The position numbers and the translations under genes are program-made. Under the pieces are notes generated by a model. It searched no databases. It was not told the origin of the DNA and was given only the letters and a program-made list of their open reading frames with translations. Below, one piece after another: positions 1 through 60,239 of a stretch of 60,239 nucleotides of DNA; position 1 is the stretch's first letter; every line of letters starts with the position of its first letter. The stretch comes from Sharpea azabuensis DSM 18934. GTDB taxonomy: Bacteria; Bacillota_I; Bacilli_A; Erysipelotrichales; Coprobacillaceae. The stretch lies in the NCBI RefSeq assembly GCF_000702165.1, contig NZ_JNKU01000010.1, forward strand, positions 1-60,239, read 5' to 3'.

Positions 1-33
1 AGATGCATACAGCTTTCTCCTTTCTAAAGACTC

Positions 34-192
34 GGAAATAGGATTTCCTGTATGTATATTATATCATATTCCTAACCGACATTCATCCCACGGCCTAAAG
101 GCGCGTGGGTTTTCTGTCGGGAACTTTATAAAATGAAGTTATGTCATATCCACATAACTTCCTCAATGATGACAATCATGAATGATTGTCAT
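34..192. other. Cluster of hairpins at the window start, possible IS200/IS605 right-end remnant
   Basis: The first 200 bases have no gene but four inverted repeats: GGAAAT/ATTTCC around 36-50; a nested hairpin at about 78-119 in which CCGACA and TGTCGG enclose CCCACG/CGTGGG and GCC-taaa-GGC; a 9-bp repeat AAGTTATGT/ACATAACTT at 136-160; and an 11-bp perfect repeat ATGACAATCAT/ATGATTGTCAT at 169-192 followed by a T run, which looks like a plus-strand terminator for something left of the window. The nested GC hairpin with a CTAAAG loop resembles the right ends of IS200/IS605 elements, from memory only. Confidence 0.35.
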
Positions 193-204
193 TTTTGTTT
201 GTAT

Positions 205-228
205 GAAAAAAAGAGGCATGTGCCTCTT
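205..228 (-). terminator. Rho-independent terminator of hslO operon
   Basis: AAGAGGCA-tg-TGCCTCTT (211-228) forms a perfect 8-bp stem, followed on the minus strand by a T run. It overlaps the hslO stop codon and closes the tilS-to-hslO transcription unit. Confidence 0.8.
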
Positions 229-1105
229 ATTGATGTTTATTTTCTTGGATTTGTTTTAAGTCATCCTCACTGAAGTGATAGGACTTATGACAGAACTGGC
301 ATTTTAAATCAGCACCATGATCTTCATTAATAATGGCTTCTAATTCAGAGTCTGGTAATGCTGCTAAAGCTTCAGCCATCTTTTCTCTCGAACAATCACA
401 TTCATAGAAGACATCCTGATGTGCTAATATTTCTACTTCATCATCAAAAATCATTTCTAAGATTTCTTCTGGTGTTTTACCTTGATGAATCAGGTCTGAA
501 ACAGGAGGGAAACCCTTCATCTTATTTTCAATAAATGTGATGTCTTCGTCTGTTGCTTCTGGTAATAGCTGAATGATAAAGCCGCCTGCAGATAATACAC
601 TATTATCCGTATCGACTAGAACGCCAACTGAGACAACTGAAGGTACTTGTTCTGAAACATAGAAATAGTAAGCAAAGTCATCACCAATTTCACCTGTCTG
701 AAGCTGTACTTCTGATGTCATTGGCTGCTTTAAGCCCATATCTCTAATAACCTGTAAAGTACCATTATTGCCTACGCACATACCAACAGCTAATTTCTTT
801 GTACTGTTATATTCATAGTGGACTTCAGGATTAGCAACAAAGCCTTTAATTTTGCCATCGCAATGTGTTGTGGCAAGGACAGTACCCATTTCACCACCAC
901 CATTGATATTCACTGTGAGTTTTTCCTGATCTTTATTCATGGCACCCATCATTAATGTGACTGCCATTGTTCTACCAAGGGCTGCTGATGCACATGGCCA
1001 TAGCCCTAATTCTTCTCTTGCCTTGTTTGTGAGATTTGTCGTATTAACGGCAAAGACACGAGCATTTCTTTTATTTACAAGACCTCTAACTAAATAATCT
1101 TTCAT
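227..1105 (-). CDS. hslO: Hsp33 redox-regulated chaperone
   Basis: Cytosolic holdase chaperone that is switched on by oxidation of a zinc-bound cysteine centre. The 292-residue length fits the family. The C-terminal redox switch is visible as C236-x-C238 (in ECDCSRE) and C269-x2-C272 (in CQFC), the usual four zinc ligands. The N-terminal part matches the Hsp33 core (REELGLWPCASAALGR). It is the last gene of a minus-strand group running tilS-hpt-ftsH-miniprotein-hslO, an arrangement common in Firmicutes, and ends in a strong terminator. Start chosen at the ATG giving MKDYLVRG, preceded by AGGAGAAAAGT. Confidence 0.95.
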   Translation of the reverse strand: MKDYLVRGLVNKRNARVFAVNTTNLTNKAREELGLWPCASAALGRTMAVTLMMGAMNKDQEKLTVNINGGGEMGTVLATTHCDGKIKGFVANPEVHYEYNSTKKLAVGMCVGNNGTLQVIRDMGLKQPMTSEVQLQTGEIGDDFAYYFYVSEQVPSVVSVGVLVDTDNSVLSAGGFIIQLLPEATDEDITFIENKMKGFPPVSDLIHQGKTPEEILEMIFDDEVEILAHQDVFYECDCSREKMAEALAALPDSELEAIINEDHGADLKCQFCHKSYHFSEDDLKQIQENKHQ

Positions 1106-1114
1106 ACTTTTCTC

Positions 1115-1201
1115 CTAAATCGCAAAATAACTAATGAGAGGTATAATCATACTTAAGACAATTATGCCTACAAATATTCTGATCATAACACGTCTACTCA
1201 T
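1115..1201 (-). CDS. 28-residue membrane miniprotein, Prli42-like
   Basis: Short gene between ftsH and hslO. The product reads MSRRVMIRIFVG, then a single hydrophobic helix, ending LISYFAI. AAGGAG lies 7 bases before this ATG; an in-frame ATG two codons upstream (1205-1207) is too close to it. The architecture (basic N-terminus, one transmembrane helix, about 30 residues) matches the Firmicutes Prli42/DUF4044 stressosome-anchor miniproteins, but the family assignment is by resemblance only. No stressosome genes are seen in this window. It would be co-translated with ftsH and hslO, both protein-quality-control genes. Confidence 0.6.
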   Translation of the reverse strand: MSRRVMIRIFVGIIVLSMIIPLISYFAI

Positions 1202-1236
1202 TTTCATTCTCCTTAAAAATGAAGTAAGGCAATGCC

Positions 1237-3210
1237 CTACTTCATTTCATCTAATAAATCATCTTCAGGATTTGCATTATCCTTAGTTTCTGGTGCTGAT
1301 GGAGTATTGTCATCATTATCCGGTGTTACAACTTCATCATTGCCATTGAATGTTTCAGGCATTTTTCCTGTTTCATATAATGACTGAATTTGTTCTGCAT
1401 TCAGTGTTTCATATTCTAATAATGCATTCGCAATTGTTTCAAGCTTGTCTTTATTGGCATTGATGATATCAGTTGCTTCCTGATGGGCATCATCAATAAT
1501 CTTTCTCACCTGCTGATCAATTTCAAAAGCAATCTGACCTGAATGTGTATTAGAAAGCTGTGAATAGTCACGGCCTAAGAATACAGCATTTTCACCACTA
1601 TCATACTTGATTGGGCCAAGTTCTGACATACCGAGTTCAGTAACCATCATTCGGGCAATTCTTGTAGCCTGCTGGATATCGTTGGCAGCACCTGATGAGA
1701 TATCGCCAAAGAAGATTTCTTCCGCTACACGACCACCCATGAAACCAGCTATTTCAGCTAATAGCTGCTGTTTTGTTTCAAAATATGTTTCGTCCTTAGG
1801 TGTCATTAAGTTATAACCACCCGCATCACCACGAGGAACGATTGTAACTTTTTGTACCTGGTTAGCATCTTCAAGTGTTAAACCAACAATCGCATGTCCA
1901 GATTCATGATAAGCAACAAGCTTTCTTTCTTTTTCTGTATACTTTCTACTCTTCTTAGCTGGGCCACCAATGACTCTGTCGATTGCTTCATCAACATCTT
2001 CAAGAGTAATCACACTATGTCCTAAACGTACAGCTAATAAAGCAGCTTCATTTAAAACGTTGGCTAACTGCGCACCTGAGAAGCCAGGTGTACGGCGTGC
2101 AATGTTGTCAAAGTCAACATCCGGTGCTAATTTCTTATTTCTTGCATGAACGGCAAGAATCTGTGCTCTTGCACGACGGTCTGGGTTAGATACATGAATT
2201 TGTCTATCGAAACGACCAGGTCTTAATAAGGCTGGGTCAAGGACATCAGCACGGTTTGTAGCAGCCAGTACGATGACACCTTCATTACCTTCGAAACCAT
2301 CCATTTCGACAAGCAACTGGTTCAATGTCTGTTCACGTTCATCATGTCCGCCACCAACACCAGTACCACGCTGTCTACCAACGGCATCAATTTCATCGAT
2401 AAAGATGATACATGGCGCATTCTGTTTAGCTGTCTTGAACATGTCACGTACACGTCCAGCACCAACACCGACGAACATTTCTACGAATTCAGAACCAGAA
2501 ATAGAATAGAAAGGTACATTAGCTTCACCAGCAACGGCACGGGCAAGTAATGTTTTACCTGTACCTGGAGGACCTACTAGAAGGACACCTCTAGGAATTT
2601 TTGCTCCCATATCCGCAAAACGCTTAGGATTCTTTAAGAAGTCAACCAATTCCTTAACTTCTTCTTTCTCTTCATCCGCTCCGGCAACATCACTAAAACG
2701 TGTCTTTTCATTCTTTTCAAGCTTAGCTCTAGAATTACCAAATTCAAATGCTTTCGCATTTCCACCACCAGCAGCATTCATATATTTGAAGAGGAATACC
2801 ATACCACCAATTAAGATGATGTATGGAATAAGATTCATGATAATATTGATGACCATATTATCATCAGATGCATCTGCAACTTTCGCTTTCACACCCTGAT
2901 CTTTAATAACCTGCATTAATGAATCTACTTCTTCATCAGTAGCTGGTACTAAAGTAGAGAATGAGACTGTTTTGTTTTTGCCATCCACCTTCTTAGTATA
3001 CTTACCTGTAACATCAACGACATAGCTTTGTGGCTTAACAGTCACTTCTTTAATCTTTTCATCTTCTAATGCCTTTGTAAATTCAGAGTAAGTTAAGGTT
3101 TCATTACCAGCATTACGGTTTGTAAGAACCGGAATAATACTACCAATGATCACCAATACTAAAACCCAAGGAAGAATAGCTTTTAATAAACTTTTATTCT
3201 TCTTGTTCAT
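1237..3210 (-). CDS. ftsH: ATP-dependent zinc metalloprotease FtsH
   Basis: Membrane-anchored AAA+ protease that degrades misassembled membrane proteins and short-lived regulators. 657 residues: N-terminal transmembrane helix (about 10-30), extracytoplasmic domain, second helix (about 122-142), AAA module with Walker A GPPGTGKT near residue 210 and Walker [10 protein letters not shown], the SRH region ([21 protein letters not shown]), and the M41 zinc motif HESGH. The C-terminal tail is acidic and Asn/Asp rich. It lies between hpt (9 bases upstream) and the Prli42-like miniprotein, in the usual order after tilS-hpt. Confidence 0.97.
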
Positions 3211-3219
3211 ACTGTCTCC

Positions 3220-3753
3220 TTACATATAGACTTCTTCTTTTAATATTCCTACATAGGGAAGGTTACGATACTTCTCATTGTAATCCATACCATATCCAAT
3301 GACAAATGCATTAGGAATTTCGAATCCTACATACTTTGCTTGAATAGGGAATTCGCGGCGTTCCTGCTTATTCAAAAGGGTTGCGATTTCAACACTAGCA
3401 GCACCTTTTTCAAGAAGCATCTGTCTGACTGTATATAATGTCTTACCCGTATCAAGAATATCTTCAACTAAGAGAATATCTTTGCCTTTAAAGTCAACAT
3501 CAATATCCTTTTTCACAATAACATTACCAGTAGACTCTGTGCCTTCATAGCTAGAAACACGCATAAAATCAAACTCAACATCCAATGTCACATGCTTTGC
3601 AAGTTCAGCAAAGAAAGGAACACTTCCCTTTAATAAGCCAACCATCAGTACATCCTTGCCTTCATAGTCAGCAGAAATCTGCTTTCCTAATTCAGCACTT
3701 CTATCTCTAATTTGTTCTTCAGTATATAAAATTTCACGCGTATCCTTATGCAT
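3220..3753 (-). CDS. hpt: Hypoxanthine phosphoribosyltransferase
   Basis: Purine salvage enzyme converting hypoxanthine (and usually guanine) plus PRPP to IMP/GMP. The PRPP-binding loop is visible as ILLVEDILDTGKTL, and the C-terminal region has the base-contacting VGFEIPNAFVIGYGMDYNEKYRNLPYVG. The 177-residue length is normal. AGGAGG stands 7 bases before the ATG. It sits 22 bases after tilS and 9 bases before ftsH, the conserved Firmicutes tilS-hpt-ftsH group. Confidence 0.95.
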   Translation of the reverse strand: MHKDTREILYTEEQIRDRSAELGKQISADYEGKDVLMVGLLKGSVPFFAELAKHVTLDVEFDFMRVSSYEGTESTGNVIVKKDIDVDFKGKDILLVEDILDTGKTLYTVRQMLLEKGAASVEIATLLNKQERREFPIQAKYVGFEIPNAFVIGYGMDYNEKYRNLPYVGILKEEVYM

Positions 3754-3775
3754 ACGTAAACCTCCTATAATGCGC

Positions 3776-5008
3776 TTATTTTATCACAAAAAGATTGGGA
3801 TTTGTAGACAAATACTCATATCTTTTGGCAATTCCTGGAATCAAAATAATTTGTCCATCATTTCTTACAACAATCGGATAATGGGCTCTTTCATGAGAAG
3901 GAATTTTATTGTTGATAAAAAGTCTTGCCACCTTCTTTTGCCCACCACTTGTCTTAATCACATCACCAGGTAATATCGAACGGATAGTGAGTGGGAAATC
4001 AGCCTCAGTGACATAAATACCATCTTTCATTTCACCTTTCTGGCGAATAGAAAAATCGTCATAATCCTGCTCTTTAAGCGATGTTATTGTATATGCATAT
4101 CCCTCACTTGAAGGTAGTGTTGTAACGGTAATATTATCATATGCCTTTATGAACTGCTGATGAAGTGGTAATTGGAGGGTGATATTGGGCTTTGTTGAAG
4201 TCATCTGATGAATGATTTCATGAATAAGATGCCCGCTCAATTTCTCTACCGGGATTTTCTCTGCCAACAAAGCAAAGAGAAAGTCACTATAAAGTGCTTC
4301 TGGTACTTCATGATAGTTAATTTTATTTTGTGCATGATACTTTTCAAGTAATGGCTTAAGCTGGTCTTGAATATGTTGCTTGTTCAGATTATAAGCTTTT
4401 GCTTTCAACAACAATGCTTCTTTTTGTTGATCAGTATAGGTGTTGAGAACAAGATTTCTGACCTGATCACGTTTGAAGTGGGTTTGAAAGTTTGTGTAGT
4501 CATCATGAAAAGCAATATGATTTTGTAAGCAATAATCACGTAGCTCTTGTTTTTTGGTATCGAGTAATGGGCGAATAATGGTCATCTGCTGGATGGTTGT
4601 AATAGGCTCAATACCCAGATAATTGGTTTGACTGCCACGCTCGAGATACATATAGATTGTTTCTAGTTCATCATCAAGATGATGGGCTAGTAATACAGCA
4701 TCATAGCCTTGATCTAAGACTTCATGATAGAAATTATAACGCATTTGACGGGCTACGGCCTGGAAGTTACCTTGTTGATAATCTTCTTTGGTGAAGACTT
4801 TGTAGTAGAATGGAATGTTATGCTGTAAAGCATAATCATGGACAACTTTATAGTCCTCATCCGTATCTTCTCGAAGATTGTAATTGACATGAGCAATAGC
4901 GACGATGTAATTCTTCTTGACCATCATGTCCAGTAAGGCCATCGAGTCACACCCCCCAGATACGCCAATGACATAACGTTTTTGATGACTTAAATACTTT
5001 TCATTCAT
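3776..5008 (-). CDS. tilS: tRNA(Ile)-lysidine synthase TilS
   Basis: Essential enzyme that modifies C34 of the CAU-anticodon tRNA-Ile to lysidine, using ATP, so that AUA is read as isoleucine. The PP-loop SGGCDSMAL is at about residues 18-26 (canonical SGGxDS), followed by LLAHHLDDELET, which is conserved in TilS. The C-terminal substrate-binding domain is present (ILPGDVIKTSGGQKKVARLFINNKIP). Its 410 residues are slightly short for the family. It begins a new unit just after a terminator at 5022-5046, so a promoter may lie inside or near that terminator. Confidence 0.93.
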   Translation of the reverse strand: MNEKYLSHQKRYVIGVSGGCDSMALLDMMVKKNYIVAIAHVNYNLREDTDEDYKVVHDYALQHNIPFYYKVFTKEDYQQGNFQAVARQMRYNFYHEVLDQGYDAVLLAHHLDDELETIYMYLERGSQTNYLGIEPITTIQQMTIIRPLLDTKKQELRDYCLQNHIAFHDDYTNFQTHFKRDQVRNLVLNTYTDQQKEALLLKAKAYNLNKQHIQDQLKPLLEKYHAQNKINYHEVPEALYSDFLFALLAEKIPVEKLSGHLIHEIIHQMTSTKPNITLQLPLHQQFIKAYDNITVTTLPSSEGYAYTITSLKEQDYDDFSIRQKGEMKDGIYVTEADFPLTIRSILPGDVIKTSGGQKKVARLFINNKIPSHERAHYPIVVRNDGQIILIPGIAKRYEYLSTNPNLFVIK

Positions 5009-5021
5009 AGCTCCCTCTCAT

Positions 5022-5046
5022 AAAAAAAGCCCTAATAGAAGGGCTT
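5022..5046 (-). terminator. Rho-independent terminator between the DUF308 gene and tilS
   Basis: AAGCCCT (5027-5033) pairs with AGGGCTT (5040-5046); the minus strand then has seven T. It overlaps the stop codon of the upstream DUF308 gene and separates it from tilS. Confidence 0.85.
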
Positions 5047-5605
5047 AATAAATACTGTAATATCTGATTTTCTTGATCATGACAACAGTTTCAATAATCT
5101 CTAAGATTGCTGAGACAATCAAGATGATCCCACTCGCAATTGTCACAGAGACAAGTGCGTTAGCAGGGTAGACAAGAAGCAAGAAACCAAGAACAATCTC
5201 AAGAATTGAAGACAAGAAGACAAGAATCCAGCCTGAAGAGCTTAGTGCTGTTAAAAAGAGGAAGGATACCTGCATCTTCATGATGGCTTCAAAAATCACA
5301 AAAACACCAATAATCAAAGGCAAGAAAGTCTTAAAGAAATCCATATTTAAATACAATAAGACCCCACCAATAATACATAAGAAACCATCTAATAAACCAT
5401 TAGAATATCTTCTTGCATTATTATCCATAAAGATAAATGCAAATACATCAATAATACCTTTAATACCAAGACCTGCCGCAAAAATGGTAAATACCAAATT
5501 AATCATTTTCACAGGAATAACAATCTGTAATACCCCTACAACAACCATTAATAGTGCTGTAACGATACTCATGATTTCATATCTTCTTAAATAATCACTT
5601 AACAT
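5045..5605 (-). CDS. DUF308 (HdeD-type) integral membrane protein
   Basis: 186 residues, almost wholly hydrophobic with about six predicted helices in three pairs (for example MSIVTALLMVVVGVLQIVIPV and IILIVSAILEIIETVVMI). The repeated pattern with VGV.Q/GLGIKGIIDVF resembles the DUF308/HdeD membrane family, whose role is not established in Firmicutes. AAAGGTGAT precedes the ATG. It is the last gene of the prfA-prmC-GNAT unit, 12 bases after the acetyltransferase, and ends at a strong terminator. Confidence 0.75.
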   Translation of the reverse strand: MLSDYLRRYEIMSIVTALLMVVVGVLQIVIPVKMINLVFTIFAAGLGIKGIIDVFAFIFMDNNARRYSNGLLDGFLCIIGGVLLYLNMDFFKTFLPLIIGVFVIFEAIMKMQVSFLFLTALSSSGWILVFLSSILEIVLGFLLLVYPANALVSVTIASGIILIVSAILEIIETVVMIKKIRYYSIY

Positions 5606-5617
5606 TTTCTATCACCT

Positions 5618-6121
5618 TTACTTAATGACTTCATCAAGTCTTACTACATAACCTTCATCACGATAGAGATAACTCTCATCAAACTTCTTAAAGCCTAAAT
5701 CAAGTAGTAATCTTCGTGATGCTTCATTCGCTTTATAAATATAGGCAATACATTTCGTATATTCATAATGTGTATAAATATAATCTAGTAAAGCACGCAC
5801 GCTTTCTCGTCCATAACCTTGCTTCCAATAAGTAGAGTCAAGTGTATAGCCAATCGTAATACAACTTGAACTGAGTGCCTCTAAATGGAGATCACCGATT
5901 AATGTGCCATCCTTGAGAACAATCGCAAATTGCGTATTGTCCTTCGCTCCACCGACAAAAGGATGTTTTTGCACATAGTGAATACGACTTCTTGCTTCTC
6001 TTTCCGAATAATGTTTCCAGCTTTGATACTTCGCAACTTCTTTTTTATTACGATATTCAAGCATTCTTTCAAGATCTTCTTCTTGAAGATAGCGAATAGT
6101 GAGTCTTTCTGTTTCTATCAT
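5618..6121 (-). CDS. GNAT N-acetyltransferase (RimJ/RimL type)
   Basis: 167-residue acetyl-CoA-dependent acyltransferase of the RimJ/RimL-like branch: it starts with MIETERLTIRYLQEEDLERM and carries the acetyl-CoA loop in YWKQGYGRESVRALLDY, followed by NEASRRLLLDLGFKK. The substrate cannot be read from sequence; relatives acetylate protein N-termini, aminoglycosides or small amines. The start overlaps the prmC stop by 4 bases (ATGA type), indicating translational coupling with the translation-termination genes prfA-prmC. Confidence 0.85.
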   Translation of the reverse strand: MIETERLTIRYLQEEDLERMLEYRNKKEVAKYQSWKHYSEREARSRIHYVQKHPFVGGAKDNTQFAIVLKDGTLIGDLHLEALSSSCITIGYTLDSTYWKQGYGRESVRALLDYIYTHYEYTKCIAYIYKANEASRRLLLDLGFKKFDESYLYRDEGYVVRLDEVIK

Positions 6122-6987
6122 TTTGGTTCAATATTGTAATAGATGAACAACATTCTATTCTTTCCATTAATATCCTTTAAGAAGCGATGTGGACAATCCG
6201 GGAAGTACTGTTGGAGTGCTTCTTCCATGATGTCACGCTGGTCAAATCCCATTTCAAAGGCGAGAATAGCTCGATCTTTAAGAATAGGACGCACTGTTTC
6301 AAAAATCTTGCGATAGAAATAAAGACCATCTTCACCACCAAAAAGAGCAACATGAGGTTCATTATCCTTAACACGGGGATCAATATCCTGGTGAACAGGG
6401 ATATAAGGCGGATTGGATACAAAGATATCCACTTTCTTCTTTGCATCAATGAGTGGCTGAACCATATCCCCTTGATAGAATGTCACATGAGCACCTAAGT
6501 CATGAGCATTCTTTTTGGCAACAACTAATGCTTTTTCACTAATGTCAGTTGCACATACATTGAGCTTTGGTTCTTCTAGGGCAAGGGAAATAGCGATTGC
6601 CCCACTACCCGTTCCTACATCACATAAATCAATCGTCTTATAGTCTTTAAAATAATCATCAATCGCATAAAGAATATTCTCAACAAGTTCTTCTGTTTCA
6701 TAACGTGGAATAAGAACATCTTCATTGACTGTAAATTCATAATTAAAGAAATATTCCTTACCTTTAATATACTGGACAGGTTCACCATTAAGATAACGCT
6801 GTAAGTCTTCATTAAAGGTTCTTAATGTTTCTTCATCAACTTCTTCATCCATCTTTAAATAGAGCTCATGAGGTTGCATATTGGAAACATGATAGAAGAG
6901 CACTTTAGGGACATTGCTGTCTTTGTTGGCTTCATCCATTCTTTCTTCAGCTTCATTAATGAGTTCTCTAATTGTCATTCTGTTCAC
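6118..6987 (-). CDS. prmC: Release-factor glutamine methyltransferase PrmC
   Basis: SAM-dependent N5-methylation of the Gln in the GGQ motif of release factors. The catalytic NPPY motif is visible in VSNPPYIPVHQD, and the SAM-binding region in IDLCDVGTGSGAIAISLA. The 289-residue length is typical. It overlaps the end of prfA by 20 bases, so substrate and modifier are translationally coupled, the usual arrangement. Confidence 0.95.
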   Translation of the reverse strand: MNRMTIRELINEAEERMDEANKDSNVPKVLFYHVSNMQPHELYLKMDEEVDEETLRTFNEDLQRYLNGEPVQYIKGKEYFFNYEFTVNEDVLIPRYETEELVENILYAIDDYFKDYKTIDLCDVGTGSGAIAISLALEEPKLNVCATDISEKALVVAKKNAHDLGAHVTFYQGDMVQPLIDAKKKVDIFVSNPPYIPVHQDIDPRVKDNEPHVALFGGEDGLYFYRKIFETVRPILKDRAILAFEMGFDQRDIMEEALQQYFPDCPHRFLKDINGKNRMLFIYYNIEPK

Positions 6988-8050
6988 CTAGTAACTTCAA
7001 ACGCTGATCTTCGTTAATCAAAGCCTGAATAATATCATCTAGCTTACCATCCATAATCTTATCTAACTGCTGGATTGTTAAGCCAATACGATGGTCTGTG
7101 ACACGGTTTTGTGGGTAGTTATATGTTCTGATTTTTTCTGAACGATCCCCACTACCAACCTTGCTTTTACGTTCACTTTCTATTGCTGATGCCTGCTGAT
7201 CCTGGAAGTGCTGATAAACACGGGCACGTAATGTCTGCATGGCTTTATCACGGTTGTCATGCTGGCTTCGACCATCCTGGCTTGTCGCTACAATACCAGT
7301 AGGCAAATGGGTAATACGTACGGCAGAGTCAGTCTTATTGATATGCTGTCCACCAGCCCCTGATGAACGATATGTATCAATACGTAAGTCTTTTGGATCA
7401 ATATGAACTTCAACTTCATCTACTTCTGGCATAACGAGAACTGTTGCCGTTGAAGTCTGAATACGTCCCTGTGATTCTGTCTTAGGAACACGCTGTACAC
7501 GATGTGAGCCTGATTCATATTTTAACTTCGAATAGACATGGTCACCAGAAACGGTAAAGGCAATTAAAGAATAACCACCCGCTTCTGATGTCTGTGCTTC
7601 GTTGACTTCAATCTTCCAGCCCTGGCTTTCTGCATATTTAGAATACATTCTAAATAAGTCCCCGGCAAAGATATTTCCTTCATCGCCACCGGCTGCACCA
7701 CGGATTTCCATGATAACATCCTTGTCATCATTTGGATCTTTTGGAATAAGTTCTAACTGGATTTCCTGTTCAAGTTCTGGCTGACGTTTTGTAAGAGTTT
7801 CATACTCTTCTTTCGCCATTTCTCTAATTTCAGGATCGGATTCTTTTAAGAGCTCCTTAGCTTCTTCAATACCGTCTAATAAACTTTTATATTCCTGACA
7901 CATATTGTAAGCTTTTTCTAAAGAAGCCTGTTCTTTAGAAGCGGCTGTCATTTTACTGACATCATTCGCAATGGAAGGGTCCATGAGAATCTGTGTTAAT
8001 TCATCATATCTTTTTTCTACTGTTTCAAGTCTTTCTAATAAAGTGTTCAT
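6968..8050 (-). CDS. prfA: Peptide chain release factor 1
   Basis: Class I release factor recognising UAA/UAG. 360 residues with the peptidyl-hydrolysis motif GAGGQHINKT and, upstream, the RF1-type segment GSHRVQRVPKTESQGRIQTSTATVLVMPE, which contains the codon-recognition PxT region. First gene of the prfA-prmC-GNAT-DUF308 unit; GGAGG lies just before the ATG. The 73 bases to the divergent HAD gene hold both promoters. Confidence 0.97.
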   Translation of the reverse strand: MNTLLERLETVEKRYDELTQILMDPSIANDVSKMTAASKEQASLEKAYNMCQEYKSLLDGIEEAKELLKESDPEIREMAKEEYETLTKRQPELEQEIQLELIPKDPNDDKDVIMEIRGAAGGDEGNIFAGDLFRMYSKYAESQGWKIEVNEAQTSEAGGYSLIAFTVSGDHVYSKLKYESGSHRVQRVPKTESQGRIQTSTATVLVMPEVDEVEVHIDPKDLRIDTYRSSGAGGQHINKTDSAVRITHLPTGIVATSQDGRSQHDNRDKAMQTLRARVYQHFQDQQASAIESERKSKVGSGDRSEKIRTYNYPQNRVTDHRIGLTIQQLDKIMDGKLDDIIQALINEDQRLKLLGEQNDN

Positions 8051-8173
8051 GAAAACCTCCTTGTAATCGTCCCTATTATAATATAACCAACCTCAATAAG
8101 CAAAATAAATTCATGCCTTATATTGATACTCTTTTGCTTTTTTCTTATACTTACATATGTTGGAGGAAAAAGT

Positions 8174-8824
8174 ATGATTAGAGCAATAATATTTGATATG
8201 GATGGACTGATGATTGATAGTGAAAGAGTGACTTTTGAAAGCTATCAAGAAGTCTTAAAAGATATGAACTTAACGATGGATCGAACATTCTATGTATCAC
8301 TTCTAGGGCGTACAAAGGAAGGCATTGCCAAGCAGTTCTATGATGCCTATGGACATGATTTCCCTTTTGATCAAGTCATAACAAAATGTCATGAAGTGAT
8401 GGCTAAACGCTTTGAACAAGAAGGCGTCCCCCTCAAGCCAGGATTACTTCACTTACTGTCATATCTCAAAAAAGAACATCACTATAAAACCATTGTAGCG
8501 ACAAGCAGTACCCGTGATCGTGTTGATAAGATTTTAAAGCAGGCTCATATTACTGATTACTTTGATGATTCTATTTGTGGGGATGAAGTCACTAAAGGTA
8601 AGCCAAATCCTGAAGTCTTTCTGAAAAGCTGTGAGAAGCTAGGTGTCAAGAGTGATGAAGCTTATGTACTTGAAGATAGTGAAAGTGGTATTATGGCTGC
8701 TTATTCAGCAAATATTAAAGTCATTTGTGTTCCTGATATGAAATATCCAGAAGCACAATATGCATCAAAGTGTTATAAGATTGTAGAAACACTTGATGAT
8801 GTTATTGATATTTTAGAACGTTGA
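8174..8824 (+). CDS. HAD-superfamily hydrolase, beta-phosphoglucomutase/phosphatase-like
   Basis: 216 residues. Motif I is visible as DMDGLMIDSE, motif II as ATSSTRD, and motif III/IV as K-PNPEVF then VLEDSESGI. This is the subfamily of beta-phosphoglucomutases and sugar-phosphate phosphatases; the substrate is not predictable. The start is set at 8174 because GGAGG (8163-8167) lies 6 bases before this ATG; an in-frame ATG at 8123 would add 17 hydrophobic residues with no ribosome binding site. Monocistronic, ending at its own terminator. Confidence 0.9.
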   Translation: MIRAIIFDMDGLMIDSERVTFESYQEVLKDMNLTMDRTFYVSLLGRTKEGIAKQFYDAYGHDFPFDQVITKCHEVMAKRFEQEGVPLKPGLLHLLSYLKKEHHYKTIVATSSTRDRVDKILKQAHITDYFDDSICGDEVTKGKPNPEVFLKSCEKLGVKSDEAYVLEDSESGIMAAYSANIKVICVPDMKYPEAQYASKCYKIVETLDDVIDILER

Positions 8825-8850
8825 CAATAATGCTTTGTCAGCGTTTTTTT
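8819..8850 (+). terminator. Rho-independent terminator of the HAD gene
   Basis: CGTTGACAA (8819-8827) pairs with TTGTCAGCG (8835-8843) with one G-T wobble, followed by seven T. It overlaps the stop codon. Confidence 0.85.
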
Positions 8851-8880
8851 AGAACATATCTACCTACTTTTTAGTGTATC

Positions 8881-9190
8881 AAAAAGAACAGTTTTCACTG
8901 TTCTTCTATTCGTGCCATTTTATATTGCCTCTAAATAGCAATCGCCTTATATCCCCATAGCTAAAGCAAGGGGGTTACGACGACATTTGGTAAAAACAAT
9001 AGAATGAAGATAGTCAAAAGTGATGCTACATTAAATCCAGCGCATAATATCAATAAAATATGGCCTGGTTACTTATCTATTAGCAGCCCATTTTCATTGA
9101 CTGACTAAGGCAATATCGTTACAATAAAATTAACTTTTCATCCGGGTTGGTAAGTCTACGTTGGCTTATACATACATGGAATCATTTTAA
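8881..9190. other. Intergenic region upstream of the Abi gene, two hairpins
   Basis: No gene seen. AAGAACAGT-tttc-ACTGTTCTT (8885-8906) is a perfect 9-bp repeat with a minus-strand T run, a probable minus-strand terminator with no obvious gene to serve, suggesting lost sequence. CCCC-atagctaaagcaa-GGGG near 8952-8973 resembles a right-end hairpin of an IS200/IS605-type element. The remaining sequence up to the Abi start has no clear promoter I can assign. Confidence 0.35.
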
Positions 9191-9211
9191 ATGAAGGAGT
9201 CTAATCGTTTT

Positions 9212-10165
9212 ATGAGTAAAATTTCCAAGCCAATGAAGTCCGCCCAGGATCTTATTGAACATATGAAAAGCAAAGGAATCACGTTCAATATTGTTTCTCC
9301 AGAAAATGCTGTTCGGTACATGGAAGATAATAATAACTATTTCCGTGTGGCATCTTACCGCAAGAATTATAATAAGCAGCTTGATTCAAATCAAAAGCCA
9401 GTAGACAAATATATAAATTTGGATTTTGGATATCTTCAGGATCTTGCTATTATTGATATGGAACTGAGTTATACATTTATCCAACTTACACTTGATGTTG
9501 AACATTTTGCAAAAATGGACCTTCTGAAAGCGATTGAAAATCATAACGAAGATGGCTATCAAATTGTTTCGGATTTTCTAAATTCTCTCAGCCACAACAG
9601 AAGAGAACATATTGAATCCGAATTACGTCAAAATCAAAGTAGTAATTACACAAAAGACATCTATAATAAGTATTCGTCTGATTTCCCTGTTTGGGTTTTT
9701 CTGGAACTTCTTCCTTTTGGTGCAATCCTTGATTTTTATCACTTCTGTGCTAAACGTTATCAATCTAAACAGATGAACAATCGCTTTTACATTATGCTAC
9801 GATGCAAAAATGTACGGAATGCCTGCGCTCACAATGACTGCTTCATCAATGATCTCCACAAAAATACGGCAGCATATCCGGCTAAGTATACAGTGAATAA
9901 AGAATTATCAAAAATTCAATCGCTTTCACGTGATTCCCGTATGAATCGTATGGGAAATGAGCGGATTCAGGAACTAATATATGTTCTCTACATCCATAAT
10001 GACATTGTAACCAGTAAGGGAGTTCATAATAAAGCTGCCCAAAAATTACATGCGTTTAAAGAACGTATGATGAAGCACACTGAGTACTATAATTCAAATC
10101 AGTTGATCACTGCAAATTTTGATTTTTTGAAACTGGTTATTGACAGCTGGTTCTCCATCGGCTAA
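9212..10165 (+). CDS. Abi_2/AbiF-type abortive infection protein (HEPN RNase)
   Basis: 317 residues (324 if the upstream ATG at 9191 is used; AAGGAG lies 12 bases before 9212, inside the longer reading). The N-terminus SKPMKSAQDLIEHMKSKGI, the YFRVASYRKNY segment and the later KNVRNACAHND match the Abi_2 family (AbiD/AbiF). RNACAH fits the RX4H catalytic motif of HEPN RNases. AbiF-type proteins act as RNA-cleaving toxins that arrest infected cells and are known to be paired with a small structured RNA. Here a promoter-driven structured RNA follows directly. The surroundings (pseudogene, IS remnant) mark this as an acquired island. Confidence 0.85.
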   Translation: MSKISKPMKSAQDLIEHMKSKGITFNIVSPENAVRYMEDNNNYFRVASYRKNYNKQLDSNQKPVDKYINLDFGYLQDLAIIDMELSYTFIQLTLDVEHFAKMDLLKAIENHNEDGYQIVSDFLNSLSHNRREHIESELRQNQSSNYTKDIYNKYSSDFPVWVFLELLPFGAILDFYHFCAKRYQSKQMNNRFYIMLRCKNVRNACAHNDCFINDLHKNTAAYPAKYTVNKELSKIQSLSRDSRMNRMGNERIQELIYVLYIHNDIVTSKGVHNKAAQKLHAFKERMMKHTEYYNSNQLITANFDFLKLVIDSWFSIG

Positions 10166-10168
10166 ACT
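10140..10168 (+). promoter_or_regulatory. Promoter inside the 3' end of the Abi gene
   Basis: TTGACA (10140-10145), a 17-base spacer, TAAACT (10163-10168). The -35 is consensus and the spacing ideal. It would start transcription near 10174, just past the Abi stop codon, into the structured RNA and not into any reading frame. Confidence 0.65.
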
Positions 10169-10283
10169 AGGTGTACGTCGAAAAAGCAGAAATGCTTTTG
10201 TAAGGGCTCTATCGAAAGATCGGGCCCTATTTTTCTGCCTCAAATATCCTTCAGGGCACTATCGTTGCACCTGGAGTTTTTTT
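10169..10283 (+). ncRNA. Structured RNA downstream of the Abi gene, candidate RNA antitoxin
   Basis: About 115 bases with no reading frame. Hairpin A: AAAAGCA-GAAA-TGCTTTT (10182-10199). Hairpin B: AGGGCTCTATC-GAAA-GATCGGGCCCT (10203-10228), one mismatch and one wobble. Both have GNRA loops. AGGTGTACG (10169-10177) can pair with CGTTGCACCT (10263-10272) with a bulge, closing the whole fold, and a seven-T run follows (10277-10283). GCAGAAA (186-192) is also complementary to TTTCTGC (about 10232-10238), allowing an alternative helix or pseudoknot. AbiF-family toxins have known partner RNAs (abiF RNA motif); identity with that family is inferred, not tested. Confidence 0.65.
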
Positions 10284-10540
10284 AGCGTCACGAAACTGTC
10301 ACACGATTGATTAATCTATCGGCGAATGTGCTACCTAAACATCAATGGACATTATGAAGCTACGAAAAAGCGTCCTATTTATCAGAATTGTCTAGCAAAT
10401 AGAGTGTGTTTCAATTTATTACTGGCAGTATTAGCAAGACTTATTACGAAAGCTGGAAGCGATTGCTTGTTTTCCCCAAAATTTTACTATATTAGGTCTG
10501 CTTTCGATACAAACTCACGATTGCCCTGAACTCGCATTTT

Positions 10541-10794
10541 TCAGCTATTTTTGCCACTCCCCCCTGTGTCTTTCATCCCTAAAAGTCTGGAAAGCATCCC
10601 TCCCACACCAACACTGCTGCCTATGTATAGGCAGCCATCTGCATTTGAATCGGGAATGCCAACGTAAGCGCATTAACCACATATTCACCAGTTTCCTCGA
10701 GATTAAGGATTTCCGGCATCCTGGAAACAAACATGCTGTCCACAATGTTATACATAGCCTGAAGCACAATAAACACGATGATTGGAATACCCAT
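10541..10794 (-). pseudogene. MATE-family efflux transporter fragment
   Basis: Minus-strand reading gives MGIPIIVFIVLQAMYNIVDS then MFVSR...GEYVVNALTLAFPIQMQMAAY, typical of the first two helices of MATE (NorM-type) cation/drug antiporters. After this a two-base frameshift occurs; shifting frame restores SSVGVGGMLSRLLGMKD, the next conserved MATE segment, then a stop. The N-terminal residues and the remaining C-terminal three quarters or so are missing. The left neighbour is unassigned sequence and the right edge abuts the IS remnant. Confidence 0.7.
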
Positions 10795-11120
10795 CTTTAT
10801 CAGGACGGGTGGGACACTGTATCGATAATAGACCAGTAGAATCCTTTCAGGGATTCATCAAGGATATGGCCAAGGTTCTGTTTGGCAAGGCACATACCTA
10901 TGAAGAAGCTGCAGAGATCATTTATAGGATATATGAATACTATATCTACAGATATCCACAGAAACGTTTTCATGAGAAGACTGCAAATCAGGTAAGACAG
11001 GATGTACTGACTGCAGTTACACCAAAACAATATCCAATTGCACCAAACAGAAGAATAGAACGATTCTGGGAAGGGATTGAGAAGAGCAAAGCAAAACACC
11101 AGGCGCAAGCACAACAATAA
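10795..11120 (+). pseudogene. IS3-like transposase, C-terminal remnant
   Basis: The frame reads LSGRVGHCIDNRPVESFQGF then IKDMAKVL...YEEAAEIIYRIYEYYIYRYPQKR, the last part of a DDE integrase-core transposase: the DN and ESF/Q..K segment correspond to the final catalytic region of IS3-type enzymes. The N-terminal DNA-binding part and first catalytic Asp residues are absent, and it starts directly at the end of the MATE fragment, so only a remnant is left. Confidence 0.6.
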
Positions 11121-11177
11121 AAAAACAAGGCCAAATCTAATTGACCTTGCTTGGTAGTTATTTTAAATAATTTTCAC

Positions 11178-11197
11178 TGTCTACTTGACAGGGGGCA
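11178..11197. repeat. Probable IS terminal inverted repeat
   Basis: TGTCTACTTGACAGGGGGCA lies 58 bases after the transposase remnant stop. Ends of this type (TGCCCCC...GACA) are typical of IS3/IS150-like elements. No matching partner is found to the left, consistent with a truncated element. Confidence 0.4.
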
Positions 11198-11224
11198 TAT
11201 CAAAATTCGTTCTTTTCTAAGTAT

Positions 11225-13168
11225 TTAGATATCTAAGGCTGCATGATATCCCCAATATACAGCATTTGTGATTGTTGATACTTTTGCTGCATCACCAATA
11301 ACTCGTACAAATGGAGCTGTATCCTGCAATTCTTCTACTGTCTTTGTAGTAGAGCGCTGGCCTAAGGCACAGATGACTGTTGTACCTTCAATAGTCACTT
11401 TATTGCCATCTTTGTCTTCGCAAAGAATACCATTTGGTGTGACTTCTAAGCCCTTTAAGCCTGTATGTGCCTGCACATACTTATCCACCTGAGCTAAAAG
11501 CAATGGACGATGACGGATATTGGCATCAGGAGCAAGCTGATCGCGCATTTCCACAAGCTCAACATGCTTTCCTTCCATGCCTAGATGAATAGCACATTCA
11601 CATCCCGCTAAGCCACCACCAAAGACAACAACATGATCAGTTACTTTATCTTTTTCTTTATAATAATTATTAACAACAATGACATTATCACCCTTTAAGC
11701 CTGGAATAGGTGGTACGAGTGGTGTTGATCCTGTGGCAATGATAACGGCATATGGGTTTTCTTTTTCAATTAATTCCTTTGTCGCTTCAGTATTCATTTT
11801 GAAAGTGACACCTGCTCTTTTTGCCAGCAAGGCATAAGTGCCTGATAGTTCATACATCTCATGCTTAAATGAAATAGCTTGTTCACTCTTAAGAATACCA
11901 CCAAGCTCATTTTCCTTTTCATATAGAGTAACATCATGGCCACGTCTTGCAGCTGTATAAGCAGCATAGAGTCCACCAGGACCACCACCTACAATAACAA
12001 CCTTACGTTTTGTTGGAGCTTTTTGAATTTCATCGCCTTCCATTTCACGGCCAATTAATGGATTGACAGTACAACGACGTGTTGAAGTTGCTGCTCTTTC
12101 TGCCATACATGTAAAGCATCTTAAGCACTTTACGATTTCTTCAGGACGGTTTTCTACAACTTTACGTGGTAGGAATGGATCAGCCAAAAGTGCTCTTGCC
12201 ATATAAACAATATCGGCTTTACCAGAAGCAATAATCTCTTCTAATTGTTCAGGATCATTAAGACCACCAATAGTCGCTACTGGTTTAGAGACATGTTTCT
12301 TAATTTCGGCTGCCAAGAACACATTACGGCCATGTTCTTCAAACATTGAAGGATGTGTAATACCAAATGTCTTTTGATAAGTACCTGCTGAGACATGAAT
12401 AATATCAACATAGGGTTCAATCATTTTAGCTATCTCAACACCATCTTCTAAACCATATCCACCTTCAGTAAACTCACTGCCACTCATACGGAATTCAATG
12501 AGGAAATCAGGACCAACAGCTTCTCTTACTGATTTCAAAACGCGAATCGCAAAACGACAACGATTTTCTAAAGATCCTCCATATTCATCTTCACGATGAT
12601 TGAAAAGTGGTGAAAGGAACTGGTTAATTAACCAGCCATGTCCGCCATGAATCATTACCATTTCAAAACCAGCTCTTTTTGCTAGACTTGCGACATGACC
12701 ATAGGCATGAACAATTTCTGTAATCAATTCTTCATCCAGTGCTTTAACCTTTACGCCATCAGCTCTCACTGTATCGCATGGACCATATTGTACAAGTTCA
12801 TGTTGTTTTGTTTTATCAGTCATATATGTGCCTGCAAACATGCCTGAATGAGAAAGCTCAAGTGATGGAATTGCGCCATGTCTTCTGATTGCATCAGCAG
12901 CATATGTTGCGCCTGCTAAAGAGTTTAAAATAGATTCATCTAAACGATAGGCATGTGAGCCATCTGTTTTATGAACCATACATTCTGATACAGTAACGGC
13001 TGCCGCACCGCCCTTAGCTCTTAATTCATAAAAAGCTGTAGACTTAGGTCCGATACAACCATCATTTGTAATATCAGTACCTCCCATTGGTGCTGAGAAC
13101 ATGCGATTTCTAAATGTTTTTCGTCCAATTGTAATCGGACTAGATAAATGTTTATACTGTCTTTCCAT
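11225..13168 (-). CDS. NADH:flavin oxidoreductase/2-enoate reductase family ene-reductase
   Basis: 647-residue multidomain flavoenzyme: N-terminal FMN TIM-barrel of the old yellow enzyme type (GRKTFRNRMFSAPMG; HGGHGWLINQFLSPLFNHR), a 4Fe-4S site CLRCFTC...RRCTVNP (C-x2-C-x2-C-x11-C), then FAD (VVIVGGGPGGLYAAY) and NAD(P) (VVVFGGGLAGCECAI) domains. Relatives include 2,4-dienoyl-CoA reductase, 2-enoate reductase, BaiCD/BaiH and gut steroid or drug ene-reductases. The substrate is unknown. It directly follows an MFS gene (1-base overlap), under a promoter carrying a palindrome that fits PadR, so the substrate is probably an imported or exported small molecule. Confidence 0.88.
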   Translation of the reverse strand: MERQYKHLSSPITIGRKTFRNRMFSAPMGGTDITNDGCIGPKSTAFYELRAKGGAAAVTVSECMVHKTDGSHAYRLDESILNSLAGATYAADAIRRHGAIPSLELSHSGMFAGTYMTDKTKQHELVQYGPCDTVRADGVKVKALDEELITEIVHAYGHVASLAKRAGFEMVMIHGGHGWLINQFLSPLFNHREDEYGGSLENRCRFAIRVLKSVREAVGPDFLIEFRMSGSEFTEGGYGLEDGVEIAKMIEPYVDIIHVSAGTYQKTFGITHPSMFEEHGRNVFLAAEIKKHVSKPVATIGGLNDPEQLEEIIASGKADIVYMARALLADPFLPRKVVENRPEEIVKCLRCFTCMAERAATSTRRCTVNPLIGREMEGDEIQKAPTKRKVVIVGGGPGGLYAAYTAARRGHDVTLYEKENELGGILKSEQAISFKHEMYELSGTYALLAKRAGVTFKMNTEATKELIEKENPYAVIIATGSTPLVPPIPGLKGDNVIVVNNYYKEKDKVTDHVVVFGGGLAGCECAIHLGMEGKHVELVEMRDQLAPDANIRHRPLLLAQVDKYVQAHTGLKGLEVTPNGILCEDKDGNKVTIEGTTVICALGQRSTTKTVEELQDTAPFVRVIGDAAKVSTITNAVYWGYHAALDI

Positions 13169-14406
13169 TATTTTTCTCCCTCACTTTTCTTTAAAACAAC
13201 ACGATAACAGAATGTAAGAATAATCCCTGCGACATCAAATGCGAGAGCGATCAGGAATGCTCTCTGATAGGCACCATCAGTGGCAAAGACTTGACGCATC
13301 ACTGAAGGTCCAAAGTATCCAGCAAGCGCAAAACCAATAAACATAATGCCATAGTTCACAGAATTATTTTTTGCCCCAAAGCGGTCAACAGTAAATCCTG
13401 GGAAAACACCCATAAAGGAACCAAAGCAAATACCGACTACGGCAATACCACAATAGAATAAAGCAACAGCTCCAACCTTACAGAAATAAAGCGCACATAA
13501 TCCTGCCATCGAAAGGACTAAAGCACCTGTTAATGTATTAATACGACCAATCTTATCAGAAATAAACCCAGCAACAATACGTCCTAAAGCATTGAATAAA
13601 GCCAATACAGATACGGCAATAGCGGCACTGGCTGCTGTCATACCAATCATATTGATAGCCACACCACTCGCCTGAGAAATAATCATCATGCCCGAGAAAG
13701 CCCCACAAGTTAAAGTTAAAATCATGATATAGAAAATAGGTGTTTGAAGCATTTCTTTCCAGTTTTTGTCATTGCCATTACTCTTTACTGCTACTGGAGG
13801 TGTCCATCCTTCAGGCACAAAGTCAGCAGGACAAGGCTTTAAGAATAATGCGGAAACACAAACAATCACTAAGAATACTGCACCAACAATCTTAAATGCC
13901 ATTGTGACATCCGTTGTTGCAACAATAGCTGTCACAATAGGTGGTAAAATAACTGAACTTAGGCCATAGATTCCTGTTGTAATGCCACCAATCAAACCAC
14001 GTTTATCCTGGAAATACTTGACAGCTGTAGAAATCGTACTGCCATAAGCCATACCTAGTCCAAGACCACTAATAAGGCCATAAGTTACAATCAACATACC
14101 CACAGAATGAGCAAAGCCCGATGCAATAAGACCTAAACCAAACATCAAGCCACCAGTAAAGATAACTGCTTTAGGCCCAATCTTATCATTGAAGAAACCA
14201 CCACTAATCATTGTGATTGGCCCTACGGCATTCGCAATTGTATAAACAATTGCGAGATCACCAGTTGTTAGTGTTTTTCCTGCGAACTGCGATAAATAAG
14301 TTGCCATTGGTGACGCAAATACACTCCATGCATAGATTGATCCCAAGCACAAATTGATCAAACAGCATAGCACTAAATAAAACCATCGTTTTCTTGTAAG
14401 ATTCAT
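13168..14406 (-). CDS. MFS transporter, OFA (oxalate/formate antiporter-like) type
   Basis: 412 residues with 12 predicted helices; starts RKRWFYLVLCCLINLCLGSIYAWSVFASP, the hallmark of the OFA/monocarboxylate branch of MFS carriers. Motif A-like GRIVAGFISDKIGRINTL is visible after helix 8. First gene of the transporter/ene-reductase operon; TAATG overlap with the enzyme start. Together they suggest uptake of an unsaturated acid or ketone and its reduction. Preceded by AAAGGGAG and a strong promoter at 14462-14490. Confidence 0.85.
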   Translation of the reverse strand: MNLTRKRWFYLVLCCLINLCLGSIYAWSVFASPMATYLSQFAGKTLTTGDLAIVYTIANAVGPITMISGGFFNDKIGPKAVIFTGGLMFGLGLIASGFAHSVGMLIVTYGLISGLGLGMAYGSTISTAVKYFQDKRGLIGGITTGIYGLSSVILPPIVTAIVATTDVTMAFKIVGAVFLVIVCVSALFLKPCPADFVPEGWTPPVAVKSNGNDKNWKEMLQTPIFYIMILTLTCGAFSGMMIISQASGVAINMIGMTAASAAIAVSVLALFNALGRIVAGFISDKIGRINTLTGALVLSMAGLCALYFCKVGAVALFYCGIAVVGICFGSFMGVFPGFTVDRFGAKNNSVNYGIMFIGFALAGYFGPSVMRQVFATDGAYQRAFLIALAFDVAGIILTFCYRVVLKKSEGEK

Positions 14407-14427
14407 ACTTTTCTCCCTTTAATTATA

Positions 14428-14449
14428 CATTGTGATATTTTGCACAATG
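14428..14449. promoter_or_regulatory. Palindrome in the MFS operon leader
   Basis: CATTGTG-N8-CACAATG, perfect 7-bp arms, between the predicted start of transcription and the ribosome binding site of the MFS gene. A candidate second operator. Confidence 0.5.
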
Positions 14450-14461
14450 GTTGACGAGGCA

Positions 14462-14502
14462 ATTCTACTATGTATGTTTTAATATGTCAATATATACATA
14501 GT
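14462..14502 (-). promoter_or_regulatory. Promoter with overlapping PadR-type operator
   Basis: On the minus strand TTGACA (14485-14490), 17-base spacer, TAGAAT (14462-14467). A perfect 9-bp inverted repeat ACTATGTAT (14467-14475)/ATACATAGT (14494-14502) covers it, and inside it ATGT-N8-ACAT (14484-14499) matches the PadR family consensus. This points to repression of the transporter/ene-reductase operon by the adjacent PadR protein. Confidence 0.7.
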
Positions 14503-14525
14503 GAATTTTCTAACATATTTAAACA

Positions 14526-14557
14526 TGAAAAAAGATACAGATATTGCTTCTGTATCT
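14526..14557 (-). terminator. Rho-independent terminator of the PadR gene
   Basis: AGATACAG (14533-14540) pairs with CTGTATCT (14550-14557), followed on the minus strand by a T run. It separates padR from the MFS operon promoter. Confidence 0.8.
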
Positions 14558-14559
14558 CT

Positions 14560-15096
14560 CTATGCTTCTAATAATTCTATACACTTTTCAATCCATTCAA
14601 TCGTACTCTCTTCGCGTATAATTGCAGACATTAAGACAAGATAATCACCAAATGCATCTTCATCTTTTGTAGGAATATGAGTAAATTTCTGGAGTTGCTT
14701 TTGGAGGTGCTTTAAACGCTTGCGATGTTTTAAACGGTGATCCATGAAGAAGTCCAAGCGATCTTCTTCCTTCATGCTTTTTGAGAAAAAGACGCGCAAG
14801 CGGAAAGGATCTTTTGGTGTCTTAATAATATCTTCATCATCATTAAGCCACTCTAAGAAGTCTTTTTCACCAGCTTCAGTAATAGAATAAAGCTTACTAT
14901 CAGGGCCTTTTTCTGATTGTTTCATTGTATAGGTAATGGATCCCTCATTTGTAAGTTTTTTGAGTTCAGGATAAATCTGGCTATGATTGGCTGACCAGAA
15001 TTCATTCAAAGTTGATTCGAACTCTTGCATGAGATCATATCCTGTCATTGGTTTTTGTGCTAGCATTCCTAGTATTGCATATTTTAAAGTGCGCAT
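14560..15096 (-). CDS. PadR-family transcriptional regulator
   Basis: 178 residues: N-terminal winged helix typical of PadR (MRTLKYAILGMLAQKPMTGYDLMQEFE... SQIYPELKKLTNEGSI) followed by the Vir_AT_2-type C-terminal helical domain with basic coiled coil (DHRLKHRKRLKHLQKQLQKF). PadR proteins often respond to phenolic acids or drugs. It lies directly upstream of the MFS/ene-reductase operon whose promoter carries a PadR-consensus palindrome, so it is the likely local repressor. Confidence 0.88.
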   Translation of the reverse strand: MRTLKYAILGMLAQKPMTGYDLMQEFESTLNEFWSANHSQIYPELKKLTNEGSITYTMKQSEKGPDSKLYSITEAGEKDFLEWLNDDEDIIKTPKDPFRLRVFFSKSMKEEDRLDFFMDHRLKHRKRLKHLQKQLQKFTHIPTKDEDAFGDYLVLMSAIIREESTIEWIEKCIELLEA

Positions 15097-15194
15097 GTTT
15101 CACCTCGATGTACTTCTAGATTTATAGTGCCACAATTCATCTTTGAATGCAACAATAGAAACAAAGCTCTATTTTATAGAAGTGATATGCAAGT

Positions 15195-15224
15195 AAAAAC
15201 AGGCATGTTTACATACCTGCTTTT
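15195..15224 (-). terminator. Rho-independent terminator of the metal ATPase operon
   Basis: CAGGCATG (15200-15207) pairs with CATACCTG (15212-15219) with one wobble, with flanking A/T pairs and a minus-strand T run. Confidence 0.75.
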
Positions 15225-15229
15225 CACCT

Positions 15230-17116
15230 CTATTTTGCTTTAAGCGTACGCATAGAATTGAGGACACAGATGAAAGCAACGCCAACATCCGCAAATACTG
15301 CCCACCACATATTCGCAATACCTACAGCACCAAAGATCAGTGTCAGTATCTTAACGGCAATCGCAAAGATAATATTCACTTTCGCAATACTTACAGTCTT
15401 ATGGGCTATGCGCTTTGTCGTAGCCAGTTTATCGATATTGTCATCCATTAAAACAATATCCGCAGCTTCAATAGCAGCATCACTGCCCATTGAACCCATC
15501 GCAATACCTACATCACAGCGCGTTAAGACAGGCGCATCATTAATACCATCACCAACATATGCAACACGATGTTTGTCTGAAGATGTTTTAAGGATTTCTT
15601 CAACGGCATTGACTTTATCACCAGGCAGAAGCTCAGCACGTACTTCATCTACACCCAACTTCTTGGCGACACTTTCAGCGACACTTTTCTTGTCCCCTGT
15701 CAACATGACTATCTTTTCAATACCACTGTTCTTAAGATGTCTTAAGGCACTTACGGCATTATCCTTGATTTCATCAGCTATCAGGATTGTTCCAAGGAAA
15801 TCATGATCAGCACCAACATAAACAACTGTAGAGCTCTCATTCGTATTTTCAATATAAGGAATATCTTGTTCTTTCATGAGCTTGGCATTACCGACATAGA
15901 TTGTTTTGCCATTCACTTGACCACTCATACCCATACCAGTGATATTCTGAATATCCGTTACCTGATTCGGATTGATATTTAAGCCATAGATCACTGCTGC
16001 TTCTTTTATGGAAGAAGCTATTGGGTGGGTTGAAAGTGATTCAATTAATGCTGCTTCACGTAAGACTTGTTTCTTTGTAAGAATACTATTAGGAATAATA
16101 TCAACAACTGAGAATGTCCCCTTTGTCAATGTACCCGTCTTATCTGTGACAATCGTTGTTACATCATTAATAGCTTCTAGATAGTTTGAGCCCTTGACAA
16201 GGATCCCTTGCTTACTTGCAGCACCAATCCCACCAAAGAAAGAAAGTGGCACCGATACAACAATGGCACATGGGCATGATATGACAAGGAATGTACAAGC
16301 ACGATAAAGCCATTTGAGCCATTCACCTGTAATCAGTGATGGTACAATAGCCAGTACAATTGCCCCAATAACGACGGCTGGCGTATAGATACGGGCAAAC
16401 TTCGTAATGAAGTTCTCTGTCTTGGATTTCTTTTCGGCCGCATTTTCAACCATTTCTAGGATTTTAGAGACTGTAGAATCTTCATAAGCCTTGGTCGTCT
16501 GAATCTTCAGCAAGCCTTCGCCATTAATACTACCAGAATAGATTTCATCTCCCAGGGTTACACTTCTAGGCACACTTTCACCAGTAATAGCAGCCGTATT
16601 CACCATCGAGTGTCCTTCGACAACCTTACCATCAAGAGGAATCTTTTCCCCAGCCTTTACAACAACAATACTACCTACTTCTACATCATCAGGATCCATC
16701 GTCTCAATTTCACCATTTACTTCAACATGAGCTTCATCCGGCATAATATCCATTAAAGCAGTAATCGAACGTCTGCTCTTATCAACGGCATAATCCTGGA
16801 ACCATTCACCAACCTGGTAGAACAACATAACAGCTACGGCTTCGGCATTTTCACCTGTCGCAAAGGCACCTACTGTTGCTAATGTCATTAAGAATGATTC
16901 ATCAAAACCCTGAAAATTCTTAATAGCCAGCAACGCCTTTCTTACAACATTATGTCCAACAATAAAATAAGGCACTAAGAATAATAAAAACATATATAAG
17001 CGATTATTCCCTACTTGCGGTACAAGTTTTTCAATGGCAATAAGGCCAAAGAATAATACCAAACTCACAAGAATATCACGTAGATTTCTTTTCTGTCTTG
17101 GGTTCAAAGAACTCAT
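15230..17116 (-). CDS. Zn/Cd/Pb-type P1B ATPase exporter
   Basis: 628-residue heavy-metal translocating P-type ATPase. The metal site CPC is at about 280-282 (SCPCAIVVSVPLSF), the phosphorylation motif DKTGTLTKG at 324, TGES at 177-180, and GDGINDAPVL near the end. The last-helix FADVGVAFICVLNSMR has the Asp characteristic of P1B-2 (Zn2+/Cd2+/Pb2+) pumps. It has no N-terminal HMA domain; a separate HMA gene lies 14 bases upstream. It probably exports zinc or cadmium across the plasma membrane under control of the SmtB-like regulator. Confidence 0.9.
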   Translation of the reverse strand: MSSLNPRQKRNLRDILVSLVLFFGLIAIEKLVPQVGNNRLYMFLLFLVPYFIVGHNVVRKALLAIKNFQGFDESFLMTLATVGAFATGENAEAVAVMLFYQVGEWFQDYAVDKSRRSITALMDIMPDEAHVEVNGEIETMDPDDVEVGSIVVVKAGEKIPLDGKVVEGHSMVNTAAITGESVPRSVTLGDEIYSGSINGEGLLKIQTTKAYEDSTVSKILEMVENAAEKKSKTENFITKFARIYTPAVVIGAIVLAIVPSLITGEWLKWLYRACTFLVISCPCAIVVSVPLSFFGGIGAASKQGILVKGSNYLEAINDVTTIVTDKTGTLTKGTFSVVDIIPNSILTKKQVLREAALIESLSTHPIASSIKEAAVIYGLNINPNQVTDIQNITGMGMSGQVNGKTIYVGNAKLMKEQDIPYIENTNESSTVVYVGADHDFLGTILIADEIKDNAVSALRHLKNSGIEKIVMLTGDKKSVAESVAKKLGVDEVRAELLPGDKVNAVEEILKTSSDKHRVAYVGDGINDAPVLTRCDVGIAMGSMGSDAAIEAADIVLMDDNIDKLATTKRIAHKTVSIAKVNIIFAIAVKILTLIFGAVGIANMWWAVFADVGVAFICVLNSMRTLKAK

Positions 17117-17130
17117 AGAGATTCCCCCTT

Positions 17131-17346
17131 CTAAAGATAGAATTCACAATCAGGTTCTACTTTTTTACAAGCTTTCTGAACATTTTCTAAAACTTCATCC
17201 ATTCTTGCATCTTCTGCTTCAACCATCATCTTTTGTGTCATGAAAGTTACTTTGGCATCAATAACGCCATCAACTTTCTTTGCTGCATCTTCCATCTTGG
17301 CAGCACAGTTTGCACAATCAACATAGATCTTAAATTTCTTTTTCAT
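17131..17346 (-). CDS. Stand-alone HMA-domain metal-binding protein
   Basis: 71 residues forming one heavy-metal-associated ferredoxin-like fold: KIYVDCANCAAKMEDAAKKV carries the CxxC metal site (C-A-N-C). A cytosolic metal chaperone or detached N-terminal domain of the downstream ATPase, which lacks its own. The C-terminal PDCEFYL adds a third Cys. TAGGAG precedes the ATG; it lies 11 bases after the regulator gene. Confidence 0.87.
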   Translation of the reverse strand: MKKKFKIYVDCANCAAKMEDAAKKVDGVIDAKVTFMTQKMMVEAEDARMDEVLENVQKACKKVEPDCEFYL

Positions 17347-17357
17347 AATAATGTCTC

Positions 17358-17651
17358 CTATTCCTCTTCAATATGGTCTCTTCCCATTGCAATAATTGTC
17401 TTTACATGATCATCCGCAAGTGAATAATAAATGGCTTTGCCATCTCTTCTTGGCTTTACGAGTTTATTCGTCTTAAGTATGCTTAGGCTATGGCTAACAT
17501 TGGATTGGGTCATGTCAAGATCTTGTGTAAGTTCAGTAACGTTCTTTTCTCCATCCATGAGGGAGAAGAGAATTCTTAATCGTGTAGAATCACTAAAAAT
17601 CTTAAATAAATCGGCTAAATCAGTAATTTCTTCTTCCTGTATAGGCTTCAT
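17358..17651 (-). CDS. ArsR/SmtB-family metal-sensing repressor
   Basis: 97 residues with the ArsR winged helix (LRILFSLMDGEKNVTELTQD; TQSNVSHSLSILKTNKLV). The C-terminal helix holds D80-x-H82 and H93-x2-E96, spaced exactly as the alpha5 zinc site of SmtB (D, H, H, E), so a Zn/Co-type sensor is predicted, with no Cys-based Cd/Pb site seen. The start at 17651 is chosen because AAAGGAG stands 5 bases before it; an ATG 5 codons upstream overlaps that site. First gene of the regulator-HMA-ATPase operon. Confidence 0.88.
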   Translation of the reverse strand: MKPIQEEEITDLADLFKIFSDSTRLRILFSLMDGEKNVTELTQDLDMTQSNVSHSLSILKTNKLVKPRRDGKAIYYSLADDHVKTIIAMGRDHIEEE

Positions 17652-17682
17652 GAATACTCCTTTCATATGTTTGTCTCTTCAT

Positions 17683-17706
17683 ATGTATATATTATCATAT
17701 ATTCAT
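17683..17706. promoter_or_regulatory. SmtB/CzrA-type operator over the metal operon promoter
   Basis: ATGTATATAT-TATC-ATATATTCAT has 10-bp arms with one mismatch, the size of ArsR/SmtB operators. The minus-strand promoter TTGCAT-N16-TAATAT (-10 at about 17688-17693, -35 about 17710-17715) lies across it, so zinc-free repressor would block transcription. Confidence 0.6.
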
Positions 17707-17716
17707 TATAATGCAA

Positions 17717-17742
17717 GAAAAAACCATCAACTTGTGATGGTT
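17717..17742 (-). terminator. Terminator of the PTS EIIA gene
   Basis: AACCATC (17722-17728) pairs with GATGGTT (17736-17742), then a minus-strand T run. Confidence 0.8.
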
Positions 17743-17748
17743 CTTTGT

Positions 17749-18222
17749 TTACTGTATAAGAGAATCTCCTAAGGCCACATGCATAGGCTTTTTGAATGTT
17801 ATTTGTTTTCCCGCTGCTTCTGTTACGACTACCATAACTGTTGTATCATAGTCTTTAGAAAGCTTAGCAAGATCTACTTCGACAATTGGATCTAGTGCTT
17901 TAACAAAGTCACCCTGTTTTTTATTGAGCACTTTAAACCCATCCCCCTGCGCATTAACAGTGTCCAAACCAATGTGAACAAGTACTTTGACACCACTTTC
18001 TAATGCAATACCAAAGGCATGACCTGTATTAAAGAGCACTTCGAGTTGACCAGTTGCAGGTGCACAAACTGTGAGTTTGTCTTTAGTTGACTTCAGAGCA
18101 ATACCATCACCCATCATCTTCTGCGCAAATACTGGATCATTTACTTTTGTTATGGAAAACATCTCACCATCAAATGGAGCTACAATCAAATCTTCTTTCT
18201 TTCTATTAAATAAATGAAACAT
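17749..18222 (-). CDS. PTS glucose-type EIIA protein
   Basis: 157-residue cytosolic phosphocarrier of the glucose superfamily. The phosphorylated His is in VLVHIGLDTV; the second active-site His is in NTGHAFGIAL. The start at 18222 (MFHLFNRKKED) is preceded by AGAGG; an in-frame ATG 15 codons upstream lies beyond that site. It likely supplies the phosphate to the EIICB at 19825-21348, which lacks an EIIA domain, although the two genes are separated by two divergent regulators. Confidence 0.9.
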   Translation of the reverse strand: MFHLFNRKKEDLIVAPFDGEMFSITKVNDPVFAQKMMGDGIALKSTKDKLTVCAPATGQLEVLFNTGHAFGIALESGVKVLVHIGLDTVNAQGDGFKVLNKKQGDFVKALDPIVEVDLAKLSKDYDTTVMVVVTEAAGKQITFKKPMHVALGDSLIQ

Positions 18223-18305
18223 AAATTTACCTCTTTTCACATCATTGAATATATCATGAGCTAACACTATAATATTATTAAATCAAACAGAGGATTGGTG
18301 AATAT

Positions 18306-19097
18306 ATGATTAATCTGAACTTATCTGATGAAACACTTCGTAATCTCACTAATAGTGATATGAATATTCTCAATTATATCTATCAACATATTGATGAAGT
18401 TATCACAATGGATGTTAAGACACTTGCCTCATCCATTCCTTGTTCGCCATCATCAGTTATTCGTTTGTGTAAGAAAATTGGCTTTTCTGGTTTCCCAGAA
18501 CTCAAGTTTTTCTTAAAGCAAGAGAAAACAACTTCAGTCAACAATAAAACAGGTAATGGAGAGATACTTTCTTTTGATGAAATTATTAGAAACCTGAAAA
18601 AAGATATCAAAGGATCTCTTTCTTTAGTTAGCTCAGAAGAGTTAGTCAGAACTTCAGAAATACTTCATTCAAATATCCCTGTTTTTGTATTTATGCCAGG
18701 CGGCATTACTGATAATATTGCCAATTACTTCGTTCAAGTACTCATGAGAAGAGGACGACAATATGTCTATCCCCTTCATTCCACAAAAATGGCTAAACAC
18801 AAAATATCTTCATTATCTTCAGATAGCATTCTTGTTCTTATTAGCGCTTCAGGAAAATGGGCAAAAACAATTGAACTCGCTAAGCTTGCCCATATGCATG
18901 GTATGAAAATCATTAGTTTTACACCATATACGGAAAGTGAAATTGCGAAATATTCTGATTATAATTTGCGCTTCTTTACTGAGGAAAGAATGAGAGATGG
19001 TGCTGAATTCACATCACGTGTTGCCATCTTCTATATTATTGATGCACTTGCTCAATATCTTGATACATTTAAGAAGGGAGATGATCAACATGAGTGA
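18306..19097 (+). CDS. RpiR/MurR-family regulator 1 (HTH + SIS)
   Basis: 263 residues: N-terminal HTH_6 (TLASSIPCSPSSVIRLCKKIGFSGFPELKFFLKQE) and C-terminal SIS sugar-phosphate isomerase-like domain (SDSILVLISASGKWAKTIELAKLAHMHGMKIISFTPYTES). Such proteins sense phosphosugars. Divergent from the EIIA gene and followed by a second RpiR gene overlapping by 8 bases. Likely controls the alpha-glucoside PTS genes on either side. Confidence 0.87.
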   Translation: MINLNLSDETLRNLTNSDMNILNYIYQHIDEVITMDVKTLASSIPCSPSSVIRLCKKIGFSGFPELKFFLKQEKTTSVNNKTGNGEILSFDEIIRNLKKDIKGSLSLVSSEELVRTSEILHSNIPVFVFMPGGITDNIANYFVQVLMRRGRQYVYPLHSTKMAKHKISSLSSDSILVLISASGKWAKTIELAKLAHMHGMKIISFTPYTESEIAKYSDYNLRFFTEERMRDGAEFTSRVAIFYIIDALAQYLDTFKKGDDQHE

Positions 19098-19812
19098 TTT
19101 CCTTGATACAATAGATGAAAATAAATTAACTTATACCGATCAAACCATTCTTCATTATGTTCAAGAAAATCGTCAAAAAGTCAGTTGGATGAAAATATCA
19201 GACTTGTGTAATGAGCTCTTTGTTTCTAATGCAAGTATCGTTCGTTTTTGTCAAAAGCTTGGATGTCGTGGATTTTCAGAATTCAAGCTTAAACTCCGTT
19301 CAGCAAATAATGTTACAAATGATCCTTATGCAAGAATCATTCCTGTCATGAAAGCTCAGCTCGATGATTGTCTTTCTACAATAAATGAGAATCAGCTTAG
19401 ACAGATTGTCACTTACGTCAAAACATGTCAGCCATTCTATATTTACGGCCGTAACATTTCTTCAATACCTGCTCAATATATGTATGATATTCTTACAACA
19501 TTGGATATCCCTTGCATATCAATAAATTGGATTGATACTCTTGCTTCGCTATCAAAGACAATTCCTGAAAATTCTTTTATTCTTTTACTCACTGAACATG
19601 CGCACCCAGAATACCAAAATATTCTTGAAAATCTACATGACCGTGGTGCAATTGTTAGCTGGATTTGTAGTTCACCAATCCCTAATGAACTTAATAAATA
19701 CATTAATATTCCTATCTATACAGGTCAGCATGATGAAGTTCATAACAAACTATCAACATTCCTGATCATACAAATCGTTATTGATCTTCTCACAAATACG
19801 AAAGCTCCCTAA
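19090..19812 (+). CDS. RpiR/MurR-family regulator 2 (HTH + SIS)
   Basis: 240 residues, paralogue-like companion of the preceding regulator: HTH in LCNELFVSNASIVRFCQKLGCRGFSEFKLKLRS and SIS-like domain (PFYIYGRNISSIPAQYMYDIL...FILLLTEHAHPEYQNIL). The SIS signature is weaker than in the first copy. The start at 19090 uses GGGAG upstream and overlaps the end of regulator 1 by 8 bases, so they are co-translated and may form a heteromer. Convergent with the EIICB gene across a bidirectional terminator. Confidence 0.85.
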   Translation: MSDFLDTIDENKLTYTDQTILHYVQENRQKVSWMKISDLCNELFVSNASIVRFCQKLGCRGFSEFKLKLRSANNVTNDPYARIIPVMKAQLDDCLSTINENQLRQIVTYVKTCQPFYIYGRNISSIPAQYMYDILTTLDIPCISINWIDTLASLSKTIPENSFILLLTEHAHPEYQNILENLHDRGAIVSWICSSPIPNELNKYINIPIYTGQHDEVHNKLSTFLIIQIVIDLLTNTKAP

Positions 19813-19823
19813 TTGGGAGCTTT
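19801..19823. terminator. Bidirectional terminator between RpiR 2 and EIICB
   Basis: AAAGCTCCC-taatt-GGGAGCTTT: 9-bp perfect stem with T runs available on both strands, serving the two convergent genes. Confidence 0.85.
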
Positions 19824-19824
19824 T

Positions 19825-21348
19825 CTAATATTTTAAAACCTGTCTAACGGCATCAGCTACCACTTCTACCTTAGGTCCATAAATAACCTGTATATGCGTT
19901 TCACTTGGTCTAACAATACCTAGAGAACCTGTTTTCTTAAGAATATTGTCATTTGTCTTACTCATATCCTTTACATCTACACGGAGTCTTGAAATACAAT
20001 TATTCACTGCAACAATATTCTTAAAGCCACCTAGACCTTCAATAACATTTGCAGCAACATTCTGCATTTTTTCATCAACAGTCATCTCACCTTCATCATC
20101 TGAATCATCATCCGCAGCAACATCAATTGATATTTGTTTCTTAGCAAGATACCATTTGAATACCGAATAATAAATGACCGCATAGACTGCACCTACAACA
20201 ATGACCCAATACCAGTGTGAACCGGGCTGGAAGACACCCCAAATAAAGAAATCAATTAAACCACCACCAGTATTACCAATAATGACATGTAGAACACTCA
20301 TCAACATAAATGAAATACCACCCATCACAGCATGGAATACAAATAATGCTGGAGCAACAAATAAGAATGCAAATTCAATAGGTTCAGTAATACCAGACAC
20401 GAAGGATGCAGCAACACCAGCAATCATTAATGCTTTCACCTTAGGTTTCTTTTCATCAGGTGATGTTCTATAAATGGCAAGTGCTGCAGCAGGTAAACCA
20501 AACATCATAAATGGCATTTTCCCTTGGCCAAGGAATCTTGTATAAGGTTCCAATGTCTTTAAAGGTACTTTATCTACATTTTGTAAGAAAATATTCAAAC
20601 AGCCTTCAACACCATTGAATGTACCACCAAGTGATGTCGTACGGAATAAGCCATTTAGGACATGATGAAGACCTGTAGGAATTAACAGTCTTTCTAAGAA
20701 ACCAAACAAGAATACCCCGAATGATCCACTCGCGTTAATTAACGTACCAATTGTATCTATTCCCATTGAAAGAGGATTCCAGACAAATGGCATAACAATA
20801 CCAAGAAGTGCACACCCCAATGTAACAACCAGGGCAACAAATCTTTTACCACCATAGAACGCTACAGCCGCAGGGAAAACAACTTTATGGTATTTATTAT
20901 GAAGGTATGCTGTCAGACATCCGACCAAGATACCGGCAACAGCCCCCATATCTACTGTCTCAACACCTAGGATTGGCGAAATCTTCATGGCTGAGAAATT
21001 GATAATCTTTGTTGAAATCACTAAAGAGCTTGCAACAAGGAATGTATAATAGCCAATAAAACCGGCGAAGGCTGCAACTTCCTTATCCTCCTTAGCTAAT
21101 CCCATGGCAATTGAAATAGCAAAGAGAACAGGTAAAAGCGTAAAGACAACACCTGATACTTTGTTGAGCATCATGATGATGAAACCCACAACGCCTGTGC
21201 CAAGCCATGGTAATGCAGCCACAACCTGAGGCTTCATCAATGCAGAAGATAACCCAAGAACGATACCGCACGCTGCTAATGCAGCGATTGGCATCATAAG
21301 ACTTCTACCTAGGGCAGAGAAGAAGTCCATCACTTTACTTTTCTTCAT
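19825..21348 (-). CDS. PTS EIICB permease, glucose/maltose (alpha-glucoside) family
   Basis: 507 residues: EIIC membrane domain (about 1-400, PALFVFHAVMGGISFML, GITEPIEFAFLFVAP motif) then EIIB with the phospho-Cys in VAVNNCISRLRVDVKD. No EIIA domain. It imports and phosphorylates a glucoside such as maltose, delivered as the 6'-phosphate to the GH4 enzyme encoded just upstream. AAAGGGAG precedes the ATG. Second gene of the GH4-EIICB operon. Confidence 0.88.
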   Translation of the reverse strand: MKKSKVMDFFSALGRSLMMPIAALAACGIVLGLSSALMKPQVVAALPWLGTGVVGFIIMMLNKVSGVVFTLLPVLFAISIAMGLAKEDKEVAAFAGFIGYYTFLVASSLVISTKIINFSAMKISPILGVETVDMGAVAGILVGCLTAYLHNKYHKVVFPAAVAFYGGKRFVALVVTLGCALLGIVMPFVWNPLSMGIDTIGTLINASGSFGVFLFGFLERLLIPTGLHHVLNGLFRTTSLGGTFNGVEGCLNIFLQNVDKVPLKTLEPYTRFLGQGKMPFMMFGLPAAALAIYRTSPDEKKPKVKALMIAGVAASFVSGITEPIEFAFLFVAPALFVFHAVMGGISFMLMSVLHVIIGNTGGGLIDFFIWGVFQPGSHWYWVIVVGAVYAVIYYSVFKWYLAKKQISIDVAADDDSDDEGEMTVDEKMQNVAANVIEGLGGFKNIVAVNNCISRLRVDVKDMSKTNDNILKKTGSLGIVRPSETHIQVIYGPKVEVVADAVRQVLKY

Positions 21349-21372
21349 ACAAATCTCCCTTTTACCTTTCGG

Positions 21373-22698
21373 CTATTTTAATTCAGGCCACTGACCTTTA
21401 TTTGCTTCAACAAGTGCATCAAGAAGTTCACGTGCTTTCTTTGCATCATTGATGAGTCTATTAAGCGTGAAGGCTTCTAAGGCTTTCTGATAAGAATGCT
21501 CATAATATGCATCTACAATAAGTTTTTCGCATGAAACCTGCTGAGCAAGTAAGCCATAATAGAACTGTGGAATAGTGCCAACACGCATTGGACGAGGTCC
21601 ATTAATACCAAGTTCTGCGACTACCTCAACCATTGCATCATTCTGTAAGTTTGCGATTGCACCATCATTCTTAACAATGACAATAAATCTCTGATTTGTA
21701 TTAAAAGCAATGGCTTCAGCAACTTTAATCATCATTTCAGCATGTGCATCAGAAATGGCATGGAATCGATCACCAACTTTACCTTCTTTAATGACTTCTG
21801 CTGCTTCGGCAAAGACTCTCTTTTCACGACCATCAATAACTTCATCTGCACGTGTATATTCTGGATTCAAATGAGAACATTTATATTCCGGATAGAGATA
21901 ATATCCATCATATGTATTTGGAATATAGTCAGGGAAATCTTCCATCATTGTTTGAACGAATCCATAAGTATCTAACCAGCTCTTATCACGCTGCTCTGCA
22001 TCCTGAGGTAAGAAGCCTTTTTCATGAACTGTTTTACGGATAAGAGGTAATAAATCTTCACCTGTCTTCTTATCATAAATATGTGTGAACCATCCATAGT
22101 GATTCAATCCAAAATATACAGGATCTAAAGAGTTCCAATCAACATTAAGTAATCTTGATACAGAACGAATAATATTTTCAGGTTGATCACAGATATTCAG
22201 AATTCTTTGATCATCAGGGAATTCTCTACGAAGAGCTTCGGCTACGATAGCAGCAGGATTTGAATAATTGAGAATCCATGCATTTGGAGAATATTCTCTA
22301 ATTTGATGAACAGCTTCAATCATATCCACACATGAACGTAAGCCATAAGCCATGCCCCCAGCACCGACAGTTTCCTGTCCAATCTTACCCATGCTTAATG
22401 GAATATGTTCATCTTTTCTACGCATTGGTAAACCGCCAGCTCTCATCTGCATAAAGATGAAATCCATTTCTGGATAAGCTTCAGCAGGATCTGTTGTATA
22501 AGAGAAATCTAATTCTGGGAATCTTTCTTTGAATAAAATTTTTCCATATTCACCTATTGGTCTTTGACGATCACCATCAATATCAAATAAGACTAATTTT
22601 TTAATAGGAAATTCTTCTTTTAATCTAACAAATGACTTTAAGAAACCAAGTGTATAAGTACTTCCACCACCAACAATACAAACATTAAACTTTTCCAT
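21373..22698 (-). CDS. GH4 6-phospho-alpha-glucosidase
   Basis: 441-residue NAD+- and Mn2+-dependent family 4 glycosidase: Rossmann N-terminus VCIVGGGSTYTLGFLKSFV, NPA motif in ILNYSNPAAIVAEA, and the metal-binding Cys in LNICDQPENI. It should hydrolyse maltose-6'-phosphate or related phospho-glucosides by an oxidation-elimination mechanism. Odd: alpha-glucosidases of the family usually carry CDMP at this site, here CDQP, so substrate or anomer preference may differ. First gene of the operon; AGGAGG precedes the ATG. Confidence 0.85.
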   Translation of the reverse strand: MEKFNVCIVGGGSTYTLGFLKSFVRLKEEFPIKKLVLFDIDGDRQRPIGEYGKILFKERFPELDFSYTTDPAEAYPEMDFIFMQMRAGGLPMRRKDEHIPLSMGKIGQETVGAGGMAYGLRSCVDMIEAVHQIREYSPNAWILNYSNPAAIVAEALRREFPDDQRILNICDQPENIIRSVSRLLNVDWNSLDPVYFGLNHYGWFTHIYDKKTGEDLLPLIRKTVHEKGFLPQDAEQRDKSWLDTYGFVQTMMEDFPDYIPNTYDGYYLYPEYKCSHLNPEYTRADEVIDGREKRVFAEAAEVIKEGKVGDRFHAISDAHAEMMIKVAEAIAFNTNQRFIVIVKNDGAIANLQNDAMVEVVAELGINGPRPMRVGTIPQFYYGLLAQQVSCEKLIVDAYYEHSYQKALEAFTLNRLINDAKKARELLDALVEANKGQWPELK

Positions 22699-22726
22699 AA
22701 TTCTTATCCTCCTAATTTGAGATCTA

Positions 22727-22792
22727 TGAACCGGTTTTCTTATCTCTTTTTCTTACACTTAAGATTCTAAACCGCTTTCATTTCAATGTAAA
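22727..22792 (-). promoter_or_regulatory. Promoter of the GH4-EIICB operon with two cre-like sites
   Basis: TTTACA (22787-22792), 17-base spacer, TAGAAT (22764-22769). The spacer holds ATGAAAGCGGTTT, and a second similar site GAAAACCGGTTCAT lies about 22725-22740 in the leader. Both resemble catabolite-responsive elements (TGWAANCGNTNWCA) with two mismatches; either could instead be an RpiR operator. Confidence 0.5.
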
Positions 22793-22799
22793 TATTTCT

Positions 22800-22980
22800 A
22801 GCCATTGTTGGTATTCATTCCCAATTTAGTATTTAATATCATTTATTGGAATTTTTTACATATAAATAAAAAGATTCTAATGATACACCAACGCTCACTA
22901 GAATACATTATCCTGACATGTCTTTCGGATGTCCCTCAGAGAAATGACAAAAAAAGATACCTGGGGAAAAGGTACCTTTA
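22800..22980 (-). terminator. Terminator after the thymidine kinase gene, within a gene-free stretch
   Basis: Of the 350 bases between the GH4 start and tdk, 22949-22980 hold AAAGGTACCT pairing with AGGTATCTTT on the minus strand (one wobble) followed by a T run, a terminator for tdk. The rest (22800-22940) shows nothing I can assign. Confidence 0.65.
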
Positions 22981-23054
22981 AGGGGAATAGGAGAGAACTA
23001 TGATGTTATTTCTCTCGACATTCTATATGTTATTGAATGAATATGAACTTTGTA

Positions 23055-23663
23055 TTAACGATGTTTGATTTTCTTGAATTTAAATGGTTTATCAAGGACT
23101 TCATGACAATGACGGCATCTTGGCTCATAAGCTTCCTTAGCTCCCACCAAGACAATGGGGTCATCAAAGCTAGCAGGCTTGCCATTGACAATACGCTGTG
23201 TTCTCGTTGCTGGAGCACCACATTTAGCACATACTGCTGTAAGTTTTGTGACAAATTCAGCACGTGTTAGTAAATCTGGTAAAACACCAAATGGTTCACC
23301 ACGGAAATCCTTATCCAATCCCGCCACCATAACACGCAAACCACTATCAGCTAAGTATTCACAAACATCTACAACATCCTGATCAAAGAACTGTACTTCA
23401 TCAATCGCAACAACATCAGTATCAGGTTGAATATTTTCTAAAATATCTGTTGCTTTACTGACAACAACACATGGTACATGGGCCCCCGCATGGGATACAA
23501 TTTCTGTTTCTGAATAACGATTATCTATTTTAGGTTTGAAAACGATGATTTTCTTTTTAGCGAATGTAAGAACATTAATTCTACGAATGAGTTCCTCTGT
23601 CTTGCCTGCAAACATACATCCACAAATCACTTCAAGCCAGCCTTCACTATATTGATTATACAT
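23055..23663 (-). CDS. tdk: Thymidine kinase (type II)
   Basis: 202 residues. Salvage of thymidine to dTMP. P-loop [18 protein letters not shown] near the N-terminus, the catalytic/lasso [12 protein letters not shown], and structural zinc cysteines CAKCGA and CRHCHE. Length is normal for the Firmicutes type. Stand-alone, downstream of dnaB but separated by a terminator. Confidence 0.95.
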
Positions 23664-23753
23664 TCCACAAATCTCCCTTCAGCTTTTCTATTATACATGA
23701 ACTTCCCACAAACATGTACAACAAACTTTATCATATAAGATCTTAACTCGCAT

Positions 23754-23796
23754 AAAAAAAAGAACGGATTATACCTTTATGGTTATCCGTTCTTTT
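23754..23796 (-). terminator. Terminator of the gdpP-rplI-dnaB operon
   Basis: AAAGAACGGAT (23759-23769) pairs with ATCCGTTCTTT (23785-23795), with T run on the minus strand. Confidence 0.85.
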
Positions 23797-23806
23797 GAAA
23801 TATCAT

Positions 23807-25171
23807 CTACAGTCTTAAGTCTCTTACACCATCACTAGCTTCAGGAACTTGTTCAGTAGTATAGTCAGAGAAGCGTGAATATTGCTTTTCAAAGACAACA
23901 GGAATATCGGCTGTTGCACCATTACGATGTTTGGCCACAACGATTTCTGTTAAGCCATTTGTTTCCGCTTCTTTTTCTTTATTCTGATAGTCTTCACGAT
24001 GCAAAAATGCGACGATATCAGCATCCTGTTCAATGGCACCGGATTCACGTAAATCCGAAAGCATTGGCTTACCTTTACGCTGTTCAACGGCACGTGATAA
24101 CTGTGATAAGGCAATAACAGGACATTCAAGTTCTCTTGCCATAGCCTTCAAGCTTCTTGAGATATCGGATACTTCTTGTTGTCGGCTTTCTTTCGAATTG
24201 TTTGGTCCTGAAATGAGCTGTAAGTAGTCAATGATGACGAGCTTTAAGCCAACATCCTGTTTAAGACGACGACATTTAGCTGCTATCTCCCCAACTTTAA
24301 TACCTGGTGTATCATCGATATAAAGATTATCATGCATGACTTTATCAGCTGCCGCATAGTACTTGTTAGGATTTTCCTTGAGAATGGAACCAGTTTTAAG
24401 GGAATCATTGTTGATGGATCCAGCACAACAGATTAATCTCGTTACAAGCTGTTCTGCAGGCATTTCAAGCGAAAAGACAGCCACTGCTTCTTTTGAATTA
24501 TATGACGAGTTATTCGCAACATTGAGGGCAAAGGCTGTTTTTCCGACGGAAGGACGGGCTGCAAGTATGACCAAGTCACCTTTTTGGAACCCTGATGTTA
24601 GTTTGTCAAGATCACGATAACCCGTCTTAACACCTGATACGATACCACCATTCTTCTGAAGAATGTTTAAGCGCTTTGTGACATTATCAACGACTTCATC
24701 AATATTCTTAAATTCACCCGCATTACGATCTCTTGTCACCGCCAAGAAATCTCTTTCAACATCATTAATAAAATCATTCATATTTCCAATATCATCATAG
24801 CTCTTTGTAATGATATCAGTTGATTCCTTAATAAGACGTCTCAACAATGCTTTATCATTAAGAATCTTAAGATAATATTGTGTATGGGCAGTTGTAGGAA
24901 CGGACTGGGAAAGGGTTAATAAGTAGTTCACCCCACCAATACGATCAAGCTCCTTTTTGTCCATCAGGTAAGTTGTAAGTGTCGTAACATCAACCGGCTG
25001 ACGTTCTTCCTGCAAAGCTTTCATAGCCGCAAAGATTATCTTATGGCTATCATAGAAGAAATCATCAGGAATAGCGATATTGATAACTTCTGAACAAGCA
25101 TCCTTGTCAATCAACATAGCCCCTAGTAAAGCCTGTTCAGCTTGTTGGTCATGGGGTAATTCTCTTTCCAT
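23807..25171 (-). CDS. dnaB: Replicative DNA helicase DnaB
   Basis: 454-residue hexameric 5'-3' helicase (DnaC in Bacillus naming). N-terminal primase-interacting domain (QAEQALLGAMLIDKDA), RecA-like C-terminal domain with Walker A ARPSVGKTAFAL, Walker B LVIIDYLQLI and the DLRESGAIEQDAD arginine-finger region. The start at 25171 (MERELPHD) is preceded by GGGAG; an in-frame ATG 7 codons upstream has no site. Last gene of the yybS-gdpP-rplI-dnaB group, a conserved order in Firmicutes. Confidence 0.96.
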   Translation of the reverse strand: MERELPHDQQAEQALLGAMLIDKDACSEVINIAIPDDFFYDSHKIIFAAMKALQEERQPVDVTTLTTYLMDKKELDRIGGVNYLLTLSQSVPTTAHTQYYLKILNDKALLRRLIKESTDIITKSYDDIGNMNDFINDVERDFLAVTRDRNAGEFKNIDEVVDNVTKRLNILQKNGGIVSGVKTGYRDLDKLTSGFQKGDLVILAARPSVGKTAFALNVANNSSYNSKEAVAVFSLEMPAEQLVTRLICCAGSINNDSLKTGSILKENPNKYYAAADKVMHDNLYIDDTPGIKVGEIAAKCRRLKQDVGLKLVIIDYLQLISGPNNSKESRQQEVSDISRSLKAMARELECPVIALSQLSRAVEQRKGKPMLSDLRESGAIEQDADIVAFLHREDYQNKEKEAETNGLTEIVVAKHRNGATADIPVVFEKQYSRFSDYTTEQVPEASDGVRDLRL

Positions 25172-25181
25172 AGATTCTCCC

Positions 25182-25628
25182 TTACTTCGCAATCAATTCA
25201 ACAGTAATCTTACCAATAACACCTTTAAACAATTCAACTTCTACTTCTGTCTTACCAAAAGCAGCAATTGGATGTGGATTAATAATCTTTCTCTTATCCA
25301 CTCTAATATCATATTTTTCTCTTAATTCCTTAACAATCTGTTTCGTTGAAACATAAGAAGTAGAAAGACCATCCTTGCCAACTGATGCATTAAATTTTAA
25401 GACTATTGTTTCAAGTCTTTTAGCAGTTGCTTCTGCTTCTTCCTTCAATACTTCCTGATTAGCTGCTTCCTGGGCTTTTAAACGATCAAGATTACGACGT
25501 TCACCTGCTGTTGCAAGAACGGCTTTATGATTCTTAATGAGGAAGTTCTGGCCATAACCATCTGCCACATCAACAATCTCATTCTTTTTACCCACTTTTC
25601 TTACATCTTCTAATAAAATAACTTTCAT
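25182..25628 (-). CDS. rplI: 50S ribosomal protein L9
   Basis: 148 residues. The N-terminal domain [40 protein letters not shown] is diagnostic, then the long helix and the C-terminal rRNA-binding domain. The start at 25628 is chosen from the family N-terminus and the GGAG at that point; upstream in-frame ATGs lie inside gdpP. It follows gdpP with almost no spacing. Confidence 0.97.
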
Positions 25629-25629
25629 A

Positions 25630-27591
25630 TTAAACATCTCCTCTTTCATTAAAATAAGCATCAATCGCATTATGAAGCATTTCAATCACTTCATCAATGG
25701 ACTTATCAGTAATCTGGCAGGCAGCCATCGTAAAATGACCACCACCACCAAGCTTTTCCATAATCATCTGGACATTAATATCACGACTTGATCGTCCTGA
25801 AATCGCAACTGTATTCTTATTTAAACGTCCCACTGTAAAGGTGGCAAGAACATCCTGTACACTAAGCAGCTGATTGCTTGCCTTGGCAAGAGCTGATGAC
25901 TGATGTTCTTCATTTTCTTCACCATGAGCAATAAGAATATGATCACGATATCGTACAGCAGTCTTGGTGATATCAAGGATTTCCTTTGTCTTTTCAAAAG
26001 AATCTTCCAATAATTCATAGGCTTGTACAACATTCGCATTCAGCTCTTTTAAACGTGCTGCTGACTGGAATGTACGGACACCCACACGCTGCTTGAAGTA
26101 GTTTGTATCAACCAACATACCAGCATACATGATTGTCGCATCCATTTCATTGAATTTCACATCAACATTCTGATACCCACATAATTCTACAATAAGTTCT
26201 ACTGTTGATGAAGCAGAAGGCTCTAAATATGTAAGAATAGGCATTTCAATGAAGTCTTCACCACGACGATGGTGATCAATGACAACCTTATTCTTAACCA
26301 CATCTAATAAACCAGAGGCAATTGAGAGTGATGACTTATGATGATCGACAAGGACCAATAAACTATCTTTATTGACCATCTCCAATGCTTCATTATAGCT
26401 ACAAAGCAAGTCTTCATAGCGATCATCTTCACGCATCTTCATCGCAACATAACGTGTTTTTTCTTCAAGTGAATTAAAATCTATGACAATCTTTACTTTC
26501 TTATCATAGGCCTCAACAAGTCTTGCCATAGCCAATGATCCACCTAATGAATCAAGATCAGAGAACTTATGTCCCATGACAAAGACATTGCTGGAACGTT
26601 TTATTACGCCTGATAAGCTTGTCGCAATAACACGGGCACGGACCTTGGATGACTTTTCATAAGTATCCGTAGTACCACCAAAGAAACGAATATTATCCTT
26701 ACCACTCTTAATAACAACCTGATCACCACCACGACTATAGGTCAGACGTAAGGCAGCTGTGGCATTCTCTTCTAGCTCTCTTAAAACTCTTGTCCCTCGA
26801 CCAATCCCAATGGAAAGCGTAATGACTTCATCGAGCTCCATGCTTTTTTTCTTGAATTCATCAAGAATAGAGAACTTATCTTCAACAAGCTTCTTATAGA
26901 TACGTTCATTAAAGAAAGCCATATAACCACCGGACTTAAAACGTCTAATAATCATACCATTCTCATAAGCCCAGTCAACAATCACCTTACGACTTGTCGA
27001 TTGTATTTGTGCAGCCTTAGATTCATCAGCATTCTCCAATGTCTCATCAAAGTTATCAATGGTAATATAGGCCATACAGATCTGACCATCATCATAATCC
27101 TGTTCCAATGAATAGTATTGGGTAATATCTTTTAAGAAGATCATGCGTGTTTCTTCAGAATTATAACATTCAAACTTCTTACCTTTAACATCAATAATAC
27201 GTATATCATCACTTTCAAATAAACCAGCTAATGTAGGTTGCCAGTCCAGTAATTTCAGACCGATAATTTTTAATCCCATGGCAGATAAGAGATCAGAGAT
27301 CCAGGTAATATTACGACTTTCATCATATTGAATAATACCTACACCACCAAAGATCAAAGCATTATTACTATCTTCATTTAATGCTTCCGCAACACTCACC
27401 GCATTACTATTCAACACATATCCTAAATAAAAGAGTAAAGCAATCAGAATACCATTACGAATTGTGACATAGAGGGAAAAGGGTAACATATTGATCATTG
27501 AAAAAATGCCATATAATCCATAAAAGATAATGATTTCTAAAAACAATAGCGCAATAATAATATTACGTACTAATGCGACCTTCTTCGTCAT
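25630..27591 (-). CDS. gdpP: GdpP c-di-AMP phosphodiesterase
   Basis: 653 residues: two N-terminal transmembrane helices, degenerate PAS, degenerate GGDEF (here [14 protein letters not shown]), then DHH/DHHA1: [34 protein letters not shown] and C-terminal [12 protein letters not shown]. Hydrolyses cyclic di-AMP to pApA and so affects osmolyte transport, wall stress and beta-lactam tolerance. Between yybS and rplI as in most Firmicutes. Confidence 0.95.
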
Positions 27592-27592
27592 C

Positions 27593-28504
27593 TTACATCC
27601 CTCCTTCTTTGACCTTCCTATTATACATAATTTTCGCTTTTAAATCACTTATTATGTCAATGATCCCCACAAGCAATAAAGCCATATTAATAGGTGGAAT
27701 AAACAACAAGATAATGCTTATTCCAGCAAGCTTAGGATGATGTTCCAACAAATAGAAACTCACCACACTCATCCCATCAACCATAATAATCACCATCGCA
27801 ATGACATCAAGATAACGTAATACGATATTATTATTGCGAGCTAAGAGTGCCTGACAGACGAGATAAACAACTAAGACAATATAACCGACAACACGATTAA
27901 GCTTGAAATAAGCGATATGGAAGAAAGCTGGGAACTGAATTTTGTTTTTGACAACACGCATTAAAACCACCTGTGTCAATAAGATCACAACATAACTTTC
28001 TAAGACACTCATAAAGAGTATGGCAAGGGGAATAAGGCTTGTAAATGTTGTAACAGATAATCTTTGTTTCATAGTTGGTACTTGTTTGACAATCATGTCA
28101 TACATTTCCACCATCTCTCTATGCATTGATATACCTAAGACCCCTGCAAAGACTTCATAGATCAAGATATTAATAATAAAGGATACGATAAAGCTTGAAA
28201 AAAGCATGACACCACCACTCTTCTTACGCTTCAAGCACTCGCCAATAACGATCCCAAAGCCACATGTCTCTAGGGCAATTAAGCTAAACATCAGCTGTCC
28301 TTGTAAAAAGACAATAAAGAGGGATACAAGAGCTACAATAAGACTCTCTCTTAATCGGCTGTGGTAGCTATAGTAGACAAAAGGCACAACCATAAAATAG
28401 CCGATTAACGTATCAAACATTGTTCCACTCATTGTATTAAGAATACTCATGACGCCAAACATAGCCGCAATCATAGCACCCTGTACTAATTTATTCGTTT
28501 TCAT
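27593..28504 (-). CDS. YybS/DUF2232 family membrane protein
   Basis: 303 residues with about eight hydrophobic helices. The gene position immediately before gdpP, and the start MKTNKLVQGAMIAAMFGVMSIL, are typical of Bacillus YybS (DUF2232), an ECF-S-like membrane protein without established function. The start at 28504 places GGAGA 7 bases upstream; an ATG two codons earlier is too near that site. Confidence 0.8.
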   Translation of the reverse strand: MKTNKLVQGAMIAAMFGVMSILNTMSGTMFDTLIGYFMVVPFVYYSYHSRLRESLIVALVSLFIVFLQGQLMFSLIALETCGFGIVIGECLKRKKSGGVMLFSSFIVSFIINILIYEVFAGVLGISMHREMVEMYDMIVKQVPTMKQRLSVTTFTSLIPLAILFMSVLESYVVILLTQVVLMRVVKNKIQFPAFFHIAYFKLNRVVGYIVLVVYLVCQALLARNNNIVLRYLDVIAMVIIMVDGMSVVSFYLLEHHPKLAGISIILLFIPPINMALLLVGIIDIISDLKAKIMYNRKVKEGGM

Positions 28505-28740
28505 AGACATCTCTCCATTTAACTCTCAGTTTACACTTTTATCATGGAAACGAAAAGAGTGAAGCATAAGTCTTCCTCATAGTTTTTTGAATTAGATCAT
28601 TGCATTCTCACAAATGATTCCCATCCTTTAGTTGATATGTCGTTCACGAGTAATAAGAAATTTAAAAGATATGCACAACTCCATTCCTACGTACAAGTAT
28701 TTTAAATACAAAGAAGAAAGATTAAGCAGAAATATCTTTG
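28505..28740. other. Gene-free stretch
   Basis: Holds the promoter region of the yybS-gdpP-rplI-dnaB group on the minus strand. Reading frames here are short and lack ribosome binding sites; nothing else is recognised. Confidence 0.5.
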
Positions 28741-28779
28741 AAAAAAAGAGGACATTAGCACTTATGCATATGTCCTCTC
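28741..28779 (-). terminator. Terminator of the dioxygenase operon
   Basis: GAGGACAT (28748-28755) pairs with ATGTCCTC (28770-28777) and is followed on the minus strand by seven T. Confidence 0.8.
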
Positions 28780-28797
28780 TTCAATATTCTTTTGTGT

Positions 28798-29571
28798 TTA
28801 CATCCCAAAGATAAATCCCGTCATTGCCATCGATCCTAAGTTGGCAACATTGTTGAAGACTTGTGGGACTTCATTTTGTGTTGCGCCTAGGATATAGAAG
28901 AGTGGCATGAAGTGGTCCGGTGTTGGTACAGCATAGGCTGCATCAGGGTGTGTTGTGAAGTTCAGTACAGCTTCATCATCACGCTGACTTACTTTATCTA
29001 CAATATAGCTATTAAATCTATCCGTCATTTCAGTGCCATGGGGATTATCCCATTCGACACGCATTAAGTTATGAACAACATTACCACTCGCAAAGATCAA
29101 ATAGCCTTCATCTCTCAGTTTCGCAAGCTTCTGACCAATTTCATAAGCCTTACGAGGTGTAAAGTATTTATTCACTGATAATTGTACAACAGGAATATTT
29201 GCCTCAGGGAACATATGAACAAGAACGGACCAAGTTCCATGATCAATACCCCAGTCATCATTAACCTTGACTTCAGGCCCTAATGTCTTTAAGACTTCGT
29301 TTGTCAGTTCCTGACTTCCTTGTACTGGATATTTTAATTCATAGAGTTCTTTTGGAAAGCCATACATGTCATAGACCTGCTTTGGGGGATTAGCGGACTG
29401 AATAGCTGTTTCACCAATATACCAATGGGCAGAAATAGCTAAGATAGCTTTTGGTTTACCATATTTCTTTAAGACATCTTCACCTACTTTTTGCATTCCA
29501 TGGGTGATTTCATTATCTTCTAAGGCAACCATTGGACTTCCATGTCCTGAAAATATAACTGGCATTCTCAT
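28798..29571 (-). CDS. Class III extradiol ring-cleavage dioxygenase, LigB/YgiD type
   Basis: 257 residues. MPVIFSGHGSPMVALEDN at the N-terminus and AISAHWYIGE, IDHGTWSVL carry the metal-ligand His of the LigB fold (YgiD/4,5-DOPA dioxygenase-like). These iron or zinc enzymes open catechol rings; the actual substrate is unknown. AGGAGG precedes the ATG. Pairs with a small MoaF-like gene upstream and a divergent HxlR regulator, a set reminiscent of catechol/quinone-responsive loci (YodB/CatR and CatDE in Bacillus). Confidence 0.85.
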   Translation of the reverse strand: MRMPVIFSGHGSPMVALEDNEITHGMQKVGEDVLKKYGKPKAILAISAHWYIGETAIQSANPPKQVYDMYGFPKELYELKYPVQGSQELTNEVLKTLGPEVKVNDDWGIDHGTWSVLVHMFPEANIPVVQLSVNKYFTPRKAYEIGQKLAKLRDEGYLIFASGNVVHNLMRVEWDNPHGTEMTDRFNSYIVDKVSQRDDEAVLNFTTHPDAAYAVPTPDHFMPLFYILGATQNEVPQVFNNVANLGSMAMTGFIFGM

Positions 29572-29584
29572 ATCATCATTCCTC

Positions 29585-29929
29585 CTAATCTTCTAATACT
29601 GTAAGTGTTCCTTTATGAAGAAGCTTTGCACGATGACCATGGGCATTTTCATCAGGCCATGTCATAAAGGCATAAGCAGTTCCTTCTCTAAAATTCGCAA
29701 TCTGAGATACAACTAATCCTGTTTCTTCAATCCAGTTAATCATATACTCATCTTCTCCTATTTCATATGAATCATAAAGTTCCTTTTCAACTTCAGGGGC
29801 ACCTTCGGCACGCTTTGCCAAGGCTGTCCACTTTAATTCATTTTCTGATAAATATTCAATCACAAAATGATAACCTGTCTCATAATTGACATCGACTCTC
29901 TTACCTTGATATTTTTCAAATACACTCAT
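29585..29929 (-). CDS. Small lipocalin-like protein, MoaF/phenolic-acid-decarboxylase-like
   Basis: 114 residues, mostly beta strand. YETGYHFVIEYLSENELKWTAL and VSQIANFREGTAYAFMTWPDEN resemble MoaF-related and phenolic acid decarboxylase-like small barrels, which bind aromatic compounds. The assignment is by motif resemblance. Co-transcribed with the dioxygenase (13-base gap) and divergent from an HxlR gene. Confidence 0.6.
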   Translation of the reverse strand: MSVFEKYQGKRVDVNYETGYHFVIEYLSENELKWTALAKRAEGAPEVEKELYDSYEIGEDEYMINWIEETGLVVSQIANFREGTAYAFMTWPDENAHGHRAKLLHKGTLTVLED

Positions 29930-29944
29930 AGTTTAACCTCCATT

Positions 29945-29961
29945 AGTATTTATTTCATACT
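29945..29961. promoter_or_regulatory. Candidate HxlR operator
   Basis: AGTAT-N7-ATACT in the divergent intergenic region, similar in type to YodB boxes (TACT..AGTA). The only clear symmetry between the two start codons; weak evidence. Confidence 0.3.
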
Positions 29962-30071
29962 CACTATATTTTCTTGAATTTCTTTTCCTCTATCATATAA
30001 TAGAACTAAAGAAAAACAAGTAGGATTATTTTATAAAGTTAGTATCAAACACTTGAGTAATGGAGGCTTTT

Positions 30072-30446
30072 ATGAAAAAAGAACAATGTGAAAAGGCGAA
30101 TTTGTTTGGGAAATGTCCTTTCGTGACAACTCAACAGCTTATTAAAGGCAAGTGGGCAATCCTCATTCTACATGAATTATCTGATGGTCCCGTACGTTTT
30201 AAAGAACTACAAAGAAATATTGATATCACCCAAGCCACACTCTCTTCACAATTAAAGTATTTAGAGCAGGAAGGTTTAATTAAGCGTAAGGTTTATCCTG
30301 AAATACCACCTAGAGTAGAATACGCATTGACGGATATTGGCTATTCTTTTACACCTGTGCTTAATGAAATAGAGAAGTGGGGTATGAAATATATTGATTA
30401 TTTGAAAGAGAAAAACAAAGAAAAAAGTGTAAGCGCAAACAGTTAA
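30072..30446 (+). CDS. HxlR-family regulator
   Basis: 124 residues with the HxlR winged helix: CPFVTTQQLIKGKWAILILHELSDGPVRFKELQR then TLSSQLKYLEQEGLIKRKVY. N-terminal C6 and C15 are positioned like the redox cysteines of YodB/HypR-type regulators, suggesting thiol-based sensing of quinones. Start at 30072 from GGAGG 5 bases upstream. Divergent to the MoaF-like/dioxygenase pair, which it probably represses. Confidence 0.85.
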   Translation: MKKEQCEKANLFGKCPFVTTQQLIKGKWAILILHELSDGPVRFKELQRNIDITQATLSSQLKYLEQEGLIKRKVYPEIPPRVEYALTDIGYSFTPVLNEIEKWGMKYIDYLKEKNKEKSVSANS

Positions 30447-30449
30447 AAA

Positions 30450-30482
30450 GTACACATTCCGTTCATATAACTCACATATATT
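30450..30482 (+). promoter_or_regulatory. Promoter and palindrome of small RNA unit 1
   Basis: GTACACATTCCGTTC (30450-30464), then 12 bases, then the -10 box TATATT (30477-30482). Same layout as units 2 and 3, with a degraded right arm. There is no recognisable -35. Confidence 0.6.
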
Positions 30483-30488
30483 AACCTC

Positions 30489-30594
30489 GTCAACCAAGAG
30501 TTGACCACATAAATTTTCCCTTTTGAAATATTTCGACAAAATAATTTCGACAAACAAGAAGAAGTCTACTCCTCCCAAGTAAAGACTTCTTTTT
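30489..30594 (+). ncRNA. Tandem small RNA unit 1
   Basis: Starts 6 bases after the -10 box with hairpin GTCAAC-caaga-GTTGAC (30489-30505), then C-rich single strand (TTTTCCC), TTTCGACA twice, and terminator AAGAAGTCT...AGACTTCTT (30559-30591) with T run; the loop shows ACTCCTCCCAAGT. CCTCCC is complementary to GGGAGG, the host Shine-Dalgarno type. No reading frame with a ribosome binding site. It lacks the TACTTT-CCCC-AAAGTA segment present in unit 3. Function as a trans-acting RNA is inferred from structure. Confidence 0.7.
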
Positions 30595-30664
30595 GTTTAG
30601 AAACTACAATATAATCAAGAATAGAATACTGTATTCAGAAATAATTATATAACTAAATCCTATT

Positions 30665-30697
30665 GTACATATTATGTTCATATTAAAAACTTATATT
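30665..30697 (+). promoter_or_regulatory. Promoter and palindrome of small RNA unit 2
   Basis: GTACATATTATGTTC (30665-30679): arms GTACAT/ATGTTC around ATT with one mismatch; 12 bases later -10 TATATT (30692-30697). Confidence 0.65.
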
Positions 30698-30703
30698 ATA
30701 AGT

Positions 30704-30805
30704 GTCAGAAAGAGCTGACAATATAAATACTTTCCCTAATAGTATTTCCAAAACATTCTTTATATGAAAGAGAAGCCTTTTTCCTCCCAAGAAAGACTTC
30801 TTTTT
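30704..30805 (+). ncRNA. Tandem small RNA unit 2
   Basis: Starts 6 bases after the -10 with GTCAG-aaagag-CTGAC (30704-30719), then ATAAATACTTTCCCT, a middle part without the TTTCGACA repeats, and terminator AGAAGCCTTT...AAAGACTTCT (30771-30801; one C-A mismatch) with T run. The loop is TTCCTCCCAAG, identical to unit 3. Relative to unit 1 the 5' stem shows compensating base changes at two positions. Confidence 0.7.
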
Positions 30806-30862
30806 CATTTCTATACATAAAATAATATTTTCTTAACACAAATTACTTTATGAAAACATATT

Positions 30863-30895
30863 GTACACATTGTGTTCATAAATGAGGCTTATACT
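30863..30895 (+). promoter_or_regulatory. Promoter and palindrome of small RNA unit 3
   Basis: GTACACATTGTGTTC (30863-30877): arms GTACAC/GTGTTC around ATT; 12 bases later -10 TATACT (30890-30895). Confidence 0.65.
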
Positions 30896-30901
30896 AAGCT
30901 T

Positions 30902-31032
30902 GTCAGTAGAGAACTGACACCATAAATACTTTCCCCAAAGTACATAAAAAATTTCCCTTTGAAAATATTTCGACAAAACATTTTCGACATTGAAGAAGAA
31001 GTCCTTTTCCTCCCAAGAAGAACTTCTTTTTT
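30902..31032 (+). ncRNA. Tandem small RNA unit 3
   Basis: Starts 6 bases after the -10 with GTCAGT-agaga-ACTGAC (30902-30918). A second perfect hairpin TACTTT-CCCC-AAAGTA (about 30927-30942) displays four C. TTTCCC, TTTCGACA twice, then terminator AAGAAGTcCTT...AAGaACTTCTT (30996-31028) with T run and loop TTCCTCCCAAG. The longest and probably most complete copy. Three separate C-rich sites could pair with ribosome binding sites. Confidence 0.7.
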
Positions 31033-31034
31033 CT

Positions 31035-31063
31035 TTGTCTTTTTATACTGTTTATTTTAGAAT
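31035..31063 (+). promoter_or_regulatory. Promoter of azlCD
   Basis: TTGTCT (31035-31040), 17-base spacer, TAGAAT (31058-31063). Starts right after the terminator of small RNA unit 3, so azlCD is transcribed independently. Confidence 0.55.
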
Positions 31064-31089
31064 AGAGGCAATAAAAAAGGAGAATCTCT

Positions 31090-31800
31090 ATGAAAACAAA
31101 AGCATTGAAAGCCGCTTTCCCCTATACCATACCCATCTTTGCAGGTTTCTGGTTTCTTGCCTTGGCTTATGGGATTTTAATGAATAAGAATGGATTCTCA
31201 TTTGTTTATCCATTCTTTATGAGTTTACTGATTTTTGGTGGTTCTTTAGAGTTTATTGCCGTTACCCTCTTAATGTCACCTTTTGCCCCTGTAGCTGCAC
31301 TTACAATGACATTACTGATCCAGGCAAGACATTTATTCTATGGTATTGCAATGTTGGATAAGTATAAGGATATGGGTTGGAAGAAATATTATTTGATTTT
31401 TGGAATGTGTGATGAAACATTTTCTATTAATTATACTGCTGATATTCCTGAAGACGTGGATCGAGGCTGGTTTATGTTTTTTGTGACATTGTTGAATCAT
31501 TTGTACTGGGTGTCTGGTGCAACTATTGGTGGACTGATTGGACCCTATCTCCACTTTAATACCAAAGGACTTGATTTTGTCATGACAGCGATGTTTTTGA
31601 CAATCTTTATGAATCAATGGATGAAAGAAAAGAAGAAATATACAGGATTAATTGGCATTATCGCCACAGCTCTATGTTTAATTCTTCTAGGCAAGAATCA
31701 TTTCATGATTCCTGCTATGATGGCCATCATCATACTCCTTACACTCTTTAAAAAGCCTATCAGTACAGCCTATACAGAAAGCGAGGAAAATGCACAATGA
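31090..31800 (+). CDS. azlC: AzlC-family branched-chain amino acid exporter, large subunit
   Basis: 236 residues, about seven helices, starting [33 protein letters not shown], characteristic of AzlC (YgaZ-like). Works with the small AzlD subunit, encoded next with a 4-base overlap, to export branched-chain amino acids or analogues. AAAGGAG lies upstream. It directly follows the three small-RNA units. Confidence 0.9.
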
Positions 31801-32132
31801 GTCCAATGACAATCCCCCAACAAATTATCACTATCGCCATGTGTATTTTAGGAACAATGTTGACAAGATATTTGCCTTTTCTCATTTTTTCAGATAAAAG
31901 ACCAACACCACAATATATTCTCTATCTTGGCAAAGCGTTGCCTTGTGCCATCTTTGGCATGTTAGTGGTTTATTGTTTAAAAGATGTATCGATTCTTTCA
32001 GGCACACATGGTCTTCCTGAATTGATTGCCATTGGTGTAACTGTCGCTCTTCATCTTTGGAAGAAACAGATGTTGTTGTCAATCGCTGGTGGGACAATGA
32101 CTTATATGCTTCTTATTCAATTATTCTTCTAA
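31797..32132 (+). CDS. azlD: AzlD-family transporter small subunit
   Basis: 111 residues with about four helices: [27 protein letters not shown] and [18 protein letters not shown] match AzlD/YgaH. Overlaps azlC by ATGA, the usual arrangement for the two-subunit exporter. Confidence 0.88.
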
Positions 32133-32174
32133 AAAACAATTAAAGTGATTTATATGAATATAGGTGATATTATT

Positions 32175-32957
32175 ATGAAACAATATATTGTTGATGCTTT
32201 TACAAATAAAGTATTTGCAGGAAACCAAGCTGCTGTATGTATTCTTGACGTGTGGCCTGATGACAAGTTAATGCAAAGCATTGCCAAAGAAAACAATTTC
32301 TCAGAAACAGCCTTTGTAGTAAAAGAAGGAAATACGTATCATTTACGTTGGTTTACACCAGGTGGTGAAATAGACTTCTGTGGTCATGCAACACTAGGTA
32401 CATCCTATGTCATTCTCAATTATTATGAGAAAGATCAACAAGAAGTATCCTTCAAAACACAGGTTGGAAAAGTAACTGTAAAACGTAAAGATGATCTTTA
32501 TGAGATGGATTTTCCTGCATACACTCTTAACAAGGTTGAAGTTACAGATCAAATGGAAGAAGCTCTTGGCATACGTCCAATAGAAGCCTATATTGATCGA
32601 GATTTAATGCTTGTATTACCAGATGCAGCTTCAGTAAGAAATCTAAAACCTAACCTAAACAAGATCAAAGAACTTGAAGGATTAATAGTTGCTGTTACAG
32701 CACACGCTGATCAAGAAGACTTTGATTGTATCAGTCGTGTATTTGCACCTAAGCTAGGTATTCCTGAAGATCCTGTTACTGGCAGTACGCACTGCATGAT
32801 TACGCCTTATTGGTGTCATCGATTAAGAAAGCAAGAACTCATATGTTTTCAAGCATCAGAAAGAAGTGGTATTCTCTCTACAAAGCTTTGTGGAGATAGA
32901 GTGAAAGTTGCAGGTCAAGCAGTACTCTTTTCAAAAGGAACAATTCTTGAGGGCTAA
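32175..32957 (+). CDS. PhzF-family isomerase
   Basis: 260 residues. N-terminal MKQYIVDAFTNKVFAGNQAAVC, NNFSETAFV with the catalytic Glu, GGEIDFCGHATLGT and DPVTGSTHC are the hallmarks of the PhzF/diaminopimelate epimerase-like fold. Most members have unknown substrates. Start at 32175 because AGGTGAT lies just before it; the ATG 10 codons earlier has no site. Follows azlCD on the same strand, 42 bases downstream; ends at a bidirectional terminator after a short gap. Confidence 0.88.
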   Translation: MKQYIVDAFTNKVFAGNQAAVCILDVWPDDKLMQSIAKENNFSETAFVVKEGNTYHLRWFTPGGEIDFCGHATLGTSYVILNYYEKDQQEVSFKTQVGKVTVKRKDDLYEMDFPAYTLNKVEVTDQMEEALGIRPIEAYIDRDLMLVLPDAASVRNLKPNLNKIKELEGLIVAVTAHADQEDFDCISRVFAPKLGIPEDPVTGSTHCMITPYWCHRLRKQELICFQASERSGILSTKLCGDRVKVAGQAVLFSKGTILEG

Positions 32958-33022
32958 TTATGAAATGAAATAACTATATGCTCAATACCTTTTTCATATA
33001 TAGGAAACATATTAACAATATT

Positions 33023-33046
33023 AAAGGGGCTAAATGCAGCCCCTTT
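33023..33046. terminator. Bidirectional terminator between the PhzF-like gene and treC
   Basis: AAAGGGGCT (33023-33031) pairs with AGCCCCTTT (33038-33046), 9 bp, between convergent genes. Confidence 0.85.
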
Positions 33047-34670
33047 ATTTACGTAATACAATTGTTGCATAAGGTGGAAGTTTTAGTGTTTTTTCTACTG
33101 TTATTGGGTAATTGGAAAGAAGTGTTGTGTAGCTTAAATAACAATCTTCTAGCGTAACTGTTGTATCCTGATTCCACATATTACAAATAACAACAAGTTC
33201 ATCATCTTCATATTGACGTTGATAGCTCATAATATCTTCTCGGTCATCATAAAGGAAGCTGATTGTGCCTTCACTAATGACAGGAAGTTCATGTCTCAGT
33301 TCGACAAGCTGTTTATAGTAATTCAGGATAGAATCCTTGTCATTGATTTCTTCTTTGACATTAATATGTTTGTCTGTATGAGGCATAGTGATCCATGGTT
33401 CATGGTCAGAGAAGCCGGCATAAGTGCTGTCATCCCATTGCATGGCAGAACGGCTATTATCACGAGAACGGGCACTGAGTATATGGAGTGCTTCTTCTCT
33501 TGTATGTCCTTCTTCAAGCAATATCTTATAATAATTTAAGCTTTCAACATCACGATATTCAGAAATATCTTCATAATGACTATTCAACATGCCCAGCTCT
33601 TCACCTTGATAAATATAAGGTGTACCTTGCATCATATGAATCATTGTCGCAAGCATCTTGGCAGATTCTTTCCAGTACTTCCCTTCATCGCCAAAGCGAG
33701 AAACAATTCTTGGCTGATCATGGTTGCACCAGAACAAGGCATTCCAGCCATGTCCTGCCTGCATACCAAGCTGCCAGTTCTTGAAGAGTTCTTTAAGTTT
33801 CTTATAATCAGGATCCATGAGTTCCCATTTCTTGTTGTCTTTGTAGTCAACTTTGAGATGGTGGAAGCTAAATGTCATTTTGAGTTCTTCTCTTTCACGA
33901 TTAGAATACTTGATGCAGTCTTCGAGTGATGTTGAGCTCATTTCTCCCACAGTTATCATATCCTTGATACCTGTATCATGAACTAATTCATGGATATATT
34001 CATGGACATGTGGCCCATCAGTATAGTAACGACGGCCATCACCTTCATAGTCGTTGTCATAGCTTCCTTTAGAAATTAGATTGATGACATCAAATCTAAA
34101 GCCCTTAATACCTCTTTCTTTCCAGAAGCGAATGACATTCTTAAGTTCTTCACGTACATGAGGATTGTCCCAGTTTAAGTCAGCCTGTGTCTTATCAAAG
34201 AGACATAAATACCACTTCTTCAATTCTGGAGCATAGTTCCAGGCTGGCCCACCAAACTTAGACACCCAGTTATTAGGGATGTCTTTTGAGTCTTTGAAGA
34301 TATAGAAGTCCTGGTAATAGGGATCTCCCTGTAGTGCTTTCTGGAACCATTCATGGTCTGTTGAAGTATGGTTAAAGACCATATCCATCATCAAACCAAT
34401 ATCTCTTTTATTTGCTTGGTTGATCAATTCATCTAAGTCTTCATCCGTACCATACATAGGATTGATATGATAATAGTCAGCTATATCATAACCATTATCT
34501 CTTTGTGGAGATACTACAAAGGGTGTTAACCATAAATAGTCTACGCCAAGATCGTTTAAATAATCTAAGCTTTGTGTAATACCTTTTAAGTCACCAATAC
34601 CATCATGATTGGTATCTTTGAATGATTTTGGATAGATTTGATAAATGACTTTGTTTTTAAAATCAGTCAT
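33045..34670 (-). CDS. treC: Trehalose-6-phosphate hydrolase (GH13)
   Basis: 541 residues. GH13 (beta/alpha)8 enzyme: VIYQIYPKSFKDTNHDGIGDLKGI, MDMVFNHTSTDHEWF, nucleophile region GFRFDVINLISK, acid/base TVGEMSS and WCNHDQPR. It splits trehalose-6-phosphate to glucose and glucose-6-phosphate in the cytosol. Encoded 8 bases downstream of the trehalose PTS permease; part of the treP-treC operon with divergent treR. Confidence 0.92.
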   Translation of the reverse strand: MTDFKNKVIYQIYPKSFKDTNHDGIGDLKGITQSLDYLNDLGVDYLWLTPFVVSPQRDNGYDIADYYHINPMYGTDEDLDELINQANKRDIGLMMDMVFNHTSTDHEWFQKALQGDPYYQDFYIFKDSKDIPNNWVSKFGGPAWNYAPELKKWYLCLFDKTQADLNWDNPHVREELKNVIRFWKERGIKGFRFDVINLISKGSYDNDYEGDGRRYYTDGPHVHEYIHELVHDTGIKDMITVGEMSSTSLEDCIKYSNREREELKMTFSFHHLKVDYKDNKKWELMDPDYKKLKELFKNWQLGMQAGHGWNALFWCNHDQPRIVSRFGDEGKYWKESAKMLATMIHMMQGTPYIYQGEELGMLNSHYEDISEYRDVESLNYYKILLEEGHTREEALHILSARSRDNSRSAMQWDDSTYAGFSDHEPWITMPHTDKHINVKEEINDKDSILNYYKQLVELRHELPVISEGTISFLYDDREDIMSYQRQYEDDELVVICNMWNQDTTVTLEDCYLSYTTLLSNYPITVEKTLKLPPYATIVLRK

Positions 34671-34678
34671 AGACTCAC

Positions 34679-36616
34679 CTACTTCATTGTAATAATTGGT
34701 GTATTGAGATCTGCTTTCATACCTGTATGTAGTTCTGTATCTTTAGCTAGTCCTTTATCTGTGATGATACACATAACTGTATCTTCATGGTTGGCTGCTT
34801 TGATTTTGTCTTTAGAGAACTTGATTAAAGGTGTACCCTTCTTAACAACATCACCAACACGCACTAAGTTTTCAAAGCCTTCACCATTCATATAAACAGT
34901 ATCGAGTCCAATATGAATAAGTAATTCCGCACCATTTTCTAACTTCAAGCCAACAGCATGTCCTGTTTCTTCCATCATAACCTGTACTTTAGCATCACAA
35001 GGAGCTTTGATTTCTTCACCATCAGGTACAATCGCAACACCTTCACCCATTAAGCCTTCAGAGAATACTTTGTCATGAACGTCTTTAAGTGGGATGACAT
35101 TACCTTCAACACAGCCACATACGTCTACTTGCTTAGAGGAAACTGTAAATTCTTCTTCTTTTTTTACATCATCAATATCAGCAACAAGACCCTTTTCTGA
35201 TTCAGTTAAGCGTTTCTTACCTAAAATCAATACAAGAACAATTGGTACAACAATTGCGACAGCCATACATAATGCGAATGATCCCCAATATTGTGGTTTA
35301 ATAGAAAGAATACCTGGTAAACCACCAACACCAATACCATTAGCTGTTGTATTCGTTAATGTACATAACATACCAGCAAGACCTGAACCAATCATGCCAC
35401 ATACAAATGGGAAACGATATTTCAAGTTAACACCAAACATAGCTGGTTCAGTAACTCCTAAATAACAAGAGATAGCTGAAGGCATATTGACTTCCTGTGC
35501 TTTCGCATTTTTCTTCTGAAGAATAGCCATACCGACAACAGCAGAACCCTGAGCAATATTAGATAAAGCAATCATTGGCCATAAGCCTGTACCCTTGAAA
35601 TCAGCAACTAACTGTAAATCAATGGCATTGGACATATGATGTAAACCAGTAATGACAAGAGGAGCATAGAAAGTACCAAATACTGCACCAAATAAAACCT
35701 TGACTGGGCCTGTAATACCAGCATAGATGACTGCTGAGATAGCTGAACCAATCTTCCAGCCAATAGGACCAAGTACGAAGTGTGCCATCATAACAGCAAG
35801 TAATAATGAACAGAATGGTACAACAATCATAGAAACAACTTTAGGTGTAATCTTCTTAAAGAAGCGTTCTAAGTAAACAAGTGTAAATGCAGCAAGCATA
35901 GCAGGAATAACCTGTGCCTGATAACCAATCATATTCACCTTGATAAAGCCAAAGTTCCATACAGGAATTTTGCTGGCAGGTGTTGAAGCAACTGCATATG
36001 CATTTAATAATTGTGAAGAAGTTAATGTAATACCAAGCACAATACCAAGTATTTCTGTTCCTCCCATCTTCTTCATAACACTCCAACAAATACCAAGAGG
36101 AATACCAATATGGAAGACTGCTTCACCAATTAACCATAAGAAACTATCAACACCATTCCAGAACTGTGAAATCTGCACCAATGTCTTTGTTCCATTATCA
36201 AACATATAAATAGAATCAATAACATTTCTAAAACCAAGAATTAAACCACCACAAATAATAGCAGGAAGTAATGGCGTAAAGATTTCAGCTAAAGTACCAA
36301 CAAGTCTCTGTAAAACATTCTGGTTGGCTTTAGCCGCTTTCTTAACAGCTGCTTTATCAACGCCTTCAATACCAGAAACCGCAATAAAATCATCATAGAA
36401 ATCACTAACTTCATTACCAATAATAACCTGGAACTGACCTGCCTGAGTAAATGTCCCCTTGACAATACTCATCTTTTCAATATTATCCACTTCAGCCTTT
36501 GCAGGATCAGCTAAAACAAAACGCATTCTTGTCATACAGTGTGTTACAGCACTGATATTTGTACGTCCGCCAACAAGTGTAAGTAGCTCTTTGGCATCTT
36601 CAATATACTTTCCCAT
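34679..36616 (-). CDS. treP: Trehalose-type PTS EIIBCA
   Basis: 645 residues: EIIB first (AKELLTLVGGRTNISAVTHCMTRMRFVL, phospho-Cys), EIIC (10 helices, GVTEPAMFGVNLKYRFP motif), and a fused C-terminal EIIA (LLIHIGLDTVYMNG active His). Transports and phosphorylates trehalose. The start at 36616 (MGKYIEDAK) is preceded by AAAGGAG; in-frame ATGs upstream lie in the promoter. Regulated by TreR operators at 36637-36686. Confidence 0.9.
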   Translation of the reverse strand: MGKYIEDAKELLTLVGGRTNISAVTHCMTRMRFVLADPAKAEVDNIEKMSIVKGTFTQAGQFQVIIGNEVSDFYDDFIAVSGIEGVDKAAVKKAAKANQNVLQRLVGTLAEIFTPLLPAIICGGLILGFRNVIDSIYMFDNGTKTLVQISQFWNGVDSFLWLIGEAVFHIGIPLGICWSVMKKMGGTEILGIVLGITLTSSQLLNAYAVASTPASKIPVWNFGFIKVNMIGYQAQVIPAMLAAFTLVYLERFFKKITPKVVSMIVVPFCSLLLAVMMAHFVLGPIGWKIGSAISAVIYAGITGPVKVLFGAVFGTFYAPLVITGLHHMSNAIDLQLVADFKGTGLWPMIALSNIAQGSAVVGMAILQKKNAKAQEVNMPSAISCYLGVTEPAMFGVNLKYRFPFVCGMIGSGLAGMLCTLTNTTANGIGVGGLPGILSIKPQYWGSFALCMAVAIVVPIVLVLILGKKRLTESEKGLVADIDDVKKEEEFTVSSKQVDVCGCVEGNVIPLKDVHDKVFSEGLMGEGVAIVPDGEEIKAPCDAKVQVMMEETGHAVGLKLENGAELLIHIGLDTVYMNGEGFENLVRVGDVVKKGTPLIKFSKDKIKAANHEDTVMCIITDKGLAKDTELHTGMKADLNTPIITMK

Positions 36617-36636
36617 CTTTCGAAATCTCCTTTGTA

Positions 36637-36690
36637 CTTGTTTAAACATGTTTAACACAGTTATTATAACATCTTGTTTAAACAAGTCAA
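36637..36690 (-). promoter_or_regulatory. treP promoter with two TreR operators
   Basis: TTGACT (36685-36690), 16-base spacer, TATAAT (36663-36668). CTTGTTTAAACAAG (36673-36686), a perfect palindrome, sits between -35 and -10; CTTGTTTAAACATG (36637-36650) sits in the leader. These fit GntR-family TreR binding. Confidence 0.75.
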
Positions 36691-36774
36691 TGTATAACGC
36701 TTACAATTTTATAAAAATATTTGCAGTTTTATTTTGAAAAGGTAAAATGGTTCTTATGACGAGGAGGTCGTGTT

Positions 36775-37500
36775 GTGCCAAAGAGTAAATTCGAACATAT
36801 CTATCGTGATTTAAAAGAAAAAATCGAATCAGAAGAATATCCCTATATGGAATTATTACCTAGTGAGAACCAGCTGATTGAAGTTTATGACTGTTCACGT
36901 AATACCGTAAGACGAGCTATCAAGATGTTAGCGACAGAAGGCTATGTCCAGTCCCAGCATGGTGTTGGGGTTCGTTCACTTTATCGTCCTATTCATCGTA
37001 CAAACTATCTCATTGGTGGTATTGAAACTTTTAAAGACTCTGCAATCCGTAATAATATCACAACAAGTACACACGTTATTTCTTTTGAAGATATCATTTG
37101 TGATCAAAAGCTTGCTGAAACAAGTGGTTTTGAAGTTGGTACACCTCTCTACTATATTAAAAAGGTGCGTTGTATTGATAACAAACCTGTTATTCTCGAT
37201 ATCAACTACTTCAACAAAAGAATTATTACCGATCTTACGAAAGAGATTGTTGAGCAGTCTTGTTATGACTATTTTGAGAATGAATTACATATCGATATTG
37301 CGACAAGCAAGCGTCTCTTCACGGTCGAGCGTGTCACGAAGCAAGATCAAGAAAATCTAGAACTCAATGACTATAATTGTATGGCTGTCATAAGAGGGCA
37401 TGTCTTTACGGCAGGTAGCGAACTCTTCGAATACACTATCAGCAGACATCGTCCTGACTATTTTGCCTTTGCTGATACAGCAATTAGAAAACATGTTTAA
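36775..37500 (+). CDS. treR: TreR, GntR/UTRA-family trehalose operon repressor
   Basis: 241 residues. GntR winged helix (YRDLKEKIESEEYPYMELLPSENQLIEVYDCSRNTVRRAIKMLATEGYV) and UTRA effector domain, which in TreR binds trehalose-6-phosphate. The start codon is GTG, with GAGGAGGT 6 bases upstream. Divergent from treP, whose promoter holds two near-identical palindromes. Confidence 0.9.
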   Translation: MPKSKFEHIYRDLKEKIESEEYPYMELLPSENQLIEVYDCSRNTVRRAIKMLATEGYVQSQHGVGVRSLYRPIHRTNYLIGGIETFKDSAIRNNITTSTHVISFEDIICDQKLAETSGFEVGTPLYYIKKVRCIDNKPVILDINYFNKRIITDLTKEIVEQSCYDYFENELHIDIATSKRLFTVERVTKQDQENLELNDYNCMAVIRGHVFTAGSELFEYTISRHRPDYFAFADTAIRKHV

Positions 37501-37525
37501 GAGGCTTCTACGTGAAGCCTTTTTC
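37500..37525 (+). terminator. Terminator of treR
   Basis: AGGCTTC-tacgt-GAAGCCT (37502-37520) followed by five T. Confidence 0.85.
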
Positions 37526-37583
37526 TCATACACATCATTTGTCATAGCACCTATCTAGAAGAAATCACTTACAAAACACCACA

Positions 37584-37646
37584 AAAGTGCCAGTTAACTA
37601 AACTAATTTGAATAAATAACAAAAAAGTTTAGTTAACTGGCACTTT
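37584..37646. repeat. Perfect 21-bp inverted repeat
   Basis: Arms 37584-37604 and 37626-37646 are exact reverse complements, containing GTGCCAGTTAACTAAAC on the left; spacer 21 bases. It is far more perfect than needed for a terminator and comes after treR already has one. Could be a bidirectional terminator, a MITE-like remnant or an operator pair. Confidence 0.8.
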
Positions 37647-37696
37647 AAAGACTTTATTTCAACTATTCATCTCTTAATTAATCAACAAGCCTTTTC

Positions 37697-38550
37697 TTAC
37701 TGACATAATTTTCTTGCAATAGTTTCAGCCTGGTCACGGTCACGTAGCTGTTTAAGCCAAAGTTCTGGAATGGCATCATAGCCATATAGAATAACTGCAA
37801 GACCACCGGCTACACAAGCTGTTGTGTCCGTATCATCACCTAGATTGATTGCCGCTAAGACTGTATCTTTGTAGTTATCATTATGAAGTAAGCACCAGAC
37901 GGCTGCTTCTAGTGTACTGAGGACATAGCCTGAGGAATCGATTTGATCACGTCTAGCAGTCAAAAGTTTGCCTGAGAGAAAACGCTTGAGTTTACGATCA
38001 CAGCCACGCTTAAATCTTAAACAGACATCTTGATATGCTTCAATAGCATTCATCCCATGAAGTAAATCTACAGCCATTTCAACATAAATCTTACAACAAT
38101 CAATCGATAACTTATGTCCATGGGTCATTGAAGCAACTGCTTCAACATTCTCTTCTCTAAAATCATCATCTATGTATTTAATGGCAACAGGAAGAATACG
38201 CATTAAGGCTCCATTGCCATTATTATGAACACCTTTCAATCCAGCATCAGTTGGATAGATGCCATTTGCGATATTGTAAATAGCCGTATTGGTGGTTGCT
38301 CCAATATCAAAGACAACACCATCAGGTGTATAAGCACCTGACATGCGCCATTTCACAAAAAGATTGCCAATTTCTTGTATGCTCATATCCTGTCCTAGTC
38401 CATCAGCTAGTGCTAGTAATAATGCGGAATCATCGGACCATGTGCCTAAAGGCTGATTATGATATCCACCTGATGTCATACCAGTTGCCTTAAAGCTATC
38501 ACGTTTCCTAAATTCATAAGGTACACCTAGGGCATCGCCACTGACTGCTC
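37697..38550 (-). pseudogene. ADP-ribosylglycohydrolase, 3' part of a gene split by an IS605-type element
   Basis: Macro-scale product reads GAVSGDALGVPYEFRKRDSF, TWSDDSALLLALADG, and GDDTDTTACVAGGLAVILYG, the Mg2+-binding residues of the DraG/ADP-ribosylglycohydrolase family, which removes ADP-ribose from protein or small targets. The open frame continues to an ATG at 38680 but those first 40 or so codons are IS right-end sequence with no family similarity. The true N-terminus is found 2.57 kb away at 41116-41152; joining the two restores an ordinary family start. Whether the IS-initiated form is active is unknown. Confidence 0.8.
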
Positions 38551-38742
38551 CCACGGGCAAGCCCGTGGGGTTCTGATTGCCAAGGGTAGCTTGTAATCGT
38601 ACACCATTTTCAGGCTTTGGAGTTACAAGTGTAAATCTGTCTGAATCAGGACTTTTATTACCAAGCGGTCCTACGACCACATTAACGGTAAATTTCTGCC
38701 TTGCAGCAAGGGAGTACAGTCAATCTCCCTGATATTGAATTG
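38550..38742 (-). ncRNA. Predicted omega-RNA/right end of the IS605-type element
   Basis: IS200/IS605 elements encode an RNA guide for TnpB from the tnpB 3' end through the right end. Here the right end holds the hairpin CCCACGGG-caag-CCCGTGGG (38550-38569) right at the junction with host sequence. By analogy the guide would be the host sequence immediately beyond, on the minus strand from 38550 downward. No transcript evidence; inference from family biology. Confidence 0.5.
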
Positions 38743-40353
38743 TTAAGCTACTTTAATTCCGCTATTCAGTATCTTGATTTTATTAGCTTTAATCCATGTG
38801 ATCAGGGCTTTTTCTTTGTTGTAGCATCTTTCAAATTCTGCATTGCATTTGTCTTTATCTATGTTCTGTGTTCTATAATCGTAGCAGTAAAGCAGATATG
38901 ATGAGTACCAGTCTCTTTGTACTTCAGTGCCATCACGAAGTTTATACAGCCTGTCAGACAGTTTCTTTTTGATGTAATCATCGGCAGTGTGGTCATACTG
39001 GCTTGCCCTGTAATTGTTCGGAACCTCTATGTACGTACCACCCGTGGCCTTGAATTTCCTTTCTACCGCAGTCTGGAATCCAGAAGGGCATCTGTTCTTT
39101 ATGGACTTGCCAAAACGCTTTTTCCTATTGAACTTGCCTTTACTGTTAACAGTAGTTTCTTTTGTGCGCCTCATGAGCCTGCTCGCATTTTTAGATTCAG
39201 TCACAAACGTATCTCCAAGACTTCGTAAGTGGTTGGCATCTTCGTTTATTGCAAGCTGCCTGTTGACCGCGTTGATACGGCATAATTCAGAGTGCTTGGC
39301 TTTTAGCTGCTTATAATGATTAGAGTATTTCCATATTTTACGGCCTTTCTTCATCGTGCCATCATCATTATAGTTCTGAGGATTCGTAGCCCGCCTTGAC
39401 CTGTCCATGGCGCGGTAAAGAAGTCGTTCCTTTCTTTCGGATGTCTGGATACTGTTACCACGCTCCGAAAGATTCTTTAAGCCAACCTCGGTATCTGATG
39501 TATATGCAACCGTCTGCGTTCCGATATCAGCGCCTATCGTGCCCTTGCCGTATATGTGACGGGGATTGCCATGCTTGCCATATTTGGGCATCGCTTTCCC
39601 TTCGATGGTCAGATGAAGATATAGTCTGTACTTGCCTCTTATCATCTTAGGCACGAGAGTAGCATAGCATGGTCTATATGTATCTATGCAGCAGGCATCT
39701 TCGATAAGTGTATTAATAGCTTTATTATCTATGTTCTCTGGTTCGGCAAGATAAGATAAAACAGCATCTACTTCATCTTGTTGAAATCTGTCATCTGCCT
39801 GTATTCCAAACATAGTTTTACCAAGCCTGAATTGCAGTTTATTGTCCTTAACAGACATTGAGATGCCACGGTTTATCTGTTTTGCCCTGATGCATGGCAA
39901 ATCTCCGTATTTAGAAAAATGAATAATGCCGCCATCACCATAAAGACATTTTTCCATCCCGTTCCAGATATCTTCGGCTTTAGTAAGAGCAAAAACAGCA
40001 TCTATGCCATATTTCTTGCCTATGGGTATCATGGATCTTCTGCAATAATCCCATGTGATATTGTAGGATATCTGCATTTCGTTGAGCTGCTTTGCCAAAG
40101 CCTTACGTTTATCTTTGTCTTGAGTATCCCCATATAATTTAAGCAATTTGCGGTATCTCTTGGTACGTAAAAGCTGGTCATAATTCTTTCTCATAAGCCC
40201 GACAAGTTCATTCCCGGCCTTGCGTATCCTGTCTGACAGAGCCACGACTTTTAACACATCAGAATACGGCATATCGGTTTCGACAGCCAGGATGTGCCTG
40301 TCAGAAAGTTTATGAAACTGCTTCAAGATTTTCTTGTATTCTTCATCAGTCAT
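38743..40353 (-). CDS. tnpB: TnpB-like RuvC nuclease, long form without a visible zinc ribbon
   Basis: 536 residues, longer than typical TnpB (about 350-450). RuvC I: GTIGADIGTQTVAYTSD; candidate RuvC II Glu in GDTFVTESKNASRL; candidate RuvC III Asp in NIDKDKCNAEFERCYN. The usual CxxC...CxxC zinc ribbon between II and III is absent; this stretch reads SQYDHTADDYIKKKLSDRLY with no paired cysteines. Family TnpB proteins are omega-RNA-guided nucleases that preserve the element at its donor site. The start overlaps tnpA by 8 bases. Confidence 0.82.
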   Translation of the reverse strand: MTDEEYKKILKQFHKLSDRHILAVETDMPYSDVLKVVALSDRIRKAGNELVGLMRKNYDQLLRTKRYRKLLKLYGDTQDKDKRKALAKQLNEMQISYNITWDYCRRSMIPIGKKYGIDAVFALTKAEDIWNGMEKCLYGDGGIIHFSKYGDLPCIRAKQINRGISMSVKDNKLQFRLGKTMFGIQADDRFQQDEVDAVLSYLAEPENIDNKAINTLIEDACCIDTYRPCYATLVPKMIRGKYRLYLHLTIEGKAMPKYGKHGNPRHIYGKGTIGADIGTQTVAYTSDTEVGLKNLSERGNSIQTSERKERLLYRAMDRSRRATNPQNYNDDGTMKKGRKIWKYSNHYKQLKAKHSELCRINAVNRQLAINEDANHLRSLGDTFVTESKNASRLMRRTKETTVNSKGKFNRKKRFGKSIKNRCPSGFQTAVERKFKATGGTYIEVPNNYRASQYDHTADDYIKKKLSDRLYKLRDGTEVQRDWYSSYLLYCYDYRTQNIDKDKCNAEFERCYNKEKALITWIKANKIKILNSGIKVA

Positions 40354-40759
40354 GATTTTTCTGTTCCTCGATATATCTCTTAACTGTAGCTTCGCTTATA
40401 TGTCCTGCCGTTGATACAAAATATCCCCTTGACCATAATACCCCACGACGGGAGTAAAACTGCTTCAGCTCTGGATACGCCTTAAGCATCTCAATAGCAC
40501 TGATGCTTTTAAGCGTCCTTGCTATATCACAGGGAGCAACCGTCTGCGGGCAATCCACGAATATATGTATATGGTCTGGCATCACTTCCAATGCTTTGAT
40601 TTCATATCCGTATTGATTGCAGATGTCAGCAAGGATGTTTTTTAGTTTATCGTCAGCGCCTTTCTGCAATACAGTGAATCTGAACTCAGGGCACCAGATG
40701 ATATGATACTGCGTCAGATATTTACAATGCGAAGCACTATGATATTGTTCCTCGCTCAT
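40346..40759 (-). CDS. tnpA: IS200/IS605 TnpA, HUH Y1 transposase
   Basis: 137 residues from the ATG at 40759 (a GTG 4 codons earlier is possible; AGGTGA lies 8 bases before the ATG). The HUH motif is in MPDHIHIFVDCPQ, and the catalytic Tyr in ATVKRYIEEQ. A single-strand DNA transposase acting on the hairpin ends. Lies between the RHH gene (23-base overlap with the RHH frame) and tnpB (8-base overlap). Confidence 0.92.
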   Translation of the reverse strand: MSEEQYHSASHCKYLTQYHIIWCPEFRFTVLQKGADDKLKNILADICNQYGYEIKALEVMPDHIHIFVDCPQTVAPCDIARTLKSISAIEMLKAYPELKQFYSRRGVLWSRGYFVSTAGHISEATVKRYIEEQKNHD

Positions 40760-40934
40760 TGTCTTTTTCACCTAATTGATATTTTTCCTGAATCCCTCTG
40801 CGCATCAGGTCAAGGAATGTAATGGTTTTACCTTCCTCGACAGAATAGATGCGTGCAAGGTTCTCAAGCTGGGTCTTCCATTCAGAAGGAATAGAAATAT
40901 TGATTTGTACATTATTGCTTTTAGAACGTGCCAT
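40737..40934 (-). CDS. Ribbon-helix-helix small protein carried by the IS
   Basis: 65 residues: MARSKSNNVQINISIPSEW then KTQLENLARIYSVEEGKTITFLDLMRRGIQEK, matching the RHH (MetJ/CopG) pattern of a beta strand and two helices. GGAGGT lies 9 bases before the ATG. First gene of the element, overlapping tnpA by 23 bases. Probably a repressor of its own operon, or a host-range or DNA-binding accessory. Not a standard IS605 component as far as I know. Confidence 0.65.
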   Translation of the reverse strand: MARSKSNNVQINISIPSEWKTQLENLARIYSVEEGKTITFLDLMRRGIQEKYQLGEKDNERGTIS

Positions 40935-41115
40935 TATTTATAATACCTCCATGCTTTCGTCATGATGTGCTGTTATTGTAAAAAGTATTGCCTTATATGA
41001 TTCACACATGTTTATATCCTCATAAGCTGAAACTTTTATTAATTTATGCATAGATTATATATTAAATCTATGTATATGACAAGTAGCAAAAATGTAATTT
41101 TACATAGAAAAGCGG

Positions 41116-41152
41116 CTTTCATCATACCACCCATTATTTGATTATTATTCAT
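41116..41152 (-). pseudogene. 5' fragment of the split ADP-ribosylglycohydrolase gene
   Basis: GGGAG-attgat-ATG then MNNNQIMGGMMK plus one base. After joining to 38550 the frame reads MNNNQIMGGMMKGAVSGDAL, with the G-x-x-x-GDALG pattern of the family. In the present genome this fragment runs into the IS and stops after 26 further codons. Confidence 0.75.
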
Positions 41153-41282
41153 ATCAATCTCCCTTTTTTGAAGTCAACTCCACCTTAGCAACATTTTATT
41201 ACTTTTTTATAAACTGGTCAGTCTTGTGCGCACAAAACAATCAAAGAATTGCTAAATACAAACTATCGGAGATAAAAGAAAA

Positions 41283-41304
41283 AGCCCTGACATAAGTCAG
41301 GACT
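41283..41304 (-). terminator. Terminator in the gene-poor stretch before the second ene-reductase
   Basis: AGCCCTGAC (41283-41291) pairs with GTCAGGACT (41296-41304), with a minus-strand T run. It follows the short rpsR-like tail at 41318-41344; no intact gene lies directly upstream. Confidence 0.7.
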
Positions 41305-41317
41305 CAAAGTACAGATT

Positions 41318-41344
41318 ATTCACCAACATAAGGTAAAACACTTA
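41318..41344 (-). pseudogene. Remnant of an rpsR 3' end
   Basis: Minus strand reads SVLPYVGE-stop, like the LLPYVGE-stop end of S18 at 44494-44520, and is nearly identical in bases over about 23 positions (TTATTCACCAACxTAxGGTA on plus). Only the last eight codons are recognisable; upstream the frame has a stop. Possibly a decayed second rpsR copy. The rest of 41350-41540 shows nothing I can assign. Confidence 0.4.
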
Positions 41345-41542
41345 TTTATCGTTTTATCTGGAACAAAATCGTTAATTTAATTTGAAAAACTGCGTTATTT
41401 TGTGGCTATTTTTAATTATCATATGCAACTGTCAATTATATTTTCTGAAACTTTCACGTATAAATGTGTCTTGTGTGAATTAACATTATCTTCCTATTAT
41501 GGAAAAGTTAATAGTGTTTCCTATACTATATTTTATATGTTT

Positions 41543-43468
41543 TTAGTGAATTAATTTAGCTGCAATGTATCCTTCGTGTACAGCATCAAAAATTTGACGT
41601 ACACGTTTAGCATCACCAACATTAAATACTTGCATATCTGTTTCTTCTTCTAACTTTGTATAGATAGAGTTATCTGGAACAAAACCTGCTGCAATAACTA
41701 CATTATCACAAGCTACATTTTGTTCATTACCATAACGGTCTGTTAAGACAATAGTATGATCCCCTACTTCAATTAATCTTAAACCTGTTTTAATTTCAAT
41801 ATCTGTTTGAGAGATTGCAATTGAGTATGCTTGGCATGCATTCGACTTTTGTGCTAAGAAATGATCAGTCATTTCTACAATGATTACTTTTTTACCTTCA
41901 GCTTTTAATTCCAGTGCTGTTTCTGCACCAGTGATACCTCCACCAATAACAGCAACTGTATTACCATCAACTTTTTTTCCACCTAAATAATCCATTGCAT
42001 TCACTACCATTTGACTATCAATATTTATGGCTTTAATTTTTCTAGAAACACCACCAGTGGCAGCAATACATACATCATAATTACCTGCAACGATTTCTTC
42101 ATATGTTGCTTCTTTATTAATAACTGTAATATTCTTATGTGCGTCAATATGATCTTTATAATATGAAATTAAACGGCGAATATTCTTTTTGTTTTCTGGT
42201 TTTGCTGCTTCAATCATCGCACCACCAAATTCGCGTTTTTCATAAATTGTTACTTTATGACCATTATTTGCAGCTGTTAAAGCAGCTTCACATCCAGCGG
42301 GTCCTGCACCAATAACAACAACATTTCTTGGATTAGTTGTATTAATTGTTTCTCTTTCAAATTTATATAAACCTGGATTAACTGTACAATGAATAGTTGT
42401 ATGATTTAATAAACCTCTATCTAAGCAGCCAATTAAGCAGTTAATACATGGTTTAATTTCACTTGCTTGACCATACTCAGCTTTAATAGCCCAATGTGGA
42501 TCTGCTAATTGAGAACGACCTAAAGCAACAAATTCACCGCAACCATTTTTCAACAATTCTTCTGCTTCATCAGGTGTAAAAATATTATGACCTACAAAGA
42601 CTGGAATATTAACTGCATCAGCAATTTTTTTACAGTCAGCAGCATTGAAACAGTTAGGCATTAAGAATTCCATTGCAGCAGTTGCATGAGTACCAGCCAT
42701 AACGTTGATATAAGATACTCCTTCTTTTTCTAATGCTTTCGCAACTTCTATTGTTTCATCTAATGTGATACCTTCTGGTTCCCAGTCAACTGTACTTAAT
42801 TTAACACCAATTGGGAAATCAGGACCACATTTTTTCTTCATATCTCTTACCATTTCAATTAATAAGCGCATACGATTATGTAATGATCCACCATACATAT
42901 CTGTTCTATGATTATCATGTGGTGATAAGAAGTTTGTTGGAATACATCCAGCTGCACCATGAATTTCTACAATATCAAAGCCTGCATGTCTACATCTTAA
43001 TGCAGCATCACCAAATTTTGAAACTAAGTCATGAATTTCATCTACAGATAATTCTCTTGGTAATTTAGCACCTGCTTCATACCATGGTTCAAAAGTGATT
43101 GGAGATGCACCGATAACGTCTGCACTACCAACGAAACCAGCATCACGACCTGGATGAGCTAACTGCATACCAGCTGCAGCACCATGCATTTTTAAAGCAT
43201 CAGCTAACTGTGATAAACCTGCAATGAATTCATCACCATCAGCACGCAAACCACAAGATGTCATTGGAACAGGAGTTGCGTTATCCATAAAAATTAAGCC
43301 AGCACCACCTTCAGCCGCGTCAACATATGCTTGAATCTGTCGTGAACTTACTGAACCGTCAGGATTTCCTAAATAAGTTCCCATTGAATTACGAACAATT
43401 CTGTTTTTAAGCACAACATTACCAATTTTTCCTTTTTTAAATAAATTAGGATAATATTTGTTTTCCAT
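41543..43468 (-). CDS. Second NADH:flavin oxidoreductase/2-enoate reductase-like enzyme
   Basis: 641 residues: OYE-type FMN barrel (GNVVLKNRIVRNSMGTYLG; FDIVEIHGAAGCIPTNFLSPHDNHRTD), 4Fe-4S site CINCLIGCLDRG...HCTVNPG (C-x2-C-x3-C-x12-C, canonical), FAD domain VVVIGAGPAGCEAAL and NAD domain VAVIGGGITGAETAL. Related to 2-enoate, dienoyl-CoA and bile acid/steroid reductases; substrate unknown. The start at 43468 is set by GGAGGAG. Divergent from a TetR gene across a short shared promoter with a palindrome. Confidence 0.88.
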   Translation of the reverse strand: MENKYYPNLFKKGKIGNVVLKNRIVRNSMGTYLGNPDGSVSSRQIQAYVDAAEGGAGLIFMDNATPVPMTSCGLRADGDEFIAGLSQLADALKMHGAAAGMQLAHPGRDAGFVGSADVIGASPITFEPWYEAGAKLPRELSVDEIHDLVSKFGDAALRCRHAGFDIVEIHGAAGCIPTNFLSPHDNHRTDMYGGSLHNRMRLLIEMVRDMKKKCGPDFPIGVKLSTVDWEPEGITLDETIEVAKALEKEGVSYINVMAGTHATAAMEFLMPNCFNAADCKKIADAVNIPVFVGHNIFTPDEAEELLKNGCGEFVALGRSQLADPHWAIKAEYGQASEIKPCINCLIGCLDRGLLNHTTIHCTVNPGLYKFERETINTTNPRNVVVIGAGPAGCEAALTAANNGHKVTIYEKREFGGAMIEAAKPENKKNIRRLISYYKDHIDAHKNITVINKEATYEEIVAGNYDVCIAATGGVSRKIKAINIDSQMVVNAMDYLGGKKVDGNTVAVIGGGITGAETALELKAEGKKVIIVEMTDHFLAQKSNACQAYSIAISQTDIEIKTGLRLIEVGDHTIVLTDRYGNEQNVACDNVVIAAGFVPDNSIYTKLEEETDMQVFNVGDAKRVRQIFDAVHEGYIAAKLIH

Positions 43469-43496
43469 ATTATTCTCCTCCATTTTATTTTATCTA

Positions 43497-43516
43497 GATT
43501 AAATTATGATATAATC
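43497..43516. promoter_or_regulatory. Palindromic operator/promoter between ene-reductase and TetR genes
   Basis: GATTAAATTATGATATAATC matches its own reverse complement in 8 of 10 positions per arm. A plus-strand -10 TATAAT lies inside it (43510-43515), so binding would block the regulator's own transcription and likely the divergent enzyme gene. Confidence 0.5.
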
Positions 43517-43592
43517 CTCATAAGAATAAAATCACATGAAAAAACAAAAAAGTTGCTTAAGCAACAAAAACAGAAAGAAAGTTGCAAAATAT

Positions 43593-44165
43593 ATGAAAGA
43601 AGATTTACGTGTTATCAAAACTAAAGAAAATATAAAAAAGAGTATGCTTCATCTTCTTAAAAAATATGCATTTAAAGATATTACTATGTCCATGCTGGTA
43701 GATGAATGTCGAATTAATAAAACAACATTCTATCGTCATTATTCAGATAAATATGACTTAATTGAAAAGATTTCTAAAGATTATATATCCTTATTTAGTA
43801 AAGCCAGTTCAAACTTTGTAAATGGTATCAATGTACATAATATTGATTGTTTAATTCAATTCTTTGATGATAATAAAGATGAACTTTTAATTTTAGAATC
43901 AAAAATACTACCCATTAATATATTTGAAGATATGCATACGATCATGACATCAGACCTTTGCACATATTTCAAAAAATCTATTAATCAGGATGATTTAATT
44001 AAACTATATGCATCTCTTATTTCAAATAATATCTTAACAACCATTAAATGGTACCATAAAAACTATTTAAATTTTGAAAGAAATCAGATTATTCAAATTG
44101 TTTTACAAACCGTTGAAACAGGACTTGAACAATCAATCACTGCTATCATGAAGGGCCAAAAATAA
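43593..44165 (+). CDS. TetR-family regulator
   Basis: 190 residues from this ATG: KTKENIKKSMLHLLKKYAFKDITMSMLVDECRINKTTFYRHYSDKYDLIEKI is a clear TetR HTH; the C-terminal part is a DhaS/TetR_C-like helical ligand domain. An in-frame ATG at 43536 would add 19 basic residues but begins only about 15 bases after the predicted transcription start and has no ribosome binding site, so 43593 is preferred; uncertain. Divergent from the ene-reductase. Confidence 0.82.
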   Translation: MKEDLRVIKTKENIKKSMLHLLKKYAFKDITMSMLVDECRINKTTFYRHYSDKYDLIEKISKDYISLFSKASSNFVNGINVHNIDCLIQFFDDNKDELLILESKILPINIFEDMHTIMTSDLCTYFKKSINQDDLIKLYASLISNNILTTIKWYHKNYLNFERNQIIQIVLQTVETGLEQSITAIMKGQK

Positions 44166-44281
44166 CTCTAACATTTTTATAAAATATGTTAAAGGCTATG
44201 GTGAAACAGGACTTGTATGTAAACAAAAATCCACTATTAATTCGTTTTTACTTTATATAAAACAAGCAATAAAAGAAAACC

Positions 44282-44323
44282 AATCATAAAAGGATTAACA
44301 AAATAGTTAATCCTTTTATGATT
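44282..44323. terminator. Strong 18-bp inverted repeat, probable bidirectional terminator
   Basis: Perfect arms 44282-44299 and 44306-44323 (AATCATAAAAGGATTAAC and complement), loop AAAATA, T-rich flank. The surrounding 44166-44430 has no gene. Confidence 0.6.
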
Positions 44324-44432
44324 TTCTATTTGCGTTTCACCTTCGTTAGTAAACTGCTCTTTAGAGCTCAGCAGTATAATAATCAAGATAAAATTACTTA
44401 ACTATTTTGTATATACATTAATTTACTCTAAA

Positions 44433-44470
44433 AGAAAAAAGACCACGATAGATTAAATCTTCGAGGTCTT
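44433..44470 (-). terminator. Terminator of the rpsF-ssb-rpsR operon
   Basis: AAGACC-a-CGA (44439-44448) pairs with TCG-a-GGTCTT (44461-44470), with a minus-strand T run. Confidence 0.75.
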
Positions 44471-44493
44471 CTTAGTTCTTGTATCGTTGAGTA

Positions 44494-44724
44494 TTATTCA
44501 CCAACGTATGGTAATAAAGCCATCTGTCTAGCTCTCTTGATAGCTCTAGCTAACTGTCTCTGATACTTAGCTGAAGTACCAGTTACACGTCTAGGGATGA
44601 TCTTACCATTAGCTGATACGAATCTCTTTAATAATTCTACATCTTTGTAATCGATGTATTCGATTTTATTCTTAGTGAAATAGCAGACTTTCTTTCTGCC
44701 CATTCTCTGTCTTCTGAATGCCAT
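44494..44724 (-). CDS. rpsR: 30S ribosomal protein S18
   Basis: 76 residues: [63 protein letters not shown]. One cysteine left of the possible four, so the zinc-independent (C-minus) form. Third gene of rpsF-ssb-rpsR. Confidence 0.97.
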
Positions 44725-44740
44725 AGTCTTTTCCTCCTAT

Positions 44741-45316
44741 TTAAAATTGAATGTCGTCATCCATGATATCATATGCATTAACATCATCACTGAAGTCTTT
44801 ATCTAAATCGACCTGTGTTGAATTTGTATCATAGAAATTGTTTTGACGATTTGTATTATTGGACTGATTATTGAATGTATTTTGCTGGTTTGAATAGTTA
44901 TTTTGTTGATTACCAAATGCATTCTGATTGTTGTAAGAGTTGTTGTTATTGTAAGAAGACTGGTTGTTATAGCTTCCCTGTGGTCTAGCTTCTGCTTCTC
45001 GACGTGATTCGAGGAACTTTACACTATTGCACATCACTTCAACAACATAGACTTTCTGTCCCTGGTTGTTTGTGTAATTTCTTGAACGAAGTGAGCCATC
45101 AACACCTACAAGTGAGCCCTTATGACAATACTGAGCTGTGCTTTCTGCAGCTTTATTCCATACAACACATGGAATGAAGTCAGCAGACTGACCATCTTGA
45201 GTTGTGAATCCACGATCTAAAGCCAATGTGAAGCTCGTAACAGCAGTGCCATTACCAGTTCTTCTTAGCTCAGGATCTCTGGTCATACGACCAACCAGGA
45301 CAACACGATTAATCAT
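44741..45316 (-). CDS. ssb: Single-stranded DNA-binding protein
   Basis: 191 residues: OB-fold MINRVVLVGRMTRDPELRRTGNGTAVTSFTLALDR, then a Gln/Asn-rich linker (repeats of NNQ/YNNN), and an acidic C-terminal tip DIMDDDIQF with the usual D-x-(I/L)-x-F ending for partner binding. Between rpsF and rpsR as in most Firmicutes. Confidence 0.96.
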   Translation of the reverse strand: MINRVVLVGRMTRDPELRRTGNGTAVTSFTLALDRGFTTQDGQSADFIPCVVWNKAAESTAQYCHKGSLVGVDGSLRSRNYTNNQGQKVYVVEVMCNSVKFLESRREAEARPQGSYNNQSSYNNNNSYNNQNAFGNQQNNYSNQQNTFNNQSNNTNRQNNFYDTNSTQVDLDKDFSDDVNAYDIMDDDIQF

Positions 45317-45329
45317 TTAGTGCACCTTC

Positions 45330-45623
45330 TTATTTTTCGTCACGACGTAAAGTTAAGTGACGTAAAACATTAGCGTTGATACGTGATAAACGTTCGAATT
45401 CAGCAATATCATCAGTGTTAGTATGAGTATCGATAACTACATAGTAACCCTTCTTGTAATCCTGAATTTCATAAGCTAATTCACGCATACCCATTTCTTC
45501 AGATACGTTGTCAATAACACCGCCATTTGAAGTGAGGACACCTTTTAAATCTTCAAGAGTCTTGTTTCTCACATTCTCTTCTAAATCAGGTTTGAAGATC
45601 ATCATAATTTCGTACTTATTCAT
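45330..45623 (-). CDS. rpsF: 30S ribosomal protein S6
   Basis: 97 residues: MNKYEIMMIFKPDLEENVRNKTLEDLKGVL, and RELAYEIQDYKKGYYVVIDTHT. The start at 45623 is preceded by AAAGGAGGT; the upstream ATG 16 codons earlier lies in the leader hairpin. First gene of the S6-SSB-S18 operon. Confidence 0.97.
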   Translation of the reverse strand: MNKYEIMMIFKPDLEENVRNKTLEDLKGVLTSNGGVIDNVSEEMGMRELAYEIQDYKKGYYVVIDTHTNTDDIAEFERLSRINANVLRHLTLRRDEK

Positions 45624-45634
45624 TCTTTTTACCT

Positions 45635-45690
45635 CCTTTGGTCTAAACGGTTCCTGAACGGAACAGGGCAAGTCACAACTTGCTTTGACA
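45635..45690 (-). promoter_or_regulatory. rpsF leader, candidate S6:S18-binding element
   Basis: Minus-strand leader folds into GCAAGT-tgtg-ACTTGC followed by GTTCC-gttca-GGAAC and an ACCG. Bacterial rpsF leaders often carry an S6:S18-binding fold with an exposed CCG; this region has the right place and general shape. The exact match to that motif was not tested. Confidence 0.45.
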
Positions 45691-45718
45691 TCATATCACG
45701 ATGCACTATAAAAAGCAA
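45690..45718 (-). promoter_or_regulatory. Promoter of the rpsF operon
   Basis: TTGCTT (45713-45718), 17-base spacer, TATGAT (45690-45695) on the minus strand. Confidence 0.6.
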
Positions 45719-45819
45719 TCACAAATCCAAAAAGTGACCAAAATATCATAAAAAATCAATACACATCTTTCTAAGTTTCATAAACATAAATAAAACGATG
45801 AGCTTACCCCTGCAAATAC

Positions 45820-45960
45820 ACTCATCGCTCTATACTCTCATTTAAGCACTTTTAAACCTTTATTCTTCAAGAGCCTTTTTAAATCTTCCATATTTGCATA
45901 TCTCATAGCGTCATGATTGCGGGAAATTCATCATGCTTCCTAGTGATATCAAGAAGCTCT
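45820..45960 (-). pseudogene. Degenerate coding remnant
   Basis: The minus strand reads KPHSKELLDITRKHDEFPA and, after a frameshift, NHDAMRYANMEDLKRLLKNK then GLKVLK-stop (stop near 45845). It looks like protein sequence but too short and broken to place in a family. The rest of 45720-45820 shows nothing. Confidence 0.3.
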
Positions 45961-45983
45961 TTTGAATGTGGTTTTTCAAAAGC

Positions 45984-46024
45984 GAAAAAGGACGGTTACT
46001 ACCTGTTATGGCATTTCCGTCCTT
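45984..46024 (-). terminator. Terminator of the GH1 gene
   Basis: AAGGACGG (45988-45995) pairs with CCGTCCTT (46017-46024), T run on the minus strand. Confidence 0.75.
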
Positions 46025-46069
46025 AAAATATGTAGGGTAGAAGATCTCCTCTTGATTGCTGAAAGAATA

Positions 46070-47512
<1,443 letters not shown>

Positions 47513-47570
47513 CTATTTTACATAAAATCGCTTATATTGTGTTGTATTTTCAGTTCTAGAAAATAAATAG

Positions 47571-48203
47571 TTAGAGGTCTTGTGGGGTTGTAATTTTCTT
47601 ATTGTTATAGTCACCCATCACTACATAGACATCTTCATTTAGCGCTTCAACACAGCTTGCATCATCGGTAACGGCAAGATGATGTTCGTTGACATAGTGA
47701 TAGGCCTTTGTAATCAAAGATGTCTTAAAGGCCTGGGGTGTCTGGGCGTTATAAAGTTCGGAACGTTTTAATGTTTCAACAACTTTACCATCTATTACAC
47801 GTTTGACTGTGTCAATTGAAGGTACCATTGCAAGTGTTGCATCATGTTCTTCTAGGCTTGCACATAAGCGATCAAGCAAGTCTGGCTTGATAAAACAACG
47901 TGCTCCATCATGTATCATGACATAGTCCTGGTTAACAGCTTTTAAGCCGTTGAATACGGAATCCTGTCTCTCAGCTCCACCTTCTACAAAGACAATACGT
48001 GAATCGGTTATGAGCTTTTGGAAGTCTTCTTGTTCTTCTTTCTTTGTCACAACGATGATTTGTTGGCAGCGGGGATCATTTAGGAATACATGCATAGTCT
48101 TCTCATAGACGGTTTGACCATCAATGACATAAAACATCTTGTTGTAGGAGAGACCAGTACGTTTACCTGCCCCAGCACAGAGAATAATTGCACTATAATT
48201 CAT
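47571..48203 (-). CDS. ispD: 2-C-methyl-D-erythritol 4-phosphate cytidylyltransferase
   Basis: 210 residues: AIILCAGAGKRTGLSYNKMFYVIDGQTVYEKT with the CTP-binding GxGxR-like loop, VMIHDGARCFI and TLKRSELYNAQTPQAF. Third... methylerythritol-phosphate pathway step making CDP-ME for isoprenoids. It could also be the related ribitol-phosphate cytidylyltransferase (TarI), which is close in sequence; the lack of tarJ nearby favours IspD. Confidence 0.82.
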   Translation of the reverse strand: MNYSAIILCAGAGKRTGLSYNKMFYVIDGQTVYEKTMHVFLNDPRCQQIIVVTKKEEQEDFQKLITDSRIVFVEGGAERQDSVFNGLKAVNQDYVMIHDGARCFIKPDLLDRLCASLEEHDATLAMVPSIDTVKRVIDGKVVETLKRSELYNAQTPQAFKTSLITKAYHYVNEHHLAVTDDASCVEALNEDVYVVMGDYNNKKITTPQDL

Positions 48204-48212
48204 TTTTTCACC

Positions 48213-49286
48213 TTATTTCTTTAAAGTGCCGTCTTCATTAAAGGCAATCTTGAAGACGGATGAAGATTGGTTGACTTTATTGATAATACGTTTTTTTGTT
48301 GTTCCTTCAGCAATTGTTGGTTGATAGTTATTACGGTTTGTAACGGATGAGATGGATGCTGGAATGATTTTGATATTGTCGTTGTGTTCAAGCTTGTCAT
48401 TCTTGAATGTAAAAGACTGCTGGAAAATCATCGTATCTTTGTCAGCAGGATTCTGATTGCCACCAAAACAGAAGTTACCAAGCGAATAAGCAATATAAGC
48501 ATTCTTATACTTTTCTACACCCTGTACAACATGTGGATGATGCCCAATGACAAGATTAGCGCCCTTATCTATCGCATAATGGGCTAAATCTTTCTGCATT
48601 TGTTCAACGGTATATTGGCGTTCAATACCACCATGCTGGCTGACAATAATAAGATCAGCCCCTTCCTTCTTTAATTTCTTAATACCTTCATCAATATAGG
48701 TCTTACTCTTATTGAATTTTGTTTGATTTAGACCTGAGAAATCAACACCAATATTCCCAATCTTCTTTCCTTTGACTTCAACTAAAGAAACAGCATCATA
48801 GCTAGCATATGGCATCTTATTTTCTTTAAAAGTGTTGATGGTATCATCATAGCCTTCTTTACCATAATCATAGGCATGATTATTCGCAAAGCTCACTGCA
48901 TCAACACCACCATCTTGAATAATCTTGATATAGTCTTTGTCGGCTTTAAAGTTAAATGTCTTTGTCACAAGACTATTACTATTCGTTAATGTGCCTTCGA
49001 AGTTAACTAAAGTGTAATCATCTTTTGTAAAAGTGTCTTTGACATTTTTAAAGAAGTAAGCTGGTCCATACTGTTTATAATATGGAATCATACTTGTGCT
49101 ATAGGATGCAGTAGCACCTTTACCAAGTGTGACATCACCTGTTGCACTGATTGTGATTGTTGTTTCTTTTGTCTCTTTTGTTTTTGTTTCTTTTTTGACT
49201 GCTGGTTTATTCACTTTCTTTGTAGCAGGTGTACTTGTGCAGCCTGCAAGCAAGAAAGCTGTTAAAAGTAATGCAAGTTTTTTCAT
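48213..49286 (-). CDS. CapA/PgsA-family metallophosphatase-like lipoprotein
   Basis: 357 residues. Lipoprotein signal MKKLALLLTAFLLAGCTS (lipobox LAGC), a Lys/Thr-rich linker, then the CapA fold: ISATGDVTLGKG, VNFEGTLTNS, FANNHAYDYGKEG and GHHPHVVQGVE, which carry metal ligands of the calcineurin-like phosphatase fold. Relatives take part in poly-gamma-glutamate export; no capB/capC here, so the role is unknown. Anchored outside the membrane. Just upstream of ispD. Confidence 0.85.
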   Translation of the reverse strand: MKKLALLLTAFLLAGCTSTPATKKVNKPAVKKETKTKETKETTITISATGDVTLGKGATASYSTSMIPYYKQYGPAYFFKNVKDTFTKDDYTLVNFEGTLTNSNSLVTKTFNFKADKDYIKIIQDGGVDAVSFANNHAYDYGKEGYDDTINTFKENKMPYASYDAVSLVEVKGKKIGNIGVDFSGLNQTKFNKSKTYIDEGIKKLKKEGADLIIVSQHGGIERQYTVEQMQKDLAHYAIDKGANLVIGHHPHVVQGVEKYKNAYIAYSLGNFCFGGNQNPADKDTMIFQQSFTFKNDKLEHNDNIKIIPASISSVTNRNNYQPTIAEGTTKKRIINKVNQSSSVFKIAFNEDGTLKK

Positions 49287-49344
49287 ATTTTTCCTTCCCT
49301 TCTTTTATCATCTTACAAAAAAAAGATACCTATGACTAGGTATC

Positions 49345-50445
49345 CTATACATTAAATTTAAAGAACATGACATCGCCGTCTTTACCAACGTATGTCTTGC
49401 CTTCTTGTCTGATTTTACCAGCTTCTCTTAATGCATTCTCACTCTTATATGTCATCATATCATCATAAGAATAAGTTTCAGCACGAATAAAGCCTCTTTC
49501 AAAGTCCGTATGAATCTTACCAGCCATTTGTGGTGCTGTCATGCCATCAGTAAATGTCCAGGCACGACATTCATCAGGTCCAACAGTAAAGAATGTCTTG
49601 AGATTTAATAAATGATATGTTTCTCTAATCAGCTTATCCAAGCCACTTTCTTCAATACCTAAGTCTTCCATGAAGATTGCACGGTCTTCTTCATCTAAAC
49701 CTGCCAGTTCACTTTCAATCTTAGCACAGATTGGAATAACATCAGCACCTTCATTAGTCGCATATTCTTTGAGCTGTAGATAGTATGGGTTGTCTTCTGG
49801 ATTTTCAATATCTTCTTCACCCATATTAGCGACATAGATGATTGGTTTAATAGAAAGTAAATTATATTGGTTGACATAAACCATTTCATCTTTATCGAAT
49901 TCAAGTACACGAGCAGACTTTCCTGCTTCGAGTGTTTCTTTGATTGGTGTAAGAACTGCCATTTCTTCCTGAGCATCCTTTTCACCTGATTTTGCTTTTC
50001 TCTCAAGCTTTTCAATACGTTTATCAACTGTTTCTAAATCCGCCATCACAAGTTCGAGATTAATTGTTTCTACATCACGTACAGGATCTACTGAACCATC
50101 TACATGCGTAATATCCTTATCTCTAAAACATCTTACAACTTCACAGATTGCATCTGTTTCACGAATATTCGCTAAGAACTTATTACCTAAGCCTTCACCT
50201 CTGCTTGCCCCTTTTACAAGACCGGCAATATCTGTAAATTCAAATGTTGTATGAATGACTTTCTTTGGATTAAAGAGTTTTGCGAGATCATCAAGACGAT
50301 GATCGGGTACTTCTACAACACCGACATTGGGATCAATGGTAGCGAAGGGATAGTTTGCGGCTTCTACCTGTGAATTTGTGATTGCGTTAAATAATGTTGA
50401 TTTACCTACATTAGGTAAACCTACGATACCAGCAGTTAATGCCAT
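49345..50445 (-). CDS. ychF: Ribosome-binding ATPase YchF
   Basis: 366 residues. TRAFAC GTPase-like ATPase: GIVGLPNVGKSTLFNAIT (P-loop), DIAGLVKGASRGEGLGNKFLANIRE, IYVANMGEED (NxxE in place of NKxD, ATP specificity) and the C-terminal TGS domain FFTVGPDECRAWT. The start at 50445 (MALTAG) places AAGGAG 9 bases upstream; the ATG two codons earlier is too close. Confidence 0.95.
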   Translation of the reverse strand: MALTAGIVGLPNVGKSTLFNAITNSQVEAANYPFATIDPNVGVVEVPDHRLDDLAKLFNPKKVIHTTFEFTDIAGLVKGASRGEGLGNKFLANIRETDAICEVVRCFRDKDITHVDGSVDPVRDVETINLELVMADLETVDKRIEKLERKAKSGEKDAQEEMAVLTPIKETLEAGKSARVLEFDKDEMVYVNQYNLLSIKPIIYVANMGEEDIENPEDNPYYLQLKEYATNEGADVIPICAKIESELAGLDEEDRAIFMEDLGIEESGLDKLIRETYHLLNLKTFFTVGPDECRAWTFTDGMTAPQMAGKIHTDFERGFIRAETYSYDDMMTYKSENALREAGKIRQEGKTYVGKDGDVMFFKFNV

Positions 50446-50504
50446 TTTCATTCACTCCTTTTATTCCCATTCATTCTATAATAAACCATACAAAAAAGCA
50501 AAGA

Positions 50505-50699
50505 TTACTCTTCGCTTTGATGTACAACAACTTTCTTTAATTTCTTTTCAAATGCCTTTCTGCTAAACATGACAACAGCACCACAACCCTGACATTTGAT
50601 TTTAATATCCGCACCCATACGAATGATTTCCCATTGATCACTCTTATGACATGGATGTGGTTTTTTCATTACAACAATATCATGTAATCCGTATTCCAT
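50505..50699 (-). CDS. DUF951 small protein
   Basis: 64 residues: DIVVMKKPHPCHKSDQWEIIRMGADIKIKCQGCGAVVMFSRKAFEKKLKKV. Cysteines HPC...CQGC are suitable for zinc. DUF951, of unknown role, is common next to ychF in Firmicutes. Shares a TAATG junction with folD. Confidence 0.88.
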   Translation of the reverse strand: MEYGLHDIVVMKKPHPCHKSDQWEIIRMGADIKIKCQGCGAVVMFSRKAFEKKLKKVVVHQSEE

Positions 50700-51547
50700 T
50701 ATTGAACCCTTCTCTTATATGATAATAATGTATTTTTCATGAGCATAGCAATCGTCATTGGACCAACACCGCCAGGTACTGGTGTAATGGCAGAGACTTT
50801 CTCTTTTACATCATCAAAGTCTACATCACCACATAGCTTTCCATTCTCATCACGATTCATCCCAACATCAAGAACAACAGCACCTTCTTTAACATAATCA
50901 GCTGTAAAGAACTTAGCCTTACCAATAGCTGCAATAAGGACATCAGCACGTGATGTGACTTCTTGAAGATTCTTTGTATGACTATGGGCAATAGTCACTG
51001 TAGCATTATGATGAAGCGCTAATAAAGCAACTGGCTTACCAACAATATTACTACGTCCCACCACAACAACTTCCTTACCATCTAAGTCATATCCAATCTC
51101 TTCAAGCATGACCATCATGCCATAAGGTGTACATGGAATAAAGCCCTCTTCATTTAAAAAGAGCTTAGCGATATTAGCTGGATGGAAGCCATCTACATCC
51201 TTCTCCGGCGCAATCGCTTTTAAGACCTTTTCTTCATCAATTGTCTTAGGTAATGGTAGCTGTACAAGAATACCATCAACACTCTCATCATGATTCAATT
51301 CATCAATAAGCTTTAATAAATCCTCTTCACTGAAATTGGCATCTCTATTAATACGTAAGCTTTCCATGCCAACATAGGCACAAGCCTTCTCTTTATTACG
51401 TACATAAACCTGACTTGCCTGATTGTCCCCCACAAGAATAACAGCAAGCTTAGGCACTCTCTTGCCTGTCTTTCTGATTTCTTCAATCTCAGCCTTAATC
51501 ATATTTTTTGTTTTTGTAGATATCTCTTTTCCGTTTATTAATTTCAT
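50699..51547 (-). CDS. folD: Methylenetetrahydrofolate dehydrogenase/cyclohydrolase FolD
   Basis: 282 residues: [29 protein letters not shown] (catalytic Y and K), [14 protein letters not shown], and the NADP site [19 protein letters not shown]. Bifunctional one-carbon enzyme in folate metabolism. The start at 51547 (MKLINGKEI) is preceded by GGTGAGG; ATG 8 codons upstream is not favoured. Confidence 0.95.
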
Positions 51548-51631
51548 ATCCTCACCCCTATTTTTCCCCATTATAAAGGAATCAACAAGAATAGAAAAGA
51601 AAAAATATCTCCCTTTATGAGGGAGATATCC

Positions 51632-52543
51632 TTAAATTAAACTATCAGCAACATGCTGTCCGGCAATAGCGCCATCGCTAGCTGCAGTAATCACCTGACG
51701 TAAGTGTTTCTGGCGTACATCACCAATTGCATAGATGCCTTTGATACTTGTTTCCATGTTATCATCTGTAACAACATACCCACGTTCATCTAAGATGTCT
51801 AAGTCTTTCACAAAGCCAGTAATTGGATCAGCCCCAACAAATGGGAAAATACCACTTACAGGAATAACTGATGGTTCATTAGTATCAGAATCAGTTACCT
51901 TTAAACCTACAACCTTGTTGTCTTCTGAGAGAACTTCTGCTGGTTTCTTCTTAAAATGGAAGACAATATTGTCAGCAGCTAATGCCTTATCCGAAATAAT
52001 CTTATCAGCTCTAAAGACATCTCTTCTCATTACAACATGCACCTTATCCACAATGGTAGAAAGATATGTTGCTTCTTCAATAGCAGAATTACCACCACCA
52101 ATAACAGCAACTTCCTTACCACGATAGAAAGGTCCATCACATACAGCACAATAAGAAACGCCTCTACCTGTCATTTCTTCTTCACCAGGAATATTCATCT
52201 TACGTTCTTTTGTACCCGTAGCAATAATAACTGCCTTAGCTTCAATCGCATCATCACCTAAATGCACAATCTTCTTATCGCCTTCAACAGTAACACCTGT
52301 TACTTCTGCCATTTCGAAAGAAGCACCAAAGCTTAAGCCATGTTCATACATATCATAGGCTAACTGTGGACCTGCAATTTTTTTAATACCTGTGTAGTTT
52401 TCAATCTCAGCTGTCAGATTCAGTTTTCCACCAGGTGCTCCAGATTCAACAATTGTTACCTGTGCACCTGCTCTTGATGCATATAAGGCAGCTGTTAAGC
52501 CCGCTGGCCCTGCCCCAATAATCACAACATCAGTCTTCTTCAT
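51632..52543 (-). CDS. trxB: Thioredoxin reductase
   Basis: 303 residues: FAD GAGPAGLTAALYASRAG, redox disulfide C132-A-V-C135 in SYCAVCDGPFYRG, NADPH site VIGGGNSAIEEATYLS, and C-terminal GIYAIGDVRQKHLRQVITAASDG. Reduces thioredoxin with NADPH. Follows a redox-type MarR gene by 3 bases, so likely induced by organic peroxide stress. Confidence 0.95.
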   Translation of the reverse strand: MKKTDVVIIGAGPAGLTAALYASRAGAQVTIVESGAPGGKLNLTAEIENYTGIKKIAGPQLAYDMYEHGLSFGASFEMAEVTGVTVEGDKKIVHLGDDAIEAKAVIIATGTKERKMNIPGEEEMTGRGVSYCAVCDGPFYRGKEVAVIGGGNSAIEEATYLSTIVDKVHVVMRRDVFRADKIISDKALAADNIVFHFKKKPAEVLSEDNKVVGLKVTDSDTNEPSVIPVSGIFPFVGADPITGFVKDLDILDERGYVVTDDNMETSIKGIYAIGDVRQKHLRQVITAASDGAIAGQHVADSLI

Positions 52544-52546
52544 ATT

Positions 52547-53002
52547 CTATTCCTCACTTTCAAAAGATGGCTCAACGCCCTCTTTTCCTAATATCTTATA
52601 TAATAAACGATATAATTCATCTGCTTCTTCTTTATCAATATTGACACATGCCCCTAACTGATAAGGAATATTCTTTGCTTGTTCTTCAAGCGCTAAACCA
52701 GCATCAGTAATCGTAACATCAAGAGAACGCTCATCTTTCTTGCTTCTCTTTCTTTTAATCAGCCCTTTAGCTTCTAAACGCTTTAATAATGGTGTTAATG
52801 TACCTGAATCTAGAAACAATGCTTCTCCTAGTTCTTTGACATTCACCTGCTTCTTCTCCCACATCACCATCATCGTAATATATTGGGTATATGTTAGGTC
52901 TATTTGATCTAATAATGGTTTATATTTCTTTGTGATTAAATGACTTGCAGCATAGAGAGGAAAGCACAGCTGATTCTCTAGCTTTAAACAATCATAACTC
53001 AT
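52547..53002 (-). CDS. OhrR-like MarR-family regulator
   Basis: 151 residues: CLKLENQLCFPLYAASHLITKKYKPLLDQIDLTYTQYITMMVMWEKK is the OhrR signature, with the reactive Cys at C13 (and C5). Winged helix: VKELGEALFLDSGTLTPLLKRLEAKGLIKR. OhrR proteins release DNA when the Cys is oxidised by organic hydroperoxides. Operonic with trxB; a palindrome stands just upstream. Confidence 0.88.
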   Translation of the reverse strand: MSYDCLKLENQLCFPLYAASHLITKKYKPLLDQIDLTYTQYITMMVMWEKKQVNVKELGEALFLDSGTLTPLLKRLEAKGLIKRKRSKKDERSLDVTITDAGLALEEQAKNIPYQLGACVNIDKEEADELYRLLYKILGKEGVEPSFESEE

Positions 53003-53017
53003 ATCATGTCACCTCAC

Positions 53018-53035
53018 TAAGTTGTGTACAACTTA
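53018..53035. promoter_or_regulatory. OhrR-type operator upstream of the marR-trxB operon
   Basis: TAAGTTGT-GT-ACAACTTA, perfect 8-bp arms, about 15 bases before the MarR start codon. Size and AT-rich symmetry fit OhrR binding sites. Confidence 0.6.
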
Positions 53036-53077
53036 ATTTCATTTATACCTTAACATCAACATTCATCACTGTCAACA

Positions 53078-53293
53078 TTAGTGCTTATCTCTTTTCTCTT
53101 TCCACATATCATAAAAGAAACACAACGCTAATAAGAATAAATAAACATACATCACATCATTCACTACTCTCATCACAACATTAAACACATCATTATTCTT
53201 CACAACACACTTATCCAAAAACATAAAGAAAGCATAGATACCAATAATCACATATTGATACTTACCATAAATCACTCTCTTTAACTTCTCCAT
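53078..53293 (-). CDS. Small membrane protein of unknown function
   Basis: 71 residues from the ATG at 53293 (GGGAG upstream): basic start EKLKRVIYGKYQ, two hydrophobic helices (YVIIGIYAFFMFLDK and MYVYLFLLALCFFYDMW), basic tail KEKRDKH. No family recognised. It lies between the MarR operon and the surface-protein gene and transcribes on the same strand. Confidence 0.55.
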   Translation of the reverse strand: MEKLKRVIYGKYQYVIIGIYAFFMFLDKCVVKNNDVFNVVMRVVNDVMYVYLFLLALCFFYDMWKEKRDKH

Positions 53294-53350
53294 ACCACCA
53301 CTCCCTATAAAAAGCTTAACATTCTCATATGCCCTCAACAAGCATTACAG

Positions 53351-53377
53351 CAAAAAGGCCGAACAAATGTTCGACCT
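53351..53377 (-). terminator. Terminator of the surface-protein gene
   Basis: AGGCCGAAC (53356-53364) pairs with GTTCGACCT (53369-53377) with one wobble, then a minus-strand T run. Confidence 0.75.
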
Positions 53378-53392
53378 CAATATTACATATAT

Positions 53393-54480
53393 TTATTGCT
53401 CATTACGTGTCTTCAAAAGCATATAGAATACAAAACCTAAGAAGCCCACAAAGGCTAATATCATCGTTAGTATTCCAAAATGTGTACCTGTAGGTACAAC
53501 CCCATCTTTGTGATTAATGAATGTAATAGTATCATTATCAACAGCCTTACTCATACTATCAGCATTAACCACATTACCATCATTAATATTATGAGAAACC
53601 TCATAATCAGTTTCTGCTTCTTTAATGCTGTAGGATGCTGTCTTAGGTACATTCTTAAAGACAACAGATTCATTGTGTTTAAGTATAATTTCTGCACTTA
53701 GGGTATTGTTGCTTGCAGGAGCACGTCGAGGTGCTACTGTATTTGGCTTTAAGTGCGTACTCTTCTTGATGACTTTAGGATTGTTCTTTGATGAAGCCTT
53801 AAAGGTATCAACCTGAATTTCTTCATCATCAGCAACATTATTAAATGTTACAGTAAATGTAAATGGCTTACTATAATCACCAAACGAACCTGTAACACGG
53901 TTTTTCAGTACAATATTAGCTGCTTCAGGTAATGCATTATTGAATGTAACATCAATATCATTGCCTTCAACAACTGCTTCTTCATCAGTAGCTAAATCAA
54001 CATAAGCTTTATCATTAGTTTTCGTCTTCTTATAGCTTCCAGCAACAAGATTATAGCTTGCCTTACCTCTATTTGCCTTTTCAGTAATTTGGTATTTTGT
54101 AGTAGCAGGCACATTCTTAAATGTCACCTCATCACCACTTGCAAGCTTAGCATTGACTACAGCCTTACCATTATCATCAGGTATAATCATACCTAAATCT
54201 GACATAAAGCCTTCATTAGGAATATTTGAGAAGTTAATATTGAATTCAAACTTATCATCACTCTTATTACCACTCGTTGTCTTCTTAAGTGTTAGGTTCT
54301 GATAGAACTCTAGCTTGTTTGTGAATGTCACAACGATATTCTCATCCTTGTCCACATTCTCCCAGGCTGTAGAAAGAGCGTTGTTAGTAGCATCAACCAT
54401 ATCAGCAGACTGTGCTGTCTTCCCACCTGTAATCTTTGCTAATGTGCGATAAAGAAGTAATAGAAGTGTAAAAAATTTTG
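53393..54480 (-). pseudogene. LPxTG-like surface protein, 5'-truncated by a mobile element
   Basis: C-terminal 362 codons or so of a surface protein with three repeated DUF7601/Cna-B-like units (each with FTxxxNxVxxF and VPxTxxYxIxE motifs, spaced about 110 residues) and a sorting end: VVPTGTHFGILTMILAFVGFLGF then KTRNEQ. VPTGT is a variant sortase motif. No start codon with a ribosome binding site is seen; the frame is open through 54480, where the GC-rich element begins, so the N-terminus and signal peptide lie on the far side of that element outside the window. Confidence 0.8.
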
Positions 54481-54485
54481 CCGTT

Positions 54486-54517
54486 CCTATCCGGCACTTA
54501 GGGCTGTGTCGGATAGG
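54486..54517. repeat. Inverted repeat at the element boundary, candidate recombinase-binding site
   Basis: CCTATCCG (54486-54493) and CGGATAGG (54510-54517) are perfect complements, 8 bases before the recombinase stop and directly at the change in base composition. It could be the att site arm or the recombinase gene terminator. Confidence 0.45.
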
Positions 54518-54524
54518 TCAGGCG

Positions 54525-56174
<1,650 letters not shown>

Positions 56175-56255
56175 CTATTCCGTGGTTTCATTGTACCACG
56201 GAACAGGGGCGGCTGTACAGCGGTAAAAGTGATAAATCTGCTTCTTTACAGCTTG

Positions 56256-56444
56256 TCAAATCGCCTTTTTTTGTGTAGCAGCGGCTTCCGCTTCCAGTAC
56301 CCTCGCCATCTTGTCGGCGGCGGTGCTGGTGGTGTCTTTCTTGAAAAAGCCGGACACGACAAGAACGGTATTCCCCATGCGGATTTCCGTCACGCAGTCG
56401 GGGCGGCGGGTGGTACGGTGGTCGTGCTGCTTGATATTCTCCAT
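56256..56444 (-). CDS. TnpW-like transposon-encoded protein
   Basis: 62 residues: TEIRMGNTVLVVSGFFKKDTTSTAADKMARVLEAE, matching the small TnpW family found in Tn4451-like elements. Start at 56444 chosen from AAAGGAGT 8 bases upstream. Function unknown; it lies between the ATPase and recombinase. Confidence 0.75.
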   Translation of the reverse strand: MENIKQHDHRTTRRPDCVTEIRMGNTVLVVSGFFKKDTTSTAADKMARVLEAEAAATQKKAI

Positions 56445-56458
56445 AGGCAATACTCCTT

Positions 56459-57298
56459 TCATTCAGCCAGCAGTTTCTTCATGGTTTCCATTTTCCGCTT
56501 TGCGGTTTCCTGCCGGAAGTTGACGCCAGTAAAGCGTATCGGGACGCACATGGACAGCAGTCGGTCATAAATCCGGGAATGGGCCGTGTCTGTCGGCTTT
56601 TTCAACTCGTCCAGCGGGCGGTTGGTGGTGGCGATCAGCGGCTTGTTGCTGCGGTATCGGGTATCAATCACACGGAATACCTGTTCCAGTCCATAGTCGG
56701 TGCCACGCTCCATGCCGAAGTCGTCAATGATAAGCAGCGGATAGCGGCAAAGGCGGGAAATATACTCATTCCGGCCTGTAAAGCCGGGAGAGAGGTCGCC
56801 CAGGATAACGGCGAAGTTCGTCATATATACGGGGACTTCTTTCTCCATGAGGGCGTTTGCGATACAGCCCGCAAGGTAGCTTTTCCCGTTGCCGACGTTC
56901 CCCCAGAACAGGCAGCCGATGTTTTCGGCCTGCATTTCTTCCCAATGCTCCGCATACCGCCGGGCAATCCCGGTCTGCGGGTTTCTGCCGTTGTCGTTCT
57001 CGAATGTCCATTGCTGCATGGCTGAGTCGGCAAAAGCCCTCTGTTTCAGATTTTCCACGGCTTCCACATGGCGGCGGTGTTCCTCGGCGGCCTGCCGCTG
57101 CTCACGGGCGGCTCTCTGGCAGTCGCACTCTGCCGGGTGGCGGTCACGGCCAAACAGCTCCTTACCCTCCGGGAAGTAGGCTTCTTTCGGCGTATGGCAC
57201 TTTCCGCAGTAAAGCAGTCCGTCCTCGCCGATATAGTCCTCCATCTCCGGGGCGGCGGTTGTCATGTTCTCCAAAATATCTTTGATTTCACTTGTCAT
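56459..57298 (-). CDS. DnaC/IstB-like AAA+ ATPase (helicase loader)
   Basis: 279 residues: an N-terminal Cys cluster (LYCGKCH...CDCQRA), Walker A GNVGNGKS at 133-140, Walker B LLIIDDFGMERG, sensor ATTNRPLDE. Similar to DnaC/DnaI helicase loaders encoded by conjugative elements; probably works with the adjacent initiator to replicate the circular form. Overlaps the initiator gene by 4 bases. Confidence 0.9.
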   Translation of the reverse strand: MTSEIKDILENMTTAAPEMEDYIGEDGLLYCGKCHTPKEAYFPEGKELFGRDRHPAECDCQRAAREQRQAAEEHRRHVEAVENLKQRAFADSAMQQWTFENDNGRNPQTGIARRYAEHWEEMQAENIGCLFWGNVGNGKSYLAGCIANALMEKEVPVYMTNFAVILGDLSPGFTGRNEYISRLCRYPLLIIDDFGMERGTDYGLEQVFRVIDTRYRSNKPLIATTNRPLDELKKPTDTAHSRIYDRLLSMCVPIRFTGVNFRQETAKRKMETMKKLLAE

Positions 57299-58089
57299 AA
57301 GCTTTCTCCCTCCATACAGGTATAGTCGGGGATGCCCTGTTTTACGGCTCCCTTTTTGTCATTGGCCGCCCATCTGTGCAAGGCGGCGGCATAATTCTGG
57401 TAGGCTTTCCCGCTGGCGGCAAGGTAATGGCTCATTTCCTCAATCAGCCGTTCCAGCCTGTCCGGGTATTCTGCCTGTAACTCGTCATATTCGTCCTTTG
57501 ACAGAAAAATATTCTCATATCGGCCATAAGCTGTGGGCGGCTCCCCACTCGCTCTCATTGTTTGGTTCTCTATTAAGTTGTTTATATTAGTTTTGTTAGG
57601 GGTCGGTTTTCCGACCATCATAGGGTCGGTTTTCCGACCGTCATAAGGTCGCTTTTCCGACTGTATGAGGGTCGCTTTTCCGGCCATCAGTTGGTCGGAA
57701 AACCGTACCACTGGGACAGGCGGCACTTTCACATAAAGCCGATTGGGTGCGGAGAAGCCCCGCCGTTCCCGTTCTAAAAGCCCGGCTGCGTCCAGTTCTT
57801 TCAAGGCTCCCTTGATGGCGGTACAACCCTTGTCCAGCATTTCCGCTATCTCCGCAACGGGGTAGACAATGAATATCCTGCCCTCGCCGTCCTGCCAGCC
57901 GTTCTTCTGTGACAGGGTGGAGCGGTCTAATAAAAGCGCATACAGCAGCTTGGCGGTCTGTGAAATCTCCATTTTCAGCAGGAAACGGGGGTATGGAAGA
58001 TAGGCGGGCAGCGTGGTGTCTGCCCTGATATAATCAGCGATAGTATCACCTCCCTCTGTGTTGTGTCGTTTTTGGGCTTTGTCACGCAT
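57295..58089 (-). CDS. Replication initiator A-family protein
   Basis: 264 residues from the ATG at 58089. The conserved RepA_N-like start IADYIRADTTLPAYLPYPRF then LLKMEISQTAKLLYALLLDR is followed by a winged helix and a variable C-terminal part with DUF6017-like helices. The expected family start codon (M-A-D-Y) is here ATC at 58039-58041, with GGGAGG 7 bases before it; the ATG at 58089 has no good site. Either ATC is used or translation starts upstream. Same-strand element core gene. Confidence 0.82.
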   Translation of the reverse strand: MRDKAQKRHNTEGGDTIADYIRADTTLPAYLPYPRFLLKMEISQTAKLLYALLLDRSTLSQKNGWQDGEGRIFIVYPVAEIAEMLDKGCTAIKGALKELDAAGLLERERRGFSAPNRLYVKVPPVPVVRFSDQLMAGKATLIQSEKRPYDGRKTDPMMVGKPTPNKTNINNLIENQTMRASGEPPTAYGRYENIFLSKDEYDELQAEYPDRLERLIEEMSHYLAASGKAYQNYAAALHRWAANDKKGAVKQGIPDYTCMEGESL

Positions 58090-58161
58090 TAGGACGGCAT
58101 TTCCGGGGGGAAAGGATAAATGTATCGCATACCCTTTGACACCCACGAAAAAAGCCTTGAT

Positions 58162-58548
58162 TTATGCGGGTTTGAAAGGCTCTAAAGCGTGACATTTCTG
58201 CCTTTGTTTCCGCTTTCTCTCGGCGGCTTTGCGTTTCTTCATGCACCCGGCGCAGCCGGGGCAGTATTTCCCCCGGTTGGATTTGGGGACAAAGGCCGCC
58301 CCGCAGACCGCGCAGCGTTTCCGGCTCCCCCGGTACAAGAGGGCTGCGGCCAGCTCCCCGTCAAGGGGCAGGACAGCCACACGGAACCAGCGGCACATGA
58401 GGGAATAGGAAATGCTCTGGACGCACACGCAAGGCTCCCCGTCGTCTAACAGCAGGCAGTTCCCCTCGTCGTAGTTACAGCACTCATGCACAAGGCGGCG
58501 GGCTGCCTGGTGCTGGCGGTAGTCCATGCGGGACGGCTTATCGTTCAT
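58162..58548 (-). CDS. Cysteine-rich VLP-domain protein
   Basis: 128 residues: RRLVHECCNYDEGNCLLLDDGEPCVCVQSISYSLMCRWFRVAVLPLD and KRCAVCGAAFVPKSNRGKYCPGC, with at least ten Cys, then a basic tail KKRKAAERKRKQRQK. Matches the Cys_rich_VLP domain found in integrative elements of gut Firmicutes; probably a zinc-binding DNA or RNA-binding accessory. AAAGGAG lies upstream. Confidence 0.82.
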   Translation of the reverse strand: MNDKPSRMDYRQHQAARRLVHECCNYDEGNCLLLDDGEPCVCVQSISYSLMCRWFRVAVLPLDGELAAALLYRGSRKRCAVCGAAFVPKSNRGKYCPGCAGCMKKRKAAERKRKQRQKCHALEPFKPA

Positions 58549-59921
58549 GGCTCTGCTCCTTTCTGCGGTGCGGCTCTTCCCGGCGCAAAATCTGGTCGAT
58601 GTTCCGCTTGACGGTCTGCAACTCCCTGAACCGCTGCTTCTGTTCGTGATAGGTGTTGTACAGGCCGTCTTTCTCGGAGATAAGCTGCTCGATCTCGGCC
58701 TGCAACGCTTTTCGGCCGGGCAGCTTGGTAAGCCCCTGTGCCTTGAAATACCGGGCGGCGGCTTCGGCTATGATAAAATCGCTCTCGTTTGCCTGGCGGT
58801 ATGCGGCGCGGGCTTTCTCGGATTTCTGCGCTTTCAGCCCCTCGCGGATGGGCTTGGTCTTGGCATAGGCAAGTACCTGTTGCCGCAACTCCCTTTTCCC
58901 TTGCAGCTTCGTTTCCAGTGCTTTCAGTTCGCCGCTGGTCTGGCGCATTTCCTGATAGGCGGTAGCAACGGCGGCTTCAAGCTGTTCCGGGGAAGAAAAG
59001 CCGTACTGTTGGTAGATGGTCAGGGTCTTGGCGGCCTGTTTCAGATTGTGTATCTTCGCCCATCGTTCATAGCCTTTGCCCTTGCCCTCGGCCATCTTCT
59101 GCTCAATGTCCACAAGCCGCTGCACACTGTCCTGTCTGGGGTCGATTTTCCCTGTCTTTTCGCCCTGTAAGCGGCCTTTCCCGGCGTGTAGGTATTCGGG
59201 TATGGCTGCGGTCTGTTCGGCGGCTCTGGCGGCTTGGTGCTGCGGGGTGTAGCGAACCGTTACGCCCCTCTGGGCGTTCTGCTCCAAAACGGCAAGGACG
59301 GCGGTGCGGTCAAAGTCGCCGCCCAGCTTCCGGGCGGTGATAGGCTTCGTCCTGTCTGGCGTGAGGTAGGACAGCCGCCCCCGGCTCTCCTTGACGGTCA
59401 CACCCTCCCGCAACAGCAGAGAGGAAAACTCGTCAAAGCTGGCAGCGGTGGCAAGGGCTTTCCGTAGGGTCTGCCGCAGCTTCTCCTTGTTCGTTTCAAA
59501 CTTGGTCTGCCGGGGCGTGATACCGCCTGCAATCATGGGGGCGTTCTGCTTGTCCAGTGCGGCCTGTCCCTTTTTCTGCGCCCAATATTCCCGGTCTGTG
59601 ACACGGTTCTTGCTGCCGTTCAAGAGGTCGATTTGGTAAAGTCCTTCCCGGTGGCACATCTCCATGACCTCGGACTTGAAGTAGCGTAGGGCTGCGTCGG
59701 TGCAGCGGTGCTTGCACCCGGCTTTCGTGTCCGCTGGCCTGTCCATGTAGGGCAGGAACGGCACTTCCTCTATCCGCAGGCTGTTAATGACGATATGCAC
59801 ATGGATGTTGCCGCTGTGGTTATGCCCGTCCGGGTGGGTGCAGACAAGGGCCTGATGGCCGGGGAAATGCTCTTTACAGAATTGCTCCCCCAACGCCTGC
59901 GTGCAAAGGATAAAATAATAA
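58538..59921 (-). pseudogene. Relaxase (MobA/VirD2-like), 5' end removed by an IS21-like insertion
   Basis: C-terminal 455 codons or so: ALGEQFCKEHFPGHQALVC, GNIHVHIVINSLR (metal-binding HxH of the relaxase), KNRVTDREYWAQKKGQAALD, a long coiled-coil tail. The catalytic Tyr and N-terminal strand expected about 60-90 residues earlier are missing. The frame stays open to about 59921, where an IS starts. Without the N-terminus nicking activity is unlikely. Overlaps the VLP gene by 11 bases. Confidence 0.82.
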
Positions 59922-60239
59922 TGTAGGAAAAAGACAATATAAAAATGTCGGAAAACCTACATTCTTATTTTGTCCTTTTTGTGTTATTGATATCCTTTCT
60001 AAGGAGGTGATATCAATGGATGAATCACAAAAAGTAAGTCTTCAAGCAGAATTTAGGATAATGGATTTCACGAACACAAAACCCAATTATGCTGAGCTAG
60101 CAAGAAAGTACAAGAAGGATTACAGAACCATTAAGAAGTACCATGAAGGGTACGAGGGAAAGCCAAGGACAAGGTCTAAGCCAAGCAGGCTTGACATCTA
60201 CAGGGAGGTGATTGAGGAAAAACTTAGTATCCCCAGAAC
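59922..60239 (+). mobile_element. IS21-like element, left end
   Basis: Starts with TGTAGGAAAA (59922-59931), repeated as TGTCGGAAAA (59946-59955), like the multiple terminal repeats of IS21-family ends, followed by a leader and a transposase start. Low GC, unlike the element it interrupts. The right end is beyond the window. Confidence 0.65.
60016..60239 (+). CDS. IS21-type transposase (IstA-like), N-terminal part
   Basis: 74 codons to the window edge: MDESQKVSLQAEFRIMDFTN then PNYAELARKYKKDYRTIKKYHEGYEGKPRTR, an HTH of the IstA type. AAGGAGG stands 8 bases before the ATG. Truncated by the window, not by mutation. An IstB-like ATPase would be expected after it. Confidence 0.75.
   Translation, partial: MDESQKVSLQAEFRIMDFTNTKPNYAELARKYKKDYRTIKKYHEGYEGKPRTRSKPSRLDIYREVIEEKLSIPR

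Follow-up and report, generated by a model that had tools for sequence, protein, structure and literature searches.

Multicopy small RNAs (sRNAs) under the control of two-component systems (TCS) have been described in streptococci and in Listeria. The streptococcal csRNAs of the CiaRH regulon are multicopy, their promoters carry a 6-nt direct repeat with a 5-nt gap, followed after exactly 10 nt by the -10 box, and an unpaired linker in the RNAs is complementary to the ribosome-binding site and the AUG (PMC3091779). LhrC1-5 of Listeria, controlled by LisRK, are also multicopy, contain UCCC in linker and terminator loop, block the ribosome-binding site and have envelope stress and heme as inducers (PMC4132741, PMC5880928); in the former paper, no known binding site is given for LisR. 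The known outputs of the TCS HssRS and HitRS are transporters. HitRS responds to envelope stress (PMC3968170).

The window, i.e., the whole stretch of 60,239 nt analyzed here, contains a tandem array of three units (30450-31034; Table 1). Their promoters have identical geometry, and each unit comprises a 5′ hairpin, unpaired C-rich stretches and a terminator. With the csRNAs these units have in common the multicopy state, the repeat-N5-repeat-N10-TATAAT geometry and two stem-loops plus an unpaired linker that mirrors ribosome-binding site and AUG. However, the CiaR box TTTAAG-N5-TTTAAG is absent, the box found being GTWCAY-N5-GTTCAT, and whereas the csRNAs belong to CiaR and streptococci, the units studied here belong to a different bacterial family, have a candidate regulator of the HssR clade and match no library entry. 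The multicopy state and the C-rich linker and terminator loops are also found in LhrC, but the 5′ hairpin loops of the present units are not C-rich. The units combine the csRNA arrangement (PMC3091779) with LhrC-like C-rich terminator loops (PMC4132741). Direct repeat and spacing are the same as at the hssR/hrtAB locus of S. aureus, and the candidate regulator belongs to the same clade as those of HssRS and HitRS; in contrast to the transporters served by these systems, all five boxes recognized in the genome drive predicted sRNAs.

A search of the window units against Rfam yielded no family at gathering score and no LhrC among the matches at E up to 1, the five matches in this range being unrelated and far below the cut-offs. 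The same search with ten other loci gave no match except a tRNA. The view of the first-pass annotation that the units form a multicopy regulatory RNA family like LhrC or the csRNAs and belong to no known family is upheld at the sequence level by the copies in relatives, the common promoter and the lack of an Rfam match. Our literature searches found nothing relevant on sRNAs in this bacterial family and no earlier description of such a control layer in these bacteria.

We assign a probability of roughly three in four to the reading that the locus is part of a multicopy family of translation-blocking sRNAs controlled by an HssR-type TCS. The array would then comprise three members of a five-copy family. 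A response regulator of the HssR/HitR clade would bind the 11-bp direct repeat, supplying the missing -35 contact, and all copies would be switched on together by heme- or envelope-type stress. Each RNA of about 100-130 nt would consist of a 5′ hairpin, the unpaired linker CAUAAAUUUUCCC and a terminator loop displaying CCUCCC, and linker and loop would bind target mRNAs by base pairing at their ribosome-binding site and start codon, so that translation is blocked. If this is true, a whole bacterial family gains a multicopy post-transcriptional stress response predictable from sequence, and HssR-type signaling reaches sRNAs, beyond efflux pumps. Since regulator, binding site and pairing regions are named, each step is directly testable.

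Table 1. Features of the array and its flanks (window positions), further copies and candidate regulator (genome positions). z, folding relative to dinucleotide shuffles.
Feature	Position	Strand	Remark
HxlR-family regulator gene	30060..30446	+	5′ of array; stop 3 nt before unit 1 repeat, no terminator seen in this gap
Unit 1 direct repeat GTACACATT-CC-GTTCATATA	30450..30469	+	HssR-type; at -35 position
Unit 1 -10 box TATATT	30477..30482	+	10 nt 3′ of GTTCAT
Unit 1 predicted sRNA, ~110 nt	30489..30598	+	z -6.4; kept in sister species
Unit 1 5′ hairpin GTCAAC/GTTGAC	30489..30505	+	fold; paired variation among relatives
Unit 1 linker CATAAATTTTCCCT	30508..30521	+	unpaired in fold; complement of AGGGAAAATTTATG (ribosome-binding site and start codon)
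Unit 1 terminator stem-loop	30552..30598	+	loop CTCCTCCCAAG at 30569-30579
Unit 2 direct repeat GTACATATT-AT-GTTCATATT	30665..30684	+	
Unit 2 -10 box TATATT	30692..30697	+	
Unit 2 predicted sRNA	30704..30808	+	z -5.9
Unit 2 5′ hairpin	30704..30719	+	
Unit 2 C-rich linker	30722..30736	+	
Unit 2 terminator loop TTCCTCCCAAG	30781..30791	+	
Unit 3 direct repeat GTACACATT-GT-GTTCATAAA	30863..30882	+	
Unit 3 -10 box TATACT	30890..30895	+	
Unit 3 predicted sRNA	30902..31034	+	z -3.5
Unit 3 5′ hairpin	30902..30918	+	
Unit 3 CAT...CCC linker, twice	30921..30935 and 30943..30957	+	
Unit 3 terminator loop TTCCTCCCAAG	31007..31017	+	
azlC	31090..31800	+	3′ of array
Copy 4, complete	G000:C32:16819		
Copy 5, divergent	G000:C13:49696		
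HssR-like regulator	G000:C20:22050-22718		HAMP histidine kinase just downstream

The three consecutive units had already been proposed from the letters of the DNA, and their positions, spacings, hairpins, C-rich stretches and terminators all check out. In each of them, GTTC is followed after 12 nt by the -10 box and this, after exactly 6 nt, by the 5′ hairpin. The long terminator stems display CCTCCCAAG in their loops, and all three units fold better than their dinucleotide shuffles (Table 1).

The promoter element is an 11-bp direct repeat, GTWCAYATT-N2-GTTCATAWW, located 10 bp before the -10 box; its family-wide form is (G)TTCATATT-N2-(R)TTCATAWW. The first-pass annotation had described it as a 15-bp near-palindrome with compensating changes in both arms of units 2 and 3. 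Across 48 C-rich non-coding sites, the half-sites match as a direct repeat of HssR type at 6.2 of 9 positions, compared to 3.0 by chance, whereas read as a palindrome they form 2.7 of 7 pairs, compared to 2.2 by chance. The palindrome was therefore rejected, and its appearance is explained as a by-product of two similar half-sites. The supposedly compensating changes are broken in the sister species, where unit 2 reads GTACATATTGTGTTC. Conservation at these sites extends beyond the positions searched for, namely to a G (38/48) and a T (44/48) upstream and an A (42/48) downstream.

A survey of the bacterial family, comprising 43 genomes from 20 genera whose kinship was taken from their labels, found the box together with the 10-nt spacer and the -10 box (at most one mismatch) in 42 genomes; the box pattern itself has several matches per genome, compared to about 0.5 in the reversed control. 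With this conserved box and its fixed spacing, the idea that an activator site stands in for the -35 box holds as a predicted site. Two kinds of units lie behind the box, protein genes and C-rich sRNA-like units. The former, several of them named by eye, include genes for a YugP-type zinc peptidase, a small membrane protein with a zinc-ribbon-like end, GroES, winged-helix proteins, a small alarmone-synthetase-like protein and transporters. At four loci in two genera, the promoter of a groES-like gene combines a CIRCE-like repeat with the HssR-type direct repeat.

The exact promoter pattern GTWCAYATTNNGTTCAT matches four times in the 2.4-Mb genome and not once in the reversed control, and all four matches are such units, i.e., the three of the array and a complete fourth copy elsewhere. 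A looser search added a fifth, divergent copy with a hairpin, a AAATTTTCCCC linker and a TTCTCCCC terminator loop. Copies 4 and 5 both run toward oppositely oriented genes and are therefore regarded as free-standing units, not leaders. The sister species has four copies at matching places, three in tandem and one solo. Behind the box, at least 45 C-rich sRNA-like units were counted in 29 of the 43 family genomes and 17 of the 20 genera, with gene neighbors that vary between genera. Instead of an absence of copies or random hairpin variation, which the first-pass annotation had named as an outcome speaking against it, the relatives show copies, paired hairpin changes and a common promoter. At two loci in other genera, box-driven units are likewise arranged as tandem pairs, close to prfA and thymidine kinase genes. 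At seven loci in several genera, a unit lies directly 5′ of a pyrG-like gene, often with CCCCTCTCCCAAA in its loop.

The starting point of the 5′ hairpin is fixed, and TGT is conserved at the predicted start. At this position, a stem score of at least 12 is reached by 21 of the 48 units, compared to 1.9 (maximum 5) in shuffles, and the paired alternatives TGTCAG/CTGACA, TGTCATC/GATGACA, TGTCTT/AAGACA and TGTCGA/TCGACA bear out the covariation first noticed within the array. Stems were searched sequence by sequence, since a MAFFT alignment of the hairpins misplaced the 3′ arm. Non-coding box sites contain 2.09 CCC and 0.27 GGG per 120 nt, whereas the coding sites of the same box contain 0.11 CCC and 0.75 GGG, a contrast computed before any filter for TCCC was applied. 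TCCC occurs 86 times in the units compared to 38 times in shuffles. As the 48-unit set was filtered for TCCC, the C-richness within this set is in part due to selection. Of the CCC triplets, 94% are unpaired, compared to 75% in shuffles. The linker CAUAAAUUUUCCC has GGGAAAAUUUAUG as its reverse complement, in which a ribosome-binding site and a start codon stand in natural spacing and order; in units 2 and 3, part of the linker is taken up by a small additional hairpin, with the C-run displayed in the loop. The complementarity of the C-rich loops to the ribosome-binding site, as initially pointed out, remains, but the emphasis shifts, the linker with its built-in anti-start-codon (CAU...CCC) probably mattering no less than the terminator loop. 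TTTCGACA is found inside the predicted RNAs at 30531-30552 (unit 1), at 30968-30989 (unit 3) and at two further loci, with two copies in units 1, 3 and 4 and one in copy 4 of the sister species. It resembles a Spo0A box, although it may be no more than RNA hairpin sequence.

Eight OmpR-type regulators are encoded in the genome. One of them (Table 1) is 46% identical to annotated HssR of S. aureus overall and 51.6% in the DNA-binding domain. In an annotated S. aureus sequence record, used because the open papers searched did not give the literal HssR box, the hssR/hrtAB locus has GTTCATATTGAGTTCATATT just 5′ of the ABC permease, spaced from TATACT by 10 nt as in the present units, and the box also occurs inverted near hssR. 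The HssR repeat GTTCATATT-N2-GTTCATATT is present at the promoter, unit 2 reading GTACATATTATGTTCATATT with one mismatch. Elsewhere in Bacillota, the box lies 5′ of genes for HrtB-like permeases, exporters and YugP, and 21 of 80 such loci, counted within the stretch taken around each, encode a regulator with at least 42% identity to the HssR-like one. A TCS gene adjoining the units or having a convincing box upstream was not found, nor did the class-level box scan reach a clear hssR/hrtAB locus; within the genome, no transporter gene, hrtAB included, was seen behind a convincing box (up to 3 mismatches). The kinase can be aligned to related kinases over residues 151-447 only. As its sensor part does not align, the heme or envelope-stress signal cannot be transferred to it, and its signal may be neither of the two.

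The box might also serve another OmpR-type regulator (e.g., PhoP-like, VanR-like or pyrG-linked) that activates trans-acting sRNAs, its likeness to the HssR box then being convergence. OmpR/PhoB-type regulators commonly bind 11-bp direct repeats, seven others are encoded in the genome, and in relatives the units often lie 5′ of pyrG, from which one TCS gene set diverges in this genome. We nevertheless consider this improbable, since the HssR-type DNA-binding domain and recognition helix are confined to the HssR-like regulator, the DNA-binding domains of the other seven being at most 34% identical to that of HssR, and since the family genomes with the box, 42 of 43, are exactly those with an ortholog of it, one in each (the lone genome without both is 69% complete), with the clade also encoded near the box in other Bacillota. 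The pyrG-linked TCS was a candidate on account of the units lying 5′ of pyrG in several genera, but was rejected on the 27% identity of its DNA-binding domain to that of HssR.

Alternatively, the units might act in cis on azlC as leaders or attenuators, or might be stacked terminators by which hxlR is insulated from azlC. This is suggested by the distance of ~56 nt from the end of unit 3 to azlC, and azlC also lies 3′ of a unit of the family in another genus. Yet every unit comes with a promoter and a terminator of its own, neighbors change from genus to genus, and copies 4 and 5 as well as units of other relatives face oppositely oriented genes, which makes a role in cis very improbable. Multicopy C-rich sRNAs can be sponges, and the present RNAs, being multicopy and C-rich, might mainly titrate another RNA or a protein instead of blocking ribosome-binding sites. 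We see hardly any likelihood in this, given that the linker mirrors a ribosome-binding site and a start codon in their natural order and that the C-runs are kept unpaired.

For translation-blocking sRNAs, the best predicted pairing is between copy 4 and a lactate-permease-like gene at its start region (AAGGGGAAAATTTATGAA), with 18 consecutive pairs and -28 kcal/mol; among 153 reference start regions, one scores equally well or better. In a PTS operon (G000:C26, named by eye), two start regions contain TTGGGAGGAA, matching the terminator loops, and many other predicted targets look like putative membrane or envelope proteins. These predictions are soft because an anti-ribosome-site sequence will form weak pairings with numerous genes.

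A different, strongly conserved RNA-like element lies behind the same box in 30 of 118 box loci, in Lachnospiraceae and Clostridium; it has the form AUAAAUUUUUUCAUAAUAGCCC-stem-GGGCACUCCUCAUUUU, the stem varying by paired changes, and six of its loci checked against Rfam gave no match. Tentatively, the HssR-type TCS of the genus might have an all-RNA output, and translation-blocking sRNAs might have become coupled to this sensor clade on two or more occasions in Bacillota, here and, involving the unrelated RNA, in Lachnospiraceae.

Other features of the window, assigned by eye, are a gene pair like an IS200/IS605-type transposase and a TnpB-like protein (38743-40771) and serine recombinase, DnaC-like and relaxase-like genes (54525-59893), the latter suggesting a mobile element at the window end. 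GTAGATATAGTATTCATATGTCCGGTATATGAT was found at three contig ends and is probably an insertion sequence that breaks the assembly.
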